Of a DNA stretch of 64,000 nt, positions 1-64,000 are shown piece after piece. The notes beneath the pieces were generated by a model. It was given only the letters and a program-made list of their open reading frames with translations. It did no database searches and was not told where the DNA came from. Position 1 is the stretch's first letter; each line of letters begins with the position of its first letter. The position numbers and the translations under genes were made by a program. The DNA is from Phycisphaerae bacterium (GTDB lineage Bacteria; Planctomycetota; Phycisphaerae; Sedimentisphaerales; Anaerobacaceae), in assembly GCA_017993835.1 (NCBI GenBank), contig JAGOLX010000001.1:124001-188000 (forward strand), written 5' to 3'.

Positions 1-225
1 GCCGATGAGAGCATCTTGTGGCACGATCTCAACGCCGATGGGATCGTCGATGAGCAGGACGAGGCGATCCTGGCGAACAACTCCATCGCAGGTCGCACGT
101 CCTCACAAGCCTATCTCCTGGGCGACATCACGGGGGATGGCGCGATCGATGCCGCGGATGAGCAGGTGCTCCTGGCCAACCGCAACAAAAGGGCGGATTG
201 GCGCACCGAGAGCGAGCTGAACTGA
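1..225 (+). CDS. C-terminal dockerin-type domain of a secreted protein (5' end outside window)
   Basis: The reading frame is open from the first base of the window and stops at 223-225, so only the last 74 residues are visible. They contain two EF-hand-like calcium loops, DLNADGIVDEQD and DITGDGAIDAAD, spaced as in type I dockerin domains. Such repeats are very common at the C-termini of large extracellular planctomycete proteins, where they probably act as docking or folding modules; a cellulosome is not implied. What the rest of the protein does cannot be told from here. The domain call is fairly sure, the function unknown. Confidence 0.7.
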   Translation, partial: ADESILWHDLNADGIVDEQDEAILANNSIAGRTSSQAYLLGDITGDGAIDAADEQVLLANRNKRADWRTESELN

Positions 226-363
226 GCGGCAGGCTCGCCCCGCGAAGAAACCGCTTTTCTTCCCGCCTGAGTTCTGGTACAAGTACCGTTGTTCGTCCCG
301 CGTTCGGTGGTGCTGCGCGTTCGGGTCGGGTGAGAGGATTGCATGGAGGTGATAAGGCAGGCT

Positions 364-1653
364 ATGGCGAATCAGCTTCTAATCAAGAACGGACGGGTGA
401 TCGACCCGGCGAACCGCCTGGATAAGAAGTGCGACGTCCTGATCCTCGACGGGAAGGTGGCGGAGGTGGGCAACCTCAACGGCGCGGTGGAGAAGACGGT
501 CTCGCGGGTCATCGACGCCACGGGCAAGCTTGTCACGCCGGGCCTGATCGATATCCACGTCCATTTCCGCGAGCCGGGTGACGAGGAGGAAGAGACCATC
601 GCCAGCGGCTCTGCGGCGGCCGTTGCGGCGGGCTTCACCTCCGTCGTCTGCATGCCCAACACGAACCCCGCTATCGAGAGCGAAACAGACGTCGAGTACG
701 TCCATCGCAAGGGCCGTCAGGCCCGCAAGACCCACGTCTACGTGATGGGCGCTATCACGAAGAAACGCGAGGGCGTCGAGCTGGCGGAGATGGGTCTGAT
801 GGCGGAGGCGGGCGCCAGGGGCTTCACCGACGACGGCGCCGGTGTTCAGAACGCCGCGGTCATGCTGCGGGCCTTGAAGTACGCCAAGATGTTCGATGTG
901 GTCGTCGCACAGCATTGCCAGGACAACAGCTATGCTGGCAACGGGGTCATGAATGCCGGCTACTGCTCGACGATCCTCGGTCTGCCCGGCATGGACGCGC
1001 TGGCGGAGGAAGCGATGCTCTGGCGTGACATCCAGTTGGTCCGCAGGGCGCAGGTGCGATACCACGCCCAGCACATCTCCACCGCGGGCTCGGTCGAGCT
1101 GATCCGCCAGGCGAAGAAGGATGGGCTGCCCGTTTCGTGCGAAGTCACGCCGCACCATCTGCTCCTGACGGAGGAATCCTGCTCGACGTACGACACGAAT
1201 TACAAGGTTAGTCCGCCTCTCCGCGCCCAGAAGGACACCGAGGCCCTCAAGCAGGCCATCGCCGAGGGTCTGGTCGATGCCCTGGCCAGCGACCACGCCC
1301 CGCACCTCCAGAGCGAGAAGGAACTGGAGTTTCTGGCGGCGCCGTTCGGGATCGCGAGCCTGGAGTGCGTCCTGGCGCTCTACATCAAGGCGCTGATCGA
1401 GCCGAGGATCCTCGATTGGCCCGGCCTGATCCGCATGATGACGGTGAATCCCGCGAGGATCATCGGGATCGACAAGGGCTCGCTCACCCGGGGCAAGCAG
1501 GGCGACGTGACGATCATCGACCCCGACGCGGAATGGACGATCGACGTGAACAAGTTCCTCTCGAAGAGCCGCAACTGTCCCTATCACGGCTGGACCGTCA
1601 AGGGCAAGGTCGAGAAGACCATCGTCGGCGGCGAGGTGCGGTTCGAGCTGTGA
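364..1653 (+). CDS. pyrC: Dihydroorotase (class I), de novo pyrimidine synthesis
   Basis: Cyclises N-carbamoyl-aspartate to dihydroorotate in the cytoplasm. The amidohydrolase metal motif DIHVHFREPG is near residue 60, where HVH supplies zinc ligands and R/E contact substrate. DDGAGVQ lies near residue 155, QHISTAGSV near 240, and the late metal/catalytic motif ASDHAPH near 305. The length of 429 residues is normal for the class I (long, PyrC/PyrX) type. An in-frame ATG exists at 343, but a strong Shine-Dalgarno sequence (GGAGGTGAT, 345-353) overlaps it and precedes the ATG at 364, giving MANQLLIKNGR, so 364 is preferred. No aspartate carbamoyltransferase gene is adjacent in this window. Confidence 0.93.
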   Translation: MANQLLIKNGRVIDPANRLDKKCDVLILDGKVAEVGNLNGAVEKTVSRVIDATGKLVTPGLIDIHVHFREPGDEEEETIASGSAAAVAAGFTSVVCMPNTNPAIESETDVEYVHRKGRQARKTHVYVMGAITKKREGVELAEMGLMAEAGARGFTDDGAGVQNAAVMLRALKYAKMFDVVVAQHCQDNSYAGNGVMNAGYCSTILGLPGMDALAEEAMLWRDIQLVRRAQVRYHAQHISTAGSVELIRQAKKDGLPVSCEVTPHHLLLTEESCSTYDTNYKVSPPLRAQKDTEALKQAIAEGLVDALASDHAPHLQSEKELEFLAAPFGIASLECVLALYIKALIEPRILDWPGLIRMMTVNPARIIGIDKGSLTRGKQGDVTIIDPDAEWTIDVNKFLSKSRNCPYHGWTVKGKVEKTIVGGEVRFEL

Positions 1654-1851
1654 CCCTGCGTTTGTTTCCGAAGTGACTCGGGCACGGGCGGATTGTGCCG
1701 AGTGACTACAGGGGAACGATCTTCTTGTCCTCCTCGCCAGTTTCTGGGATAACAGTCGCTCATCTCCTGCGTCTAATACTATGGGTGCGCTCCGCCCTCG
1801 GAATCGAGGGGGCGAGCGACGATAACGGAATTGCATTTGGGAGAAAGAACC

Positions 1852-2874
1852 ATGTCTTGCCTGCGTACAGTCGTGGCGGCGACAGCATCGATTTGGTGTG
1901 TGGCATCGGGCGTGTTTTGCCTTTCTGCCGCGGGACAGGATGCTGAGGATGTGCGGGACGTCAAGCTGATCCTGCATCCGCAGAAAGCGCCCACCGCAGT
2001 GGGCGGGCTTCTTTTGTTACCGCCGGCGTCGAAGATGATCGATGGGGACGCGTTCCCGCTCTACGAGAAGGCGATCCAAGCTCTGCCAGACAAGGCGGGT
2101 GACAAGCAGATCAGCGAATGGCTCAGGATGCCTGTCGATCGACTGCCGTTGGATCAGGTCGAAAAGGCGGTAGTCGATCGCACGGAGAGCCTCAAAGCCG
2201 TGAACAAGGCAGTGAGGTGCCGCCAGTGCAATTGGCCTCAACCGTCGCCCGCGGCGACAGTTGGGAGGTGGTATGGGTACTCCAGGCTTGCCAGAGTCGT
2301 CGGACTGTGGGCCAAGTTGGAGATCGCCAATGGGGGATACGAAGGGGCGATCCTGGCGCTGCAGACTGGATTTGGGATGACCAGGCATCTGGGACAGGCT
2401 CCCTCGCTCATCTTGAGGCAGTCCGCGCCCGGGATTGGCCGACACATGTGCAGAGAGGTTGAGGAACTGGTGCAGATCGAGGGGGCACCCAATCTGAGCT
2501 TGGCGTTGGCAGGCCTGTCGGGACTCCTTGGGGACATAGAGAAGGTGCTGGCAGATGACAAGAAGGACGCACGGTCCGATCAGATGCGCATCTTTGCCAA
2601 GGGCTACGAGACCCACGTGGCCGCTTTGGAGTGTGTCGAAGCGATTCGCTCCTACGCGGCGTCACATAAGGGAAAGCTGCCTGGTGCTTTGACGGACATT
2701 ACCGAGGTTTCCGTGCCGAAAGATTCGATAGCCGATGCGCCGTTCCGCTACGCATTGAGTGGATCGACCGCTGTGCTCGAATTCTCTTTGCCTGGCGGCG
2801 TGTTCACCAAAGACGGGTCTGAGGAAAGAGTGCTTATGGTGAATACCCGGTACGAGATCAGCATCAAGAACTGA
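1852..2874 (+). CDS. Hypothetical secreted protein, paralogue A
   Basis: I do not recognise the family. The N-terminus (MSCLRTVVAATASIWCVASG, then VFCLSAAGQ) is a typical signal peptide cleaved near AAGQ, so the protein of 340 residues is probably periplasmic. The mature part is mostly helical in character and carries a Cys pair, VRCRQCNWP, near residue 125. The C-terminal part (ECVEAIRSYAASHKGKLP...ADAPFRYALSG) resembles the pilin-like or substrate-like tails of planctomycete hypothetical proteins. GGGAGAAAGAACC precedes the ATG at 1852, better than the upstream ATG at 1831. It is a tandem paralogue of the next gene, matching along the whole length. Confidence 0.75.
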   Translation: MSCLRTVVAATASIWCVASGVFCLSAAGQDAEDVRDVKLILHPQKAPTAVGGLLLLPPASKMIDGDAFPLYEKAIQALPDKAGDKQISEWLRMPVDRLPLDQVEKAVVDRTESLKAVNKAVRCRQCNWPQPSPAATVGRWYGYSRLARVVGLWAKLEIANGGYEGAILALQTGFGMTRHLGQAPSLILRQSAPGIGRHMCREVEELVQIEGAPNLSLALAGLSGLLGDIEKVLADDKKDARSDQMRIFAKGYETHVAALECVEAIRSYAASHKGKLPGALTDITEVSVPKDSIADAPFRYALSGSTAVLEFSLPGGVFTKDGSEERVLMVNTRYEISIKN

Positions 2875-2899
2875 TCGTTCGTGAGCGGGAATTGCACGC

Positions 2900-2928
2900 T
2901 TGCCCATATCGGCCGCATGAGGCATAAT
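2900..2928 (+). promoter_or_regulatory. Predicted sigma-70-type promoter for paralogue B
   Basis: TTGCCC (2900-2905), a 17-bp spacer and CATAAT (2923-2928). The same arrangement, with flanking sequence conserved, occurs after paralogue B at 4178-4206. Conservation through the duplication supports both sites. It would give a leader of about 200 nt before the gene at 3130. Confidence 0.5.
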
Positions 2929-3129
2929 CGAGCTTCAGTCCCTGTGAATCCCTGCAGGATCGCGAAGAGCAGGGATGAGAGGATCAGTTCTTTCCCAATC
3001 CTTGCCTGTTTCCGTGATTATCGTTCCGAGTTACGCGTCCTGTTAAGAGATGCAGCAGATGTGCAACCGCTCCCCAGAGCCGGCAGGGGGCGGGCGATGA
3101 CAGCGGGACCGTGTTTGGAAGGAAGAAGA

Positions 3130-4152
3130 ATGTTCCACGCGCGCAGGATCGTGACGGCGACAGTGTTGTTCTGGCTCTTGGAATCGGGGGTGCTGTGCCT
3201 TCCGGCGGCGGGGAGAGATGTCAAACTCGTCCTGCATCCTCAGAAGGCATCTACAGAGGTGGGGAAGCTCTCCTTGCTGTCGCTGGACTCGGCCATGATC
3301 GACGGCGACGCGGTTCCTCTCTATGAGAAGGCGGTCAAGGCGTTGCCGGACAAGGCTGGAGACAAGCAGATCCAGGAATGGCTCAACATGCCCATCGCGC
3401 AACTGCCGGTCGATGAGGTGGAACAGGCGTTGATGCAGTACACGGAGAGCCTCAAATCCGTGACCCAGGCAGTGAAGTGCCGCCAGTGCAACTGGCCTGC
3501 GTGGAAGCCGGGGACGCAGGTCCCAGAGACCGAGGGATACCGCCGGCTCGCCTTTGCCATCCGACTGTGGGCGAGACTGGAGATTGCCCAGGATGGATAC
3601 GATGGTGCTATCCTTGCCTTGCAGACCGGGGCGGGCATGGCGAGGCAGCACGCCCAGGCTCCCACTCTCCTCCAGGTGCAGGTCGGCATTGCGATGGCGG
3701 CGATCACATGCAGGGAGCTTGAGGAATTCATACAGAGGCAGGATGCTCCGAACCTGTATTTGGCTCTGGAGAACCTGCCGAAACCCTTTGCGGACGTGGA
3801 GAGGGCAATCCAGATCGAGACGAAAGCCGCGGCGTCGCGGATGTTCAGCGAGCAGTATGAGAGCGTGCTGAAACCGGCGCATGACCGAACACGGGTGCTC
3901 GCGAAGAGACTCGACAGGGACCTGGCGATCCTGAGGTGCGTGGAGGCGATTCGCTCCTATGCGGCCACTCACAACGGGCAATTGCCCAAGGCTCTGGCCG
4001 AGATCGCGGAGGTCTCTGTGCCTGCGGACCCGCTGCACGATGGGTCGTTCCAGTACGCGCTGAGGGGATCGACCGCGGTGCTCGAATCGGCCCCGCCCGT
4101 TGGCGGGTCTGACAGGGAGGCAATTCGATACGAGATCAGTGTCAAGAACTGA
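3130..4152 (+). CDS. Hypothetical secreted protein, paralogue B
   Basis: Full-length paralogue of the preceding gene: it shares the signal peptide layout, the DVKLVLHPQKA and DKAGDKQIQEWL segments, the KCRQCNWP Cys pair and the C-terminal AIRSYAATHNGQLPKAL block. At 340 residues it is the same length as A. The frame is open further upstream, but MFHARRIVTATVLFWLLESG is the signal-peptide start matching paralogue A and is preceded by GGAAGGAAGAAG, so 3130 is chosen. Relative to A it has extra residues after the middle (HDRTRVLAKRLDRDLAIL) and lacks some near the end. The role is unknown; both are probably exported envelope proteins. Confidence 0.75.
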   Translation: MFHARRIVTATVLFWLLESGVLCLPAAGRDVKLVLHPQKASTEVGKLSLLSLDSAMIDGDAVPLYEKAVKALPDKAGDKQIQEWLNMPIAQLPVDEVEQALMQYTESLKSVTQAVKCRQCNWPAWKPGTQVPETEGYRRLAFAIRLWARLEIAQDGYDGAILALQTGAGMARQHAQAPTLLQVQVGIAMAAITCRELEEFIQRQDAPNLYLALENLPKPFADVERAIQIETKAAASRMFSEQYESVLKPAHDRTRVLAKRLDRDLAILRCVEAIRSYAATHNGQLPKALAEIAEVSVPADPLHDGSFQYALRGSTAVLESAPPVGGSDREAIRYEISVKN

Positions 4153-4177
4153 TCGTCTGTCGGCGGCAGTTGATCGC

Positions 4178-4206
4178 TTGCCGCCATCGGCTATTTGCGG
4201 CATAAT
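4178..4206 (+). promoter_or_regulatory. Predicted promoter for the NYN-domain gene, duplicated from 2900-2928
   Basis: TTGCCG (4178-4183), 17 bp, CATAAT (4201-4206). It is the second copy of the promoter found downstream of paralogue A, with matching sequence on both sides (CATAATCG followed by GGCTTC or AGCTTC). It would drive the gene at 4285 with a leader of about 70 nt. Confidence 0.55.
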
Positions 4207-4284
4207 CGGGCTTCGGCCCCTGCGAGTCCTCGCCGGATTGCGAAGGAGGGGGCCTGCGATGACGATAGTTAGGATGCCGAAACC

Positions 4285-4764
4285 ATGACGATTATCGACG
4301 GAAACAACCTGCTGTGGGCGCTGCACGAAGGGTTCGGCGAGCGCGAGATCATGACCGAGGTCGATCTGTGCCGGGTTCTGAGCCAGTACTTCGGCCAGAT
4401 GGGCGAAACCGGGCAGGTCGTCTTCGACGGATCTGGACCGTCGGACAAGAGCCAGTTCGATGCTTTTGACAGCCTGGAGGTGTACTTCGCTGGTTTCCAC
4501 CGCGACGCCGACAGCGTCGTCGAGGAAAAGATCACGGCAGACACCTCTCCCCGTCGTCTGACGGTCGTCAGCAGCGACCGGCGGCTTCGCAAGGCGGCCG
4601 GCGAACGGAGGGCCGCAGCCATCAAGTCGGAGGAGTTCTGGCAGCAGGTGCAGAAGGAACTGAGTCGGAGAAAGCCCAGGCGAAGGGAGCCCGAGGAGAA
4701 GCGGGAAGGGCTTACCGACGGCGAGACCGACCAATGGCTGGAGGCCTTCGGCCTGGACGAGTGA
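4285..4764 (+). CDS. NYN-domain (YacP-like) RNase-family protein
   Basis: A PIN-like NYN domain of the YacP type, expected to act on RNA in the cytoplasm. The opening MTIIDGNNLLWAL carries the first acidic residue (IDGNN). FHRDADSVVEEKI near residue 75 supplies further acidic residues, and VVSSDRRLRKAAGERRAAAI near 95 matches the VxSSDxxL motif of the family. The SEEF segment and a charged tail follow. At 159 residues it is close to the usual 160-180. Its ATG follows the duplicated promoter at 4178. The family is clear, the substrate is not. Confidence 0.8.
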   Translation: MTIIDGNNLLWALHEGFGEREIMTEVDLCRVLSQYFGQMGETGQVVFDGSGPSDKSQFDAFDSLEVYFAGFHRDADSVVEEKITADTSPRRLTVVSSDRRLRKAAGERRAAAIKSEEFWQQVQKELSRRKPRRREPEEKREGLTDGETDQWLEAFGLDE

Positions 4765-4810
4765 CGTGCGGCGTGCCTGTCGTGCTGTCGCGGATCGGCC
4801 GTGATTTTTG

Positions 4811-4839
4811 TTGCCTGCCCAGGCCGAAGGATGTATAAA
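4811..4839 (+). promoter_or_regulatory. Predicted promoter for the PFOR gene
   Basis: TTGCCT (4811-4816), a 17-bp spacer and TATAAA (4834-4839) in the gap between the NYN gene and nifJ. The leader would be about 140 nt. Confidence 0.45.
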
Positions 4840-4985
4840 TAAGCGTTCTTCGTACGCCGGGCGCACCTGTGGGGGATTTGCTCTGGCCCGGACGTATACG
4901 CAGGAGGTGCCATAAGGCCAGCGGCGATGGATTGCCATTGAGCTAAGTTCTTTTTGTGTCAGCTTTTACGAAAGATGGAGAAGCT

Positions 4986-7900
4986 ATGAAGCGTAAGATG
5001 GTGACGATTGATGGAAACAACGCGGCCGCGCACGTTGCGCACGCAACGAACGAAGTGATTGCGATCTACCCGATCACGCCGAGTTCGCCGATGGGGGAGA
5101 TCGCGGATGCGAAGACCGCCAAGGGCCTGCCGAATATCTGGGGCACCGTTCCATCGGTCACCGAGATGCAGTCGGAAGGGGGAGCTGCCGGCGCGGTTCA
5201 CGGGGCGCTCGCGGCGGGTGCACTGACGACGACGTTCACCGCCTCGCAGGGCCTGCTGCTGATGATTCCCAACATGTACAAGATCGCGGGCGAGCTGTTG
5301 CCCACGGTTTTTCACATCACCGCGCGTTCGCTGGCCGCCCAGGGCCTGTCGATCTTCGGCGACCATGCCGACGTCATGGCCTGCCGGGAGACGGGATTTG
5401 GAATGCTGTGCTCCTCCAGCGTGCAGGAGGTGATGGATTTCGCATTGATCTCGCAGCAGGCGACACTGGCCTCCCGCATTCCGTTCCTGCACTTCTTCGA
5501 CGGGTTCCGGACGAGCCATGAGGAGCAGAAGGTCGAGGAACTGACCTACGACGATATGCGGGCGATGATCGACGATGCCCTGGTGGCCCAGCACAAGGCC
5601 CGGGCTTTGACGCCGGACCGCCCCATGTTGGGCGGCACCGCGCAGAACCCCGACGTCTACTTCCAGGGCCGCGAGACGGTGAACAAGTTCTATCTGGCCG
5701 TGCCGAAGATCATGCAGGACACGATGGACAAATTCGCCAAGATCGTCGGTCGCCAGTACAAGCTGTTCGATTACGTCGGCGCCCCTGACGCCGAAAAGGT
5801 GATCGTCATCATGGGTAGCGGCGCGGACACGACCCACGAGACCGTCGAGTACCTCAACTCGCAGGGCCAGAAGGTCGGCGTCGTAAAGGTCCGCCTGTAT
5901 CGCCCGTTCAGCACGAAGCACTTTATGGCGGTGCTGCCCAAGACCGTCAAGAAGATCGCAGTGCTGGATCGCACGAAGGATCCCAGCGCGTTGGGCGAGC
6001 CGATGTACCTGGACGTTCGCACGTCGATCGGCGAGGCGATGGCCGACGGGCTCGCTTCATTCGATAAGTACCCGGTCGTGGTCGGCGGCCGCTACGGCTT
6101 GGGCTCGAAGGAGTTCACGCCTGCGATGGTCAAGGCGGTCTTCGACAACCTGGACGCCGCCAAGCCCAAGAGGGGCTTCACGGTCGGCATCATCGACGAT
6201 GTGACGAACACGAGTCTGCCGGTGGACGATTCGTTCGAGGTTCCCACGCCGGGCCAGTACGCCGCGATGTTCTACGGCCTCGGCTCCGACGGCACCGTCG
6301 GCGCCAACCGCAACTCGATCAAAATCATCGGCGACCAGCTCCAGGACAACTACGCGCAGGCCTACTTCGTCTATGACTCCAAGAAGGCCGGCGCCATGAC
6401 GGTTTCGCACCTGCGGTTCGGCAAGAAGCCCATCCGCCAGCCCTATCTGGTCAATCGGGCGGACTTCATCGCCTGCCACAATCCGAGCTTCCTCGAGAAG
6501 TACGATATGCTGTCCTCGGCCCGCAAGGGTGGGACCTTCCTGCTGACGACCTCGCACCCGGCCGACAAGGTGTGGGACACGCTGCCGCAGGAAGTGCAGA
6601 AGCAGATCGTGGACAAGAAGCTCAAGTTCTATGTGATCGACGCGATCTCGCTGGCCCAGGAGCTTGGGCTCGGCGCCCGCATCAATGTGATCATGCAGAC
6701 CGCGTTCTTCAAGATCAGCAACATCATCCCGATCGAGGCTGCGGTCAAGGCGATCAAGGACGCCATCAAGCAGTCGTACGGCAAGAAGGGGGAGAAGGTC
6801 GTCCAACTGAACAACGCGGCGGTGGACGGCGCCCTGGATCGGATGCACGAGGTGAAGGTGCCGGGCAAGGTCACGAGCAAGGTCAAGATGCCGCCGGCCG
6901 TGCCGGCCGACGCGCCGGAGTTCGTGCAGACAGTCACCGCCGAGATCATGGCGATGCGCGGCGATTCGCTGCCGGTCAGCAAGATGCCGATCGACGGCCG
7001 GTTCCCGACGGGCACGACGCAGTTCGAGAAGCGGAACATCGCGGTGAATATCCCGGTCTGGCAGCCGGAACTGTGCCTTCAGTGCGGCATGTGCTCGTTC
7101 GTCTGCCCGCACGCGGCGATTCGCATCAAGGCCTACGATGCCAAGAATCTCGGCGGCGCGCCCGAGTCGTTCAAGAGCATCGACGCCAAGGGCAAGGAAC
7201 TCAAGGGTCTCAAGTTCACCGTGCAGGTGGCCCCCGAGGATTGCACCGGCTGTGGCGCCTGCGTGACGACCTGTCCCGGCGCCGAGCGCGACGCGAACAA
7301 GCAGCCCACCGGACGCAAGGCGATCAACATGGAGCTGCAAGAGCCGCTGCGGGACCGCGAGCGGAAGAACTACAGCTTCTTCCTGTCGCTGCCGAACACG
7401 GACCCTTCGCTGTTCAAGGCCAACTCGGTCAAGGGCAGCCAGTTGGTTCAGCCGCTCTTCGAGTACTCCGGCGCCTGCGCCGGGTGCGGCGAGACCCCGT
7501 ATGTCAAGCTGCTCACGCAGTTGTTCGGCGACCGGGCCTATATCGGCAATGCCACCGGCTGCTCGTCGATCTATGGCGGCAACCTGCCGACGACGCCGTA
7601 CACCAAGCGGGCCGACGGTCGCGGCCCGACCTGGGCCAACAGCCTCTTCGAGGACAACGCGGAATTCGCGATGGGCATGAGACTGACCGTCGATCAGTTC
7701 CGGCTGATCGCGCTGAATCTGCTGGACGCGGCCAAGGATTGTCTGGACAAGGATCTGGTCGCTGCGATCCGTTCCGCGGCGCTGGCCAACGATCCGGAGC
7801 AACATGCGATTGAGGAGCAGCGAGCCCGCGTGGCGCAGCTCAAGACCCAGTGTGCCAAGTGCGATTGTCCCGAGTGCAAGCAACTGCTCACGGTGGGCGA

Positions 7901-8603
7901 CTACCTGGTCCGCAAGAGCGTCTGGGCGCTGGGCGGCGACGGCTGGGCGTACGACATCGGCTACGGCGGTCTCGACCACGTCCTCGCCAGCGGCAAGGAC
8001 ATCAACATCCTCGTCCTGGACACCGAAGTCTACTCCAACACCGGCGGCCAGATGTCGAAGTCGACGCCCCGTGCCGCGGTCGCGAAGTTCGCCGCCGGCG
8101 GCAAACCCGCTCCCAAGAAGGACATGGGTCTGCTGGCGATGACCTACGGCAACATCTACGTGGCCAAGGTGTCGATCGGCGCCAACGCCCCGCAGACGGT
8201 GAAGGCGTTCACCGAGGCCGAAGCGTATCCGGGTCCGTCGCTGATCATCGCCTACGCCCATTGCATCGCTCACGGCGTCAACTTGACGAACGGGTACGAG
8301 GAGCAGAAGAAAGCGGTAGCGTGCGGGCACTGGCCGCTCTATCGGTTCGACCCGAGACTCAAAGAGCAGGGACAGAATCCGCTCCAGCTCGACTCGAAGC
8401 CGCCGACCATGGCGTTCGAGGACTACGCTTACGGCGAGGACCGGTATCGCGTACTGAAGCAGTCGAAGCCGGAAGTGGCCGCGGATCTAATGAAGCTGGC
8501 CAACAAGGACGCCGTGGATCGTTACGCGTTGATGGAGCAGCTCGCCAAGATCAAGTGCGAGAAGAATGGGCAGGGAGCCGCCGAGTCCGATTCGAAAGCT
8601 TGA
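4986..8603 (+). CDS. nifJ: Pyruvate:ferredoxin (flavodoxin) oxidoreductase
   Basis: Single-chain PFOR oxidising pyruvate to acetyl-CoA and CO2 with reduction of ferredoxin; the key catabolic enzyme of an anaerobe. All domains are visible in order: pyrimidine-binding domain I (IYPITPSSPMGE, residues about 25-40), domains II and III, two [4Fe-4S] sites (CLQCGMCSFVCP near 697 and CTGCGACVTTCP near 752), the proximal-cluster motif CAGCGETP near 831, and the TPP domain (GDGWAYDIGYGGLDH near 985, SNTGGQMSKSTP after it). The length of 1205 residues is standard. The frame is open to 4956, but GGAGAAG directly before the ATG at 4986 and homology (MKRKMVTIDGNNAAAH) fix the start. Confidence 0.97.
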   Translation: MKRKMVTIDGNNAAAHVAHATNEVIAIYPITPSSPMGEIADAKTAKGLPNIWGTVPSVTEMQSEGGAAGAVHGALAAGALTTTFTASQGLLLMIPNMYKIAGELLPTVFHITARSLAAQGLSIFGDHADVMACRETGFGMLCSSSVQEVMDFALISQQATLASRIPFLHFFDGFRTSHEEQKVEELTYDDMRAMIDDALVAQHKARALTPDRPMLGGTAQNPDVYFQGRETVNKFYLAVPKIMQDTMDKFAKIVGRQYKLFDYVGAPDAEKVIVIMGSGADTTHETVEYLNSQGQKVGVVKVRLYRPFSTKHFMAVLPKTVKKIAVLDRTKDPSALGEPMYLDVRTSIGEAMADGLASFDKYPVVVGGRYGLGSKEFTPAMVKAVFDNLDAAKPKRGFTVGIIDDVTNTSLPVDDSFEVPTPGQYAAMFYGLGSDGTVGANRNSIKIIGDQLQDNYAQAYFVYDSKKAGAMTVSHLRFGKKPIRQPYLVNRADFIACHNPSFLEKYDMLSSARKGGTFLLTTSHPADKVWDTLPQEVQKQIVDKKLKFYVIDAISLAQELGLGARINVIMQTAFFKISNIIPIEAAVKAIKDAIKQSYGKKGEKVVQLNNAAVDGALDRMHEVKVPGKVTSKVKMPPAVPADAPEFVQTVTAEIMAMRGDSLPVSKMPIDGRFPTGTTQFEKRNIAVNIPVWQPELCLQCGMCSFVCPHAAIRIKAYDAKNLGGAPESFKSIDAKGKELKGLKFTVQVAPEDCTGCGACVTTCPGAERDANKQPTGRKAINMELQEPLRDRERKNYSFFLSLPNTDPSLFKANSVKGSQLVQPLFEYSGACAGCGETPYVKLLTQLFGDRAYIGNATGCSSIYGGNLPTTPYTKRADGRGPTWANSLFEDNAEFAMGMRLTVDQFRLIALNLLDAAKDCLDKDLVAAIRSAALANDPEQHAIEEQRARVAQLKTQCAKCDCPECKQLLTVGDYLVRKSVWALGGDGWAYDIGYGGLDHVLASGKDINILVLDTEVYSNTGGQMSKSTPRAAVAKFAAGGKPAPKKDMGLLAMTYGNIYVAKVSIGANAPQTVKAFTEAEAYPGPSLIIAYAHCIAHGVNLTNGYEEQKKAVACGHWPLYRFDPRLKEQGQNPLQLDSKPPTMAFEDYAYGEDRYRVLKQSKPEVAADLMKLANKDAVDRYALMEQLAKIKCEKNGQGAAESDSKA

Positions 8604-8625
8604 AGACAGACGATAGGAAACTGAC

Positions 8626-9468
8626 ATGGCCGCGAGGGTGATTCGCAATGTCGTTCTGATCGCGTGCATGGGTTTGATTCTCACCGGCTGTGGCCGGCAG
8701 GTTTCTCAGGATCCCTCCCAGGATCCGGACCTGCTGGCCACAGGTCCGGACCCCGGCTCGTCGCCGGTTCCGCGGCCGTTCATAGCGGCTTCCATCGAAG
8801 CCGCGGGTGGCCTGCCGGCGTGGACGCAATGTACCAAGATCCAGTTCGGTGCCATTGTGACCGCGAACTACCCCGACGGCGGCCTGTACCTCACCGAGCA
8901 CGCTTTCACCCTCTACCCCTGGTCGAATGCGATTCGAGCAGAGGCCGGGGAGCCCTTCGCCCGGTTCACCTGGCAGGTGGTCCAGGGTCGCTATTCGTTC
9001 GAGGGCGACGAGCAGGTGGATGTCTCGCCTCTGCGAGGCTCCTATCCCGATTACAGCGAAGCGGTGCTCCAGATCGTGACCGCCCCGATCCGCGTCCTGG
9101 CCGAGGGGGTGTCGCTCAGCCGCAGGGCTCAGTCCGTGCAGCTCGCGGGCCAATGGTACCAGCCGATCGACGCCAGGTACGAACCCCGCCAGGTTGTCTC
9201 CAAGGAAAAGGGGAGCAAGAAGAAGCAAGTCACTCTGGTCGAGCCGTCCTGGACGCAGGGCACGTACTTCCAGAATCAGGACACGCCCTTCATGGACATG
9301 ATCTGGCTGGGCAATCCTGTCGCGGGGAAGTTCGTTCTCGTTCGCGGCTATGACTACTCCCGACCGTCCGACAGCGAGGTCCTGATCCCCACCAAGATCG
9401 AGGTCTTCCAGTCCGGTCCCCAAGCCGAGTGTGGTCCGCGGATCGCGCTGATCGACCTGAAACGATAA
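8626..9468 (+). CDS. Hypothetical lipoprotein
   Basis: The N-terminus has a basic region, a hydrophobic stretch and the lipobox LTGC (Cys about residue 24), so it is a membrane-anchored lipoprotein of 280 residues. The mature part begins with a Pro/Asp-rich linker (SQDPSQDPD) and continues as a soluble domain with strand-rich segments (IQFGAIVTANYPDGGLYLTE), recalling planctomycete proteins that handle outer-membrane or LolA-like cargo, though I cannot assign a family. It starts 22 bp after nifJ and is probably cotranscribed with it. Confidence 0.75.
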   Translation: MAARVIRNVVLIACMGLILTGCGRQVSQDPSQDPDLLATGPDPGSSPVPRPFIAASIEAAGGLPAWTQCTKIQFGAIVTANYPDGGLYLTEHAFTLYPWSNAIRAEAGEPFARFTWQVVQGRYSFEGDEQVDVSPLRGSYPDYSEAVLQIVTAPIRVLAEGVSLSRRAQSVQLAGQWYQPIDARYEPRQVVSKEKGSKKKQVTLVEPSWTQGTYFQNQDTPFMDMIWLGNPVAGKFVLVRGYDYSRPSDSEVLIPTKIEVFQSGPQAECGPRIALIDLKR

Positions 9469-9797
9469 TCAAACCGCCTTGCGCCGCCGACACGCCAGAA
9501 CCGCGGGCATAAGTTCTCCTGCCATATCGCACCCGTGAGGGCAATCGAAGGGTACTGCCGAACGTCAAATCTCCCTTTCCGTCCTCTCTTTCGAGTCGCT
9601 CTCCGCCAACTTCCAGCCCAACACCTGCTTTCGCCATCGGCGGATCGAAATACATCTCCGGTTCGCCCACGTCCGGCGCTCGCCGGGTCAGCTTCACGCC
9701 AACCTGCTTCCCAGTGTTCTTTTTGAAACTGGCGTAGCGCCAGAGCTGATCCTGCTGGAACGGCTCGGCGTGATGCAGCCGCACGACCAGCGTGGCA
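9469..9797. other. Interval of decayed sequence between the lipoprotein and the TPR remnant
   Basis: There is no convincing intact gene here. On the minus strand a frame from 9808 down to about 9560 reads like real protein (LVVRLHHAEPFQQDQLWRYA, then VGVKLTRRAPDVGEPEMYFD), but it has no stop until 9290, inside the oppositely oriented lipoprotein gene. It is probably the truncated start of a gene that once followed the TPR gene. Confidence 0.35.
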
Positions 9798-9919
9798 TCA
9801 AACGCCAATCACTCTCTCCGCATGCTCGAGTTCTTCCTTCCGACGCCAGTAGCCACATTGCTCAATTAGTTTGCGCGCGGCGAGGAGATCGGTGGTCGGC
9901 GCCCCCCATGGATACTCCA

Positions 9920-9950
9920 CGCTTCGAACTTCGGACTTCGGATTGCCGAA
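9920..9950. repeat. Fragment of the CGAAATCCGAAAC repeat family
   Basis: TTCGAACTTCGGACTTCGGAT lies inside the TPR remnant and translates as GNPKSEVRS on the minus strand. It is related to the elements at 17791 and 58587. Confidence 0.5.
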
Positions 9951-10157
9951 GAGCCGGGCACGGTAAAGATGAATGTCTGCCATGAAGAGCCGCATAGGGC
10001 CGCGTTCGGCGATTTCCCAGGCTTCGTCCAAATCCGCCTGCGCGCTCTCGGGACCGGTGCAGGCGCCGGTGAGAAACCGCAACCAGACGCGGGTGAGGAG
10101 AGCTTTTGGGAACTCGTCCTGCTGGCTGGCGCGACGGAGGCCGGACACGGCCTGTTC

Positions 10158-10194
10158 AATTTCGGATTTCGGATTCTGGATTTCGGACTTGGAA
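10158..10194. repeat. Fragment of the CGAAATCCGAAAC repeat family
   Basis: TTTCGGATTTCGGATTCTGG and following bases, reading SKSEIQNPKSEIEQ on the minus strand within the TPR remnant. It is in frame and so did not by itself break the gene. Confidence 0.6.
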
Positions 10195-11243
10195 AGAATC
10201 GCCTCGTAGAGAGCGGCGCGGCCCAGCGTGAGGTGGTCAAGGGCAATGGGGAGGAGCGACAGGTTACCATCCCGTACCCATTTGAGCGTCTGTGCCGTGC
10301 GCTGGGAGACGGCTCGGCATTCACTGATCAACTTTGAACTCTGAACAAGCCGCCATGCGGCTTGTTCAGCAACGGCGAGGAGCAGGTCGCAATACTGAAA
10401 ACCTTGTAGGGTGCAGAGCAGCGGGTAGTCGGGCTGCATCTCCTGCTGTATCTGCTCGGCCTCGCGGAAGCGCGTCTCCGCCTCGGTCCGGCGGCCCGCT
10501 TGGTGCAGGGCATCGGCATGGGTCGTGCGACTGCTCATCCGCCGAGAGGCATCGCCACTGCGGTCGGCGTAGGTGACTGACTGCTCGGCATCCCCCACCG
10601 CACCGGCCACCTCGCCCAATGTCAGTTCCAGCTCGCTCAAGTTGCTTGCACCAGCCGATGCATTCCTCCAATCGTTGAGCTTGGCGGCAAACTCAATCCC
10701 GCCCCTCATTAGCTCGAGCGATTCGGTCAGCCGGCCCAAGCCGCGTAGGCGGTAAGCAGCTTCATTCAACAGAACACCCTGGGTTCTTTCTGTGAGCGTT
10801 TGCGAAACACGATTCCAGGGCTGATCGAAGAAGCACGCAGTGGCTCCCAAATCCGAACCGAATACCCCGAGCTTCTTCGTGCTGTAGTACTCATTTCCGT
10901 GACGAACGCGCGCCACCCAAACCTTGTCATAGGCTTCTTGCTGCAAACCAGCCTGACAGCCGTGAGCTACGGCTTGGTAAAGCGGCTGGAGGTCTTCGAG
11001 CGTGGGTTGGTCGCCTTCCTTGTGCTTGCAGAGGTGTTCGTAGAGCCGCCGGTGGGCCGCGCGCCAGGCGTCTGACCTGCCCTGCGGATGGTGGGCGCGG
11101 GAACCGCTAACAGGGGACACGTCGGCTGCCTTGCGGACCTGTTGCATCATTTCTCTCGGCGAACTATCATGGGGCCGTCGCCGTAGGATGTGTGGTCTTA
11201 CGGGGTTCTGCCGTCGGTCGGCGGCGATGGTCATCGGGGTTCG

Positions 11244-12482
11244 ATGCGGTCGATCCGGGCTACAATCTGGGTGTTCTTGGGCGTTGTCCTTGTGACGGCT
11301 CTCATTGCTTTCTTCGTGCGCCGAGGCGGGCTCGGGCCGGCGCGGGCAACGACCCTGCGTACGCCCGTCTCCGACGCGAACCAGACCGTCGCAGCGCCCC
11401 GGTTCGACGGGACATGGCCCATGTTCCATGGCGGCCAAGGTCTCTTGGGCCGGGCCCAGGGGACGCTGGCCGACTCGCTGACCCTCCTGTGGAAGTTCAA
11501 GACGGGCGCCGAGGTCAAATCGTCCGCCGCCATCGAAGGGGGCCGCGTGTTCATCGGTTCGTGTGACAATCACCTCTACGCACTCGACCTGCGAACGGGC
11601 GAGAAGCTCTGGTCCTATGAGGCCGGCGATGCGGTTGAATCGTCGCCCTGTGTGCTGGGGGGCCGCGTGTTCATGGGGTCTTCAGACAGCTTTCTCTACT
11701 CGCTGGACGCCGGGACGGGGGAATTGAAGTGGAGGTACGAGACGGACGGCCAGATCCTCGGCTCTCCGAACTGGACCCGCTCGCCCGATGGGCAGAGGAC
11801 CTGGATCGTGGTCGGCAGTTACGACAACCGCCTGCACTGCGTGGACGCCGAGAGCGGCAAGGTGATCTGGACCTACGAGACGGACAACTACGTCAACGGC
11901 TCGCCCGCGGTGGACCAGGGCAAGTGTGCCTTCGGAGGCTGCGATGCGATGATCCACGTCGTCTCGCTGGCCGACGGGACGAAAGTGGCCCAGATCGACA
12001 GCGGGTCCTATATCGCCGCCTCTGCGGCGCTCCTCGACGGCCAGGCGTTCGTCGGCAACCACGAGAATGTCTTCCTATGTGCCGATCTGAACGAGGGTCG
12101 GATTCTCTGGCGTTACGAGCAGAGCGATGCGGCGTTCTTCTCCTCGCCGGCTGTGGGCGAGGATGTGGTTGTTTTTGGAGGTCGGGACGAATACGTCCAC
12201 TGCGTCCGTCGCGACAGCGGCCAGCGGATCTGGGCATTCAAGACGCTGGGAGAGGTGAACAGTTCGCCCGTGATCTGCGGGGACAAGATTGTTGTCGGCA
12301 GCGACGACGGCCGGCTGTACCTGCTTCGCCTGGCGGACGGCACGCAGGCGTGGTCCTACGAGATGGGCCAGCCTGTGACCTCGTCGCCTGCGGTCGCGGG
12401 CGGCTTGGTTGTTGTGGGGTGCGATGACGGCTACGTCTATGCCTTCGGTCCCAAGCAGGCCGATGGGGGGCAAGCACGATGA
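11244..12482 (+). CDS. Membrane-anchored PQQ-like beta-propeller protein
   Basis: A signal-anchor (about residues 6-28, IWVFLGVVLVTALIAFFV) is followed by a linker and a propeller of seven or eight blades with the recurrent pattern GxVFIGSxDxxLYALDxxTGxxLW and SSPxVxGxxVxVGxDDGxVYAF. No cysteine pair, haem motif or PQQ ligand set marks it as a real quinoprotein dehydrogenase, so a scaffold or BamB-like role in the envelope is more likely. The preferred start is the ATG at 11244 (MRSIRATIW) preceded by GGGG; the frame is open to 11190. Its stop overlaps the next start (ATGA), tying it to the glycosyltransferase/ABC operon. Confidence 0.82.
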   Translation: MRSIRATIWVFLGVVLVTALIAFFVRRGGLGPARATTLRTPVSDANQTVAAPRFDGTWPMFHGGQGLLGRAQGTLADSLTLLWKFKTGAEVKSSAAIEGGRVFIGSCDNHLYALDLRTGEKLWSYEAGDAVESSPCVLGGRVFMGSSDSFLYSLDAGTGELKWRYETDGQILGSPNWTRSPDGQRTWIVVGSYDNRLHCVDAESGKVIWTYETDNYVNGSPAVDQGKCAFGGCDAMIHVVSLADGTKVAQIDSGSYIAASAALLDGQAFVGNHENVFLCADLNEGRILWRYEQSDAAFFSSPAVGEDVVVFGGRDEYVHCVRRDSGQRIWAFKTLGEVNSSPVICGDKIVVGSDDGRLYLLRLADGTQAWSYEMGQPVTSSPAVAGGLVVVGCDDGYVYAFGPKQADGGQAR

Positions 12483-13774
12483 AGATCATCCAGATCTGTC
12501 CCGGCTCGGGCGACAATTTCTACTGTGAGAATTGCCTGCGCGATGCGGCGCTGGTGAAGGCCCTTCGCGGGCTTGGGCATGACGTCCTGATGGTGCCCCT
12601 GTACCTGCCGTTGCAGGCGGACAAGGTCGAGCCGGTCAGCAATGCGCCGCTGTTCTTCGGCGGCGTGAACGTCTACCTCCAGCAGAAGCTGTCGCTGTTC
12701 CGCAGGACGCCGCGATGGATCGATCGATGGTTCGACTCCCGCGGACTCCTCGAGTGGGCCGGACGAAAGGCGGGAATGACCAGCGCTCGCGATCTGGGCG
12801 GGACGACGATCTCCATGCTCGAGGGCGAGCACGGCCGGCAGGTGAAGGAACTGGACCGGTTTGTGGATTGGCTCGTGACCGAGCCCGAGAAGCCCGACGT
12901 CGTCTGCCTGTCCAACATGCTGCTGGCGGGTATGGCCCGTCGGATCAAGGAACGGCTCGGCGCGCCGGTCGTGTGCCTGCTGCAGGATGAAGACGGATTC
13001 CTCGACGGCCTGAATTCCCCCTACGCCGAGCGGGCGTGGGCGATTGTCCGCGAACGAGTGCGTGACATCGACGCCTTTCTGGCCGTCAGCAAGTACTATG
13101 CCGACACCATGCAGGAGCGTCTCCAGGCGGATTCCTCGCGGATGCACGTGGTCCACATGGGCGTGGAGATGGGCGTGTATGCGCCCGGTGACGGCGGCCC
13201 CGCGACGCCGACGATTGGCTTCCTCTCGCGGATGTGTCCCCAACGGGGGCTGGAGACACTGGTCGATGCCTTCCTCCTGCTGAAGAGGAACGGCAAGCTG
13301 GGATCTGCGAAGCTTCGCATCTCCGGCGGCCGGAGCGCCGCGGACGAGCCCTTTATCTCCCGGCTGCGGGACAAACTGGCGGCGGCGGGCGTCCTCGACG
13401 ACGTCGAGTTCCTGGCGGCCTTCGACCGCGACGCCAGACTGGAGTTTCTGCGAAGTCTCTCGGTATTGTCAGTGCCGGAGGCGTCCCCGGTGGCGTATGG
13501 ATTGTACGTGCTGGAGGCACTGGCGATGGGGGTTCCGGTTGTCGAACCTGCGATCGGGTGCTTTCCCGAGGCGCTTGCGCTGACGGGCGGCGGCATTCTG
13601 TACGAGCCCAACACACCTGAACGCTTGGCCGAGGTTCTCGAACCGCTGCTGCTGGATTCTCAGGCCGCCCGCAAGCTTGGCGCCGAGGGCCGCGCCGGAA
13701 TGTTCAAGGCATTCGATATCGCGAGGACGGCGAAGGAGCTGGTCGGCGTCTATGAACGGGTCGTGCGACGGTGA
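12479..13774 (+). CDS. Glycosyltransferase family 4-like protein
   Basis: GT-B fold glycosyltransferase of 431 residues, probably cytoplasmic and acting on an envelope glycan. The N-terminal Rossmann domain has an unusual cysteine motif, GDNFYCENCLRDAALVKAL (residues about 11-30). The C-terminal donor-binding domain has the GT4 pattern: IGFLSRMCPQRGLETLVDAF (244-263), then VEFLAAF, and PEASPVAYGLYVLEALAMG followed by VPVVEPAIGCFPE, the EX7E-like region. It overlaps the propeller before it (ATGA) and the ABC gene after it (GTGA). The acceptor and sugar are unknown. Confidence 0.82.
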   Translation: MKIIQICPGSGDNFYCENCLRDAALVKALRGLGHDVLMVPLYLPLQADKVEPVSNAPLFFGGVNVYLQQKLSLFRRTPRWIDRWFDSRGLLEWAGRKAGMTSARDLGGTTISMLEGEHGRQVKELDRFVDWLVTEPEKPDVVCLSNMLLAGMARRIKERLGAPVVCLLQDEDGFLDGLNSPYAERAWAIVRERVRDIDAFLAVSKYYADTMQERLQADSSRMHVVHMGVEMGVYAPGDGGPATPTIGFLSRMCPQRGLETLVDAFLLLKRNGKLGSAKLRISGGRSAADEPFISRLRDKLAAAGVLDDVEFLAAFDRDARLEFLRSLSVLSVPEASPVAYGLYVLEALAMGVPVVEPAIGCFPEALALTGGGILYEPNTPERLAEVLEPLLLDSQAARKLGAEGRAGMFKAFDIARTAKELVGVYERVVRR

Positions 13775-14481
13775 TTGAGGCGAGGGCATGGATGATCGAG
13801 CTTTGTGATGTGACGAAGACCTACGGCCCCCCAGACGATCCGGGGTCCGTGAGCGTGCTCAAGGGGATTTCGCTGAAGATCGAGCAGGGCCAATCCATTG
13901 TGATCGTCGGTCCCTCGGGCTGCGGCAAGAGCACGCTGCTGAACATCATCGGCGGATTGGATCATGCGACGAGCGGGCGGGTCCTGTTCGACGGTCGGGA
14001 TCTTGCTTCGCTCGGTGACGACGATCTGGCGAGGATTCGCAGTCGCGAAATCGGCTTCGTGTTTCAGTTGCACCATTTGCTGCCCCAGTGCACGGTGCTG
14101 GAGAACGTGCTGGTGCCCACGCTGGCGGGACGAGGCATTGCGTCGGGACCCGCCGTGCGAGAACGGGCCAAGACCCTGCTTGCCCGTGTGGGCCTGGCGG
14201 ATCGGATGTCCCACCGGCCGGGCGAGCTGTCGGGCGGGCAGCGCCAGCGGGTCGCGGTGGCGAGGGCGCTCATCAACAGGCCCAAGCTGCTGCTTGCCGA
14301 CGAGCCGACCGGCTCGCTGGATGAAGAATCGGCCCAGAGCATCGCCGGACTGCTCGCGGAATTGAATCGCGACGAGGGCGTGACGCTGGTTGTCGTGACC
14401 CATTCGCGGGACCTGGCCTCGCGGATCGGGCACGTGCTGGAGCTCCACGGGGGCGTCCTGCACGAGAGGGGCCGGCCATGA
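13771..14481 (+). CDS. ABC transporter ATP-binding protein, LolD/MacB-type
   Basis: All ATPase motifs are present: Walker A GPSGCGKST, Q-loop FVFQLHHLLPQ, signature LSGGQRQRVAVARAL, Walker B LLLADEPTGSLDEE and the H-loop VVVTHSRD. The FQxHxLLPxxTVLENV segment is typical of LolD/MacB ATPases, which power FtsX-type permeases. The GTG at 13771 overlaps the previous stop, while an ATG at 13792 (MIELCDVTKTYG) matches the family start; either is possible. The following permease overlaps by ATGA and is its obvious partner. Confidence 0.92.
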   Translation: MIEARAWMIELCDVTKTYGPPDDPGSVSVLKGISLKIEQGQSIVIVGPSGCGKSTLLNIIGGLDHATSGRVLFDGRDLASLGDDDLARIRSREIGFVFQLHHLLPQCTVLENVLVPTLAGRGIASGPAVRERAKTLLARVGLADRMSHRPGELSGGQRQRVAVARALINRPKLLLADEPTGSLDEESAQSIAGLLAELNRDEGVTLVVVTHSRDLASRIGHVLELHGGVLHERGRP

Positions 14482-17400
14482 GTCTCTGGCGGCTGGTCGC
14501 GCGAAGCCTCCGATTCTATTGGAGGACGAACGCCGCCGTCTTTCTGGCGGTGATCGTCGCCACCGGCGTGCTCACCGGCGCCCTGGCGGTCGGTGACTGT
14601 GTCCACTACACGCTTGCCCGGATTCTGCAAGCTCGCCTGGGCGACGTCGAATTCGCGGCCTCGGCGCCCGGGCGATTCTTCCGGGCGGCCCTTGCCGATG
14701 ACCTCCAGCGAGACGTGGGTGGTGACATTGCCGCTGTCCTGCAGATCCCCGGCATGATTGCCAACGACGACGGTTCGCGCCGCGTCAACCAGGTCCGTGT
14801 CCTCGGCGTGGACGAGAGGTTCTTCGCCCTTGGCTCGGGACGCGATCCCTTTCCGGGTACGGCGGGCGAGGGAGTCGTCCTGAGCGAAGCGGTCGCGAAG
14901 CGGCTCGACACCGCCGTCGGAGGAGAGGTCCTCCTGCGGATCGAGAAGGTCGGGACGATGCCTCGCGACGTCCCCCTGGTCTCCGACGAGGATCGGACCA
15001 TCGCATTTCGTTTGCAAGTGCTGGCGGTGGCCGACGAATCGGCGTTCGCCCGGTTCGATCTGGCGGCGAATCAGGCGGCGCCGTTCAACGTGTTCGTCTT
15101 GCAGAGTTGGCTGGCGGAGAAGATCGAGCAGCCCGGACGGGTCAACGTGCTCTTGGCGGCCCGTCCGAAGCCCGAATGCACCGCAGACGGACTGAATACG
15201 GCGGTGAAGAAGGTCTGGGAGCCGGCGGATGCCGGCGTCGAGTTGACGCATCTGGCGGAGCGAAACGCTATCGAACTTCGCAGCCGCCGGATCTTCATCG
15301 AGGAGTCGCTGGGCCGGGAAGCGATGAAAGCCGATCCCTCGGCCGCGGGCATCTTGACGTACTTCGTCAACGAGATTCGACTGGGGGACAAGGCGACGCC
15401 GTACTCGATGGTCGCGGCTCTCGATGCAAGCTATAGCGACCTGCTCCCACCAGGGATGCGGGGCGACGAGATCGTCATCAATCAGTGGCTTGCCGAGGAT
15501 CTGGAGGTCCGCGTCGGGGACACGATCGACCTTGCATACTACGTCATGGGAGTCGGGCGGGCTCTGCGCGAGGAGCGAGGACAGTTCACGGTCGTCAGGA
15601 TCATCCCGCTGGAAGGGGCCGCCCGCGATCCTTCGCTGATGCCTGCGTTCCCCGGCTTGGCGGATGTGGACAACTGCCGGGATTGGGAGCCGGGAATCCC
15701 GATCGATCTGGACAAGATCCGCCCCAAAGACGAGCAGTACTGGGATGAATACCGCGGCACGCCCAAGGCCTTCATTACCCTGGAGACCGGCCGGTCGCGA
15801 TGGGGCAATCGATATGGCGACCTGACGGCGGTCCGCTTTCCCTGGCGGGACGGACTCGATGGACAGGTGGCTCGATACCTCACGAGCCACGTCGATCCCG
15901 CATCGGTGGGTTTGTCCTTCCAGGCGGTGCGGGAATCGGGCCTGCGGGCGGGCCGCGAGGGCACGGATTTCGGCCAGCTCTTCCTGGGCCTGAGCATGTT
16001 CCTGATCGGTTCGGCGGTCGTCTTGATCGGACTGCTCTTCGTATTCGGGGTCGAGAGTCGCAGTCCGCAGATCGGTCTGCTCCTGGCGGTGGGCTGGCCC
16101 GCAAGACGGGTCCGAAGACTGCTGCTGGCCGAGGGCGGGATCGTCTCGCTGATCGGGACCATCGTCGGCGTTGCCGCCGGTCTGCTGTACGCCCGCTTGA
16201 TGGTCCTGGGTCTGTCCACGTTCTGGGGCGGGGCCGTCGCGGGCGTCCAGATCCGTTTTCAGGCGACGAGTCCAACGCTGTTCGCGGGCGGTTCTGGCGG
16301 CTTCGTCGCGGCGTTGTTCGCCATCTGGATCACGCTGCGAAAACAGGGGAGGCTTCCCGCTCGCGAACTGCTGGCCGGCGGCGAGGAGCATCTGTCGGGA
16401 GCCGCGTCCCGCGTCCGGGGACGACTCGGTGTCGTTGTGGCGGTTGCCGCATTCGTCGGTGCGGCGGTCCTTCTGTCGGTGGCCTCCGGCGGCGACAGTC
16501 GGGCCATGGCGGGCCTGTTCTTCGGCGCCGCGGCGCTTCTGCTGCTCGGGACGCTGGGTCTGAGCCACGCGGTGCTTTTCGTCGCGGCGGGTGGTTGGGA
16601 TCGGCCGCTGGTTTCGTTGCAGGGACTGGGCCTGCGGAATGCGGCGCGTCGACGAGGCCGGAGCCTGGGGATCATCGGCTTGCTGGCCAGCGGCGTCTTT
16701 CTGGTCGTCGCCGTCGGCGCCAATCGGCACGAACCGCTCCGAGGGCCGCAGAGCAGAGATTCCGGCACAGGCGGATTCGCCTTCTACGGCGAGTCCTCCG
16801 TCGGCATCCTGTACGATTTGAACGCGGAGGCCGGGCGCAAGGCTCTCGGCCTGACAGACCCCGATCTTAAAGGGCTGCGGGCCGTCCAATTCCGCCTTCA
16901 CGAGGGTGACGACGCGAGCTGCCTGAACCTCAACCGCGCCCAACGGCCGCGATTGTTGGCGGTGCAGCCCCAGGCCTTGGGAGGCAGGGGGGCATTCAGA
17001 TTCACGGGTCAAACCGCGACGAGCGAGGAAGAGGCAGGCTGGGACTTGCTCACGATGGACCTGGGGGACGGGGTCGTGCCGGCGATCGGTGACTATCCGA
17101 CCGTCTTCTGGGCACTGGGCAAGAACCTCGGCGATGAAGTGGAGTATAGTGACGAGATGGGTCGGCCCTTCCGCGTTCGGATCGTCGGGACGCTCGCCAG
17201 TTCGATCCTCCAGGGCAGTCTCCTCATCGCCGAGAAGGACTTCATCCCGAGGTTTCCTTCGGTCGACGGATATCGGATTTTGCTAATCGATGCTCCATCG
17301 GATAAGATGGAAGCCGTGTCGCAGAAGCTATCGTCCGGCCTGACGGACTCGGGGTTGGTGCTCACGCCCACGTGGGAACGACTGGCCGCGTTCGGAGCTG

Positions 17401-17789
17401 TGGAGAACACGTATCTGTCGATCTTCACGGCTCTCGGCGGGCTGGGACTCGCCCTGGGCAGTGTCGGGCTGGGTCTTGTGGTGCTCCGCAACCTGCTCCA
17501 GCGACGGGGCGAACTGGCGATGCTCCGTGCTGTGGGGTTTGAGAGGGCCAGGATCCGACGTATGGTCTTCTACGAACACTGGGGCCTGCTGCTCGCGGGT
17601 CTGGTCTGCGGGGGTGTCTCCGCTGTCGTAGCGGTGTTTCCCGCCCTGCAATCGCCGGGGGCCGAGGTGCCTTATGGCTCCCTGCTGGCGACGGTCGTAA
17701 CGATCGCGGCCAGCGGCGCCGCCTGGGTCTGGCTGGCGGGGATGCTGGCTCTGCGCGGGCGCCTGCTCGATGCGCTCAGACAAGAATAG
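14478..17789 (+). CDS. Large FtsX-like ABC permease
   Basis: 1103 residues with a first membrane segment near 15-37 (NAAVFLAVIVATGVLTGALA), a large periplasmic domain, a first FtsX core (about 495-650, with FLIGSAVVLIGLLFVFGVES and VRRLLLAEGGIVSLIGTIVG), further helices, a second periplasmic stretch, and a C-terminal FtsX core (about 970-1095, LALGSVGLGLVVLRNLLQ and LAMLRAVGFERARI). Two FtsX cores in one chain make it a fused LolC/LolE-like or DUF-type permease. With the LolD-like ATPase it should extract or move an envelope substrate (lipoprotein or lipid) in a mechanotransmission manner. The beta-propeller and glycosyltransferase upstream suggest a role in envelope glycan or lipoprotein export. 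Confidence 0.85.
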   Translation: MSLWRLVARSLRFYWRTNAAVFLAVIVATGVLTGALAVGDCVHYTLARILQARLGDVEFAASAPGRFFRAALADDLQRDVGGDIAAVLQIPGMIANDDGSRRVNQVRVLGVDERFFALGSGRDPFPGTAGEGVVLSEAVAKRLDTAVGGEVLLRIEKVGTMPRDVPLVSDEDRTIAFRLQVLAVADESAFARFDLAANQAAPFNVFVLQSWLAEKIEQPGRVNVLLAARPKPECTADGLNTAVKKVWEPADAGVELTHLAERNAIELRSRRIFIEESLGREAMKADPSAAGILTYFVNEIRLGDKATPYSMVAALDASYSDLLPPGMRGDEIVINQWLAEDLEVRVGDTIDLAYYVMGVGRALREERGQFTVVRIIPLEGAARDPSLMPAFPGLADVDNCRDWEPGIPIDLDKIRPKDEQYWDEYRGTPKAFITLETGRSRWGNRYGDLTAVRFPWRDGLDGQVARYLTSHVDPASVGLSFQAVRESGLRAGREGTDFGQLFLGLSMFLIGSAVVLIGLLFVFGVESRSPQIGLLLAVGWPARRVRRLLLAEGGIVSLIGTIVGVAAGLLYARLMVLGLSTFWGGAVAGVQIRFQATSPTLFAGGSGGFVAALFAIWITLRKQGRLPARELLAGGEEHLSGAASRVRGRLGVVVAVAAFVGAAVLLSVASGGDSRAMAGLFFGAAALLLLGTLGLSHAVLFVAAGGWDRPLVSLQGLGLRNAARRRGRSLGIIGLLASGVFLVVAVGANRHEPLRGPQSRDSGTGGFAFYGESSVGILYDLNAEAGRKALGLTDPDLKGLRAVQFRLHEGDDASCLNLNRAQRPRLLAVQPQALGGRGAFRFTGQTATSEEEAGWDLLTMDLGDGVVPAIGDYPTVFWALGKNLGDEVEYSDEMGRPFRVRIVGTLASSILQGSLLIAEKDFIPRFPSVDGYRILLIDAPSDKMEAVSQKLSSGLTDSGLVLTPTWERLAAFGAVENTYLSIFTALGGLGLALGSVGLGLVVLRNLLQRRGELAMLRAVGFERARIRRMVFYEHWGLLLAGLVCGGVSAVVAVFPALQSPGAEVPYGSLLATVVTIAASGAAWVWLAGMLALRGRLLDALRQE

Positions 17790-17790
17790 G

Positions 17791-17956
17791 GAAGAAAGCA
17801 CAAAACTCGAAACTCGAAATCCGAAACAAACTCAAATGACCCAAGCTCCAAATCCAAAACGCTGTGCATCGGAGGGCAGTAGTGTTTCCGTCATTGGGGT
17901 TTCTCCATTTGGATTTGTTTCGGATTTCGAGCTTCGTGCTTCGAGTTTGTCTTCAG
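17791..17956. repeat. Palindromic CGAAATCCGAAAC element (about 165 bp)
   Basis: It fills the gap between the permease and the next gene. The left arm (about 17791-17840) contains CTCGAAATCCGAAACAAA; the right arm (about 17905-17956) contains the complement TTTGTTTCGGATTTCGAG, so the RNA would fold into a long hairpin. The right edge ends just before the AGGTGAT Shine-Dalgarno of the next gene. A second full copy lies at 58587-58738. Confidence 0.8.
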
Positions 17957-17963
17957 GTGATCG

Positions 17964-19379
17964 ATGAAGAAACTCCTTGCCAACATGATCCCCATGGCGT
18001 TTGCCGTCGCGGGCGTGCTTGTGCTGATGTACTTGTGGCTCGGCGCCGATGCGGCGGTGAGTCTCCAGGAGCGTCTGCCTGGCGCGGACGGCAAACCCGC
18101 GAACGCTGGCGAGGTGGACGAACCCGCGAAGATCGCGGGGACGCTGACGACATCGGATGGGACGCCGGCGGATCTGCCCGGCGCCTGGCCCCGATTTCGA
18201 GGCGCCAACTTCGACGCGATCAGCTCCGAGAAGGTGGCCCTGAGTCGGACGTGGCCGGCCGAGGGACCTCGTGTGCTCTGGTCTGTGGACGTGGGGGAGG
18301 GGTATGCCGGCGCCGCCGTGCTCCAAGGACGGGTCTACCTCCTCGACTACGACCAGGCCAATCAGGCGGATGTCGTCCGCTGCCTCTCGCTCAACGATGG
18401 GAAGGAGATCTGGCGATACTCCTACCCGGTCAGGATCAAGCGATTCCACGGTATAAGCCGCACCGTGCCGGCCGTGACAGACCGGCACGTCGTCACGATG
18501 GGACCGAAAGGCCATGTCACCTGCCTCGATTCGAAGACGGGTGAATTCCGCTGGATGCTGAACCTGGTCAAGGAGTACGGGACCGAGATCCCCCAGTGGT
18601 ACACGGCCCAGTGTCCGCTGATCGACGATGGCAGAGCGATCCTCGCTCCCGCGGGGAGCGTCTTGATGCTGGCGGTCGATTGTGCGACGGGCCAGATCGT
18701 CTGGCAGACGCCCAACCCGGACGGGTGGGTGATGACGCATTCGTCCATCGTCCCGATGGAGTTCGCGGGCAAGCGGTTCTACGTCTACTGCGGCGGCTCG
18801 ACCAAGGCCGGCGGCGTCGTCGGCGTCGCCGCCCAGGATGGGCAGGTCCTGTGGAAGACGGAGGAATGGAAGGTCCGCACCAATGTGCCGATGCCGGTGA
18901 TCGTGGGCCAGGACAGGATCTTCCTGTCCGCCGGCTATGGCCAGTATGATTATGGCTGCACGATGCTGCGTCTGACCGAGTCCAGGGGCGAAATCGCGGT
19001 GGCGAGCGAGTTCCTGCACCCGACGAGCGTCTTTGGCACGATGCAGCAAACGCCGGTTTCTTACGACGGACACATCTTTGGCGTCGGTATGGACAAGCAA
19101 CTGGTGTGTTTGGATTTGCAGGGCAATGTCGTCTGGACCAGCACGAGCGTCAACACGTTCGGCAGCGGTCCGTACGCCATTGCCGACGGGCTGCTCTATG
19201 TGCTTGACGATTCCGGTGTGTTGACCATCGTCGAGCCGAGCGCCTCCGGGTACAACCCATTGGCTCGGGCTGAAGTCATGGATGGATTCGAATGCTGGGG
19301 CCCGATGGCGATTGCCTCCGGCCGGCTCATCGTCCGCGACCTCAAGCGGATGGTGTGTCTCGATATCGCTCAACCGTAG
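17964..19379 (+). CDS. Membrane-anchored PQQ-like beta-propeller protein (first gene of redox operon)
   Basis: A signal-anchor at residues 8-28 (MIPMAFAVAGVLVLMYLWLG) is followed by a linker and a propeller opening with the planctomycete motif WPRFRGANFDAIS (about residues 75-87). Repeated blade segments such as VLWSVDVGEGYAGAAVLQGR and GQVLWKTEEW follow. Length 471. No haem or quinone motif is seen, so it probably serves as a periplasmic scaffold or sensor. The ATG at 17964 is preceded by AGGTGATCG at the border of the palindromic element. It heads a gene string of the same strand that continues to 28270. Confidence 0.82.
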   Translation: MKKLLANMIPMAFAVAGVLVLMYLWLGADAAVSLQERLPGADGKPANAGEVDEPAKIAGTLTTSDGTPADLPGAWPRFRGANFDAISSEKVALSRTWPAEGPRVLWSVDVGEGYAGAAVLQGRVYLLDYDQANQADVVRCLSLNDGKEIWRYSYPVRIKRFHGISRTVPAVTDRHVVTMGPKGHVTCLDSKTGEFRWMLNLVKEYGTEIPQWYTAQCPLIDDGRAILAPAGSVLMLAVDCATGQIVWQTPNPDGWVMTHSSIVPMEFAGKRFYVYCGGSTKAGGVVGVAAQDGQVLWKTEEWKVRTNVPMPVIVGQDRIFLSAGYGQYDYGCTMLRLTESRGEIAVASEFLHPTSVFGTMQQTPVSYDGHIFGVGMDKQLVCLDLQGNVVWTSTSVNTFGSGPYAIADGLLYVLDDSGVLTIVEPSASGYNPLARAEVMDGFECWGPMAIASGRLIVRDLKRMVCLDIAQP

Positions 19380-19399
19380 CAGGGGCATCTTGCCCGTGG
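19378..19399. repeat. Half-copy of the GGGCATCxTGCCC repeat family
   Basis: AGCAGGGGCATCTTGCCCGT begins at the stop codon of the preceding gene and resembles each arm of the full element at 49543-49655. Confidence 0.5.
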
Positions 19400-19449
19400 A
19401 GGCTGCGGTGCTCGCAGGTTCTTGTCGTGTAGAGGTGTGGGGTTCGATC

Positions 19450-20493
19450 ATGCAGGGAATATCAGGGAGAATCGGCAGTGACTGGCTTGTCGTCGTGCTG
19501 GTCATCGCGGCCGTCGTCGCGGCGGTGGTGGCCGTTCTCCAGCTTGATACGACCGGCAAGACTGGCAGCGGGCTGAGTGAGGCGTTTGCCTACGACCTGA
19601 GTCGGCTGGCCAAGATCGATCCGAACCTGATTCTCTACGCGCAGTCGGGTTCGACTATCCGGACGGGCTTGAGCCAGTCCCGCGCGATCATCGTCGACGC
19701 GAAGGGCCGGATCTACGTTGCCGGCGACAAGGCGATTCGCGTGCTCAGCGACGACGGGAAGGTCGAGAGCGAGATTGGCCTGGCGGGCGAGCCGCAATGC
19801 CTGGCGATCTCGGACGGCGGCGCAATCTACGTCGGCATGAAGGACCACGTCGAGGTCCTCGATGCCCAGGGCAAGGTGGTCGCCTCCTGGGAACCCCTGG
19901 GCGATGAAGCGGTTCTGACGAGCATTGCGCTGTACAAGGACGCAATCTTCGTGGCCGACGCTGGACATCGGATCGTCCTGCGCTACGACACCGCGGGCAC
20001 GCTCATCGATCACATCGGAGAGAAGGACCCCGAGCGCAACATCCCGGGTTTCATGGTGCCCAGTCCGCACTTCGATCTGGCGGTGGGCCGAGACGGCATG
20101 CTCCGAGTGGTCGATCCCGGCCGAAACCGCATCGACACGTTCACCATTGACGGTGACCTCGAGTTCTCGTGGGGCGAGCGTTCGGTTGGCATCGAGGGTT
20201 TCTGCGGGTGCTGCAACCCCGCGAGCTTCGCCCTGCTGCCAAACGGGGGCTTCGTCACGGCGGAAAAAGGACTGGTCCGCGTGAAAGTCTACAACAGCGA
20301 CGGTGGCTTCGTCGGCGTCGTCGCGGGTCCCGATCAGTTCGCGGGCGGCAAGCAGATGAGAGTCTACGACACGCCGGAAGAGGCCCAAGGGAGTGGGCTC
20401 GACGTCGCCGCCGGAGCGGACGGCCGGATCTATATCCTCGATCCGGAGGATAGCACGGTCAAGGTATTCCAAAGAAAGGAGACGGGCCGGTGA
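19450..20493 (+). CDS. Membrane-anchored NHL/beta-propeller protein
   Basis: 347 residues. Residues about 12-32 form a membrane anchor (WLVVVLVIAAVVAAVVAVLQ). The rest reads as NHL-type propeller blades: GRIYVAGDKAIRVLSDDGKV, GAIYVGMKDHVEVLDAQGKV, DAGHRIVLRYDTAGTLI, GRDGMLRVVDPGRNRIDTF, and ILDPEDSTVKVFQ. A Cys pair, GFCGCCNPASF, sits near residue 255. The ATG at 19450 follows GAGGTGTGGGG; the frame is open to 19282, but that stretch codes for repeat DNA. Its end overlaps the next start (GTGA), showing translational coupling with the Fe-S genes. Confidence 0.8.
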   Translation: MQGISGRIGSDWLVVVLVIAAVVAAVVAVLQLDTTGKTGSGLSEAFAYDLSRLAKIDPNLILYAQSGSTIRTGLSQSRAIIVDAKGRIYVAGDKAIRVLSDDGKVESEIGLAGEPQCLAISDGGAIYVGMKDHVEVLDAQGKVVASWEPLGDEAVLTSIALYKDAIFVADAGHRIVLRYDTAGTLIDHIGEKDPERNIPGFMVPSPHFDLAVGRDGMLRVVDPGRNRIDTFTIDGDLEFSWGERSVGIEGFCGCCNPASFALLPNGGFVTAEKGLVRVKVYNSDGGFVGVVAGPDQFAGGKQMRVYDTPEEAQGSGLDVAAGADGRIYILDPEDSTVKVFQRKETGR

Positions 20494-20735
20494 GTGGATT
20501 CTTGAACAGACTGCACGCGCGGCGGCAGTTCATCACGCGAGCCCTGCGGGGTGCAGGCCTGACCCTGCTCGGGCTTGGCGGCGGGGCGGTCGTCTTGAAA
20601 CGGCGCAGGCTCCTGCGGGAGGGCAAGTGCCTCAACAGCGGAATGTGCCGCGAGTGTGTGGTATTCGCCGATTGCGGCCTGCCTCGCGCGCTCTCGACTC
20701 GCGAAGCATTGACGAGGGTTCGCCATGGCGGATGA
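20490..20735 (+). CDS. Small Tat-like cysteine protein
   Basis: 81 residues from a GTG that overlaps the previous stop. A twin-arginine-like start (HARRQFITRALRGAGLTLLG) is followed by a hydrophobic stretch, a basic patch (KRRRLLREG) and a compact cysteine motif CLNSGMCRECVVFADCGLP, i.e. C-x5-C-x2-C-x5-C. I know of similar small uncharacterised proteins next to NapG/NapH-like Fe-S genes, but no function has been named to my knowledge. It overlaps the ferredoxin gene by 11 bp. It probably sits at the outer face of the inner membrane and may bind a cluster or metal. Confidence 0.7.
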   Translation: MSGFLNRLHARRQFITRALRGAGLTLLGLGGGAVVLKRRRLLREGKCLNSGMCRECVVFADCGLPRALSTREALTRVRHGG

Positions 20736-21294
20736 GCAGGAGAACGTAACGCGGCGCAGGTTCCTTCGGGACGGTCTGTGGGGAGGCTGCCTGGCCGGCG
20801 CTGGGGCTGCTGCCGGGCTGAGCGTCGCACGGAACAACCGCGACAACCTCGTCTGGCAGATCGATCCGTACAAGTGCATCGCGTGCGGCAATTGTGCGAC
20901 GTACTGCGTGCTGGAGGATTCCGCGGTCAAGTGCGTCCAGGCCTATGCGATGTGCGGATACTGCGATCTGTGCACGGGGTATCTCGTGCCGGAGCCCAAG
21001 GCATTGGACACCGCTGCGGAGAACGCACTCTGTCCGACCGGCGCGATCAAACGGACCTACGTCGAGGACCCGTACTACGAGTACACGATCGACGAGGTGC
21101 TGTGCAACGGTTGCGCCAAATGCGTCAAAGGGTGCATGGTGTTCGGCAACGGATCGCTCTATCTCCAGGTCCGCCACGACCGGTGCAAGAACTGCAACGA
21201 GTGCGCCATCGCGGCGGCTTGTCCTTCGCAGGCGTTCACGCGCGTGCCTGCGGACCAGCCGTACTTGCTGAAAGGGATGGATCGCAAGGAATGA
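20725..21294 (+). CDS. Tat-exported multi-cluster 4Fe-4S ferredoxin (NapG/NrfC-like)
   Basis: A Tat motif RRRFLRDG (residues 10-17) and hydrophobic stretch precede a ferredoxin of about 150 residues with clusters of cysteines: CIACGNCATYC, CVQAYAMCGYCDLC, the lone CPTGAI, CNGCAKCVKGC and CKNCNECAIAAACP. This suits three to four [4Fe-4S] clusters, as in NapG or NrfC. It should carry electrons at the periplasmic side of the membrane. It overlaps the small Cys gene before it and the NapH-like gene after it (ATGA), so the three are likely one module. Confidence 0.88.
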   Translation: MADEQENVTRRRFLRDGLWGGCLAGAGAAAGLSVARNNRDNLVWQIDPYKCIACGNCATYCVLEDSAVKCVQAYAMCGYCDLCTGYLVPEPKALDTAAENALCPTGAIKRTYVEDPYYEYTIDEVLCNGCAKCVKGCMVFGNGSLYLQVRHDRCKNCNECAIAAACPSQAFTRVPADQPYLLKGMDRKE

Positions 21295-22595
21295 ACCGCC
21301 TCGTTCGTATCGCAGCCTTTCTGACGGTTCTGCTGGCCGCCGGCGCGGAGACGCAGGGCGAGATCCGTTTTCCCCCGCCCGAGTTTGAAAGCGGCTACCA
21401 GTTTCCCGAGACGACCACCCCGGCGCCGCAACCGGTCTGGCGTGAATACGTGGATGTAGGCGTGCTGGTGTTTGCTCTGCTGCTCGCTTCGCACTTGATC
21501 CTTACGAGACGCAGTCGTCGGGCGGCGTTCGTCCTGATGATCGCGGCTCTGCTGTACTTCGGTTTCCTGCGGGATGGGTGCATCTGCCCGATCGGCGCGA
21601 TCCAGAACGTGACCTTGACCGTCTTCGACAGCAGCTATGCTATCCCGATTGCCGCCGCGATATTCTTCGTCGTCCCGCTGGTGTTCACCTTGTTCTGCGG
21701 TCGGGTGTTCTGCGGTGCGGTCTGTCCCCTCGGAGCGATCCAGGATGTGGTTCTAATTCACCCCGTGACCGTGCCGCGCTGGTTGGAGAGCGGCCTGCGA
21801 CTGTTGGCCTACGCCTATCTCGGCGCAGCAGTCCTCTTCGCGGCCACAGGCAGTGCGTTCATCATCTGCCGATACGACCCGTTCGTGGGTTTTTTCCGCA
21901 TGGGCGGCAACTGGAACATCCTGCTGGTCGGCGTGTGCCTGCTGCTCATCGGGCTGTTCATCGGGCGGCCTTACTGCCGATTCCTGTGCCCCTACGGCGT
22001 GATTCTCCGTAATCTGTCGCGTCTGTCCAAGCGACGGGTCACGATCACGCCCACCGAGTGCATCCAGTGTCGCCTGTGCGAGGATGCCTGTCCGTTCGGT
22101 GCGATTCGCGAGCCGACCGGCGACTGGCCCGAGGGGGAGTACAAGATCGCCAAACGGAGGCTGGTTCTGTTTCTCGTGCTGCTGCCGATCCTCGCAGCCG
22201 GGGGCGCCTGGGGCGGCTACGCGTCGAGAGGGCAACTGGCTCGTGTGAACCCGAGGGTCCGCACGGCGGAGCGAGTCTATCTGGAGGAGACAGGCCGGGT
22301 CGAAGGGACGACCGACATGAGCGATGCGTTCCGAGCCACAGGACAGACCACGGAAGTACTCTATGCGGATGCGACGCAGATCCGCAATCGATTCGGTATG
22401 GGCGGAACACTGCTGGGCGGGTTCGTCGGTCTCATTGCCGGCGGCAAGCTGATCGTCCTGTCCGTTCGTCGCAGGCGGACCGAGTACGAAGCGGACCCGG
22501 CGAGCTGTCTTGCCTGTGTGCGATGCTATCATGCCTGTCCGAAAGAGCACGAGCGACTCAAGAAGAACAAGGAGGCGGCCGCCAGGCATCGATGA
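21291..22595 (+). CDS. NapH/NosR-like membrane 4Fe-4S protein
   Basis: 434 residues. A signal peptide, then membrane segments alternating with Cys motifs: CICPIGAIQN, CGRVFCGAVCPLGAIQD and CRFLCPYGV (the CxxxCP motifs of the NapH/NosR/RdxA family), then a ferredoxin pair CIQCRLCEDACP and, after another membrane segment, a terminal CLACVRCYHACP. It lacks the periplasmic FMN domain of NosR. Such proteins pass electrons between the quinone pool or cytoplasmic donors and periplasmic Fe-S proteins; the preceding Tat ferredoxin is the natural partner. ATGA overlaps at both ends couple it to its neighbours. Confidence 0.87.
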   Translation: MNRLVRIAAFLTVLLAAGAETQGEIRFPPPEFESGYQFPETTTPAPQPVWREYVDVGVLVFALLLASHLILTRRSRRAAFVLMIAALLYFGFLRDGCICPIGAIQNVTLTVFDSSYAIPIAAAIFFVVPLVFTLFCGRVFCGAVCPLGAIQDVVLIHPVTVPRWLESGLRLLAYAYLGAAVLFAATGSAFIICRYDPFVGFFRMGGNWNILLVGVCLLLIGLFIGRPYCRFLCPYGVILRNLSRLSKRRVTITPTECIQCRLCEDACPFGAIREPTGDWPEGEYKIAKRRLVLFLVLLPILAAGGAWGGYASRGQLARVNPRVRTAERVYLEETGRVEGTTDMSDAFRATGQTTEVLYADATQIRNRFGMGGTLLGGFVGLIAGGKLIVLSVRRRRTEYEADPASCLACVRCYHACPKEHERLKKNKEAAARHR

Positions 22596-24301
22596 CACAA
22601 GAAACGAAACAACTGAATGTCTGGTATCAATCGGCCAGGACGACGGCTGCTGTGGGCGCGGTTTTCGCGGGTATCTTCACCGTGTTGCTGGTTGTCAACG
22701 TCTTCGGCAGCGCCGTGCTTGGGCCTATGCGCGAAAACAGGCTGGCGGCCATGCAACTGCAGGTGCAGAAGGACCCGACGAATGAGACGCTCCTGTCCGA
22801 GGTCCGCCGACTGGATCTCAAGATTCGACAGGACCGACTCTGGCGGCTGGATTTTGCCGAGCGAACGGCCTATGCCTTGCTCGGCAGTGTGATCGTCCTG
22901 CTGATCGCGGGCAAGATCGCATACGATCTCGGCAAAGAGCCGCCGAGGCCGCAACATGGGACGACAGATCGAGGAGAGATGCAGGTGAGAGAAGGCAGGC
23001 AGGCCCGCTGGGCCGTTGCAGGGGGATTGGCTGTCCTGGCGGCGGGCATGACGTTCCTCGGGATGATGGGACACGTCCGATTCGCGCAGGCGCAGGACGC
23101 GGAACCTCCCTTTGCGTCGATGCAGGACAAACAGGGACAATGGCCTCGGTTCCGAGGTCCCGGCGGAGCGGGCATCAGCGCCTATGCCAACATCCCCACC
23201 TCCTGGAATGGCAAGACAGGCGAGGGCATCCTCTGGAAGACCGCGGTGTCGATGCCCGGTCGCAATTCGCCGGTGGTCTGGAAAGACCGTGTCTTTCTCG
23301 TCGGTGCGGACCCCAATGCACGGAAGGTGTACTGTTTCGACGCGGGGTCCGGCCGACTGCTGTGGACAGGCGACGTGCCGACTGTGCCGGTCGAGGAACC
23401 GTTGGAACTCATGGAGGACACCGGCTACGCCGCCTGCACTGCCGCGACGGATGGCCGGCGGATCTACGCGATCTTCCCGACGGGCGACGTAGCGGCGTTC
23501 GACTTCAGCGGGCGTCGCCTGTGGTACAAGAACCTGGGTGTGCCGGACAGCGCCTACGGTTACGCCGCGTCGCTGGAAACCTATGAGAAACTGGTCCTCA
23601 TCCAGTACGATCAGGGCGACGGCAGCGAGGGCAAATCGAAGGTCATCGCGTTGGACGGGATGAACGGCCGGGTCGCCTGGGAGGCCAAACGGGATCTGCC
23701 GAACTCCTGGTCTTCGCCCGTCGTGGTGGAGGTGGAGGGGAAACCTCAGTTGATTACGCTGGCTGATCCGAATGTCGTCGTCTACAACCCTGCGGACGGC
23801 AAAGAGATCTGGCGGGTCGAGTGTCTTGGCGGCGATGTCACGCCATCGCCGATCTATGCTGGCGGGCTCATCCTGGCGGTTGAACCCTACGCGCAGTTGG
23901 TCGCTATCAAGCCGACCGGGCAGGGCGACGTCAGCAAGACGCACGTCGTCTGGAAGATGGAGGAAGGCGGGCCGGACATCTGTTCCCCCGTCAGCGACGG
24001 GACCTATGTGTACCTGCTGGAGAGCGCCGATCTGCTGATCTGCTGCAGGGTTGAGGATGGGCATAAACTGTATGAGCAGAAGATCAAAGGTGATTTCCGG
24101 GCGTCCCCGAGCATCGTGGGGGACAAGCTCTACATCCTGGATATGAAAGGCGTGATGCGCATCGCGCAGACGGGTCCCGAGTACAAGGAGCTGGGCAAGT
24201 GCGAGCTGGGCGAGGAGTGCTTCGCATCGCCTGCGTTTGTGGACGGGCGGATGTACATTCGCGGAGTCGAGAACCTCTACTGCATCGGAAAGGCCCAGTA
24301 A
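22592..24301 (+). CDS. Two-TM protein with periplasmic PQQ-like beta-propeller
   Basis: 569 residues. The first segment (about 20-42, VGAVFAGIFTVLLVVNVFG) and a second (about 90-108, LLGSVIVLLIAGKIAY) flank a coiled-coil-prone stretch (QLQVQKDPTNETLLSEVRRL). A third hydrophobic stretch (AVAGGLAVLAAGMTFLGMMG, about 142-161) leads to the propeller, which opens with WPRFRGPGGAGIS. Blades follow with GRLLWTGDVPTVP, GKEIWRVECLGGDV and others, and a CC pair (LLICCRVEDG) is near 485. The start overlaps the NapH-like stop (ATGA). It may tie the propeller to the Fe-S complex physically. Confidence 0.83.
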   Translation: MTQETKQLNVWYQSARTTAAVGAVFAGIFTVLLVVNVFGSAVLGPMRENRLAAMQLQVQKDPTNETLLSEVRRLDLKIRQDRLWRLDFAERTAYALLGSVIVLLIAGKIAYDLGKEPPRPQHGTTDRGEMQVREGRQARWAVAGGLAVLAAGMTFLGMMGHVRFAQAQDAEPPFASMQDKQGQWPRFRGPGGAGISAYANIPTSWNGKTGEGILWKTAVSMPGRNSPVVWKDRVFLVGADPNARKVYCFDAGSGRLLWTGDVPTVPVEEPLELMEDTGYAACTAATDGRRIYAIFPTGDVAAFDFSGRRLWYKNLGVPDSAYGYAASLETYEKLVLIQYDQGDGSEGKSKVIALDGMNGRVAWEAKRDLPNSWSSPVVVEVEGKPQLITLADPNVVVYNPADGKEIWRVECLGGDVTPSPIYAGGLILAVEPYAQLVAIKPTGQGDVSKTHVVWKMEEGGPDICSPVSDGTYVYLLESADLLICCRVEDGHKLYEQKIKGDFRASPSIVGDKLYILDMKGVMRIAQTGPEYKELGKCELGEECFASPAFVDGRMYIRGVENLYCIGKAQ

Positions 24302-24317
24302 GACCGGATCGTTCGAT

Positions 24318-26693
24318 ATGTCGAATCAAGAACCAACAGAACAACTGGACCTGACATTCGTCGAGGAGACTGTCCGGCGGGTCGGCGCCGGCAAAGAGAA
24401 GGTGTTGGAACTCCTGCAGGCGATTCAGGGACACTATGGCTATCTGCCCGAGGAGGCGCTGCGTCGGGTGTGCGAGCTGACGGAGATCACGCCGGCTTCG
24501 ATTGCAGGGGTCTCGACATTCTACGATCAGTTCCGCCATCGTCCCGCGGGCAAGCACATCATCCACGTGTGCATCGGCACCGCCTGCCACGTCAAGGGCG
24601 CCGAATCAGTCTATGATGCGTTCCGCACCCACCTGGCGATTCCCGAGGGCGAGGACACGGATGCACAGAAGCTGTTCACCGTCGAGCGGATCGCATGTCT
24701 GGGCTGCTGCACGTTGGCGCCGGCTGTGCAGATCGACGGGGTGACCTACGGCCATCTGACGCGCGAGACCGTGCCCCATGTCTTGAGCGATTTCCTCCGA
24801 CACGAGCAGGCCAGAACCGCCTCGTCGGGCAAATCACGCAGACTGCGTTCTGCAAAGGCGGGCGTCCAGGGCGAGGTCCGAGTCGGGCTCGGCTCCTGCT
24901 GTGTCGCCCGCGGAAGCGGCAGATTGCACAGTGCCCTGCAGGAGGCCCTCGCCCAGACGGGTGTCCAGGTTCCCGTCAAGAGGGTCGGCTGCGTGGGGAT
25001 GTGCCATCAGACGCCTCTGCTGGAGATCGTGCAGCCGGACCAGTCGTCGTACCTCTATGCGAGGGTACAGCCCGAGGATGCCAAGCCGATTATTCAACGG
25101 CACTTCGGCGTCACGGGTCCCCATCGAAAGCTCACCAACGCGGTCTCCACCGCCCTCGACCGCCTGCTGACGGATGAGAAGTGGGCGCCTGTCACTCGCT
25201 ACTCGATCCACGTACGGGACCAGGCGGTCTCCGACTTCCTCGGCCGGCAAATCCACATCGCGACGGAGCATTGCGGGCACATCGACCCGACCGACATGGA
25301 CGAATACCGTCGCAACGGCGGTTTCCAGGGCCTGGAGAAGGCGATCAAGGAGCTGACGCCGGAGGCGGTGATCCGACAGATCGAGATCAGCGGCCTTCGC
25401 GGCCGGGGCGGTGCAGGCTTCCCCACGCACCTGAAGTGGTCCGCCGTCCGCGCCGCACAGTCCGCGAAAAAGTTCATCGTCTGCAACGGCGATGAGGGCG
25501 ATCCCGGCGCGTTCATGGACCGCATGTTGATGGAGTCCTATCCGTATCGGATCATCGAGGGCATGGTAATCGCCGCCCGCTGCGTCGGGGCGCGGGAGGG
25601 ATTCCTCTACATCCGCGCGGAGTATCCGCTCGCGATCCAGCGTGTCACCGAGGCACTGGACAAGTGCCGCGAGCACGGGATCCTGGGCGAAAGCATTCTT
25701 GGCACGGACTTCTCGCTGCAACTGAAGATCGTCGCGGGCGCCGGCGCGTTCGTCTGCGGCGAGGAGACCGCTCTGATGGCCAGCATCGAGGGCCGTCGCG
25801 GAATGCCGAGGCTCCGTCCGCCGTTCCCGGCGCAGAAAGGTCTCTGGGGGGTGCCCACGCTGATCAACAACGTCGAGACCTACGCGTGCGTCTCCTGGAT
25901 CATCCGCAACGGAGCCGAAGCCTTCGCGAACATCGGAGTGGGCAAGAGCAAGGGCACTAAGGTCTTCGCTCTGGCGGGCAAGATCGCACGCGGAGGGCTG
26001 ATCGAGGTTCCGATGGGCATCTCGGTTCGCCAGATCATCGACGAGATCGGAGGCGGCATCGCAGGCGGCCTGAAGTTCAAGGCGGTCCAGGTCGGCGGGC
26101 CCTCCGGCGGGTGCATCCCGGTCGCAAGGGACAACCTGTCCGTGGACTATGAGTCCCTGACCGAAGCGGGGGCCATGATGGGTTCCGGCGGTCTGGTCGT
26201 TCTGGACGAGACCGACTGCATGGTCGATATTGCCCGGTACTTCCTGCAATTCACACAGAATCAGTCGTGCGGCAAGTGCACGTTCTGTCGGATCGGAACC
26301 CGGCGGATGCTCGACATCCTCGGCCGGCTCTGCGCAGGCCAAGGCGAGTCGGCCGACCTCGGTGAGCTGGAGCACCTCGCGAAGATGATCAAGCAAGGCA
26401 GCCTGTGCGGATTGGGCAAGACCGCGCCGAATCCCGTCCTCTCGACGATGCGATACTTCCGCGAGGAGTACGAGGCGCACGTGCAGGGACGCTGCCCGGC
26501 GGGCAAGTGCAAGGCCCTCATCCGCTACTCCATCACGGACGATTGCATCGGCTGCACGATCTGCGCCCAGCACTGTCCGACCGATGCGATCGCGATGAAG
26601 CCCTATGAGAAACACGAGATCGATCCTGAGAAATGCGTCCGGTGCGGGACGTGCAAGAGTGTCTGTCCCGCCAACGCCGTTCGGGTTGAATGA
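24318..26693 (+). CDS. NuoE-NuoF fusion (HoxF/HydB-like NADH-oxidising subunit)
   Basis: 791 residues. Residues 1-165 are a NuoE-type thioredoxin-like [2Fe-2S] domain (CIGTAC near 84, CLGCC near 128). Residues 175-265 are a second [2Fe-2S] thioredoxin-like domain (GSCCVARGS, then GCVGMC near 224). The NuoF core follows: FMN/NADH motifs GLRGRGGAGFP (about 360) and NGDEGDPGAF (390), and the N3 cluster SCGKCTFCRIG (650) with the fourth Cys in SLCGLGK. The C-terminus adds a two-cluster ferredoxin (CIGCTICAQHCP, CVRCGTCKSVCP). This is the architecture of NADH-binding subunits of soluble bifurcating enzymes. The start at 24318 is chosen by the NuoE homology. No hydrogenase gene is nearby; its partners are the adjacent genes. 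Confidence 0.93.
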   Translation: MSNQEPTEQLDLTFVEETVRRVGAGKEKVLELLQAIQGHYGYLPEEALRRVCELTEITPASIAGVSTFYDQFRHRPAGKHIIHVCIGTACHVKGAESVYDAFRTHLAIPEGEDTDAQKLFTVERIACLGCCTLAPAVQIDGVTYGHLTRETVPHVLSDFLRHEQARTASSGKSRRLRSAKAGVQGEVRVGLGSCCVARGSGRLHSALQEALAQTGVQVPVKRVGCVGMCHQTPLLEIVQPDQSSYLYARVQPEDAKPIIQRHFGVTGPHRKLTNAVSTALDRLLTDEKWAPVTRYSIHVRDQAVSDFLGRQIHIATEHCGHIDPTDMDEYRRNGGFQGLEKAIKELTPEAVIRQIEISGLRGRGGAGFPTHLKWSAVRAAQSAKKFIVCNGDEGDPGAFMDRMLMESYPYRIIEGMVIAARCVGAREGFLYIRAEYPLAIQRVTEALDKCREHGILGESILGTDFSLQLKIVAGAGAFVCGEETALMASIEGRRGMPRLRPPFPAQKGLWGVPTLINNVETYACVSWIIRNGAEAFANIGVGKSKGTKVFALAGKIARGGLIEVPMGISVRQIIDEIGGGIAGGLKFKAVQVGGPSGGCIPVARDNLSVDYESLTEAGAMMGSGGLVVLDETDCMVDIARYFLQFTQNQSCGKCTFCRIGTRRMLDILGRLCAGQGESADLGELEHLAKMIKQGSLCGLGKTAPNPVLSTMRYFREEYEAHVQGRCPAGKCKALIRYSITDDCIGCTICAQHCPTDAIAMKPYEKHEIDPEKCVRCGTCKSVCPANAVRVE

Positions 26694-28270
26694 ACATGCC
26701 GAAGATTACGATAGATGGTCGCGAAGTGCAGGTGGACGCCGGGACAACGATCCTCGACGCTGCGGGCAAGCTGGGGATCTCCATCCCCACGATGTGTCAC
26801 CTGCAGGGCCGCGAAGCGACGACGAGCTGCATGGTGTGCGTGGTGAAGGTCGCCGGCGTGAACGGCCTGGTCCCCGCCTGCGGCACGATTGTCCGGGACG
26901 GGATGCAGGTCGAGAGCGACAGCGAGGAAGTCTTCGACGCCCGCAAGGCAGCGCTGGAACTGCTCCTGAGCGACCACGTAGGCGACTGCATGGGCCCGTG
27001 CCAGATGGGCTGTCCGGCCCGGATGAACATCCCGCTGATGATTCGACAGATCGCGGCGGGGCGGTTGAAGGATGCCATCGAGACGGTCAAGCGGGACATT
27101 CCGTTGCCGGCGGTGCTCGGGCGAATCTGCCCTGCGCCGTGCGAGAAGGTGTGCCGGCGCAAGCAGCACGACGAAGCGGTGTCGATCTGCCTGCTCAAGC
27201 GTCACGTTGCCGACGCGGATCTGCAATCGGATCAGCCTTTCAGTCCGACGCCGGCCCCCAGGCGGAACAAGCGGGTCGCGATCGTCGGCGCCGGTCCGGC
27301 GGGCCTTTCGGCGGCCTACTATCTTCAACTCGATGGGTTTGATTGTACGATCTTCGATGAGCGTGCCGAAGCCGGAGGCATGTTGCGGTACGGCGTGACG
27401 GAGAGGAGCCTTCCTAGCGACGTGCTGAACAGGGAGATCGCCCAAATCGCCAGGCTCGGCGTGACATTCAAGCTCCGCACTCGCGTGGGAGTTGCCATCC
27501 TGATGGAGGAGATTCGCAGGCAGTTCGACGCGGTGTTCCTCGCCACCGGCGAGTTGAAGGCCGGCGATGCGGACGCCCTTGGCCTCGATGCATCCTCCGA
27601 AGGCATCAAGGTCGATCCTCGGACGGGGGCCACGAGCGTTCCCGGCGTCTTCGCCGGCGGTGATGTCGTTCGAAAACGCCGGCTGGCGATCCGCGCCGTT
27701 GCCGACGGGAAGGAGGCGGCCGAGTCCATCCGGCAGTACTTGACAGGCGAGCCGGTCGTCGGGCCCGCCAGGCTGTTCAACAGTCGAATGGGCAAGCTTG
27801 ACGAGGCCGAGATGTCGTTGTTCCTCCGCGGCGTCAATCCTCAGCCTTGCTCTCCGCTGACGCACCCTGTGGAGGGACTCAGTTGCGAGGAGGCTTGCGC
27901 GGAGTCGGCCCGCTGCCTGCGCTGCGATTGCCGCAAGGGCGATAGCTGTCTCCTGCGCCTCCATGCACAGGCCTACGACGCCAAACAGACCCGCTACAAG
28001 GCCGAGCGGGGGCCGTTCGTCCAGCAGATGCAGCATCCGGACGTGGTGTACGAGCCCGGCAAGTGCATCGATTGCGGCATCTGCGTTCAGATCGCCTCGG
28101 AGAGAGGGGAGAAGCTCGGCGTGACGTTTGTTGGTCGCGGGTTCGACGTCCGCGTCGCGGTGCCATTCGGCGAGTCGCTGGCGGAAGGGCTCCGTGTGGC
28201 CGCGGCCGAATGCGTCAAGGCCTGTCCCACGGGGGCACTTGCATTCAAAGACAATACCCGAAGAGACTGA
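26690..28270 (+). CDS. NuoG-type 2Fe-2S / GltD-type flavoprotein chimera lacking the NAD(P)H domain
   Basis: 526 residues. Residues 1-80 are a NuoG-like [2Fe-2S] ferredoxin (C36, C47, C50, C64). Residues 95-175 are the GltD/NfnB-type double-cluster helical domain (CMGPCQMGCPA, CPAPCEKVCRRKQ). Residues 195-350 form a FAD-binding fold (VAIVGAGPAGLSAAYYL; PGVFAGGDVV). The usual inserted pyridine-nucleotide domain with GGGNTAxD is absent: only about 18 residues join FLATG to GIKVDP. The C-terminus has a Cys-rich stretch (CEEACAESARCLRCDC) and a cluster set like NuoG (CIDCGIC ... CVKACPTGAL). Its start overlaps the NuoEF stop (ATGA). It is probably the second half of a two-subunit flavin enzyme that takes electrons from NuoEF. 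Confidence 0.88.
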   Translation: MNMPKITIDGREVQVDAGTTILDAAGKLGISIPTMCHLQGREATTSCMVCVVKVAGVNGLVPACGTIVRDGMQVESDSEEVFDARKAALELLLSDHVGDCMGPCQMGCPARMNIPLMIRQIAAGRLKDAIETVKRDIPLPAVLGRICPAPCEKVCRRKQHDEAVSICLLKRHVADADLQSDQPFSPTPAPRRNKRVAIVGAGPAGLSAAYYLQLDGFDCTIFDERAEAGGMLRYGVTERSLPSDVLNREIAQIARLGVTFKLRTRVGVAILMEEIRRQFDAVFLATGELKAGDADALGLDASSEGIKVDPRTGATSVPGVFAGGDVVRKRRLAIRAVADGKEAAESIRQYLTGEPVVGPARLFNSRMGKLDEAEMSLFLRGVNPQPCSPLTHPVEGLSCEEACAESARCLRCDCRKGDSCLLRLHAQAYDAKQTRYKAERGPFVQQMQHPDVVYEPGKCIDCGICVQIASERGEKLGVTFVGRGFDVRVAVPFGESLAEGLRVAAAECVKACPTGALAFKDNTRRD

Positions 28271-28294
28271 CTGGCGGAGTTTCCGCGAACCCCG

Positions 28295-28323
28295 TTGCCA
28301 CCCTGAGATTATTAGACTACGAT
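28295..28323 (+). promoter_or_regulatory. Possible promoter for the secreted propeller gene
   Basis: TTGCCA (28295-28300), 17 bp, TACGAT (28318-28323), in the 115-bp gap that separates the coupled redox operon from the next propeller gene. Confidence 0.3.
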
Positions 28324-28385
28324 GGTTCCGAATAGGGTTCAGGGTCTCTGTGCACACAGGTGAACGGTATGAAAGGGCGATTCTG

Positions 28386-29675
28386 ATGTCAGGAGCGATC
28401 AAGGTCGTTGCGGTTCTCATCCTTTCTCTGGTTGTCTTCCCGAGCGCTCTTCAAGGCGCGGACTGGCCGCAATGGCAGGGTCCCAACCGCGATAACGTCT
28501 GTACGGAAACAGGTTTGCTGAAAGAGTGGCCCAAGAGCGGTCCGACTCTGCTGTGGGAAATCTCCGGCCTGGGACCGGGCTACTCGACCGTCGCCATCCA
28601 GGAGGGAAAGCTCTACACGATGGGCGACCGGCGGGTCGGGGGCGAGAAGGCCCAGTACGTCTACGCCTACGATCTGGGCACGCGGAAGGAACTCTGGGCG
28701 GCCAGGGTGGGCAAACCCCACGACGACGGTCCTCGCTGCACGCCGACGGTGGATGGCGCCTTCGTATATGCGATTGGCACGAGCGGCGACGTGGTCTGCA
28801 TCGCCGCCGACAGCGGCAAGGTCCTCTGGACCCGGAATCTGCTCACGGATCTGGGCGGGGCGGAGAATCCCGGCTGGAGATTCAGCGAGTCGCCTCTCGT
28901 TGATGGCGACAGACTGCTATGCACGCCCGGCGGGCATAAGGCGGTCATCGCAGCCTTGAACAAGAAGACCGGGGAGACGATCTGGACCTGCCCCATGCCG
29001 GACATCGGTGACAATGGCAAAGACGAGGCCGGCTACTCCTCCATCCGGATCAGCCACGGCGCCGGTGTGAAGCAGTACATTCAACTGACGAACGAGGGTC
29101 TGGTCAGTGTCTCCGCGGACGGCAAGTTCCTGTGGGGTTACAATCGCGTCGCCAATGGCGTTGCGAATATCTCGACCCCTGTGATCGACGGGGATTACGT
29201 CTTCACCTCCACCGCCTATGGGACGGGGTCCGCATTGCTGAAGCTCGTGCGCGACGGCGCCGGCGTGAAAGCCGAGGAGGTATACTGGCTCGATGCCGGG
29301 AAGTTCCAGAACCATCACGGCGGGTTCGTCAAGGTCGGCGACTACATCTACGGTGGCCACAATCACAACAAAGGCGAACCCACCTGCATCGAGAGGAAGA
29401 CCGGCAAGATCCTCTGGAATGCGGACCAGCCCGGCAAAGGCTCCGGCTGTGTCCTGTATGCCGATGGGTGTCTGTACTTCCTCTACGAGAACGGCGTCGT
29501 GGCGCTCGTGGAAGCTGCTCCCGAGAAGTACAACCTCAAGGGCACGTTCAAGCTGCCCGCTGGTCGTCCCGGCGCCGAGGGCACCGCGTGGGCGCATCCG
29601 GTGATCTGCGACGGCAAGCTCTACCTGCGATGGGCGAATGTGCTCTTCTGCTACGACGTGAAGGCGAAGCGATAA
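28386..29675 (+). CDS. Secreted PQQ-like beta-propeller protein
   Basis: 429 residues with a cleavable signal peptide (MSGAIKVVAVLILSLVVFPS, cleaved after ALQGA). The mature protein starts with the planctomycete signature DWPQWQGPNRDNVCTETGLL, followed by propeller blades (GLGPGYSTVAIQEGKLYTMG; GTSGDVVCIAADSGKVLWTR; GDYIYGGHNHNKGEPTCIER). Proteins of this kind are often annotated as polyvinylalcohol-dehydrogenase-like, but no quinone or haem ligands are seen, so enzymatic activity is doubtful. It is separated from the redox operon by 115 bp and stands 11 bp before the dehydrogenase gene. Confidence 0.82.
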   Translation: MSGAIKVVAVLILSLVVFPSALQGADWPQWQGPNRDNVCTETGLLKEWPKSGPTLLWEISGLGPGYSTVAIQEGKLYTMGDRRVGGEKAQYVYAYDLGTRKELWAARVGKPHDDGPRCTPTVDGAFVYAIGTSGDVVCIAADSGKVLWTRNLLTDLGGAENPGWRFSESPLVDGDRLLCTPGGHKAVIAALNKKTGETIWTCPMPDIGDNGKDEAGYSSIRISHGAGVKQYIQLTNEGLVSVSADGKFLWGYNRVANGVANISTPVIDGDYVFTSTAYGTGSALLKLVRDGAGVKAEEVYWLDAGKFQNHHGGFVKVGDYIYGGHNHNKGEPTCIERKTGKILWNADQPGKGSGCVLYADGCLYFLYENGVVALVEAAPEKYNLKGTFKLPAGRPGAEGTAWAHPVICDGKLYLRWANVLFCYDVKAKR

Positions 29676-29686
29676 GGGGTTCCGTC

Positions 29687-30721
29687 ATGAAAGCAGCAGC
29701 GATCTCGGGGTTCGGTGGTCCGGAAGTTCTCCATGTGATGGATGCAAAGGAACCGACGGCTGCTTGCGGCGAGGTCGTGCTCCGGATCCTCTGCGCGGGC
29801 CTGAACCACCTGGATATCTGGGTCCGCAAGGGCCGGCCCGGTTCGCAGTTGGCAATGCCTCACGTGTTCGGCTCCGATGCGGTCGGCGTGGTTGCCGCGG
29901 TCGGGGTGGGGGTGACCGAGCCGAAGGTCGGCGACGTGGTGATTCTCTATCCCGGCCTGAGCTGCGGGCGGTGTGAGTTCTGCCGACGGGGGGAACAGAG
30001 CCTGTGCGTCGATTTCGGAATCGTCGGGCTCGTGCGCCCCGGGACCTTTGCCGAGCGGGTGGCGGTGCCGGCGGGGAATTGCTATCCGAAGCCGGCTCAT
30101 CTGGGCGACGAGGAGGCGGGTGTCCTGTCGCTGGCCCATGTGACTGCCTGGCGGATGCTCATGACGCGGGCGCAGATCAAGCCGGGAGAGACCCTCCTGA
30201 TCCATGGCATCGGCGGCGGCGTCGCCATTGCTGCTCTGCAATTCGCGAAGATGACCGGCGTGGAGGTTCTCGCAACTTCGTCGTCCGACGAGAAGCTCTC
30301 CCGAGCGAGGCAGTTGGGCGCCGACCACACGATTCACTATGGCCGCCAGAACGTTGTCGAGCAGGTCTCTCGAATCACAGGTGGACGCGGCGTCGACGTG
30401 GTGCTCGATACCGTCGGCGCGGCCACGTGGCCGCTCGATAGTGCCTGCGTCCGCAAGGGCGGGAGAATCGCCCTGTGCGGCGTGACGACGGGAGCGAAGG
30501 CCGAGACGGACTTGCGCAGCTTCTACTGGAACCAGCTCAACGCAATGGGCTCGACGCTGGGTTCGGCCGAGGATTTCCGGCAGATGCTCCGAGCGGTGAC
30601 GGTCAACAAGCTCAGGCCGGTCGTCGATACGGTCTTGCCCCTGGACAACGCCCGGGAGGCCATGGACAGAATGGAAACTGCGGGCCAGTTCGGGAAGATC
30701 GCACTGAGGGTATCGAAGTGA
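29687..30721 (+). CDS. Zinc-binding MDR-family dehydrogenase / quinone oxidoreductase
   Basis: 344 residues of the medium-chain dehydrogenase superfamily, cytoplasmic. The N-terminal GroES-like domain holds the structural-zinc cysteines (GLSCGRCEFCRRGEQSLC, about residues 88-105). The region around AGLNHLDIW and HVFGSDAVGVV lacks the GHE of classical alcohol dehydrogenases, pointing to the quinone-oxidoreductase/enoyl-reductase side. The Rossmann fold has LLIHGIGGGVAIAALQFAK, and RGVDVVLDTVG follows. The substrate is not deducible. It starts 11 bp after the propeller gene and is probably cotranscribed. Confidence 0.85.
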   Translation: MKAAAISGFGGPEVLHVMDAKEPTAACGEVVLRILCAGLNHLDIWVRKGRPGSQLAMPHVFGSDAVGVVAAVGVGVTEPKVGDVVILYPGLSCGRCEFCRRGEQSLCVDFGIVGLVRPGTFAERVAVPAGNCYPKPAHLGDEEAGVLSLAHVTAWRMLMTRAQIKPGETLLIHGIGGGVAIAALQFAKMTGVEVLATSSSDEKLSRARQLGADHTIHYGRQNVVEQVSRITGGRGVDVVLDTVGAATWPLDSACVRKGGRIALCGVTTGAKAETDLRSFYWNQLNAMGSTLGSAEDFRQMLRAVTVNKLRPVVDTVLPLDNAREAMDRMETAGQFGKIALRVSK

Positions 30722-30760
30722 GGTCATAAGTCCGGCTGCCACGCTCAAGGGAGACTAGGG

Positions 30761-32053
30761 ATGGTCAGGTCGTCGGTGCTCGCAGCCGTTGTTGTCGTCG
30801 TGACATGTGTGGCGGTTCCCTCGTTCGGGCAGGCTGTGCCCGTCGCGGATGCCAACACGCTGCGAACGCTGTCGCACTACTTGCAGTACGCGGCGATCCA
30901 CAATCCCGGCCTGAAAGCGGCGTTCGAGGAGTGGAAGGCGGCGCTGGCGCAGATCCCCCAGGCCAAGGCGCTGCCTGACCCCCAATTCACCTACGGCTAT
31001 TTCATCGAGAAGATCGACACCCGCCAGCAGGCCGGGATCATGCAGGAATTCCCCTGGTTCGGCAAGATCGAGGCCCGTACGGATGCCGCGACCGCTGCGG
31101 TCAAGGCTGCGCAGAGACGCTACGAGGCCGCAAGGTTGGAGTTGTTCTCCCAGGTCAAGAGTGTCTTCTACGAGTACGCGTACCTGGCTGCTGCGGTGCG
31201 CATCGCCGGGGAGAACGTCGAGTTGATGCGCCATTTCGAGGAAGTCGCTCGGACCAAGTACATCACATCGACCGCGACACACCCCGACATCATCCGGGCG
31301 CAGATCCAGGTCGCGGAATTGCAGGACCAGTTGGTGGCCTTGGAGCGGCTGAGGGACCCGACGGTCGGTCGGATCAACGCGGTGCTCAATCGCCGGACGC
31401 AGGCGCCGCTGCCATGGCCCGAGGCCGGGCCGATGCAGGAGGTGCAAGTGGATCGAGCCAGGCTGGTCGCCATACTCCGAGAGTCCAATCCCCAGCTCCA
31501 AGCGGCCGGATTCGATATGGAGCGGCTCGGAAAAGAAGTGGATCTTGCGAAACGGAACTTCTATCCGGACATCGGCATCGGCGTCGAATGGATGGACATG
31601 GATAGCGACGCAATGGCCGACAGCATCAAGAACGACGAGGTCGTCGTAGGTGTCGGGCTGAACCTGCCCATCTGGCGTCGCAGCTACCGCGCGGCCGAGC
31701 AACAGGCCCGCGCCGCGGCCCGTCGGGCGCGGTACGAGCGGGAGCAGTTGGAGAACGACCTGGTCGCACGGGCCGAACGGGCGCTGTACGAGTTCGACGA
31801 CAGCGGCCGCAGGCTCCGTTTGTACGAGACCGTGTTGGTGCCCAAAGCCCAGGAGTTGGTGGGGGCCTCCGAGGCCGCCTATACCGCAGGGACAGTCGAT
31901 TTCCTGAGCCTGATCGACGCGCAACAGACGCTGTTGCAGTATCAGCTTCAGCGAGAGCGAGTCCGTGCGGACCGTCAGCAGCGACTGGCGGAGTTGGAGG
32001 TACTGGCTGGGACGGAACTGCCTGCGGCGGCGGCTGCGGAAACACCGCATTGA
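30761..32053 (+). CDS. TolC-family outer-membrane efflux protein, CusC-like
   Basis: 430 residues with a signal peptide (SVLAAVVVVVTCVAVPSFGQ). Two OEP repeats follow, rich in coiled coil: HNPGLKAAFEEWKAAL near residue 47, then the repeat opening ESNPQLQAAGFDMERLGKEV near 242. LPDPQFTYGYF and FPWFGKI are characteristic of heavy-metal RND outer-membrane partners. No lipobox is seen. It heads the cus-type set; AGGGAGACTAGGG stands directly before the ATG. Confidence 0.87.
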   Translation: MVRSSVLAAVVVVVTCVAVPSFGQAVPVADANTLRTLSHYLQYAAIHNPGLKAAFEEWKAALAQIPQAKALPDPQFTYGYFIEKIDTRQQAGIMQEFPWFGKIEARTDAATAAVKAAQRRYEAARLELFSQVKSVFYEYAYLAAAVRIAGENVELMRHFEEVARTKYITSTATHPDIIRAQIQVAELQDQLVALERLRDPTVGRINAVLNRRTQAPLPWPEAGPMQEVQVDRARLVAILRESNPQLQAAGFDMERLGKEVDLAKRNFYPDIGIGVEWMDMDSDAMADSIKNDEVVVGVGLNLPIWRRSYRAAEQQARAAARRARYEREQLENDLVARAERALYEFDDSGRRLRLYETVLVPKAQELVGASEAAYTAGTVDFLSLIDAQQTLLQYQLQRERVRADRQQRLAELEVLAGTELPAAAAAETPH

Positions 32054-32151
32054 TCCTGCATCCGGCGTCAAGATGATGCCGCATCGCTATGAACACAAAT
32101 CCTATTGCGATAGTATAGATGACACAGATGAAAGGATCTGTGGAGGTTCAC

Positions 32152-33804
32152 ATGAGTGTGGTAGGTGTTCTGCGGCGTGTAGTCGCAGCCATTTTGCTGA
32201 TCGGGATTGGGCTGCTGGGGGGATATTGGCTTGGCATATCCTCGTGGGCGGGCAGCGCGGACGAGGTCCGTCCTCAAGCCGCGGATGCAGGCTCGCAGCG
32301 GTGGTATTGTTCGATGCACCCACAGATTATCCGGGATCGGCCGGGATTATGCCCGATCTGCGAGATGGAGCTGATCCCGATGCCGGAGAACATCGTGGCG
32401 GAGGAGCGTCCTCGGGAGTTGACGGTCTCCGAGGCTGCTGCAAAACTGATGGATGTCCAGACCTCCCCGGTCGAACGGAAGTTCGCCGCAAGCGAGATCC
32501 GCATGGTCGGCAAGGTGCAGTATGACGAGAGCCGGATCAAGTACATCACCGCCTGGGTCGCGGGCCGCCTGGATCGCCTGTTCGTCGATTTTACCGGGAC
32601 TACCGTCCGCCAAGGCGACCACCTCGTGTCCCTGTACAGTCCCGACCTGATCAGCGCACAGGCAGAGCTGCTCCAGGCCGCGAGGGCGGCCCAGAAGGCG
32701 AGTGAGGCGGCCCCCCAATACCTGACCAACTCCGCTGCAGCAAACCTCGACGCCGCCCGCGAGAAACTCCGGCTCCTCGGATTGACCACTACGCAGATCG
32801 AGGAGATCGAGCGTTCGGGCGAGCCCCTGACGCATCTGACGATCTACTCTCCGATTGGGGGAGTGGTGATTCGGAAGATGGCCAGCGAGGGCATGTATGT
32901 CCAGACCGGCACGCAGATCTACACGGTGGCCGATCTCTCGCAGGTCTGGATCAAACTGGACGCCTACGAGTCGGACCTGGCGTGGATTCGCTACGGCCAG
33001 CAGGTGCAGTTCACCACGGAATCGTACCCGGGTGAGACCTTCCGCGGGTGGATCAGCTTCCTCGATCCGGTCCTCGACCCGATGACGCGGACGGTCAAGG
33101 TTCGCGTGGAGGCGCCCAATCCCGACGGGAGGCTCAAGCCGGAGATGTTCGTCCGGGCCGTGGTGTCATCGCGAATCGCCCAGGGCGGCAGGGTGATGGA
33201 ACCCGAGATGGCGGGCAAGTGGATCTGCCCGATGCATCCCTCGATCGTGAAATCTGAAAAGGGGGCCTGCGACATCTGTGGCATGGACCTGGTGACGACG
33301 GAGTCGCTCGGTTACGTGACGGCGTCGGCCCCCGAGCAGCCGCCCTTGGTGATCCCGGACACGGCGCCCTTGATCACCGGCAAGCGGGCGGTTGTGTACG
33401 TGCGGGAACCCGATGCACGGACGCCGACGTTCGAGGGGCGCGAGATCGAGCTGGGTCCCAGGGCGGGGCGTTACTATCTTGTCGTCTCCGGGCTGCAAGC
33501 AGGCGAGCAGGTCGTGACCAGCGGCAATTTCAAGATCGATTCGGCCCTGCAGATCGAGGCTCGACCGAGCATGATGAATCCGCAGGACGTTGCCGGGTTG
33601 TCGTCTGCTCTGTCGGCGGGAATCGAGCAGAAGACGTGCCCGGTCATGGAGGGCAACCCCATCGATCCGAACATCTTTGTCGAGTACAAGGGCAAGCGGC
33701 TGTATTTCTGCTGTCGGGGCTGCGACAAGAAGTTCCTGGCGGACCCGGAGAAATACGTCGCCAAGCTGCCGCAGTTTCAGAAACAAGGAGATCCCAATGA
33801 ATAA
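32152..33804 (+). CDS. cusB: Heavy-metal RND periplasmic adaptor (CusB-like) with two metal-binding modules and a C-terminal YHS domain
   Basis: 550 residues. A signal-anchor (about 5-28) is followed by a heavy-metal-binding module (WYCSMHP near 52, ICEMELIPM). The adaptor core comes next (barrel-sandwich and hairpin, 95-330; RLFVDFTGTTVRQGDHLVSL and FRGWISFLDPVLDPMTRTVK). A second metal-binding module (WICPMHP near 357, CDICGMDLV) is placed unusually between the beta-barrel and the membrane-proximal domain. A YHS domain (CPVMEGNP near 496, YFCCRGCDKKFL) ends the chain. GGAGG (32142-32146) fixes the ATG at 32152 rather than 32119. It works with the TolC-like and CusA proteins in Cu/Ag-type export. 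The two last codons overlap the YHS lipoprotein start. Confidence 0.9.
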   Translation: MSVVGVLRRVVAAILLIGIGLLGGYWLGISSWAGSADEVRPQAADAGSQRWYCSMHPQIIRDRPGLCPICEMELIPMPENIVAEERPRELTVSEAAAKLMDVQTSPVERKFAASEIRMVGKVQYDESRIKYITAWVAGRLDRLFVDFTGTTVRQGDHLVSLYSPDLISAQAELLQAARAAQKASEAAPQYLTNSAAANLDAAREKLRLLGLTTTQIEEIERSGEPLTHLTIYSPIGGVVIRKMASEGMYVQTGTQIYTVADLSQVWIKLDAYESDLAWIRYGQQVQFTTESYPGETFRGWISFLDPVLDPMTRTVKVRVEAPNPDGRLKPEMFVRAVVSSRIAQGGRVMEPEMAGKWICPMHPSIVKSEKGACDICGMDLVTTESLGYVTASAPEQPPLVIPDTAPLITGKRAVVYVREPDARTPTFEGREIELGPRAGRYYLVVSGLQAGEQVVTSGNFKIDSALQIEARPSMMNPQDVAGLSSALSAGIEQKTCPVMEGNPIDPNIFVEYKGKRLYFCCRGCDKKFLADPEKYVAKLPQFQKQGDPNE

Positions 33805-34126
33805 ACGAACGAGATTCCTCGCAAGGGCCGCGGCGTTCATCCTCGTGATGCTGGCGGCGACGATAGTCTTTGGCGGCTGTTCCAAGAAGCAGCCGACGCA
33901 GGAAAAGCCCGTCGCGGCAGGGCAGGCCTCTTCGGCCCAGCCGGCTTTGGAGACGGTGGCGATCGAGCAGAAGACCTGTCCCGTCATGGAGGGCAACCCG
34001 ATCAACCCGGACATCTTCGTCGAGTACAAGGGCAAGAAGGTCTACTTCTGCTGCAAAGGGTGCCCGGAGAAGTTCCTGGCGAACCCGGAGAAGTACCTCG
34101 CCAAGCTGCCTCAGTTCAAACCCTAG
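33797..34126 (+). CDS. YHS-domain lipoprotein (periplasmic metal-binding)
   Basis: 109 residues with a lipoprotein signal ending in VFGGC and a linker. The YHS domain (CPVMEGNPINPDIFVEYKG, then YFCCKGCPEKFLANPEKYL) is nearly the same as the C-terminal domain of the preceding CusB, which shows a recent domain duplication. YHS domains bind copper or other soft metals, so this is probably a periplasmic chaperone feeding the pump. It overlaps cusB by 8 bp. Confidence 0.88.
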   Translation: MNKRTRFLARAAAFILVMLAATIVFGGCSKKQPTQEKPVAAGQASSAQPALETVAIEQKTCPVMEGNPINPDIFVEYKGKKVYFCCKGCPEKFLANPEKYLAKLPQFKP

Positions 34127-34185
34127 GACTCGCAGGCGGCGTTGAGTGAATACGTGACAATGAGCGCCTCAGTGGGGATGCAGGT

Positions 34186-37100
34186 ATGGTAGACCGGGTC
34201 ATCCGATTCTGCCTAGAGAACAAGTTGGTTGTTGCCCTCGTGGTGGTGGCCGTCTTGGTGTGGGGCGTTATGGTTGCCCCATTCGACTGGGAGGTTCCAG
34301 TGTTGCCCCGATCCCCTGTGTCGGTGGACGCAATTCCCGATGTTGGGGAGGTGCAGCAGATCGTATTCACGGACTGGATGGGACGCTCCCCTCAGGATGT
34401 CGAGGACCAGATCACCTACCCACTGACTGTATCCCTGCTGGGTGTCCCCCGCGTCAAGACGATCCGTAGCTACTCGTTCTTCGGGTTTTCCAGCATCTAC
34501 GTGATCTTCGACGACTCCACCGATTTCTACTGGTCGCGGAGCCGAGTGATCGAGAAGCTCAGCGGTCTGCCGGCTGGCACGCTGCCCGCCGGGGTCAAGC
34601 CGACCCTCGGACCGGATGCAACCGGGCTGGGGCAGGTCTTCTGGTACACGCTGGAAGGGCGCGACCCGAACGGTAGCCCGGTCGGCGGATGGGACCCCGA
34701 GGAGTTGCGGAGCATTCAGGACTGGTACGTTCGCTATGCCCTGGCCAGCGCGGAAGGGATCAGTGAGGTGGCATCCGTCGGTGGCTTCGGGCGGGAATAC
34801 CAGATCGACGTCGATCCGGATGCCATGCGGGCCTATCACGTCGGCCTGGATGAGATCGTCAAAGCCGTCAAGGCGTCCAACGTCGATGTTGGCGCCAGGA
34901 CCATCGAGATCAACAAGGTCGAATATGTGATCCGAGGTCTGGGCTTCATCAAGCACATTGAGGACATCGAGAAGACCGTCGTAAAGGTCAATGACAATGT
35001 CCCCATCACGGTGAAGGATGTAGCCAGGGTTTCGCAGGGTCCGGCGCTGCGGCGGGGGGCGCTCGACAAGAGCGGCGCCGAAGCCGTGGGCGGGGTCACC
35101 GTCGTTCGCTACGGCTACAATCCCCTGGCGGCCATCAAGAACGTCAAGGAGAAGATCGAGGAGATCTCGCCCGGATTGCCGCAGAAGACCCTGGCCGACG
35201 GGGCCGTGTCCAAGGTGACGATCGTGCCGTTCTACGATCGCACCGGCCTGATCCACGAAACCCTCGGCACGCTTGATTCAGCCCTGACGGAGGAAGTGCT
35301 CATCACGATCATTGTGGTGATCATTATGGTCTTGCACCTGCGCAGCTCGGTCCTGATCAGTGCGCTGTTGCCGCTGGCGATTCTGATCTGCTTCATCGCG
35401 ATGAAAACGTTCGGCGTCAGCGCCAACATTGTGGCGCTGTCCGGCATCGCTATCGCCATCGGAACGATGGTGGACATGGGCATCATCATTTGCGAGAACA
35501 TCCTGCGGCACCTGAATGAAGCCGATGAAGGCGAGAACAAGCTGGATGTTGTGTTCCAAGCTTCCTCCGAGGTGGGCAGTGCGATCCTGACGGCCGTTTC
35601 AACAACCATCGTGAGTTTCCTTCCCGTGTTCACGATGACCGGGGCGGAGGGTAAACTCTTCAAGCCGCTGGCGTTTACCAAGACGTTCGCGTTGCTTGCG
35701 TCGATCATCGTTGCTTTGACCATCATCCCGCCCGCGGCCCATATCCTCTTCACCAGGGAGGTTGCCGTCGGCAGAATCAAGCGCTATGTGCTGGCGAGCC
35801 TGCTGTTCGGCCTGGCCGTCGCGGCCGGACTGCTCCTGGCGTGGTGGATCGGTCTGCTCGTCGGCGTCATCGCGATGTATCATCTCTCGCACGATCATAT
35901 TCCCTCTCGGGCCCGCGCCTGGCTGCCGATCCTCGCCAACGTTCTGGCCATGGTCTTTGTTGGCATCATCTTGACGAGCCACTGGCTGCCACTGGGGTTG
36001 GGACACGGGTTCGGGTCAAACCTTCTCTTCGTCATCGCACTGATTGGAGGGTTGCTGATTCTCTTTCGGATCTTTCAGCATTTCTATCCTCGCATTCTGC
36101 GCTGGTGCCTGGCGCACAAGCTCGCGTTCCTTTCGATTCCATGCCTGCTGGTCGTCCTGGGCGCGATGGTCTGGCTGGGATTTCCTCGAGTGTTCTCCTT
36201 CGTTCCCCTGGGGCTGCGAGCCAATCGTCTGTGGGCTGCCGGTGCACGGACCTTCCCAGGACTGGGCAGAGAGTTCATGCCGCCACTGGACGAGGGCTCG
36301 TTTCTCTACATGCCGACGACAATGCCGCATGCTTCCATCGGTGAAGCGATGGATGTGCTTCGCAAGCAGGACATGGCTTTTCAGGCGATCCCGGAAGTCG
36401 AATCCGCTGTGGGCAAGATCGGACGGGTGGAGTCGGCTCTGGACCCGGCTCCGATCTCCATGATCGAGACCGTCATCAACTACAAATCCGAGTACATCAC
36501 CGATGAAGCAGGCCATCCGATTCGCTTCAAGTGTGACGAGGCAAACGGCCGATTCGCACGTGACGCACACGACAGACTGATTCCCGATCCGGCCGGCCGT
36601 CCGTTCCGGCAATGGCGCGACCACATCCACAGTCCTGAGGGCATCTGGGATGAGATCGTCAAGGCTGCGGAGATTCCAGGAACGACCAGCGCCCCCAGAC
36701 TCCAGCCGATTGCCGCACGCATGGTGATGCTCCAGAGCGGTATGAGAGCCCCCATGGGCGTCAAGGTGCGAGGGCCCGACTTGGAGACCATCGAGAGTGT
36801 GTGTCTGCAGATCGAGCGGTTTCTCAAGGAAGTGCCCGGCGTCGAGCCCGGTGCAGTCGTTGCCGACCGGATCGTGGGCAAGCCGTACCTCGAAATCGAG
36901 ATCAATCGCGATGCCATTGCCCGCTACGGCATCAGCATTCAGCAGGTGCAGGATGTGATCGAGGTCGCCATCGGCGGCAAGCGCATCACGACCACTGTCG
37001 AGGGACGCGAGCGCTATCCCGTCAGAATCCGCTATCTGCGCGAGTTACGAGACGACATGGAGGGACTTGAGAAGATCCTGGTGCCCGGGTCTGGAGGCGT

Positions 37101-37944
37101 GCAGATCCCCCTGATCCAGCTTGCGGACATTCGGTACGTGCGCGGGCCCCAGGCGATCAAGAGCGAGGACACCTTTCTGACTGGGTACGTCGTGTTCGAC
37201 AAGAAACCGGGGTATGCCGAGGTCGATGTGGTCGAGCAAGCGCGGGACCACTTGCAGGCCAAGATCAACTTGGGCGCACTGCACGTCCCGCAAGGCGCGC
37301 ACTACGTGTTTGCGGGCAGCTACGAGAATCAGATCCGGGCACAGAAGACGCTTGCAGTAGTGATTCCACTCGCCCTGTTCATTATCTTCTTGATTCTATA
37401 TCTGGAGTTTCACGCTGTTTCGACGACTACGCTTGTATTCTCGGGAATTGTGGTGGCTTGGTCGGGCGGATTCCTCCTGATCTGGCTGTATGGGCAACCA
37501 TGGTTCCTGGATTTCAATGCGTTCGGCGTCAACCTGCGAACACTCTTTCAGGTTCATCCGATCAACCTGAGTGTGGCGATTTGGGTCGGTTTTCTGGCCT
37601 TGTTTGGAATCGCTTCGGATGACGGCGTTGTCATGGGGACCTACCTGGAGCAGACGTTTCGCGCGAGACCGACGCGAAATAAGCAGGAAATTCGCGATGC
37701 AGTTGTCGCCGCCGGCACGCGACGGGTGCGTCCATGTCTGATGACCACAGCGACGACGATTCTCGCGCTGCTGCCGGTGTTGACTTCCACCGGTCGGGGC
37801 TCGGACATCATGGTCCCGATGGCTATCCCCTCCTTTGGGGGCATGGTGATCGAGATCCTCACGATGCTCGTCGTGCCCGTGTTGTACTGCTGGATTCGGG
37901 AGATCCAAGCCGCACGGTCTCCCGTGACGACGGGCGCACCGTAG
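34186..37944 (+). CDS. cusA: Heavy-metal efflux RND transporter, CusA-like (long form)
   Basis: Inner-membrane proton-driven pump of 1252 residues; classical CusA has about 1050. Family marks: IPDVGEVQQIVFTDWMGRSP near 48, LTVSLLGVPRVKTIRSYSFF, AIAIGTMVDMGIIICENILR (the TM4 acid residues, about 425-440), REFMPPLDEGSFLYMP near 700, and GIASDDGVVMGTYLEQTF near 1145. Methionines at MPTTMP and in MVMLQSGMRAPMG suit Cu/Ag transport. Extra length comes from an added membrane-rich stretch after TM6 (about 525-650), an insert around DEAGHPIRFKCDEANGRFAR, and one before the last helices. The gene lies 60 bp after the YHS lipoprotein and is convergent with the usher gene. Confidence 0.93.
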   Translation: MVDRVIRFCLENKLVVALVVVAVLVWGVMVAPFDWEVPVLPRSPVSVDAIPDVGEVQQIVFTDWMGRSPQDVEDQITYPLTVSLLGVPRVKTIRSYSFFGFSSIYVIFDDSTDFYWSRSRVIEKLSGLPAGTLPAGVKPTLGPDATGLGQVFWYTLEGRDPNGSPVGGWDPEELRSIQDWYVRYALASAEGISEVASVGGFGREYQIDVDPDAMRAYHVGLDEIVKAVKASNVDVGARTIEINKVEYVIRGLGFIKHIEDIEKTVVKVNDNVPITVKDVARVSQGPALRRGALDKSGAEAVGGVTVVRYGYNPLAAIKNVKEKIEEISPGLPQKTLADGAVSKVTIVPFYDRTGLIHETLGTLDSALTEEVLITIIVVIIMVLHLRSSVLISALLPLAILICFIAMKTFGVSANIVALSGIAIAIGTMVDMGIIICENILRHLNEADEGENKLDVVFQASSEVGSAILTAVSTTIVSFLPVFTMTGAEGKLFKPLAFTKTFALLASIIVALTIIPPAAHILFTREVAVGRIKRYVLASLLFGLAVAAGLLLAWWIGLLVGVIAMYHLSHDHIPSRARAWLPILANVLAMVFVGIILTSHWLPLGLGHGFGSNLLFVIALIGGLLILFRIFQHFYPRILRWCLAHKLAFLSIPCLLVVLGAMVWLGFPRVFSFVPLGLRANRLWAAGARTFPGLGREFMPPLDEGSFLYMPTTMPHASIGEAMDVLRKQDMAFQAIPEVESAVGKIGRVESALDPAPISMIETVINYKSEYITDEAGHPIRFKCDEANGRFARDAHDRLIPDPAGRPFRQWRDHIHSPEGIWDEIVKAAEIPGTTSAPRLQPIAARMVMLQSGMRAPMGVKVRGPDLETIESVCLQIERFLKEVPGVEPGAVVADRIVGKPYLEIEINRDAIARYGISIQQVQDVIEVAIGGKRITTTVEGRERYPVRIRYLRELRDDMEGLEKILVPGSGGVQIPLIQLADIRYVRGPQAIKSEDTFLTGYVVFDKKPGYAEVDVVEQARDHLQAKINLGALHVPQGAHYVFAGSYENQIRAQKTLAVVIPLALFIIFLILYLEFHAVSTTTLVFSGIVVAWSGGFLLIWLYGQPWFLDFNAFGVNLRTLFQVHPINLSVAIWVGFLALFGIASDDGVVMGTYLEQTFRARPTRNKQEIRDAVVAAGTRRVRPCLMTTATTILALLPVLTSTGRGSDIMVPMAIPSFGGMVIEILTMLVVPVLYCWIREIQAARSPVTTGAP

Positions 37945-37953
37945 ACCCACAGG

Positions 37954-40900
37954 TCATTCCTTGCTGCTGTCCGGAGGGGGCTCCGCCTTCTTCTGCAGGA
38001 TTGCGACGAAGTCCGGCTGTTCGATCTCGACGAACTCTTCTCTTGTGGCGGCCACTTCGACGGTGCGCTCCGATTCGGCCAGTTCGTGAAGCGAGGGCAA
38101 GGTCTTGGGGTCCACACGAAGGACGTACCGGCCGGGTTTGACGTCCCCGAGATAGTAGCTGCCGTCCTGTCCCGTGATGGACTCGGCCGCCAGAAGGCCG
38201 GACTGGGGATTGTGCAGGGAGACCCGCACGCCGCAGGCCGGGTGTCTCGTCAGCGGGGCCGACTGCTGCACGTTCTCTGCCACGCCATCGAGGACAGTCG
38301 CAGTGATGTCATGGGCTTCGGCGCCGGCGGCATTGGGGTCGGGAGCGTTCGGATCGACGGTGACAACGCGCCCAACCATGGAAATCAGCGGTGCGACGCT
38401 CAGATTCACTTCCGTCAGACTGTCCCTATAGAGCTTCGCCTTCTGTGTTCCATGGGTCACTGTATAGATGGCTGGAATGGTGTCGGGATCGAGGTACACC
38501 TGGACTTCCGGCGTGTTCGGCCGGGCGGACAGGATGTAGTAGCCCTTCTTGTCCGTCAGGACACTGAGATTCTGGCCCAGGCAGACCTTGACGTCGGGCA
38601 CCCCGGGTTCATCGCCGTCTGGGAGATGGTTGCCGTTGTAGTCCAGGAAAACCTTGCCATGGACGGCGCCATAGGCGGTTCGCACCCGGCTTTCGTTGAT
38701 GTTGATCATCCGTTTCTGGTGTCGGGAGTAGAGCTGTTTGATGTTCAGGGACAGGAGAAACGCGTAGTCGCCCTGTCGGTACTCGCCGGTCGCACTGACG
38801 TAGTTGAACCCCACGCGGTCGAGGAGATACTCGCCTCGGAGGCGGAATCCGTATTCGTCCGATCCGGCCTCGTCCGAGAGCTCTTTGAGGATCTCGGTGC
38901 GGAGACGCCAGGGGTGTCTGGGCCGGTCGATCTTGAGATCGTGAACCACGGACAGTGTCTCCTCGGCCTCGGTGTCATTGTAGATGAGACTGACCGTGTT
39001 GTTGGCGTTCAGGGTCTTGCGGAGCGTCCAGTACTGCGAGGGTCTCAGGACTCGTGGGGCGTGTCGAAGCCTCAAGAGGGACAGAAAGCGGTCGTCGTCG
39101 TTCACGGACAGTTCCTCGCCCAGAAACACCTGGCCATAGAGATTCAAATCCCGTCTCAGGGCGGTTCGTATGCTCAGTTCCGTCAGTATTCTCGGCTCGT
39201 CCTCGGTGCTCACGTCCAGGAGGTGAAACCGGCTCCCCAGGGTGACGCGAGGCAGCGCCGTTGTCGAAGCACCGATGTTCTGATAGCTCGCCTGTGTCGT
39301 TTCAGCCATCTCGCCGTCAAGGTTGTCGCGGATCCATCCGATGCCGCCCTCGACAGTCCACTTCCTGTGGAGTGCCCACGAGAACCCGGTTTCTCCGCCT
39401 CGACGGTCGCACACATCCGGATCGGTGCCGTCGAAGTAATCGGATCCCAGGTTCAGCAGGTCGAGATCCAGGCTGAGCTTCTGCATCGGGAGGTACTCGG
39501 CCCGCGTGCGGATCGCCACGCCGTCATACTCGTCCCGTCCCTGTCCCTGTCCCTGGCTGGCGGCCATGTTGCCTGAGAGGATCAGATTGTCAAACGGCAG
39601 ATACGAGAGGGTCGTTCCCGCGTGCCCGCTCGATTCGGGATAGCTTCGGTCGTCCGAGTCGTTGTCCTTCTCCAGGTATCGGTGGTGGTGATCCTCCTCG
39701 CAGGCCAGGACGATGCCCAGGCTGAGTCGGTCGCTCACTCCGTGCAGCAGACGGGCCCCGCTGATATGCCCGTAGAAATCGCCGGCGTCCAGACATTCAT
39801 GGTCGGTCGTATCGCCTTCCCGTTTGGTCCCCACGAGCCCGAGGTAGGCGGTGCGGCCTTTCGGCAGCAGTTGGGGAGTGCCGACAATCGACTTCTCCAC
39901 GCGAATCTCGTTGCCGTCCGGCTCGCGGATCACGATCGTGACCTCGTTGAGAATCCCCGAGGGCAGGTCGACGTCGTCGAAGCGATACGTGCCCATCCCC
40001 GGAGGGGCGTCTGCCTCCGGACGCACGGTTTGGACGTCGATGGTCCTGCCGTTGAGCTGTAGTTCCACCGTGGCATCGATCGGCGCCGGGCCCTCGAAGA
40101 TGTGGGGCTGACCGAAGTACTGGCGCAATCCCAGGTTGGATTTGTCGGCCTTGAGTTCCTCGGCCGTCCAGCCCGCCAACCCGTTGATCCTCACGCCCGT
40201 CGCGTTGAAGGCCGGGTATACCAGATCGCTCAGGCCGAACGTCGAGTCTCCCACTGTGATCTCGGCGGAGCGCCAGCGATGAACCCACTCGAACCAGTCC
40301 GCCTCGGCCACGTAGGGATCATCGTTGGGCCATGCCCACCCTTCCGTGTTCGACCAGGTTCGATTCGGATGGGAGATTCGGATCTTGTACTGCCCGTCGG
40401 ACCAGTTGCCCCAGAGCGTCTCGCTGGGGCCGGCGATATTGATCACACGGGACTCCGACGTGGAGTTCTCCTGCGACGTGTTGCGTCGCCAACTGTAGCT
40501 GGGATGCCACTCGACCTGAGCGAATTGCAGCAGATCCCCGCTTCGATCTGCTGGCGGCAGGGCTTCGGGCAGATCCATCTCGATGTACTGGGTCTCGGCG
40601 GAGAGCAGAGACCTCCCCGTCCGGGTCTTCCAGATGCTCAGCTTGCGATCCAACTGGATGCGGTATTCATACAATTGGTCGTTCCACACCAGTTCCATGT
40701 CGAGAATCTCGGAGAGGTCCTCCGGCGGGATGTAGATGTCGGGCTTGAGCGTGATTTCCGAGACTGCCTGTCGGAACTCCAACGGGCGTGTCTGACCCTT
40801 GATCCGGATCTGTCCGTTCGGGACGTCCAGTTCCACCTCGCTGCCGCCTTCCGGCGTGAACTTCAGAATGCCGCCCTGCTCGTCGATGGCGACTCGGAAT

Positions 40901-41376
40901 GTGCGGAGCGTACGCAAGAGGGGCAACAGACGTCTGCCGTCTGAGAGGACAAGGGAGTCCATGTCGTCGACCTGGAGCCGTTCGACGTGCCGCCGCCCGC
41001 GCACGACGAAACCGACCAGCTCCGTGGTCGCCTCGGGACCGGTGTTCTGAGAGTTGGGATCGGGTACCACGGTGACGGCAGCCGTCATCTCGGGCTCGGG
41101 CTCTGGCGGCAGGGGGACTGTCGGGTAGGCGGGCGCGAACTCCTGTGGCTCCTCCATCGCTGTGCCGACGAGGGCGGAGGGCACGCAGCTCAGATCTACG
41201 ACGACCCAGTCGCAGTCCGTCGGGGCTGTTGCGGAGCGGGCACCCGAAACCTCATCGGCAGACACAACATCCTCACATTGCCCTGCGGCCGGCGGAACCG
41301 AAGACAACAGACACACGGCTGGGGCAAACAAGGCGCACAAACCAACGCACAGACCGACAAGGCGTCTGTTCGTCAT
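37954..41376 (-). CDS. Fimbrial usher-like outer-membrane protein (chaperone-usher)
   Basis: 1140 residues with signal peptide (LVGLCVGLCALFAPAVCLLS). The diagnostic part is the plug region near 430: GPAPIDATVELQLNGRTIDV, then GTYRFDDVDLPSGILNEVTI and the REPDGN motif, as in PapC/FimD-type and CS1/archaic ushers. Flanking strand-rich sequence fits the 24-strand barrel. Near 905 a Cna-B/SdrD-like domain follows (VHGKVFLDYNGNHLPDGDEP), and near 1048 a carboxypeptidase-regulatory-like domain. These replace the usual short C-terminal domains, resembling ushers of the alternate/archaic clades. It lies 5 bp after the chaperone gene on the same strand. Confidence 0.82.
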   Translation of the reverse strand: MTNRRLVGLCVGLCALFAPAVCLLSSVPPAAGQCEDVVSADEVSGARSATAPTDCDWVVVDLSCVPSALVGTAMEEPQEFAPAYPTVPLPPEPEPEMTAAVTVVPDPNSQNTGPEATTELVGFVVRGRRHVERLQVDDMDSLVLSDGRRLLPLLRTLRTFRVAIDEQGGILKFTPEGGSEVELDVPNGQIRIKGQTRPLEFRQAVSEITLKPDIYIPPEDLSEILDMELVWNDQLYEYRIQLDRKLSIWKTRTGRSLLSAETQYIEMDLPEALPPADRSGDLLQFAQVEWHPSYSWRRNTSQENSTSESRVINIAGPSETLWGNWSDGQYKIRISHPNRTWSNTEGWAWPNDDPYVAEADWFEWVHRWRSAEITVGDSTFGLSDLVYPAFNATGVRINGLAGWTAEELKADKSNLGLRQYFGQPHIFEGPAPIDATVELQLNGRTIDVQTVRPEADAPPGMGTYRFDDVDLPSGILNEVTIVIREPDGNEIRVEKSIVGTPQLLPKGRTAYLGLVGTKREGDTTDHECLDAGDFYGHISGARLLHGVSDRLSLGIVLACEEDHHHRYLEKDNDSDDRSYPESSGHAGTTLSYLPFDNLILSGNMAASQGQGQGRDEYDGVAIRTRAEYLPMQKLSLDLDLLNLGSDYFDGTDPDVCDRRGGETGFSWALHRKWTVEGGIGWIRDNLDGEMAETTQASYQNIGASTTALPRVTLGSRFHLLDVSTEDEPRILTELSIRTALRRDLNLYGQVFLGEELSVNDDDRFLSLLRLRHAPRVLRPSQYWTLRKTLNANNTVSLIYNDTEAEETLSVVHDLKIDRPRHPWRLRTEILKELSDEAGSDEYGFRLRGEYLLDRVGFNYVSATGEYRQGDYAFLLSLNIKQLYSRHQKRMININESRVRTAYGAVHGKVFLDYNGNHLPDGDEPGVPDVKVCLGQNLSVLTDKKGYYILSARPNTPEVQVYLDPDTIPAIYTVTHGTQKAKLYRDSLTEVNLSVAPLISMVGRVVTVDPNAPDPNAAGAEAHDITATVLDGVAENVQQSAPLTRHPACGVRVSLHNPQSGLLAAESITGQDGSYYLGDVKPGRYVLRVDPKTLPSLHELAESERTVEVAATREEFVEIEQPDFVAILQKKAEPPPDSSKE

Positions 41377-41381
41377 ACGCT

Positions 41382-42332
41382 CTATCTGCTGCTAGTGACA
41401 CTTCCCTGTGTCTGTGCCTGGCTGTTCCCCTCCGTGGGATCCTGGGGTTGAGGCTTCGGGATTGCATCCGACGCCGGCTGCACGGTCGGACCGGCAGTCT
41501 CCGTGGCTTGCACGGGCGCCTGGGGCCACGTGACCGCGACTTCCTTCACCAACGGTTGCTCCAGATGGACCGCACTGAAGGTGACTCTGACGCGGCATTC
41601 TCCCTGGGGAATGGGGGTTTCGATCTCCTTTGTCAGCCATCTTTGTGCGCCCCGGAGCACGTACCCCGTGCCCGTCGGGCCCCGGTCGAGCACCGTGCCG
41701 GCCTTGTCCAGAATCTCATAGTCGCCCTTGATGCCGAGTCGCCCGTTGCCTGTCGAGGCGACCAGGGTCTTGAGAACGATGGCTCCTTTCTCGATTTCCA
41801 CCAAAACGTCCTTCACCTGACCCTGATAGGAGGTCTTGCCGACCGTTCCGAAGATAGGAGCCAGGATGGTCGAAACGGTCTTGAGTTTCACGGAACGGCC
41901 GGACTTCTCATCGTTTGCGACGATCTCATTGGTTGCCAGAGACTCGAGTTCCATCGCCGCCCACCATTCGCCCTCGACGAGCGGACCCTTGGTGACTACG
42001 GCAAAGCGGACCGCCCGTTGTGTGTTTGGGGGGAGCGTCAGCTCTCGCGGGTTGAACCGGATATACGGCGCCAGCGAGTAGTCCCCCTTCAGACATCTCC
42101 GTAGTCCGCCTTTCTCCGTGTAGACGAAGTGAACGGCGTTGATTCGGAACCGTTCCTCCGTGTTGCCGAGATTCGAGATGAGAAACGTGCCGGCCGGCCG
42201 GCCTTCATCCAGGTTCACCTCGACGTAGGCCGGCTTGATGCCGATGTTCGCTCGGAGCGTTCCCGCCAGCAGGCAGACGCCGAGCAACGTTGCCGCTCTC
42301 CATCCAACAATCAGTTCATGTGCGAATTGCAT
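41382..42332 (-). CDS. PapD-like periplasmic pilus chaperone
   Basis: 316 residues. A signal peptide (GWRAATLLGVCLLAGTLRA) leads into a PapD-type first domain: NIGIKPAYVEVNLDEGRPAG, FLISNLGNTEERFRI, then IRFNPRELTLPPNTQRAVRF, the conserved NPxxLxLxPxxxQxVR strand used for donor-strand contact. The second domain follows (LVASTGNGRLGIKGDYEIL; GECRVRVTFSA). The last 50 residues are a Pro/Gln-rich tail (QPQDPTEGNSQAQTQ) not usual for chaperones. It sits between the pilin-like gene and the usher, as expected for a chaperone-usher locus. Confidence 0.78.
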   Translation of the reverse strand: MQFAHELIVGWRAATLLGVCLLAGTLRANIGIKPAYVEVNLDEGRPAGTFLISNLGNTEERFRINAVHFVYTEKGGLRRCLKGDYSLAPYIRFNPRELTLPPNTQRAVRFAVVTKGPLVEGEWWAAMELESLATNEIVANDEKSGRSVKLKTVSTILAPIFGTVGKTSYQGQVKDVLVEIEKGAIVLKTLVASTGNGRLGIKGDYEILDKAGTVLDRGPTGTGYVLRGAQRWLTKEIETPIPQGECRVRVTFSAVHLEQPLVKEVAVTWPQAPVQATETAGPTVQPASDAIPKPQPQDPTEGNSQAQTQGSVTSSR

Positions 42333-42440
42333 GGTTTATTGCCTCGGTTGACTGGTCAAACAATCGTAATTGGCCCGGGCCTGGAAGACTGCTCAGTTCA
42401 TCACATTCGAATCCGTTTACAGCACACGACAGAACGTCAC

Positions 42441-42995
42441 TTACACGCCAGGAATCATCGCGGTCAGCATGACATAACCGCTGTATTCGCCGGTGGGCAG
42501 TTCGGGATCGGGCTGATTCCACGTCACCGTTACGTCCACTTCCTGGCTGAAGTGGCCCTTCTGCCCGCTTTCGAAATTGCCGACCTCGGTGGTCGCGGCG
42601 GGGAACTCCTTGATCATCCCGGTCCCCTCGAATGCCAGATTATTGTCGCCGCCTTTGGTCTCGTTGCCGTTCGCGGGCTGGACGGTCACACCGGCATCCT
42701 GGGCCACGGGGATCGTGGCCTCGGCGGTGAGAGAATCACCCTTGTACAGATCGGTGACCGCGACTTGCAGATCGATCGCTTCGACGTTCGCATCAACCCT
42801 GAAGGTGATTGTTCCATCGAACGGACCGGTCTGGATCTGGCCCAGTTCCACCGTAGCATCGACCACGGCGACCGCGACGTTCGCAACAACTTCCACATAC
42901 ACGTGGCTGACCGCCTCGCCCGATGTATCGGCAAAGCAAATCCCACTGACCAACAACAACGACGTCAGAATTGCCAACAGTTTCGCTCTCATCAT
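42441..42995 (-). CDS. Pilin-like fimbrial subunit
   Basis: 184 residues beginning with a signal peptide (MMRAKLLAILTSLLLVSGIC, cleaved after FA). The mature protein is all-beta in character, has no cysteine, and ends YSGYVMLTAMIPGV, like the last strand of fimbrial subunits. The alternating stretch HVYVEVVANVAVAV at the mature N-terminus could be the donor strand. AAAGGAG stands 5 bases before the ATG at 42995, preferred to 43046. It is first in the operon, 108 bp before the chaperone, consistent with the major subunit being made in excess. Confidence 0.68.
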   Translation of the reverse strand: MMRAKLLAILTSLLLVSGICFADTSGEAVSHVYVEVVANVAVAVVDATVELGQIQTGPFDGTITFRVDANVEAIDLQVAVTDLYKGDSLTAEATIPVAQDAGVTVQPANGNETKGGDNNLAFEGTGMIKEFPAATTEVGNFESGQKGHFSQEVDVTVTWNQPDPELPTGEYSGYVMLTAMIPGV

Positions 42996-43592
42996 TTGAC
43001 TCCTTTCACAACAGTCCTTCTCTATTCGATCTGGCGCACGGGCCAATTACGATTTCTGCCTGGGGACACTGCGTCACGAGAGCTCTGTTGCTCCGTCCCG
43101 CGATCCTGTCGGCGAGTTCCCCCTATGGGGACATCAAAAAGTACGGAGATAGATCCGCAATGTCCATGATACGAGACTGCAAAACCGTCTCGACACTTCG
43201 CGATCCGGGAATACACCCTCGCACTGGGCCGCGATTACAGACCTTCCTCGTGTTCCTCTAATAGGAGGCACCACGATATCGATTCACTGAAAGGTGCAAC
43301 TGTCGGGCGACTGCCTGACTGTAATGCGACAATAAAGATCCGATTAGGTGAGATGTTTCATCGCCACTTCCATCCTCCCTGGGCAGCTCCTGGTTTGTCA
43401 CCAGGTGAGTTCCCCAACTCTCCAGTCCGTTTCTTCGCAGACACTACATGTGTCCGCGTGTCCGATAATCTGAACCTATATGGCTGTTACGAACAAGTCA
43501 AGAGGAAAAATAAAAAAATTCGCACACTTGCCTGTTGTCGTCTTGCTTCCGTCTTGGCGGGAAATCATTGGTCCTCGACGAATCCCGGAGAA
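42996..43592. other. Intergenic region upstream of the pilus operon
   Basis: About 600 bp with no gene I can support. It should hold the promoter of the pilus operon on the minus strand, but no clear -35/-10 pair was found. An A-rich run (AAAAATAAAAAAATT, about 43506-43520) reads as a T-tract downstream of the tRNA on the minus strand and could help end its transcript. Confidence 0.4.
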
Positions 43593-43667
43593 TCGGGGCG
43601 AGTGGACTTGAACCACCGACCTCTTGCACCCCATGCAAGCGCGCTAGCCAAACTGCGCCACGCCCCG
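43593..43667 (-). tRNA. tRNA-Pro (anticodon GGG)
   Basis: The minus strand folds as a full cloverleaf. The acceptor is CGGGGCG/CGCCCCG (7 perfect pairs), the D-stem GCGC/GCGC, and the anticodon stem CTTGC/GCAAG with loop ATGGGGT (anticodon GGG at 43632-43630). A 5-nt variable loop, a T-arm with TTCAAGT and discriminator A follow. Total 75 nt; the CCA end is not encoded. Confidence 0.95.
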
Positions 43668-43846
43668 AAGCGTGCATGCATTGTAGTGCTCCAGGGACTT
43701 GGCAACAAGTGTTTTTTCTGAAAATCGCTCGCAAAGGCCGGGGAACCGCCAGGGAATGCGACGGGGGCCTCAGATCTCCTCGCTGCGTGCGATGGCGAGG
43801 GACCGGCAGCCGGACCCCTCGCGCGAAAAAAATCTCGGGAGAGGGC

Positions 43847-43876
43847 TTGACGAAGTTAGCTGTGCCTAACTATACT
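43847..43876 (+). promoter_or_regulatory. Promoter of the dtxR-feoA operon
   Basis: TTGACG (43847-43852), an 18-bp spacer and TATACT (43871-43876). Initiation would be near 43883, downstream of the ATG at 43879, which argues for the later start at 43909. Confidence 0.75.
43853..43874 (+). promoter_or_regulatory. Predicted metalloregulator operator (DtxR-type) of dtxR-feoA
   Basis: The palindrome AGTTAG-N6-CTAACT lies exactly between -35 and -10, so a bound repressor would block RNA polymerase. It resembles half-sites of the DtxR/IdeR box (TTAGG...CCTAA). A closely matching site precedes feoB (44669-44690; 17 of 22 positions the same). Confidence 0.7.
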
Positions 43877-43908
43877 GAATGCACAACAGGATCGTGGTTG
43901 GATTTGTG

Positions 43909-44388
43909 ATGGCCGTAGAGAAATCGCGCAAACTCAGCGCCTCTCTGGAGGACTACCTGGAGGCGATCTTCAACCTCGCCGACGATGCCGGCGGGGCTCG
44001 CAGCAAGGATATTGCCGCCTCGCTGGGAGTGGCCAGATCCTCTGTCACCGGGGCACTGCAATTGCTTTGCGATAAAGGACTTGCGAATCATGAGCCCTAC
44101 GGGTGTGTTACGTTGACCCCACGAGGCGAAGCGGCGGCCCGTGAGGTCGTTCAAAAGCACGATGTTCTGACGTCCTTCTTCGCCGACGTGCTGGGCGTCG
44201 AACGAGAGATGGCGCAGCGGGCGGCCTGTCAGGCGGAGCACGCTCTGGGGCCGGAGATCATCGGCCGGCTGTTGAGCTTCATCGAGTACGTCGCCGCCAG
44301 CGGCCGCGCTGGACGCGACGTCGCGAGCGAGTTTCGGCTCTTCCATGGCAGAAGGGTAGTCAAACGGGTAAAGGATTCGGTGCAGTGA
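43909..44388 (+). CDS. DtxR-family iron-type metalloregulator
   Basis: 159 residues: a winged HTH (1-62, SKDIAASLGVARSSVTGAL as recognition region) and a metal/dimer domain (63-140). Presumed ligands are visible: SLEDYLEAI (Asp and Glu as in MntR), KHDVL (His), and AACQAEHALG, where the Cys matches the primary-site Cys102 of DtxR and EH matches Glu105/His106. It lacks the C-terminal SH3/FeoA-like domain of DtxR. Expected role: repression of iron uptake when Fe(II) is plentiful, and autoregulation through the operator in its own promoter. GTG at 43906 or ATG at 43909 can start it. It is translationally coupled to feoA (TGATG). Confidence 0.9.
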   Translation: MAVEKSRKLSASLEDYLEAIFNLADDAGGARSKDIAASLGVARSSVTGALQLLCDKGLANHEPYGCVTLTPRGEAAAREVVQKHDVLTSFFADVLGVEREMAQRAACQAEHALGPEIIGRLLSFIEYVAASGRAGRDVASEFRLFHGRRVVKRVKDSVQ

Positions 44389-44636
44389 TGGACAGAGTCG
44401 TTGCGGAGCAAAACGTGGTCAGATCTCTATCGACAGTGGCCGACGGGGATACGGTTCGATTGGTTCAGGTGCGGGCCGGACGCGGGTTGAACAGCCGGCT
44501 GGCGTCGATGGGGTTCGTCCCTGGCGCCGCGATCCGGGTGGTCAGCAACAACCACCCCGGCCCGTTCGTCGTGGTCATCAAGGACGTCAAAGTCGTGTTG
44601 GGCAGGGGAGTCGCCCAAAAGGTCCTGATTCAGTAG
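44388..44636 (+). CDS. feoA: Ferrous iron transport protein A
   Basis: 82 residues, one SH3-like FeoA domain (VRLVQVRAGRGLNSRLASMG, then FVPGAAIRVV and IKDVKVVLGRGVAQKVLI). A cytoplasmic helper of FeoB. The ATG at 44388 overlaps the dtxR stop (TGATG); a GTG 3 bases earlier is an alternative. It is followed at once by an intrinsic terminator, so feoB is probably a separate transcript. Confidence 0.92.
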   Translation: MDRVVAEQNVVRSLSTVADGDTVRLVQVRAGRGLNSRLASMGFVPGAAIRVVSNNHPGPFVVVIKDVKVVLGRGVAQKVLIQ

Positions 44637-44639
44637 GTG

Positions 44640-44662
44640 CGCCGGCTCCCGGCGTTTTTTTT
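44640..44662 (+). terminator. Intrinsic terminator after feoA
   Basis: Stem CGCCGG (44640-44645), loop CTC, stem CCGGCG (44649-44654), followed by eight T residues (44655-44662). Confidence 0.85.
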
Positions 44663-44668
44663 GCGGAC

Positions 44669-44690
44669 AAGTTCGTTGTGGCTAACTTTG
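44669..44690 (+). promoter_or_regulatory. Predicted metalloregulator operator before feoB
   Basis: AAGTTCGTTGTGGCTAACTT matches the dtxR operator at 43853 in register and keeps the outer inverted repeat AAGTT/AACTT. It lies between the feoA terminator and the feoB start, where its promoter must be. Confidence 0.6.
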
Positions 44691-44718
44691 TGAACCTCGT
44701 TGTCGGGTGTTTTTTCCT

Positions 44719-46779
44719 ATGACCCAACCGATTGTCGTGGCCCTGGTCGGTAACCCGAACAGCGGCAAGAGCAGCCTGTTCAACATGATTACCGGTTCCC
44801 ACCAGCACGTGGGCAACTACCCCGGCGTGACCGTCGAGAAGAAGGAAGGCTACTGCACGCACGACGGCTGTGACATCCGACTCGTCGATTTGCCGGGGAC
44901 GTACAGCCTCACCGCCTATTCCGCGGAGGAGCTTGTCACCCGCCGTTTCATCCTGGAGGAGAGACCCGATGTCGTCGTGGACGTTGTCGACGCGTCGAAC
45001 ATCGAACGCAATCTCTACCTGGGCACGCAGCTCATCGAGATGAACGTGCCGCTGGTGTTTGCGTTCAACATGAGCGATCTGGCCAAGCGACGGGGTCTGG
45101 AGTTCGACCTCGATCAGTTGTCCTGCCTGCTGGAGGCGAGGATCGTCCCCACCGTCGGCAACAAGGGCCAGGGCGGCGGTGCCCTGTTGGAGGCGATCGT
45201 CCGAACCGCTCGCGAGGGCAGAAAGCCCCGCATTCACGGCCTCTGCTACGGCGCCGAGATCGAAGAGGAACTGGCTCGGGTCGAAGCGGCCGTCCTGGAG
45301 CGGGAAAGAGGACTCGCGGACCGGTACGGCTCGCGATGGGTGGCCTTGAAGCTCCTCGAACAGGACGACGAGACTCTCGCGAAGATCCAGAGTCCTGAGG
45401 TCCACGACGCCGCGAGCAAGAGCGTGGGGCGCCTGCGGAGCATCTTTCGTGACGAGCCGGAGATCGTGCTCGCCGATCGACGGTATGGATTCATCTCCGG
45501 CGCCTGCCAGGAGACGATCAGGAGTTCCGTCGAGCGCCGACATGACGCCAGCGATCTCGTCGACGCCATCGTTACCAACAAGGTCTTCGGCCTTCCCATT
45601 TTCCTTGTGCTGATGTACGCCGTGTTCTGGCTGACTTTCACTCTGGGCGAGTTCCCAATGATCGGGTTGGAGCGGCTGTTCGGATGGCTCGGCGCCGCAG
45701 TATCCGGGCTCTGGCCCGAGGGCTGTGACAGTTGGCTGCGTTCGTTGCTGGTGGATGGCGTGATCGCCGGGGTCGGAGGCGTGGTCGTGTTTCTGCCCAA
45801 CATCCTGCTGTTGTTCCTGGCGATCGCGCTACTGGAGGACACTGGATACATGGCCCGCGCCGCCTTCGTGATGGACCGGATCATGCACAAGATCGGCCTG
45901 CACGGCAAGAGCTTCATCCCGATGCTCATTGGGTTTGGCTGCTCGGTCCCCGCGATCATGGCCGCCCGCATCTTGGAGAACCGTCGAAACCAGCTCACCA
46001 CGATCATGGTCATTCCGCTGATGAGCTGTGGCGCGAGACTGACGATTTACTCGCTGATTATCCCGGCCTTCTTTGCCCCCGCCTTGCGAGGGCCTGTGAT
46101 GTGGCTGGTCTATCTGATCGGCATCCTCCTGGCGGTGACGTGCGCCAAGCTGCTGCGTCTGACCGTCTTCCAGGGCGAGACGCTGCCGTTTGTGATGGAA
46201 CTGCCGCCGTATCGCATGCCCACGCCGAAGTCCGTCCTGATTCACATGTGGCAGCGGGGGTGGATGTTCCTGCAAAAGGCGGGCACCGTGATCCTGGGGA
46301 TTTCGGTCGTGCTGTGGGTCCTGGCCAGCTTCCCCAAGCCGAGTCCCGAGCGGTTGGGGGGCTTGGACGGGGCCCAGGCCCGACAGGTGGCGTTGGAGCA
46401 GTCCGTCATGGGGCGCGTGGGCCGATTCGTGGAGCCGGCGATCCGGCCGTTGGGATTCGACTGGCGGATCGGCACGGCCCTGATCGGCGCGGTCGCGGCC
46501 AAAGAGGTGTTCGTCTCGCAATTGAGCATCGTGCACGCGGCGGGTTCCGACGAGGACACCGATGCCCTGCGCAAGAAGCTGCGGGCGAACTACACACCCC
46601 TGGTGGGGTTCTGCATCATGTTGTTCTCGTTGATCTCCACGCCGTGCGTCGCCACGGTCGCGATGACGCGACAGGAAACAGGTTCGTGGCGATGGGCCGC
46701 CTTTCAATTCGTCGGTCTGACGGTTCTGGCCTATGTGATCACCTTGGCGGTGTTCCAAGTGGGCAGAATCTGGATTTGA
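44719..46779 (+). CDS. feoB: Ferrous iron transporter B (GTPase permease)
   Basis: 686 residues. N-terminal G domain: G1 GNPNSGKSS (about 11-19), G3 DLPGTYSL (about 59), and the NMSD (G4-like) segment at 120. A helical GDI-like domain follows. The membrane part has the Gate and FeoB-C signatures: MARAAFVMDRIMHKIGLHGK, FIPMLIGFGCSVPAIMAAR (the GFGCxVPA motif with the conserved Cys), VIPLMSCGARLTIY, and IGTALIGAVAAKEVFVSQL. This is the main Fe(II) uptake route of anaerobes. The start at 44719 (MTQPIVVAL) is preferred to the GTG at 44707. The following minus-strand gene is convergent. Confidence 0.96.
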   Translation: MTQPIVVALVGNPNSGKSSLFNMITGSHQHVGNYPGVTVEKKEGYCTHDGCDIRLVDLPGTYSLTAYSAEELVTRRFILEERPDVVVDVVDASNIERNLYLGTQLIEMNVPLVFAFNMSDLAKRRGLEFDLDQLSCLLEARIVPTVGNKGQGGGALLEAIVRTAREGRKPRIHGLCYGAEIEEELARVEAAVLERERGLADRYGSRWVALKLLEQDDETLAKIQSPEVHDAASKSVGRLRSIFRDEPEIVLADRRYGFISGACQETIRSSVERRHDASDLVDAIVTNKVFGLPIFLVLMYAVFWLTFTLGEFPMIGLERLFGWLGAAVSGLWPEGCDSWLRSLLVDGVIAGVGGVVVFLPNILLLFLAIALLEDTGYMARAAFVMDRIMHKIGLHGKSFIPMLIGFGCSVPAIMAARILENRRNQLTTIMVIPLMSCGARLTIYSLIIPAFFAPALRGPVMWLVYLIGILLAVTCAKLLRLTVFQGETLPFVMELPPYRMPTPKSVLIHMWQRGWMFLQKAGTVILGISVVLWVLASFPKPSPERLGGLDGAQARQVALEQSVMGRVGRFVEPAIRPLGFDWRIGTALIGAVAAKEVFVSQLSIVHAAGSDEDTDALRKKLRANYTPLVGFCIMLFSLISTPCVATVAMTRQETGSWRWAAFQFVGLTVLAYVITLAVFQVGRIWI

Positions 46780-46838
46780 ATTGTGGAGCCAGGGCTCCAG
46801 ATTCTTCCCGGCTGAGCTTCCTTATTGGTGTGGGTCCT

Positions 46839-47216
46839 TCAGAAAACCAGTTCGGGGTCTTCCTCTACGTTTTCGTTGAGCACCCTTTCATCACGGCGAA
46901 GCCGTGATGTCGCCGGCGGGCGATCGCTGGTCAGCTGGACAGGCGGATGGGCGGGCGTGGCAGGGGGCTTGGCGTTCTTCATCGCGACGATCAGAGCACC
47001 CGCCGCTCCCCCGGCGGAGTAACTTAGGGCGAGGAACCAGTTGTTAGTCCGGATAAAACTCGACAGTACCCACAACCCCAAGAGATTTTCGATAAAGACA
47101 ATGGAGACGAGCAAGACCTTCTCCCCGCGAGCGCACGCTAACGTACGCCGCAAGGCGAGATACCATTCGCCGCAACCTACAGACAGGTAAAGGATCATCG
47201 CCGGGAGGAGGCTCAT
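46839..47216 (-). CDS. Small membrane protein (DUF5698-like)
   Basis: 125 residues. Three hydrophobic helices (MSLLPAMILYLSVGCGEWYL; VLLVSIVFIENLLGLWVLSS; WFLALSYSAGGAAGALIVAM) and the spacing RRTLACARGEK resemble the N-terminal membrane domain of DUF2179/DUF5698 proteins. The soluble C-terminal domain is replaced by a charged tail (RLRRDERVLNENVEEDPELV). GGAGGA stands 6 bases before the ATG. A perfect hairpin (ATCACGGC-GAA-GCCGTGAT, about 46891-46909) falls inside the tail coding region. Function unknown. Confidence 0.65.
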   Translation of the reverse strand: MSLLPAMILYLSVGCGEWYLALRRTLACARGEKVLLVSIVFIENLLGLWVLSSFIRTNNWFLALSYSAGGAAGALIVAMKNAKPPATPAHPPVQLTSDRPPATSRLRRDERVLNENVEEDPELVF

Positions 47217-47413
47217 AATCGTCCTCCTGCCCGCAGGTCCAGCAGGCCGATATGTTCTGGCTCATGTCCATGACTACATCATACCACGGCAACGACCTCC
47301 GTGCAAGGCATCACGCTGGGATTGTGTGATCGTAACCAACTGTAATCACAGAACTTACGCGATAGGCGGAGAATCCCGAATGGTCCGCACAAATCACGCC
47401 CGACGGGCGTGGG

Positions 47414-48358
47414 TCAGTGCCCCTGGCGGAACCATGCGACGAAGCGGGCTAGGCCGGTGCGGAGGTTCGTGGAGGGTTTGTAGCCGAGCTGGGTCTGGGC
47501 CTTGGCGATGTCCGCGAAGGTGCGGTCGACGTCGCCTGGCTGAAGGGGCAGATGCTGGCGGATTGCCTTCTTGCCGAGCGCACGCTCCAACTCGGCGATC
47601 AGGTCGTTGACGCTGATCGGCTGCGACTCGCCCAGGTTGTAGATCTCGTAACCGGAGCATCGGTCCATCACGGCGACGACGCCGTTCAGGATGTCCTCGA
47701 TGTAGGTGAAATCTCGCATCATCGAGCCGTCCCCGTAGATGGGGATGGGCTTGCCTTCTTCGATGAGCTTCGCGAACTTGTGGATGGCGAGGTCGGGACG
47801 TTGCCTCGGGCCGTAGACGGTGAAGAACCGCAGGCAGTTGATCGCCATGCCGTACAGGTGGTGGTACGTGTGACAGATCAGCTCACCGGCCTTCTTCGTC
47901 GCGGCATAGGGCGAGATTGGGAAGTCCACATTGTCGGCCTCGGAGAAGGGGACCTTCTTGTTGTTGCCGTAGACGCTGGAACTCGATGCGAAGACGAACT
48001 TGGGAATGTGCCGGTGTCTGGCGATCTCCAGCAGCGTGACGGTTCCATTGATGTTGACATCGGCGTACAGTGCCGGCTCGGCGATCGATGGTCGCACGCC
48101 GGCCCGCGCCGCCAGGTGGACGATCACGTCCGTGTCGGGCTCGATGGCCCGGTCCATGGCGGTCGTGTCGCGGATATCGGCCTCCACGAGCCGAAAGGCG
48201 GGATGGGACAGGCAGTCCGCGATGTTGGTTCGCTTGATGCGCGGGTCATAGAACGTATCGAAGCAGTCCACGCCGACGACGGTCCAGCCGTCTTTCAGTA
48301 GCCGCTCGGTCAGGTGGCTGCCGATGAATCCTGCCGCTCCGGTCACTAGTGCTTTCAT
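47414..48358 (-). CDS. NAD-dependent nucleotide-sugar epimerase/dehydratase (UDP-glucuronate 4-epimerase-like)
   Basis: 314 residues of the extended SDR family. NAD motif TGAAGFIGSHL (residues 6-16), substrate/catalytic ASSSSVYGNNKKVPF with YAATKK (Tyr-x3-Lys), and RFFTVYGPRQRPDLAIHKFA typical of UDP-glucuronate/galacturonate epimerases. Likely cytoplasmic, providing nucleotide sugars for LPS or polysaccharide. The ATG at 48358 gives the canonical MKALVTGAAGFIG; the longer upstream frame is rejected. It is divergent from the sugar operon at 48683. Confidence 0.93.
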   Translation of the reverse strand: MKALVTGAAGFIGSHLTERLLKDGWTVVGVDCFDTFYDPRIKRTNIADCLSHPAFRLVEADIRDTTAMDRAIEPDTDVIVHLAARAGVRPSIAEPALYADVNINGTVTLLEIARHRHIPKFVFASSSSVYGNNKKVPFSEADNVDFPISPYAATKKAGELICHTYHHLYGMAINCLRFFTVYGPRQRPDLAIHKFAKLIEEGKPIPIYGDGSMMRDFTYIEDILNGVVAVMDRCSGYEIYNLGESQPISVNDLIAELERALGKKAIRQHLPLQPGDVDRTFADIAKAQTQLGYKPSTNLRTGLARFVAWFRQGH

Positions 48359-48682
48359 GCTCTCGTCGTCCCTCTTCTGCTCGTCATGGGTCTGATCCGA
48401 GACACTATGGACAAGACCCACGTCTGCATAACACCAAACGCAGCCATCTGCAAGGGAGAAGCCGTGAATTCCTCCTCGCGGGCGGGCCCAAAAAAACGTT
48501 GACACGGTGTCCGGGGGGCGGTAGAAGGGGCTTGCGCTCTCGGGGCCGCGGGTCCGGGGCGGGCGTTTGTCGTTGGCATGGTGGCTACGCATGTGTGCAA
48601 CTGCGCATACACAGGGATACACGTCGATTCATCCACGCAAGGATGCGTCTACCCATCCACCCAGTGATTGTCGAGGGTCAGC
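48359..48682. other. Divergent promoter region between epimerase and sugar operon
   Basis: About 320 bp without a gene. It contains a plausible plus-strand promoter (listed separately) and a homopolymeric A run (AAAAAAA, about 48490-48496). Confidence 0.5.
48499..48527 (+). promoter_or_regulatory. Possible promoter of the sugar operon
   Basis: A perfect TTGACA (48499-48504), 17-bp spacer, weak -10 TAGAAG (48522-48527), preceded by an A-tract that could act as an UP element. Confidence 0.4.
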
Positions 48683-49540
48683 ATGAAGATCGGATTCAAT
48701 CTGCTATTATGGACGCCGTTTGTTACCGAGGAACACTTCTCCCTTCTGCCCAAGCTCAAGGCCACCGGCTACGATGGTGTGGAAGTCCCGCTCTTCGCCG
48801 GGGATGTCCCGCACTACGAGAGAGTGGCCAAGGCCATCCGGGACAACGGCCTGAAGTGTACGACCTGCACGGTCATCCCGGACGAAGAACGCAATCCCAT
48901 CAGCGCCGACCCCAAGCATCGCCAGGGTGGCGTCGATTACCTCAAGTGGGCCATCGACTGCAACGCGGCGCTCGGGTCCGAGGTCCTCTGTGGGCCGTTC
49001 TATCAACCGCTGGGCGGGAAGTTCTTCAGCGGCAAAGGCCCGACGCAGGAGGAGAAGGATCGGGCGGTTGAAGTCCATCGCAAGGCCGCCGACTTCGCCA
49101 AACAGGCGAATCTGCAACTGGCCGTCGAGTGCCTGAATCGCTTCGAGTGCTACTTCCTCAACATCATCGGGGACGGCGCCGCGCACGCCAAGCGGGTGAA
49201 CCATCCGAACTTCGGGGTGATGTACGATTCGTTCCACGCCAACGTCGAGGAGAAGGACCCGGTCGGCTGCATCAAGAAGAACATCGGCTCGATTCGACAC
49301 GTCCACATCTCGGAGAACGACCGCGGGACGCCGGGCAAGGGACATGTCCCGTTCAAGCGAATCATCAAGACGCTGCGCCAAGCCGGCTATGACCAGTGGC
49401 TGACCATCGAGGCATTCGGGACAAGCCTGCCCGACCTGGCGGCGACCACCTGTGTCTGGCGGAGCCTTTCGGCCAGCCCGGAGGAGTGTTATCAGTTCGG
49501 CTTCAAGACGATCAAGGACGGATGGGATGCGGCCTCGTGA
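48683..49540 (+). CDS. Sugar phosphate isomerase/epimerase family TIM-barrel protein
   Basis: 285 residues, AP-endonuclease-2/xylose-isomerase-like TIM barrel. Metal and substrate residues of the D-tagatose/D-psicose 3-epimerase group are visible: LAVECLNRFECYFLN (Glu), MYDSFHANVEEKD (Asp and His), RHVHISENDRGTPGKGHVPF (His and Arg) and WLTIEAFG (Glu). It should act on a ketose or keto-sugar in the cytoplasm with Mn or Mg. GAGGG precedes the ATG at 48683. It is the first gene of a run of four sugar enzymes separated only by short or repeat-filled gaps. Confidence 0.88.
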   Translation: MKIGFNLLLWTPFVTEEHFSLLPKLKATGYDGVEVPLFAGDVPHYERVAKAIRDNGLKCTTCTVIPDEERNPISADPKHRQGGVDYLKWAIDCNAALGSEVLCGPFYQPLGGKFFSGKGPTQEEKDRAVEVHRKAADFAKQANLQLAVECLNRFECYFLNIIGDGAAHAKRVNHPNFGVMYDSFHANVEEKDPVGCIKKNIGSIRHVHISENDRGTPGKGHVPFKRIIKTLRQAGYDQWLTIEAFGTSLPDLAATTCVWRSLSASPEECYQFGFKTIKDGWDAAS

Positions 49541-49542
49541 GA

Positions 49543-49655
49543 AGTAGCACGGGCATCCTGCCCGTGAGTATCATGGGCGTCTCGCCCATGGAAAGACGAT
49601 GAATCGGCAGGGCCACGATGGCCCTGCGACCCATGGGCAAGATGCCCATGCTACT
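49543..49655. repeat. GGGCATCxTGCCC palindromic element with nested hairpins
   Basis: The outer arms are 49543-49566 and 49632-49655, complementary at 21 of 24 positions (AGTAGCACGGGCATCCTG against its near-complement). Inside are two more hairpins: CATGGGCGTCTCGCCCATG (about 49572-49590) and CAGGGCCACGATGGCCCTG (about 49608-49626). It lies between the two isomerase genes and ends before the GGAG of the second. Confidence 0.8.
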
Positions 49656-49668
49656 GAAGGAGTCCAAG

Positions 49669-50706
49669 ATGAGTGCGAACACATCCCCCAAACTGCACAA
49701 CGCCATGTGGCCCGGGTTGGTCGGCAAGGGAACCGGGCCGGGCCAGGAGCCGCCGATCAGTCTCGAACGGATGCTCGAATTGACAGCCGGCGCCGAGGTG
49801 AACGGCCAGAAGTTTGATGGAGTCGACTGCTTTCTCTTCCTGCCGCACACCGATCCCAACGCCCACACGGACGAACTGCTCAAGACCGCCGACCTGATTC
49901 AGGAGTACGGCTTCAACATGGGTTCGCTGGTCGCGCCGGTCTGGCCCGGCACGGTCGGGGATTCCGCGATGGGCGACAAGGCAACCAGCAAGAAATTCTG
50001 CAACGCGGTCCAGGTGGCGTGCCGCATCGCGGGGGTGTTCAACAAGCATGGCGTCCGCCAGTACGGCGTGATCCGGATCGACTCGGCGGATGGCAGCATC
50101 GAGAAATGGGCGAAAGACCCCAAGCGGAACACCAAACGGATCGCCGAGACGTTCCGTGAGGCCGCCAAGATCGCTGCCGACCACGGCGAGCGTCTGGCCG
50201 CGGAGGGCGAGATCTGCTGGGCCGGAATGCACAGTTGGAAGGACATGCTCGATGTGCTGGAAGAAGTGGGAATGCCGGAGACGCTGGGCTTCCAGGCGGA
50301 CATGGCCCACACGTACCTGTACCTGATGGGCTACAACGCGCCGGAACACGCGCTGCTGAAGCCCGGCTATTCCCAGGAGGAATTCTATGCGGCCTACGAA
50401 ACGATGGTCGACAAGCTGCGCCCCTGGACGATCGACTTCCACGTGGCGCAGAACGACGGCGAAGTCCGCGGCGCCGGGTCGCACGACAAGACGGGCAAGC
50501 ACTGCCCGGCCAACGATCCCAAGGGCAAGCTCGACATCGTCCGCTGCGCCGGCTACTGGCTTAAAGACGCGTCATCTCGCGGCATGGAGCACATCTGCTG
50601 GGATGGTTGCATGTTCCCGAACGCGATGCTCGAAACGCAGGACACCTGGAACGAGATCCTCGACGTGATGATCAAGGTGCGCGACGCGCACGGCTGGGAA
50701 GACTGA
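49669..50706 (+). CDS. TIM-barrel sugar isomerase/epimerase, second type
   Basis: 345 residues, xylose-isomerase-like TIM barrel. Barrel and metal-site segments: [53 protein letters not shown] (Glu), [16 protein letters not shown] (Asp/His), [11 protein letters not shown] (His) and [11 protein letters not shown]. This differs from the gene before it and belongs to a planctomycete/Verrucomicrobia-type family often near Gfo/Idh/MocA dehydrogenases. The exact reaction is unknown. GGAG before the ATG at 49669 fixes the start; the frame upstream is repeat DNA. Confidence 0.82.
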
Positions 50707-50766
50707 ACGAATCGGCGGGACAAACTGCACCCCGCCGCCTGAAACCTCGAATAAGGAATGACTGCA

Positions 50767-51906
50767 ATGACCAAACCACTCAATGTCGGCATCATCGGCT
50801 ACGGCTTCATGGGCCGCACACACTCCAACGCCTACCGCAGGGTGTCGAATTTCTTCGATGTGCCGTACAAACCCGTCCTCAAGACCATCTGTGGACTGGA
50901 GGAGAAAGAGGCCAAGACCTTCGCCGACCGATGGGGATTCGAGTCGTACGTGACGGACTGGCACAAGGTGATCGACGACAAGAGCATCGATATCGTGGAC
51001 ATCTGCGTGCCGAACAACTACCACGCGGAACTCGCGATCGCAGCCGCCGAGGCGGGTAAGATGATCATCTGCGAAAAGCCCCTGGCGCGGACAGGCGCCG
51101 AAGCCGAGCCGATGGTGAAGGCCGTCGAGAAGGCGGGCGTGCCCAACATGGTTTCGTTCAACTATCGCCGGATTCCCGCCGTGATGATGGCCAAGCAGCT
51201 CATCGACAGCGGGAAGCTGGGACGGATCTTCCACTACCGGGCGAACTTCCTCCAGGACTGGACCATCTCGGCGAAGGTCCCGCAAGGCGGCATGGCCACT
51301 TGGCGGCTGGACGTCAAGGCCGCCGGCTCCGGCGTCACGGGCGACCTGCTGGCCCACTGCATCGACACCGCCCTGTGGCAAAACGGTCCGATCACGTCCG
51401 TCTGCGCGATGACCGAGACGTTTGTCAAGGAACGCATGAACGTCGAGACGGGCAAGGTCGCGCCGGTGGGCATCGACGATGCCTGCACGTTCTTCTGCCG
51501 CTTCGGGAATGGGTCGATGGGCAATTTCGAATCCACCCGCTATGCCCGCGGGCACAAGGCATTGTACACGTTCGAGATCAACGGCGAGCACGCCTCGATC
51601 GCCTGGGATCTCCATGACCTGAACCGCTTGAGCTACTTCGATCATCGCGACGAGTCTCTGGTTCGCGGCTGGCGGTCAATCCACGTCACCGACGGTGACA
51701 TGCCGTATATGTCCCACTGGTGGGTGCCCGGCCTGTCCGTCGGCTACGAGCACAGCTTCGTCCACCAGTTGGCGGAGTTCATGGACAACGCGATCAAAGG
51801 CAAGCCGACGTCGCCGACCTTCCGCGACGCCTTGGCCACGCAATATGTCTGCGACGCAGTGCTCGCTTCCGCCAAGAAGGGCGCCTGGGAAAACGTGAAA
51901 TCGTAA
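50767..51906 (+). CDS. Gfo/Idh/MocA-family NAD(P)-dependent sugar oxidoreductase
   Basis: 379 residues. Rossmann motif [17 protein letters not shown] at the start, then [20 protein letters not shown] and the family motif CEKPLA near 103. The C-terminal domain includes [20 protein letters not shown] and [17 protein letters not shown] (GDxxxHxxD, the catalytic/sugar-binding motif). AAGGA touches the ATG at 50758 directly and so serves the ATG at 50767. It probably oxidises a sugar, inositol or glycoside to the 3-keto form, which the neighbouring isomerases could process. Confidence 0.9.
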
Positions 51907-51911
51907 GAGAA

Positions 51912-51967
51912 ATGGGACCAATGGGACGGATGGGACTGATAGGTCCTATTCGTCTTACCCGTCCTAT
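51912..51967. repeat. ATGGGAC repeat element
   Basis: A short tandem of ATGGGACCAATGGGACGG type units followed by the partly complementary TAGGTCCTATTCGT...GTCCTAT. It fills the gap between the dehydrogenase and cupin genes and resembles ATGGGAC repeats that I recall from planctomycete genomes. Confidence 0.6.
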
Positions 51968-51991
51968 GCTTCAAGGAAAGGAAATCGTGCT

Positions 51992-53212
51992 ATGTCTGTG
52001 AAGAAAGCGGCCGAGATGGCCTTGGAACAAGGGCAGGGGATTCTCCGGCTGGCGCCGACGTGGGTGCCGCGTTCATTCTGCGTGCCGGGCCGGCGGATCA
52101 AGCTGCATCCGGATGACTATTACGCCCTCGGCGGCGAGCGGGGCGGCCTCGACGAGCGGTGGTTCTCCTCGACAACGCCCGCCGACAACGGGCCGCTGAC
52201 CTCGCCCAACGAGGGGCTCAGCTTCATCGTCTTCGAAGACGGCGACAAGACCGAGAAGATCCTGCTGCGCGACGCGATCGAAGAGCTGCAGGGCGACGTC
52301 ATCGGCCCTCGACTCTGGAAGAAATATGGGCGATGGCCCATGTACTCGAAGTTCTTCGACAACAAGGCCGCCTTGCCGCACCACATCCATCATCGCGACA
52401 AGCACGCCAAGCTCACCGGCCAGTTGGGCAAGCCGGAGGCCTATTTCTTCCCGCCTCAGGTGAACAACTACGGCGGCGACTTCCCCTACACCTTCTTCGG
52501 CCTGAACCCCGGAGTAACCAAGGACCAGGTCCGCAAGGCATTGCAGGACGCCGCAGATGGGAGAGACAACTCGATCACGTCCCTCGCTCCGGCCTATCGG
52601 CTTGATCCCGGGACCGGATGGGACGTCCCGCCGGGCGTTCTCCATGCCCCAGGCAGCCTTTGCACTTACGAGCCGCAGAAGGCGTCGGATGTTTTCGCCA
52701 TGTACGAGAACATCACGCACAACCAGGTCGTGCCCAAAGAGCTGTTGTGGAAGGACACCCCGAAGAAGAAGGCAGGCGACGTCGATTGGTTGCTCAGCGT
52801 CATCGACTGGGATCTCAACGTGGATCCGGACTTCGTGAAGAACCGATTCATGCGTCCCAAGCCCGCCCGCCCGGCTAGGCAGATGCAGGCTGAGGGTTTC
52901 ATCGAGAACTGGATCTGCTACAAGTCCGACGCCTTCAGCGCGAAGGAACTGACGGTCCAGCCGGGCACGACGGTGACCATTCAGGACAGCGCCGCCTACG
53001 GTTTTATCATGATGCAGGGCCACGGCACGATGGGCGTCTGGAACATCGAGACGCCCTCCATGATTCGCTTCGGCCAGCTCACCTGCGACGAGTTCTTTGT
53101 GACGGAACAGGCCGCCAGGAAGGGCGTCACGATCACCAACCCGTCCACGTGCGACCCGATCGTTATGCTCAAGCACTTCGGACCCAACAACCCGGATCTG
53201 AAGATCGAATAG
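51992..53212 (+). CDS. Cupin-fold sugar isomerase-like protein (class I phosphomannose isomerase-related)
   Basis: 406 residues with two cupin-like halves. The metal-site motif HHIHHRDKHAK lies near residue 131, with Glu in KPEAYFFPP after it; WDVPPGVLHAPGSLCTYEPQ (His) near 210 follows the phosphomannose isomerase pattern of PxGxxHA. The second half (about 300-400, LTVQPGTTVTIQDS and IMMQGHGTMGVW) is a degenerate cupin. It may interconvert a sugar or keto-sugar in the same pathway as its neighbours. AAGGAAAGG precedes the ATG, and a terminator follows at 53245. Confidence 0.78.
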   Translation: MSVKKAAEMALEQGQGILRLAPTWVPRSFCVPGRRIKLHPDDYYALGGERGGLDERWFSSTTPADNGPLTSPNEGLSFIVFEDGDKTEKILLRDAIEELQGDVIGPRLWKKYGRWPMYSKFFDNKAALPHHIHHRDKHAKLTGQLGKPEAYFFPPQVNNYGGDFPYTFFGLNPGVTKDQVRKALQDAADGRDNSITSLAPAYRLDPGTGWDVPPGVLHAPGSLCTYEPQKASDVFAMYENITHNQVVPKELLWKDTPKKKAGDVDWLLSVIDWDLNVDPDFVKNRFMRPKPARPARQMQAEGFIENWICYKSDAFSAKELTVQPGTTVTIQDSAAYGFIMMQGHGTMGVWNIETPSMIRFGQLTCDEFFVTEQAARKGVTITNPSTCDPIVMLKHFGPNNPDLKIE

Positions 53213-53244
53213 CCCGCGGGTCTTGACAACAGCAAATCCCACCC

Positions 53245-53278
53245 AAAGGTGCGCCCCAGAGGACGCACCTTTTCTTTT
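53245..53278 (+). terminator. Intrinsic terminator after the sugar operon
   Basis: Stem AAAGGTGCG (53245-53253) and CGCACCTTT (53264-53272) with a 10-nt loop, followed by TTTTCTTTT. Confidence 0.85.
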
Positions 53279-53305
53279 GGGCCCGGGCCTTCTCCATGGT
53301 ATAAT
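53277..53305 (+). promoter_or_regulatory. Promoter of the LTD/CotH gene
   Basis: TTGGGC (53277-53282), 17 bp, perfect TATAAT (53300-53305), immediately after the terminator; leader about 115 nt. Confidence 0.6.
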
Positions 53306-53427
53306 CATGACAGAATCGGTGGATTCGGATGCCGTGGCGGCCGAGTGGGCCGTTGTGGGGGTATTCTCCGCTGCTGCCGCAGGGCACGACCATCGCACAT
53401 CGAAAGCGCAGGAGTGAGGAAGAAGGT

Positions 53428-56400
53428 ATGTACAGATCGGCGGAGGTCCTGTTTTTCCTGTTGGCGTGCTGCCTCGGTCCGGGCCGGTCCCTGAACGTGG
53501 CTGGCGGGGCGGTCATTCTCAACGAACTCATGGCGGCCAACAACCACTCCTCCGCAGACCCGCAAGGCGAGTTCGATGACTGGGTCGAGCTCCACAACAC
53601 AAGCGATAGCTCCGTCAACGTGGCCGGCCTGTATCTGACGGACGACCTGAAGACGCCCACGAAGTGGCAGATCCCGACCGGTGCACCGAACCTGACGACC
53701 ATCGCCGGCAAGGGCTATCTCGTCGTCTGGCTCGACAACGACACCGCGGATTCCGGCCTGCACGCGTCCTTCAAGCTGGACGCCGACGAGGATCTGGTTG
53801 CCCTGTTCTACACCGACGGGACGACCCTGCTCGATGCCGTGGTCTTCCAGGACCAGCGGGCGGACGTCTCCTACGGCCGAGTCGCAGGCGATTCCGATTC
53901 GTGGCAGTATATGGCACTCCCGACGCCAGGAGCCGGGAATATCATTGCCTACGGAGGCGCTGTCGCTCCCGCCAGGTTCAGCCACGAGCGAGGCTTCTAC
54001 GACGAGCCGTTTGCGGTGACGATCTCCACGACCACGCCCGACAGCGAGATCTACTACACGCTGGACGGCAGTTCTCCCTTTGACTTCACCAGGTCCGTGT
54101 CCTGCGGCCGGTTATACACTGGTCCCATTCCCATCACCACGACAACGTGCCTTCGGGCCGTCGCCTGCAAGCAAGGCTGGTTGCCCACGAACATCGATGC
54201 GCACACGTATATCTTTCTGGACGATGTCATCCGTCAGGCGACGAATCCGCAGACCGGAGCCCAGGTGGCCCCAGCCGGCTGTCCGGCTTCATGGGGTTCG
54301 GTGGCAGGGGATTACCAGGTGGACCCGGATGTGGTCGGACAGAACGGCAAGGACAAGTTCAACGGCCTGTACGCCGCAACCATCAAGGACGATCTCAAAT
54401 CGGCGCCGACCGTGTCGCTCGTGATGCCCATGGATGACTGGTTTGGGTCCAAGGGCATCTACATCAATCAGGCCCAGGACGGCACGGAGCGGGCGTGCTC
54501 TCTCGAATGGATCGATCCCAACGGGGGGAGCGGATTTCAGATCAACTGTGCGATTGCTATGCAAGGGGGCGCCAAGCACGACGGGGGCGGCACGAGCCTC
54601 CAGCGATGGAAGGTCTTCAAGCTCTCCATGCGCCCTCGTTTCAAGACCGCGACCGACGACGGCAAGCCGACCGGAGGTCCGGCGACGCTGAAGCACCGCG
54701 TCTTTCCCGACTCACCGATCACGACGTTCGATACCTTCGTGCTCGACGCGGTGCTCACCAACGCGTGGAACCACAGCGGCCAGCACGAACGCGGGACGTA
54801 CATTCAGGACCAGTATGTCTCGGACCTTCACAACGCCATGGGGGGGTACTCCCCGCACGGCCTGTACGCGCACGTCTACCTCAACGGGCTGTACTGGGGG
54901 ATGTACTACGTGCACGAGCGACCCGACGACTCCTGGGCGGCCCAGATGTTCGGCGGCGAGAAAGAAGAGTATGATGTCTTGAAGCATAGCACGAGCCGGG
55001 TCGTCAACAATGGCCTGGGCGGCAGCGCCGCGAGCAACTTCAACATCATGATCAACGCCGCCGGCAAAGTGGCCGCCGACCCGGGGAACCCCGCGACGTA
55101 CGATGCCCTCTGCCGGATGCTGGATGTTGACAACTTCATCGCGGACCTGCTCTCTCACTGGTATGCGACGAACTGGGACTGGCCCGAGAAGAACTGGTAT
55201 GCGACTCACCGTTCGCCGGACGGTCTGTGGCGGTTTCACACGTGGGATGCCGAGCATTCCATGGAATTGCCCGAATGGAGTTCCGCCAACGTGTTGGGCT
55301 TGAGCGTTTCCAGCATTCACGACAAGCTCCGGGCCAATCCGGACTACCGAATGCACTTCGCAGACCTCGTCCACAGGTTCTTCTTCAATGCCGGCGTGCT
55401 CACCTATCCCCACACCGCCGACATGTGGCGCGAGCGAATGGCCCAGATCGACCGCGCCATCGTCGGCGAGTCGGCCCGATGGGGGGATGCGCGATCCGCC
55501 GTGCCGCACACGCGAGCGGATTGGCTGGCGAATCAGAATCAGATCCTGACTCGTGTCGTTGCCGGTCGTTCGACCGTCGTTCTGAACTGGCTGCGGAACG
55601 CGGGCCTCTACCCCAATGTCGTCGCCCCCGTCTTCTACGTCAACGGCGTCTATCAGCATGGCGGTCTGGCGAGCACAGGCGCCGAGCTCTCGATGCAGGT
55701 CGAAGGCACGACCTGGTACACCCTGGACGGCAGCGATCCGCGACTGCCGGGGACGACGCCTGCCTCCACGGAGACCACGCTCGTTGCAGAAGATGCCGCC
55801 AAGCGGGTTCTCGTCCCCGCCGCAGCGGTCTCCAACGCCTGGCGGGGCGGCTCAGCGTTCGACCATTCCACCTGGATTAGCGGCACCGGCGGCGTCGGTT
55901 TCGAGCGGGGCACTGGATACGAGGACTACTTCGACATCGACGTTCAAAGCCAGATGTACAACAGGAACGCGACCTGCTACGTCCGCATCCCGTTCAATGT
56001 CACGGTGGCGGACTTGACAAATCTCACAACCCTCACGCTGAAGATTCGCTACGACGACGGTTTCGTTGTCTACCTGAATGGGACCGAGGTTTCGAGGAAG
56101 AACTTCACGGGCGATCCCGCATGGAACTCCACGGCCAACGCGTCGAATCCGGATGCTTCGGCCGAGGTTTTCGAGTCTTTCGACGTGACGGCCCATGTCT
56201 CCAATCTCAGACTGGGCGAGAACATCTTGGCAGCCCAGGCGTTGAACCAGTCCATGGCCAGCTCGGACTTCCTGTTCTCCGTCCAACTGATGGCCGGCAG
56301 GAGTTCCGCGAGTGAGATCCCCAGCGGCATCGCCGCGACTGCGATGCGGTATGGCGGGCCCATGAACCTGACCAAGAGCGCCTGCGTCAAGGCCCGAGCC

Positions 56401-57936
56401 CTCAGCGGCTCGACCTGGAGCGCCCTGAACGAGGCGGTCTATAGCGTCGGCCCAGTGGCCGAAAACCTGCGGGTCAGCGAGATCCTGTACCACCCCGAAG
56501 GCGATCCGAACGCGGAGTTCATCGAGCTGACGAACGTCGGCGACGAGACGATCCACCTGAACCTGGTCCGGTTCACCAGGGGAATTCAGTACACATTCCC
56601 GAGCTTCGAGCTGGCCGCAGGCAGCTATTGTCTGCTGGTGCGAGATATCGCCTCCTTCGAGGCCCGCTACGGGAATCAACTGGCGGTCGTCGGCCAGTAT
56701 GAAGGCAATCTGGACAACGCAGGCGAACAGATCGAGCTTCTCGATGCGGTCGGCGAAGTCATCCAGAGCTTCGAATACGAGGACGACTGGTTCGATCTGA
56801 CCGACGGCTCGGGCTTCTCGCTGACGGTCCGCGACCCGTCCAGCGACTCCGACCTGGGCAGCAAGAGTGCCTGGCGGTCCAGCGCCTCTGCGAACGGCTC
56901 GCCCGGCTCAGACGACACGGGGGAGATCCCCGAGCCCGGCTCAGTCGTCATCAATGAGATCCTGGCGAATCCCGCCGGCGGCGGTTCCGACTGGATCGAA
57001 CTGCACAACACGACCGCCCAGAGGATCAGCATTACGGACTGGTACCTCAGCGACGACACCGACGATCTGACCAAGTACGAGATCGGCGCAGGGACCAGCA
57101 TCCCGGCGGGCGGCTATATCGTCTTCTACCAGGACCAGCACTTCGGCAACGACGCCGATCCGGGCTGCAGCACGTCCTTTGGCCTGAGCAAGAACGGCGA
57201 GACAGTCTACCTGCACTCGGGCTCAGGCGGGGTCCTGACCGGGTACAGCGAGCAGGAGAAGTTCGACGCCTCCGAGCCGGGCGTGTCGTTCGGCCGCTGG
57301 CAAAAGAGCACCGGCTCGTACAATTTCGTGGCCCTGAGCGAGCCTACGCCGGGAGCAGCCAACGCCGATCCGGTCGTCGGGCCCATCGTCATCAACGAGA
57401 TCATGTATCACCCGTCGGGCAGCGAGGAGGCCGAGTACGTGGAGCTGCTCAATATCAGCGATTCCGCGGTGACCCTGTACGACGCGACGGAGCAGGCCCC
57501 CTGGCGGTTCACGGACGACCCTGACGATCCCGCGATCGAGCTGTTGTTCCCGAGCGATTCGCCCGTGACGCTCGGGCCTGGCGAGTATCTCGTCCTGACG
57601 AAGGACCTGACCGCGTTCAAGGCAACATATGCGGTTCCGGCGGGCATGCAGGTACTGGCCTGGACTTTCGGCAGGCTGACCGACGACAGCGAGAAGGTGC
57701 AACTCAGCAGGCCCGGCGAAGTGGAGGATGACGACGCCCGCGAGTGGATTCGCGTGGACCGGGTCGCCTACAGCGATGGCTCGCATCCCGAGGACTTCGC
57801 CGACGGCGTGGACCCCTGGCCGGTCGAAGCGAATGGCCAAGGCAAGTCGCTCAGCCGGATTGATCCGCAGACCTACGGCAACGACCCGGCCAACTGGCAG
57901 CCAGCCCCCCCGACCCCCGGCCGGCCGAACCCGTAG
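53428..57936 (+). CDS. Giant secreted protein with lamin-tail domains and a CotH kinase-like domain
   Basis: 1502 residues with a signal peptide (SAEVLFFLLACCLGPGRS). Domains in order: LTD (about 25-170; LNELMAANN, DDWVELHNTS), chitobiase-like CHB_HEX (about 190-260; EIYYTLDGSSP), CotH kinase-like (about 320-650; HGLYAHVYLNGLYWGMYYVH then ERPDDSWAAQMFGG), a second CHB_HEX-type piece (about 760-800; TTWYTLDGSDPR), and three LTDs at about 1015, 1172 and 1320 (ILYHPEGDPNAEFIELTN; DWIELHNTT; IMYHPSGSEEAEYVELLN). CotH proteins phosphorylate spore coat or other extracellular proteins; the role in planctomycetes is unknown. The start at 53428 is chosen for the signal peptide and upstream GAGGAAGAAGG. 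No sorting tail is seen. Confidence 0.88.
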   Translation: MYRSAEVLFFLLACCLGPGRSLNVAGGAVILNELMAANNHSSADPQGEFDDWVELHNTSDSSVNVAGLYLTDDLKTPTKWQIPTGAPNLTTIAGKGYLVVWLDNDTADSGLHASFKLDADEDLVALFYTDGTTLLDAVVFQDQRADVSYGRVAGDSDSWQYMALPTPGAGNIIAYGGAVAPARFSHERGFYDEPFAVTISTTTPDSEIYYTLDGSSPFDFTRSVSCGRLYTGPIPITTTTCLRAVACKQGWLPTNIDAHTYIFLDDVIRQATNPQTGAQVAPAGCPASWGSVAGDYQVDPDVVGQNGKDKFNGLYAATIKDDLKSAPTVSLVMPMDDWFGSKGIYINQAQDGTERACSLEWIDPNGGSGFQINCAIAMQGGAKHDGGGTSLQRWKVFKLSMRPRFKTATDDGKPTGGPATLKHRVFPDSPITTFDTFVLDAVLTNAWNHSGQHERGTYIQDQYVSDLHNAMGGYSPHGLYAHVYLNGLYWGMYYVHERPDDSWAAQMFGGEKEEYDVLKHSTSRVVNNGLGGSAASNFNIMINAAGKVAADPGNPATYDALCRMLDVDNFIADLLSHWYATNWDWPEKNWYATHRSPDGLWRFHTWDAEHSMELPEWSSANVLGLSVSSIHDKLRANPDYRMHFADLVHRFFFNAGVLTYPHTADMWRERMAQIDRAIVGESARWGDARSAVPHTRADWLANQNQILTRVVAGRSTVVLNWLRNAGLYPNVVAPVFYVNGVYQHGGLASTGAELSMQVEGTTWYTLDGSDPRLPGTTPASTETTLVAEDAAKRVLVPAAAVSNAWRGGSAFDHSTWISGTGGVGFERGTGYEDYFDIDVQSQMYNRNATCYVRIPFNVTVADLTNLTTLTLKIRYDDGFVVYLNGTEVSRKNFTGDPAWNSTANASNPDASAEVFESFDVTAHVSNLRLGENILAAQALNQSMASSDFLFSVQLMAGRSSASEIPSGIAATAMRYGGPMNLTKSACVKARALSGSTWSALNEAVYSVGPVAENLRVSEILYHPEGDPNAEFIELTNVGDETIHLNLVRFTRGIQYTFPSFELAAGSYCLLVRDIASFEARYGNQLAVVGQYEGNLDNAGEQIELLDAVGEVIQSFEYEDDWFDLTDGSGFSLTVRDPSSDSDLGSKSAWRSSASANGSPGSDDTGEIPEPGSVVINEILANPAGGGSDWIELHNTTAQRISITDWYLSDDTDDLTKYEIGAGTSIPAGGYIVFYQDQHFGNDADPGCSTSFGLSKNGETVYLHSGSGGVLTGYSEQEKFDASEPGVSFGRWQKSTGSYNFVALSEPTPGAANADPVVGPIVINEIMYHPSGSEEAEYVELLNISDSAVTLYDATEQAPWRFTDDPDDPAIELLFPSDSPVTLGPGEYLVLTKDLTAFKATYAVPAGMQVLAWTFGRLTDDSEKVQLSRPGEVEDDDAREWIRVDRVAYSDGSHPEDFADGVDPWPVEANGQGKSLSRIDPQTYGNDPANWQPAPPTPGRPNP

Positions 57937-58088
57937 CGCCGGTCTGTGCTGATCCCGGCGGGCACCACGCACGATCTTCAGCTTGCCAGGCATCCCTGTT
58001 CTCTGGTATCTTTGTGCGGTCCATGCGAGTCTGCGACCTGCACGAACGTGGGTGTCGCTCGCAAGGGTGTCAGTGAAGACAGGGATGT

Positions 58089-58577
58089 ATGGCCGACTGG
58101 GAAATCAATAAACCGCTGGGACAGTGCAGCGGAAGCGGACGGAAGATCGAGCCGGGCGAGGAATACTATGGGGCGCTCGTCGAGGTCGAGCAGGGACTTG
58201 TGCGGCGGGACTTCTGCAGCGAGTTTTGGGAACGGGAAAAGCCGGCGGTGTACTGCTTCTGGAAGACGAAGCTCGCAGCGCCGAACCAGAAGAAGGAACT
58301 GTTCATCAGCGATGAGATGCTGGTGGCCTTCTTCGAGCGGCTGGCGAACGAGACGGACCCGGAGAAGGTGAGCTTCCGGTTCGTGCTGACCCTGGTGCTC
58401 ATGCGAAAACGTCGGCTCAAGTACGATTCGACCAGAACGGAGGAGGGGCGCGAGATCTGGCGGCTTCGCATGACGGGCGATAAGGACCTCGTCGACGTGG
58501 TCAACCCCCATCTCAGCGAAGACCAGATCGAGCAGCTCACCTCGCAAATCGGCCAAATTCTCCAGGCGGACCTATGA
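58089..58577 (+). CDS. Conserved hypothetical cytoplasmic protein
   Basis: 162 residues, no signal or membrane segment. The first part has the look of a small metal-binding or treble-clef-like domain (CSGSGRKIEPGEEYYGAL; RRDFCSEFW) with cysteines at about 13 and 43. The second part is helical (ISDEMLVAFFERLANETDPE; FVLTLVLMRKRRLKYDS). I do not know a function; similar proteins occur in other planctomycetes as far as I recall. Its stop overlaps the next start (ATGA), so the two are coupled. Confidence 0.75.
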   Translation: MADWEINKPLGQCSGSGRKIEPGEEYYGALVEVEQGLVRRDFCSEFWEREKPAVYCFWKTKLAAPNQKKELFISDEMLVAFFERLANETDPEKVSFRFVLTLVLMRKRRLKYDSTRTEEGREIWRLRMTGDKDLVDVVNPHLSEDQIEQLTSQIGQILQADL

Positions 58578-59581
58578 GGACGAACGCGAAATTCGAAGCA
58601 CGAAATCCGAAATCCGAAACAAATACCAATGGTCCAAACTCGAATGACCGAAACGCGATTGTTCGGCCGACGTTTCGATCATTTGGATTTCGAGTTTTGA
58701 ATTTGTTTCGGATTTCGGGTTTCGGATTTCGTGCTTTTCTCCTGGTGGTTGTTGTTCTCTCGCTCTTGATCGGTGGCTGTGCGACGGGCCCCGGCCAGTT
58801 GCCTGTCTGTCCGGGGAAGGCGACTGCCGAGGAGGCGGCCAAGACACTGGCCGCTCGGGCTGGGGCCGCGGTGTCGTTGCGGGCGAACGGTCAGGCCATG
58901 GTGACGTACCACGTGCCGAACAAGAAGAGGACCGAGCGGCATAATCTGCCTTTGGGACTGTGGTTCGAGCCGCCCGGCAATATCTATATCCAGGGCAGCA
59001 TCGCGGTGGACCAGAAGGCCGTGATCGTCGGGGCCAACGATCGGGAGTTCTGGATGGCCGTGGCGCCCAAGGAGATGAGCAGCTACTATCTTGGCTCCTG
59101 GGACGAGGTGCGGGATTTCGAGGGATTGATGATGAGCCCTCGCGTCGTGCTCGAAGCCCTCGGGATCATCACGGAGTCTGAAGGCGGTCCCGACGCGGCC
59201 TCGTGGACGCTGGAGAACAAGGCGCCCTATGACATCCTCGTCCGTCGGGATGCGGCGGGTCGCACGCTCCGGCGAGTGCATGTCTATGCGTGCGACTACT
59301 GTGTCCACAAGATCGAGTACTTTGATGCATGCGGCAAAGCGGTCGCCGTCGCACAGCTTGGCGACTACCAGCCTGTCGCGGAGGGATTCCAGGTGCCGAC
59401 CCGGATTCGCGTCGTCTCGACGGCTCCGGACGGGCGGAAGGACACGATGGATATCCGCCTGACCGGCGTGAGGACCACCCAGCTCAACGACCGGCAGCGG
59501 CAGTTCCTGTTCTCGCCGCCGGATATGGGCAAGTTCGACAACATCTACCGATACGAAGCGGGCCGATGGGTCCCCGAATGA
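58574..59581 (+). CDS. Lipoprotein with N-terminal extension encoded by a palindromic repeat
   Basis: 335 residues from an ATG overlapping the previous stop. Residues 1-55 (TNAKFEARNPKSETNTNGPN and on) are encoded by the repeat at 58587-58738. Then comes a hydrophobic stretch and lipobox (AFLLVVVVLSLLIGGC, Cys near 72). The mature part is a soluble domain resembling LolA/LolB-like or DUF4292-type lipoproteins (PGNIYIQGSIAVDQKAVIVG; EFWMAVAPKEMSSYYLG). No better start lies after the repeat: GTG at 58745 would leave no basic n-region. So the signal peptide has a long, Arg-rich N-region derived from repeat DNA. Confidence 0.75.
   Translation: MRTNAKFEARNPKSETNTNGPNSNDRNAIVRPTFRSFGFRVLNLFRISGFGFRAFLLVVVVLSLLIGGCATGPGQLPVCPGKATAEEAAKTLAARAGAAVSLRANGQAMVTYHVPNKKRTERHNLPLGLWFEPPGNIYIQGSIAVDQKAVIVGANDREFWMAVAPKEMSSYYLGSWDEVRDFEGLMMSPRVVLEALGIITESEGGPDAASWTLENKAPYDILVRRDAAGRTLRRVHVYACDYCVHKIEYFDACGKAVAVAQLGDYQPVAEGFQVPTRIRVVSTAPDGRKDTMDIRLTGVRTTQLNDRQRQFLFSPPDMGKFDNIYRYEAGRWVPE
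58587..58738. repeat. Palindromic CGAAATCCGAAAC element (about 150 bp), in frame in a gene
   Basis: The left arm (about 58587-58654) includes CACGAAATCCGAAATCCGAA; the right arm (about 58670-58738) is its near-complement; a short loop (CGATTGTTCGGCC) separates them. It is the same family as 17791-17956. It begins 13 bases after the ATG of the lipoprotein gene and is read through without a stop. Confidence 0.85.
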
Positions 59582-59595
59582 GAGGATTGCATACG

Positions 59596-60498
59596 ATGAC
59601 CGAACGGAATCTCAAGACTAGGATGCGGCAAGGTGTCTTCATACTCGATGGCGCGATGGGTACGCAGCTCTTTGCTCGTGGCGTCGAGCCCGGCCGGTGC
59701 AACGACTGGCTGGATGTCGAACAGCCCGACGTTGTGTTGGACGTCCACCGGGCCTATCTCGATGCAGGCGTCGACGCGATCATCACGAATACCTTCGGCG
59801 CCAATCGCTACGCCCTCGGTCGGCACGGCTTCGCCGACAAGGCCTTCGAGATCAACAAGGCCGGCGCCCAGGTCGCCCGCAAGGCGGCGGGGGAAGGCCG
59901 GTATGTCCTCGGCGATGTCGGCCCAACAGGCGATTTCCTCGAACCGCTCGGGACGCTCAAGCCCGACCAGGTCCGCGAGGCGCTCATCGAGCAAGTGAAG
60001 GCACTGCGGGAAGGGGGCGTGGACGGTCTTATCATCGAGACGATGACTGCGATGGACGAGTTGGAGATCGCAATCGAAGCGGCGCAGTCCGCCAGCGGGG
60101 GACTGCCCATACTTGCCTCGATGTCTTTCGACAAGGGCGGCGCAGGTTTTCGCACGATGATGGGCGTGGACGCCGCGACCGCGGTCGGCAGGATGATCGC
60201 TCTGGGGGTCGACGCGGTCGGATTCAACTGCGGCACCGCCACCCTCGACGAATATGTGGAACTCGCGAAGATCTACGTGGCGGCGGCGAAGGCAGCCAAC
60301 GGCAAAATCCAGATCTTCGCGGAGCCAAACGCAGGCAAGCCGGAACTCGTGGATGGCAAAGCGGTCTACAAGGTCACGCCCGACGAGTTCGCGGCAGCCT
60401 GTCGCAAGATCCTCGACGCCGGCATCCACATCCTCGGCGGCTGCTGTGGCTCCACCCCCGACCACATCCTCGCTGTGGCCCAGAGCCTGAAACCGTAG
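59596..60498 (+). CDS. Homocysteine S-methyltransferase domain protein
   Basis: 300 residues, BHMT/MetH-N-type barrel using a zinc-bound thiol. Motifs: LDGAMGTQL (about 16-24), ITNTFGANR (near 58), GDVGPTGDFLEPLG, DGLIIETMTAMDE, and the zinc cysteines GFNCGT (near 213) and GGCCGSTPDHI (near 285). It lacks the folate, cobalamin and reactivation domains of MetH, so it could be a stand-alone MetH first module or use another methyl donor. The ATG at 59596 is preceded by AGAGG; an ATG at 59578 overlaps the previous stop. Confidence 0.87.
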   Translation: MTERNLKTRMRQGVFILDGAMGTQLFARGVEPGRCNDWLDVEQPDVVLDVHRAYLDAGVDAIITNTFGANRYALGRHGFADKAFEINKAGAQVARKAAGEGRYVLGDVGPTGDFLEPLGTLKPDQVREALIEQVKALREGGVDGLIIETMTAMDELEIAIEAAQSASGGLPILASMSFDKGGAGFRTMMGVDAATAVGRMIALGVDAVGFNCGTATLDEYVELAKIYVAAAKAANGKIQIFAEPNAGKPELVDGKAVYKVTPDEFAAACRKILDAGIHILGGCCGSTPDHILAVAQSLKP

Positions 60499-60510
60499 GC
60501 TGGCACTCTA

Positions 60511-61731
60511 TCACGGGGAGGGCACTGGGACTCGCGTGCGGCATTGCTGGCGGAGGGGTTTGAGGCCGAAGAGGAATCGCAGGGCATTGATCCGCCTGAT
60601 GAGCAGCTCGTACAGAGCCATGGTGGCGGCGAAGGAACTAGCGACGATGATGAGGTATTCGAGCCAGAGCGGGGTGTCGAGGCGGATGACGTGGAAGCCG
60701 ATGGCCAGGATTATCGTCTGGTGCAGGATGTAGAAGGGCAGGACCGCCTCGTTGGCGTACTTCAGGAAGCGATTGCCGGACCTCAGATGCCGACCGCCAA
60801 AGCCGAGGATGGCGATGAGGCACGACCAGCAGAGGACGCCCCGAATGAGGGCGAATCCTATGCTGCTCTCCGACAGGCCGCGGATCTTGACCAGGAAATA
60901 GCCGACGACGAATGTGACCAAGGCGACGACGAGGCCGGCGAATCGATGGCTCTCCACCGCCTTGGCTGTCTCCTTGCCGGAGGCGAGCAGGAAGCCGAGG
61001 ATGAAGATCGCGAGATAGGGCAGGAGACTCCAGCCGCCGAAACCTCGCTGGTTGAAGAGACCGTGCAAGGCGTTCCTGAGAGCGGGCGAATTCGCGAGGA
61101 ACTCCAGGATCGCGATGGGGATCGCCAGCAGGAAAACCGTGCCGGGGACCTTCATCGTGTTGGACAGGGCTCCCACCATCCGGTCGCCCGCGCGCGATCT
61201 CAGGGCCAGAAACAGCGGCAGGGTGATCGCCGAGAACACGAACAGGATCTCCAGGTACCACAGGTGCAGGCCCATCCAGGCGAAATTGCCGTCCTTCTGG
61301 ATTCCATACCATCCCTCGAAGTAATGCGGATAGAAACTCCAGAACGAGCCAGAGAACTGGTCGTGACTGACTCGCTCCAGATAGACCTGATAGGGTGCGA
61401 TGACCACGAAGACGCCGAACACCAGCGGCACGGCCAGCCGCTTGAATCGTGAGGTGAGATACTGCCGCCAGTTGTGGGTCGTGAGGGAGTGATAGGTTCC
61501 GATCCCCGACAGGACGAAGAACAGAGGCATCAGCCACTGGACCGCGACGGTCAATGTGATGAACGACACGACCTCGCTGGTCCGGGGGCTCTTGACGTGC
61601 CAGTTCTCCGTGTCGAAGAAACGTCCGCAGTGGAACAGGAACACCGCCGCCATGCCCAGGACCCGGAGCCAATCCACGTCGTAGCGGCGCGACAGTCCTG
61701 GCGGTTCTCCGATCTGGCGGGTGTTCTGCAT
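60511..61731 (-). CDS. Membrane acyltransferase (acyltransferase 3 family)
   Basis: 406 residues with about ten membrane helices. The opening DVDWLRVLGMAAVFLFHCGR has the conserved Arg and His of the family (RxxxxxxVxxxHxxR type), followed by LMPLFFVLSGIGTYHSL and a basic loop. The protein ends with IRRINALRFLFGLKPL. It probably transfers an acyl group to an envelope sugar. The start at 61731 (MQNTRQIGEPPG) is chosen over an upstream ATG at 61842 that would overlap the Kdo transferase gene. It lies 13 bp after waaA in the same direction. Confidence 0.85.
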   Translation of the reverse strand: MQNTRQIGEPPGLSRRYDVDWLRVLGMAAVFLFHCGRFFDTENWHVKSPRTSEVVSFITLTVAVQWLMPLFFVLSGIGTYHSLTTHNWRQYLTSRFKRLAVPLVFGVFVVIAPYQVYLERVSHDQFSGSFWSFYPHYFEGWYGIQKDGNFAWMGLHLWYLEILFVFSAITLPLFLALRSRAGDRMVGALSNTMKVPGTVFLLAIPIAILEFLANSPALRNALHGLFNQRGFGGWSLLPYLAIFILGFLLASGKETAKAVESHRFAGLVVALVTFVVGYFLVKIRGLSESSIGFALIRGVLCWSCLIAILGFGGRHLRSGNRFLKYANEAVLPFYILHQTIILAIGFHVIRLDTPLWLEYLIIVASSFAATMALYELLIRRINALRFLFGLKPLRQQCRTRVPVPSP

Positions 61732-61744
61732 CGTCGTTTGTCGC

Positions 61745-63124
61745 TCACTGGAGCAGAGTTCGGAGGACCTCCATGGTCTTAGCGGTTGCTCCCTGGTTCT
61801 CGCGGATGATCTGTTGGCCCGCTCTCGCGACCGCTTGGGCATGGGCGCGGTCGGAAAGGCACTTCTTCATTGTCGCGAGCAAGTCGTCGCTGTCTTTGAC
61901 CTCGATGGCGCCGTGGCCTTGCAGCAGGACCTCCACCGTCTGGCGGAAGTTGAACGTGTGGGGTCCAAAGAGCGTGCATTTGCCGAGAGCCGCAGCCTCC
62001 ATCATGTCCGAGCCACCCATCGGGACGAGGGTGCGACCGACGAAGATGATCTCGGCCAGCGAGTAGAACTTCCGCAGATCGCCCATCGTGTCGCCCAGGA
62101 TGACGGCTCTTTGTGGCGAGGGCGTCCCGCCCTTGTCTCTTTGGGCCGGAGTGCCACGACCTTCTTTGGGAGGCGAGGCCAGGATAGCCTCGTGACGCAA
62201 GGGCGGGACGCCCTCGCCACGGGGTGTGCCCTTGAGCCGGCTGTAGCGGACCACGGGAAAGCCCATCTGCTCAATCAACTGTGCGACCTCGTCGAATCGC
62301 TCGGGCTTTCGTGGCACGACGGCCAGGCGGAGATCGCGGAACGCAGGCTCCTGCACGAGGGACTTGTAGACATCCAGGACGATCTTCTCCTCGTCGTTAC
62401 CGGTGCCCCCAGCGACCCAGAGCCTGGCGGCGCCGAGATTCAACTGCTCGGCCAGGACCTGGGCGCCCTCGACGCGGTCGGCCACCTGGGCGGTGTCATA
62501 CTTCAACGAGCTGGTGACGAGCACCCGCTCGGCGGGACAACCCAGGTCGCGAAACCGCTCGGCGTACTGCTCGGTCTGGGCCAGGACACGATCGATCCTG
62601 CCGAAGAAGGTGCGCGTCACGCACCTGATCCTGCGGTATCGCGAGAAGCTGCGGTCGCTGATCCGCCCGTTGAGGACAACGACCGGGATGTGCCGCTGGT
62701 GGGCGGCGAAGAGAAAGTTGGGCCAGACTTCCAGTTCCATGAGCAGGCAGATGGACGGCTCCAGGCGGTTGAACGCGCGACGAATGATCCAGGAGATATC
62801 GAAGGGGAAGTAGAACACCGACCCCTTGCGCCCGAAGAGCTTGTCCGCCTGGGCGTAGCCCGTGTCGGTCGTCGTGCTGACGACGATCTCGCAGTCGGGG
62901 AACTGCTTCTCGATCTCCGTGACGAGCGTCTTGGCGGCGTTCACCTCGCCCATGCTGACCGCGTGGAGCCAGATGCACTTTTTGCCGGGTCCCTTGCGGC
63001 TCACCTTGCCGAACCGCTGCGCCCAGCCGGTGCGGTATCGCCCGTGCCGGATCACCCGGTACACCAGAATCGGACTGACGGCCAAGGCCGCCAGGAAGTA
63101 CACAAGATCTAGAAGCAGTCTCAT
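61745..63124 (-). CDS. waaA: Kdo transferase (lipid A) with in-frame repeat insertion
   Basis: 459 residues; transfers Kdo to lipid IVA at the inner membrane. The N-terminal anchor LLLDLVYFLAALAVSPILVY, IWLHAVSMGEV (about 52-62), LEVWPNFLFAAHQRHIPVVV, VVPRKPERFDEV, VILGDTMGDLRKFYSLAEI and LFGPHTFNF follow the WaaA/GT30 pattern. Residues about 301-337 (GEGVPPL ... GTPSPQ) are encoded by a perfect palindrome at 62113-62220 inserted between the two halves just before GDTMG; the frame is kept. The start is the ATG at 63124 (AAGGG upstream) rather than the TTG at 63127. Its presence implies Kdo-containing LPS. Confidence 0.93.
   Translation of the reverse strand: MRLLLDLVYFLAALAVSPILVYRVIRHGRYRTGWAQRFGKVSRKGPGKKCIWLHAVSMGEVNAAKTLVTEIEKQFPDCEIVVSTTTDTGYAQADKLFGRKGSVFYFPFDISWIIRRAFNRLEPSICLLMELEVWPNFLFAAHQRHIPVVVLNGRISDRSFSRYRRIRCVTRTFFGRIDRVLAQTEQYAERFRDLGCPAERVLVTSSLKYDTAQVADRVEGAQVLAEQLNLGAARLWVAGGTGNDEEKIVLDVYKSLVQEPAFRDLRLAVVPRKPERFDEVAQLIEQMGFPVVRYSRLKGTPRGEGVPPLRHEAILASPPKEGRGTPAQRDKGGTPSPQRAVILGDTMGDLRKFYSLAEIIFVGRTLVPMGGSDMMEAAALGKCTLFGPHTFNFRQTVEVLLQGHGAIEVKDSDDLLATMKKCLSDRAHAQAVARAGQQIIRENQGATAKTMEVLRTLLQ
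62113..62220. repeat. 108-bp palindromic GGCGAGGGCGTCCCGCC element inside waaA
   Basis: The left arm 62113-62135 and right arm 62198-62220 are perfect 23-base inverted repeats (GTGGCGAGGGCGTCCCGCCC and its complement). The total of 108 bp is exactly 36 codons. Confidence 0.9.
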
Positions 63125-63261
63125 CAAGAACCCTTCAACAAGATCCCGCCGGCCCTGTCGGTGGCTGTGCGGCGAGGGCGTCTGGACCCGGCGCCTTCGG
63201 CATGATATGCGTTCCAGCCTTGCGCTTCAACTGAGATCCGCCGCGGGAGGGCGGGCGGTGG
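63125..63261. other. Short gap between waaA and the GNAT gene
   Basis: About 140 bp with no gene or clear signal. Confidence 0.4.
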
Positions 63262-64000
63262 TCACCCCTTCTCCGGTCCGGAGCTGGCCCAGATGGCTTG
63301 CGGCTGATCGCCGATTTGTTCACCCCGACACATCCTCGTGAAGTCACGCTGGGCCTTCAGGCCGGCCGCCTCGACCAGGGCGACCGCGGGGCCGTTGTCC
63401 TGGGGAACGTCGATGAACACGAGCTGCCCGGCGCAGCGACCCAGGGCGTCGGCCAGGAGTGTCTCGCCTGTGTGGAGGGCCGCGACGCACGGGCCGATCT
63501 GGATCGCGTTGGTGCCGCTTCGCGTGCTGACGTATCCCTCCAGCCGCCCGTTCAGACGCAGCAGGTGCACCCCGTGGGGCGATTCCTTGAACAGACGCGA
63601 GAGCATCTTCTCGCGGTCAGTGGCTGTTACCTCTCGGTCGAACGCGAAGATCTCCGCGAACTGCTTTGGGCCGGCCTGTACGGCGTCGGGTCGGGCCGCT
63701 CGCTGCGGGGCCGTCCCCACGTAACGGGTGAGCCGGTACTCCGGGGTGAATCCCAGCTTCTCATAGACCAACCGCCCGGCGGCGGTGGCGTCCAGACGCA
63801 CCGTTCTGACTCCTTGGCCGTCGAGGAAAGCGAGCGAGTGCTTCAGAAGGGCTGTGGCGACGCCCTGGCGCCGGGAATCGGTATCGACGAGGACCATCGC
63901 AATCCAGGCGACGGGGCCGAGGATGCAGGTCACGGTGGTCCCGACGCTGCTGGCGCCCAGTTCACCGATGAAGCACCCGTCCGGTTGCATGGCCAGGAAT
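63262..64000 (-). CDS. GNAT-family acetyltransferase (N-terminus outside window)
   Basis: At least 246 residues; the frame stays open to the window end (FLAMQPDGCFIGEL), so the true start lies beyond 64000. The acetyl-CoA-binding motif is VDTDSRRQGVATALLKHSLA, followed by VRLDATAAGRLVYEKLGF, typical GNAT. A second domain follows (GYVSTRSGTNAIQIGPCVAA, with a GNAT_C-like end QRDFTRMCRGEQ), a layout seen in two-domain GNAT proteins. The substrate is unknown. Confidence 0.85.
   Translation of the reverse strand, partial: FLAMQPDGCFIGELGASSVGTTVTCILGPVAWIAMVLVDTDSRRQGVATALLKHSLAFLDGQGVRTVRLDATAAGRLVYEKLGFTPEYRLTRYVGTAPQRAARPDAVQAGPKQFAEIFAFDREVTATDREKMLSRLFKESPHGVHLLRLNGRLEGYVSTRSGTNAIQIGPCVAALHTGETLLADALGRCAGQLVFIDVPQDNGPAVALVEAAGLKAQRDFTRMCRGEQIGDQPQAIWASSGPEKG

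Follow-up and report, generated by a model that had tools for sequence, protein, structure and literature searches.

Published surveys of ushers list Proteobacteria, Spirochaetae, Cyanobacteria and Deinococcus-Thermus, not Planctomycetes (PMC4827864), and ushers of Proteobacteria, Cyanobacteria and Deinococcus-Thermus are named elsewhere (PMC4654587). Fimbriae or polar fibres have been reported on planctomycete cells, among them those of one Phycisphaerae isolate (PMC8882080). The archaic (sigma) pathway includes Csu, CupE and the Deinococcus radiodurans MP1 plasmid locus, and a conserved pilin disulphide is an archaic feature (PMC4654587, PMC10104325). The classical pathway is represented by FimC/FimD and PapD/PapC, with the usher layout N-terminal domain (NTD), barrel with plug, CTD1 and CTD2, and the alternative (alpha) pathway by CFA/I and ECP. 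Two further kinds of loci enter the comparison made here. The first are operons for a DUF4402 protein, a PapD-like chaperone and a ‘carboxypeptidase regulatory-like’ protein in Polaromonas, Sphingopyxis, Novosphingobium and Pseudoalteromonas plasmids, and the second is another type of Deinococcus locus (strains NW-56, D7000, D. psychrotolerans and AB2017081).

The window analysed is a stretch of 64,000 nucleotides from a Phycisphaerae bacterium. Three minus-strand open reading frames fill positions 37954-42995 of it exactly, in the order pilin, chaperone and usher, with a gap of 108 bp between the chaperone and pilin genes and 5 bp between the usher and chaperone genes. A preliminary description had proposed one minus-strand operon with the genes in this order, and the coordinates and reading frames agree with it, as does the pilin start, an ATG at 42995 with AAAGGAG ahead of it. 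We consider it highly probable, judging from sequence and predicted structure, that the locus encodes a divergent pathway of the chaperone-usher kind, by which Ig-like subunits are built into a thin fibre and exported; against this, none of usher, chaperone and pilin reaches the Pfam gathering threshold for its family. In the proposed pathway, subunits would enter the periplasm by their signal peptide and the PapD-like chaperone would lend a strand, completing the subunit fold. The chaperone-subunit complex would dock on the usher NTD, and the plug would swing out of a barrel of roughly 24 strands. By donor strand exchange, each incoming subunit would displace the strand lent by the chaperone with its own N-terminal strand, and CTD1 and CTD2 would meanwhile support the fibre as it elongates.

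The usher gene (37954..41376, minus strand, 1140 aa) was identified from profile-profile comparison, Foldseek, a domain map and a tree. The protein scored 17.4 bits (E 0.0022) with Pfam Usher (PF00577) over residues 429-523, below the gathering cut-off of 27.1 bits; a scan of the window's genome gave no usher above the cut-off, the best E across five related ushers was 6e-6, and the model had no match in 392 Planctomycetota genomes. Both plug motifs pointed out earlier, PIDATVELQLNG and REPDGN, are present and lie within this sole Usher-matched stretch. A planctomycete usher profile matched classical ushers at E 3.6e-5 over 702 columns, with control profiles of LptD, BamA, FhaC and a TonB-receptor fragment at 0.02-0.4. 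After pooling with the DUF4402-type relatives, E values reached 1.8e-13 against classical and 1.1e-13 against archaic ushers, with reversed targets at 0.3 and 0.022, and only 4.5e-4 against the alternative usher EcpC; the pooled profiles consist of the planctomycete sequences and their unannotated relatives. In a Foldseek search of 350,542 PDB chains, the best four matches of the usher model were FimD/PapC (743-792 columns, E down to 5e-9). Because the AF2 model was poor (pLDDT 37), this match is local and informs only on the order of elements, and a three-dimensional reading was dropped. The preliminary description had made the identification depend on a match to ushers over the barrel; profile-profile and Foldseek matches cover the whole barrel, so the main objection it foresaw does not arise. 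Of the profiles it named, PF00577 and PapD miss their cut-offs, but archaic-type profiles match by profile-profile comparison. Annotated fimbrial ushers made up 23 of the 25 matches when the usher was searched against 72,556 plasmids by tblastn (E<=10). Direct sequence searches of the PDB were uninformative for all three planctomycete proteins.

Profile-profile comparison and the domain map extend the homology over NTD, barrel, plug, CTD1 and CTD2, the layout common to classical ushers. A Pro/acid-rich N-terminal extension (about residues 34-117, 41026..41277, minus strand) was delimited by alignment; it is poorly conserved and without counterpart in the ushers compared, and the domain map begins downstream of it. 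The NTD (residues about 118-257, 40606..41025, minus strand), onto which 108 of 125 FimD NTD positions were mapped, is expected to be the docking domain for chaperone-subunit complexes. The plug domain (residues 406-503, 39868..40161, minus strand) overlaps the partial Pfam Usher match. The strongest Pfam matches of the usher were SdrD_B (residues 908-955), within CTD1 (residues 891-997, 38386..38706, minus strand), and CarboxypepD_reg (residues 1045-1089), within CTD2 (residues 998-1140, 37957..38385, minus strand). The Cna-B-like and regulatory-like C-terminus described earlier is therefore real as a domain match, but alignment and mapping onto the ordinary usher CTD1 and CTD2 rule out that these are acquired extra domains.

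The chaperone gene (41382..42332, minus strand) encodes a PapD-like periplasmic protein of 316 aa with two Ig-like domains and was identified from profile matches to archaic and DUF4402-type chaperones. Pfam PapD_N (PF00345) did not match any of four planctomycete chaperones; it matched five of seven relatives' chaperones at E<=1, and its cut-off was passed by the Polaromonas chaperone (25.3 vs 23 bits), which has an identical gene order. The pooled chaperone profile gave 9.4e-14 against archaic and 1.2e-6 against classical chaperones (reversed, 0.2-0.3), and homology covers both domains. The planctomycete-only profile matched archaic chaperones at 1.9e-4 and was not significant against classical ones (0.07-0.21), such that classical likeness is visible with pooled profiles only. 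Relatives of the chaperone also resemble WxL-interacting proteins (E 0.0012), with one DUF916 match. The proline regarded as invariant in the chaperone superfamily (PMC4654587), Pro95 here, is kept in 30 of 30 aligned chaperones. The signature Arg (Arg89 of CsuC) is kept in all archaic, DUF4402-type and EcpB chaperones aligned, whereas its column is Trp in all four planctomycete chaperones (Trp124 in the window) and all four Deinococcus-type chaperones. The classical Arg8/Lys112 carboxylate anchor is absent too, the aligned columns carrying Tyr/Phe and Pro; archaic and planctomycete chaperones share a Pro in the region of strand G1, at the place taken by Lys in the classical ones. On alignment, the putative chaperone is thus without either of the known subunit-anchoring residue sets. 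The extra Pro/Gln-rich C-terminal tail mentioned in the preliminary description is borne out by alignment (41385..41519, minus strand); a low-complexity tail also occurs in the Deinococcus relatives, is shorter in a metagenome-assembled genome of another family (G043), and is absent in proteobacterial relatives.

In the usher tree, the planctomycete sequences formed their own long-branched clade, which grouped with DUF4402-type and Deinococcus-type ushers (SH-aLRT 88). A phylogeny against archaic and alternate clades had been suggested earlier, and both trees tentatively place usher and chaperone outside the archaic clade, for which the reference set was Deinococcus only. The DUF4402-type operons have the same gene order of subunit, chaperone and usher, with profile matches of 2e-23 over 794 columns for the usher and 4.5e-13 for the chaperone, and their ushers are likewise invisible to Pfam Usher and have SdrD_B/CarboxypepD_reg-like CTDs. 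Most of their pilins match DUF4402, and most have an aromatic residue in the penultimate position; neither holds for the planctomycete pilins. The chaperones of these operons retain the signature Arg. The second Deinococcus type shares the Trp, the tail and the SdrD_B/CarboxypepD_reg CTDs (chaperone profile match 1.9e-14). Unlike the planctomycete order, it has a small gene between chaperone and usher, and similarity between its small proteins and the planctomycete small protein was undetectable. The preliminary description had set the system against pili known mainly from Proteobacteria; instead of a known proteobacterial type that has merely turned up in another host, the comparisons place the system in an unrecognised group shared with Alpha-, Beta- and Gammaproteobacteria (DUF4402 pilins) and Deinococcus.

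The pilin gene (42441..42995, minus strand, 184 aa) was characterized by its start and ribosome-binding site, AF2, Foldseek and a family alignment. Its product is predicted to have a signal peptide followed by an N-terminal hydrophobic strand, a candidate donor strand, and an Ig-like beta sandwich; the AF2 model reached pLDDT 70 with low confidence in the N-terminal strand, and lends moderate support to the predicted incomplete Ig fold. The best Foldseek matches were to the alternative-pathway pilin CfaB (CFA/I), with probability 0.99-1.00 and TM-scores of only 0.35-0.46. Profile comparisons with signal peptides trimmed were not significant (E 0.04-0.24), and a likeness to FimA-type pilins (E 8e-5) disappeared on trimming. 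Pfam gave no DUF4402 or other pilin family match, the DUF4402 profile comparison was not significant, and tblastn against plasmids gave nothing at E<=10. Planctomycete pilins lack a conserved Cys pair for an archaic-type disulphide, a lack they share with the alternative pathway, and also the penultimate Tyr of classical pilins. Position, the moderate model and the CfaB matches, rather than a sequence profile, support the window protein as a fibre subunit. A single subunit, perhaps forming a homopolymer, had been suggested earlier. That idea was dropped because the genome has a divergent gene for a second subunit about 157 kb from the operon, with orthologues in related genomes; in G043 it adjoins the operon. 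The fibre is thus probably not a simple homopolymer, the window pilin being the probable main subunit and the distant homologue a probable minor or tip-proximal one.

The chief alternative is that this is a true chaperone-usher pathway whose product is a surface coat or capsule-like layer, not discrete pili. Yersinia F1 and the Myxococcus spore coat are examples of such layers built by chaperone-usher systems, and the operon has one main subunit and no recognised two-domain tip adhesin. The second conserved subunit speaks against a coat, as may the fimbriae or polar fibres described on planctomycetes (PMC8882080); we regard a coat as unlikely, and favor a fibre.

Pilin, chaperone and usher genes occur together in two same-genus relatives and in G043, where the usher gene has the opposite orientation to the rest of the trio; a third same-genus contig begins within the chaperone and continues into the usher. 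Since it recurs in relatives, the trio is not a chance arrangement. A phylum search with the full usher drew, outside its own genome, only C-terminal matches of SdrD_B/CarboxypepD type, and a core-only alignment was therefore used for the order. Of the 161 genomes in the order, 5 had an usher, and within the genus 4 of 9 did. Contig scans of genomes gave nothing at first and then only the same four relatives. DUF4402 was found in none of 199 Planctomycetota genomes, an absence that is weak because no control genome matched either.

Matched inverted repeats with arms of 15-19 nt enclose the pilin gene in each of the four genomes that allowed the check, and none of 60 shuffles was as good in any of them. 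In the window, the upstream arm (43036..43054) lies 40 nt 5' of the pilin ATG and the downstream arm (42362..42380) 60 nt 3' of the pilin stop, ahead of the chaperone gene. Such repeats were absent at the second pilins, at fim, ecp, yad and elf, and at nearly all DUF4402 and Deinococcus pilins. Of three readings, we tentatively favor a long-range mRNA stem that would close and protect the pilin cistron: the predicted fold has a stem of 15-16 bp in three genomes and 11/15 in G043, whose arms differ in sequence and are still complementary, although the three congeners show no compensatory changes. The repeats may instead be recombination sites that invert the pilin gene (phase variation), or paired operator sites. 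A 15-nt core identical in three species, with the exact arm pair found nowhere else in those genomes, is consistent with either, but no recombinase gene was noticed nearby and the four assemblies share one orientation, and the unrelated arms of G043 argue against operators.

The patchy distribution of the usher could mean that the cassette was acquired recently or is decaying, and has no function in this host. We consider this very unlikely, as the window, a congener (G006) and G043 each have intact copies of all three genes (the usher of another relative, G004, is cut by the contig end), and the repeat core has remained exact while adjacent DNA drifted; the five-usher tree matches long residence, since genus members group together with G043 outside. 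Least probable of all is an unrelated surface or outer-membrane Ig and SdrD/CarboxypepD protein beside an Ig periplasmic protein, such as a WxL-interacting-protein-like module, which the WxL-interacting and DUF916 likenesses and the strongest Pfam matches of the usher would suit, but which is largely ruled out by full-length usher homology with clean controls in profile-profile and Foldseek matches and by the conserved trio, the WxL likeness lying mainly in the fold common to PapD.

The several parts may, as a speculative whole, describe a separate major branch of the superfamily across Planctomycetota, Deinococcota and several proteobacterial classes that family models miss, with a novel anchor in planctomycete and Deinococcus chaperones and a planctomycete pilin cistron set in a conserved inverted repeat acting as an invertible switch or mRNA clamp. 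In our literature search, which was short of most subscription papers and preprints, DUF4402 was unmentioned and the term usher was never combined with these domain names. In current annotation the ushers of this group go by the names ‘carboxypeptidase regulatory-like’ or ‘SdrD B-like’, and the distribution of the chaperone-usher pathway is therefore underestimated. The missing carboxylate anchor in the chaperone offers a direct test of how essential such anchoring is, and the locus is a concrete candidate for the source of protein fibres on planctomycete cells.

Open reading frames for a pilin (42441-42995), a chaperone (41382-42332) and an usher (37954-41376) were recovered on the minus strand of the window (G000:C85:124001-188000, in a 6.37-Mb genome), bearing out the three-gene placement at 37954-42995 in the preliminary description; the pilin gene starts at an ATG at 42995, preceded by AAAGGAG. 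The search proposed there with Pfam Usher (PF00577) gave a partial, sub-threshold match to the plug region of the usher only (E 0.0022), and PF00577 produced zero matches across this genome and 392 Planctomycetota genomes, compared to a positive E. coli control. The C-terminus of the usher matched Pfam SdrD_B and CarboxypepD_reg; the chaperone and pilin had no meaningful Pfam match. Using an usher profile, we found orthologues only in G043, a MAG of another family, and in four of the nine congeneric genomes, making 5 of the 161 genomes in the order, and a chaperone profile added no further case across the phylum sample. Published chaperone-usher distributions leave out the Planctomycetes (PMC4827864, table; PMC4654587; PMC10104325), and fimbriae or polar fibres have been described for a Phycisphaerae isolate (PMC8882080). 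On our reading of the translations, a CusB-like and CusA-like RND metal-efflux pair (32119-37944) adjoins the usher, the CusB-like protein carrying extra heavy-metal/YHS-like segments. At 43592-46779 a tRNA-Pro gene is followed by a DtxR/MntR-like regulator and by FeoA/FeoB-like genes; this regulator also adjoins the pilus operon in the congeneric G004.

A tblastn search of plasmids with the usher core gave 25 matches (E 1-8), of which 23 were annotated fimbrial ushers and one more (H10) was the same match with no gene listed at the site; individually these are insignificant, but together they are difficult to account for in another way. The chaperone matched plasmid loci in Polaromonas, Sphingopyxis, Deinococcus and Pseudoalteromonas (tblastn), which are small operons of DUF4402 or similar pilin(s), a chaperone and a third protein, which carries the annotation ‘carboxypeptidase regulatory-like’ or ‘SdrD B-like’ or is called hypothetical. 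The Polaromonas chaperone scored above the PapD_N cut-off, and PapD was its sole PDB match at E<=10. PF00577 matched none of the seven DUF4402-type plasmids, compared to both control plasmids, where classical ushers were found. The DUF4402 operons on proteobacterial plasmids (L056, L058, L060-L064) are chaperone-usher-like systems whose ushers are listed under the names carboxypeptidase regulatory-like protein or SdrD B-like protein; no mention of DUF4402 was found in the literature searched. Deinococcus plasmids (L057, L059, L094, L095) carry a second chaperone-usher-like type, distinct from the archaic locus (L089), and strain NW-56 has both.

Failure to match usher profiles over the barrel had been set beforehand as the refuting outcome, but homology held in profile-profile comparisons with DUF4402-type (E 2e-23, 794 columns) and classical ushers (E 3.6e-5, 702 columns), compared to controls of 0.02 for LptD, 0.12 for BamA, 0.23 for FhaC and 0.38 for a TonB-receptor fragment. 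A profile pooling the planctomycete ushers with their unannotated DUF4402-type relatives reached classical (1.8e-13), archaic (1.1e-13) and EcpC (4.5e-4) ushers; reversed targets gave 0.3 and 0.022. Alignment to FimD and its domain limits placed the NTD at residues 129-257, the plug at 406-503, the end of the barrel at 890, CTD1 at 891-997 and CTD2 at 998-1140. SdrD_B (908-955) falls in CTD1 and CarboxypepD_reg (1045-1089) in CTD2, and therefore the Cna-B-like and regulatory-like domains first described at the C-terminus are ordinary usher domains. By an independent route, a Foldseek search of the PDB with a low-confidence usher model (pLDDT 37) placed FimD and PapC in the top four ranks, with TM-scores of about 0.1, so that the ranking is support only for the order in which the structural elements occur. 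The planctomycete ushers form a single long-branched clade in their tree, grouping with those of the DUF4402 and Deinococcus types (SH-aLRT 88) and separate from the archaic, classical and EcpC sequences, and in the chaperone tree the planctomycetes join the Deinococcus type (support 92); the archaic reference set is Deinococcus alone, so a broader sample could alter these placements. The operon very likely encodes chaperone-usher machinery.

The planctomycete chaperones matched the DUF4402 type (4.5e-13), the Deinococcus type (1.9e-14) and, more weakly, archaic chaperones (1.9e-4) in profile-profile comparisons, and the pooled profile reached archaic (9.4e-14) and classical (1.2e-6) chaperones. 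One proline, the sole residue invariant across the whole superfamily (PMC4654587), was present in all 30 aligned chaperones. Unlike classical chaperones, which use an Arg8/Lys112 anchor, the planctomycete proteins have Tyr/Phe and Pro in these columns. The non-classical signature Arg column (Arg89 of CsuC, the aligned segment of which has the same YR context) is Arg in DUF4402-type, archaic and EcpB chaperones but Trp in 4/4 planctomycete chaperones, a replacement shared with 4/4 Deinococcus-type chaperones; both known carboxylate anchors are thus absent from the planctomycete proteins. The DUF4402- and Deinococcus-type chaperones also bear a resemblance to WxL-interacting proteins from Gram-positive bacteria, which hints that both descend from an ancestor with two Ig domains.

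The pilin model (pLDDT 70) had CFA/I CfaB among its top PDB matches (Foldseek probability 0.99-1.00, TM 0.35-0.46), and pilin profile comparisons with trimmed signal peptides gave nothing significant. Position, size, signal peptide, a low-confidence N-terminal strand and predicted fold class fit a pilin, of which the sequence is no proof. FimA-like and most DUF4402 pilins have an aromatic-plus-one ending (QYQ, EYN), whereas the planctomycete C-termini lack it and are variable (AMIPGV, AMVL, AMILPTATPGS); we infer that these tails and the missing chaperone anchor are connected. A second pilin-family gene lies about 157 kb away, outside the window (G000:C85:8999-9553, L045), with orthologues 48-60% identical in the congeners G004, G001 and G007 (L080 5554-6114, L075 1104-1661 and L081 5174-5566 being the second-pilin loci elsewhere). 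Neighbouring genes are shared in G004 and G001, G007 has the orthologue with no usher found in the genome, and in G043 a second copy adjoins the operon. The conservation of this gene therefore makes a two-component fibre likelier than the homopolymer of one subunit first suggested. Between its chaperone gene and second pilin, G043 encodes a secreted protein (L009 4851-5549) whose C-terminal tail resembles a sorting signal, PEP-CTERM-like when judged by eye.

The pilin gene is enclosed by inverted repeats in 4/4 genomes, a feature newly described here. The arms are 19 nt long and 95% matched in the window (42362-42380 and 43036-43054), with counterparts at 3185-3199/3883-3897 (L007), 3770-3785/4466-4481 (L008) and 3175-3189/3865-3879 (L009, from G043). 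A 15-nt core, CGGGCCAATTACGAT, occurs in both arms and is identical in the window genome, G006 and G004; the G043 arms are unrelated in sequence to the other three, yet complementary (14/15). None of 60 dinucleotide shuffles equalled the real arms in any genome, and nothing comparable was seen at the second pilins or at the remaining pilin genes covered, save a weak AT-rich case in Pseudoalteromonas (3/60). The repeats may act as an RNA clamp, as modelled folds of the pilin cistron suggest, in which the arms pair over 15-16 bp (probability 0.95-0.97; 11/15 paired at 0.73 in G043). They may also be paired operators or the ends of an invertible segment. The arms are fixed and the arm-to-gene DNA has drifted; exact arm copies were found nowhere else among the nine congeneric genomes searched.

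By the features tested, the planctomycete system belongs to no known chaperone-usher clade, and it presents two specific, testable oddities: a chaperone lacking the known anchors, and inverted repeats around the pilin gene.
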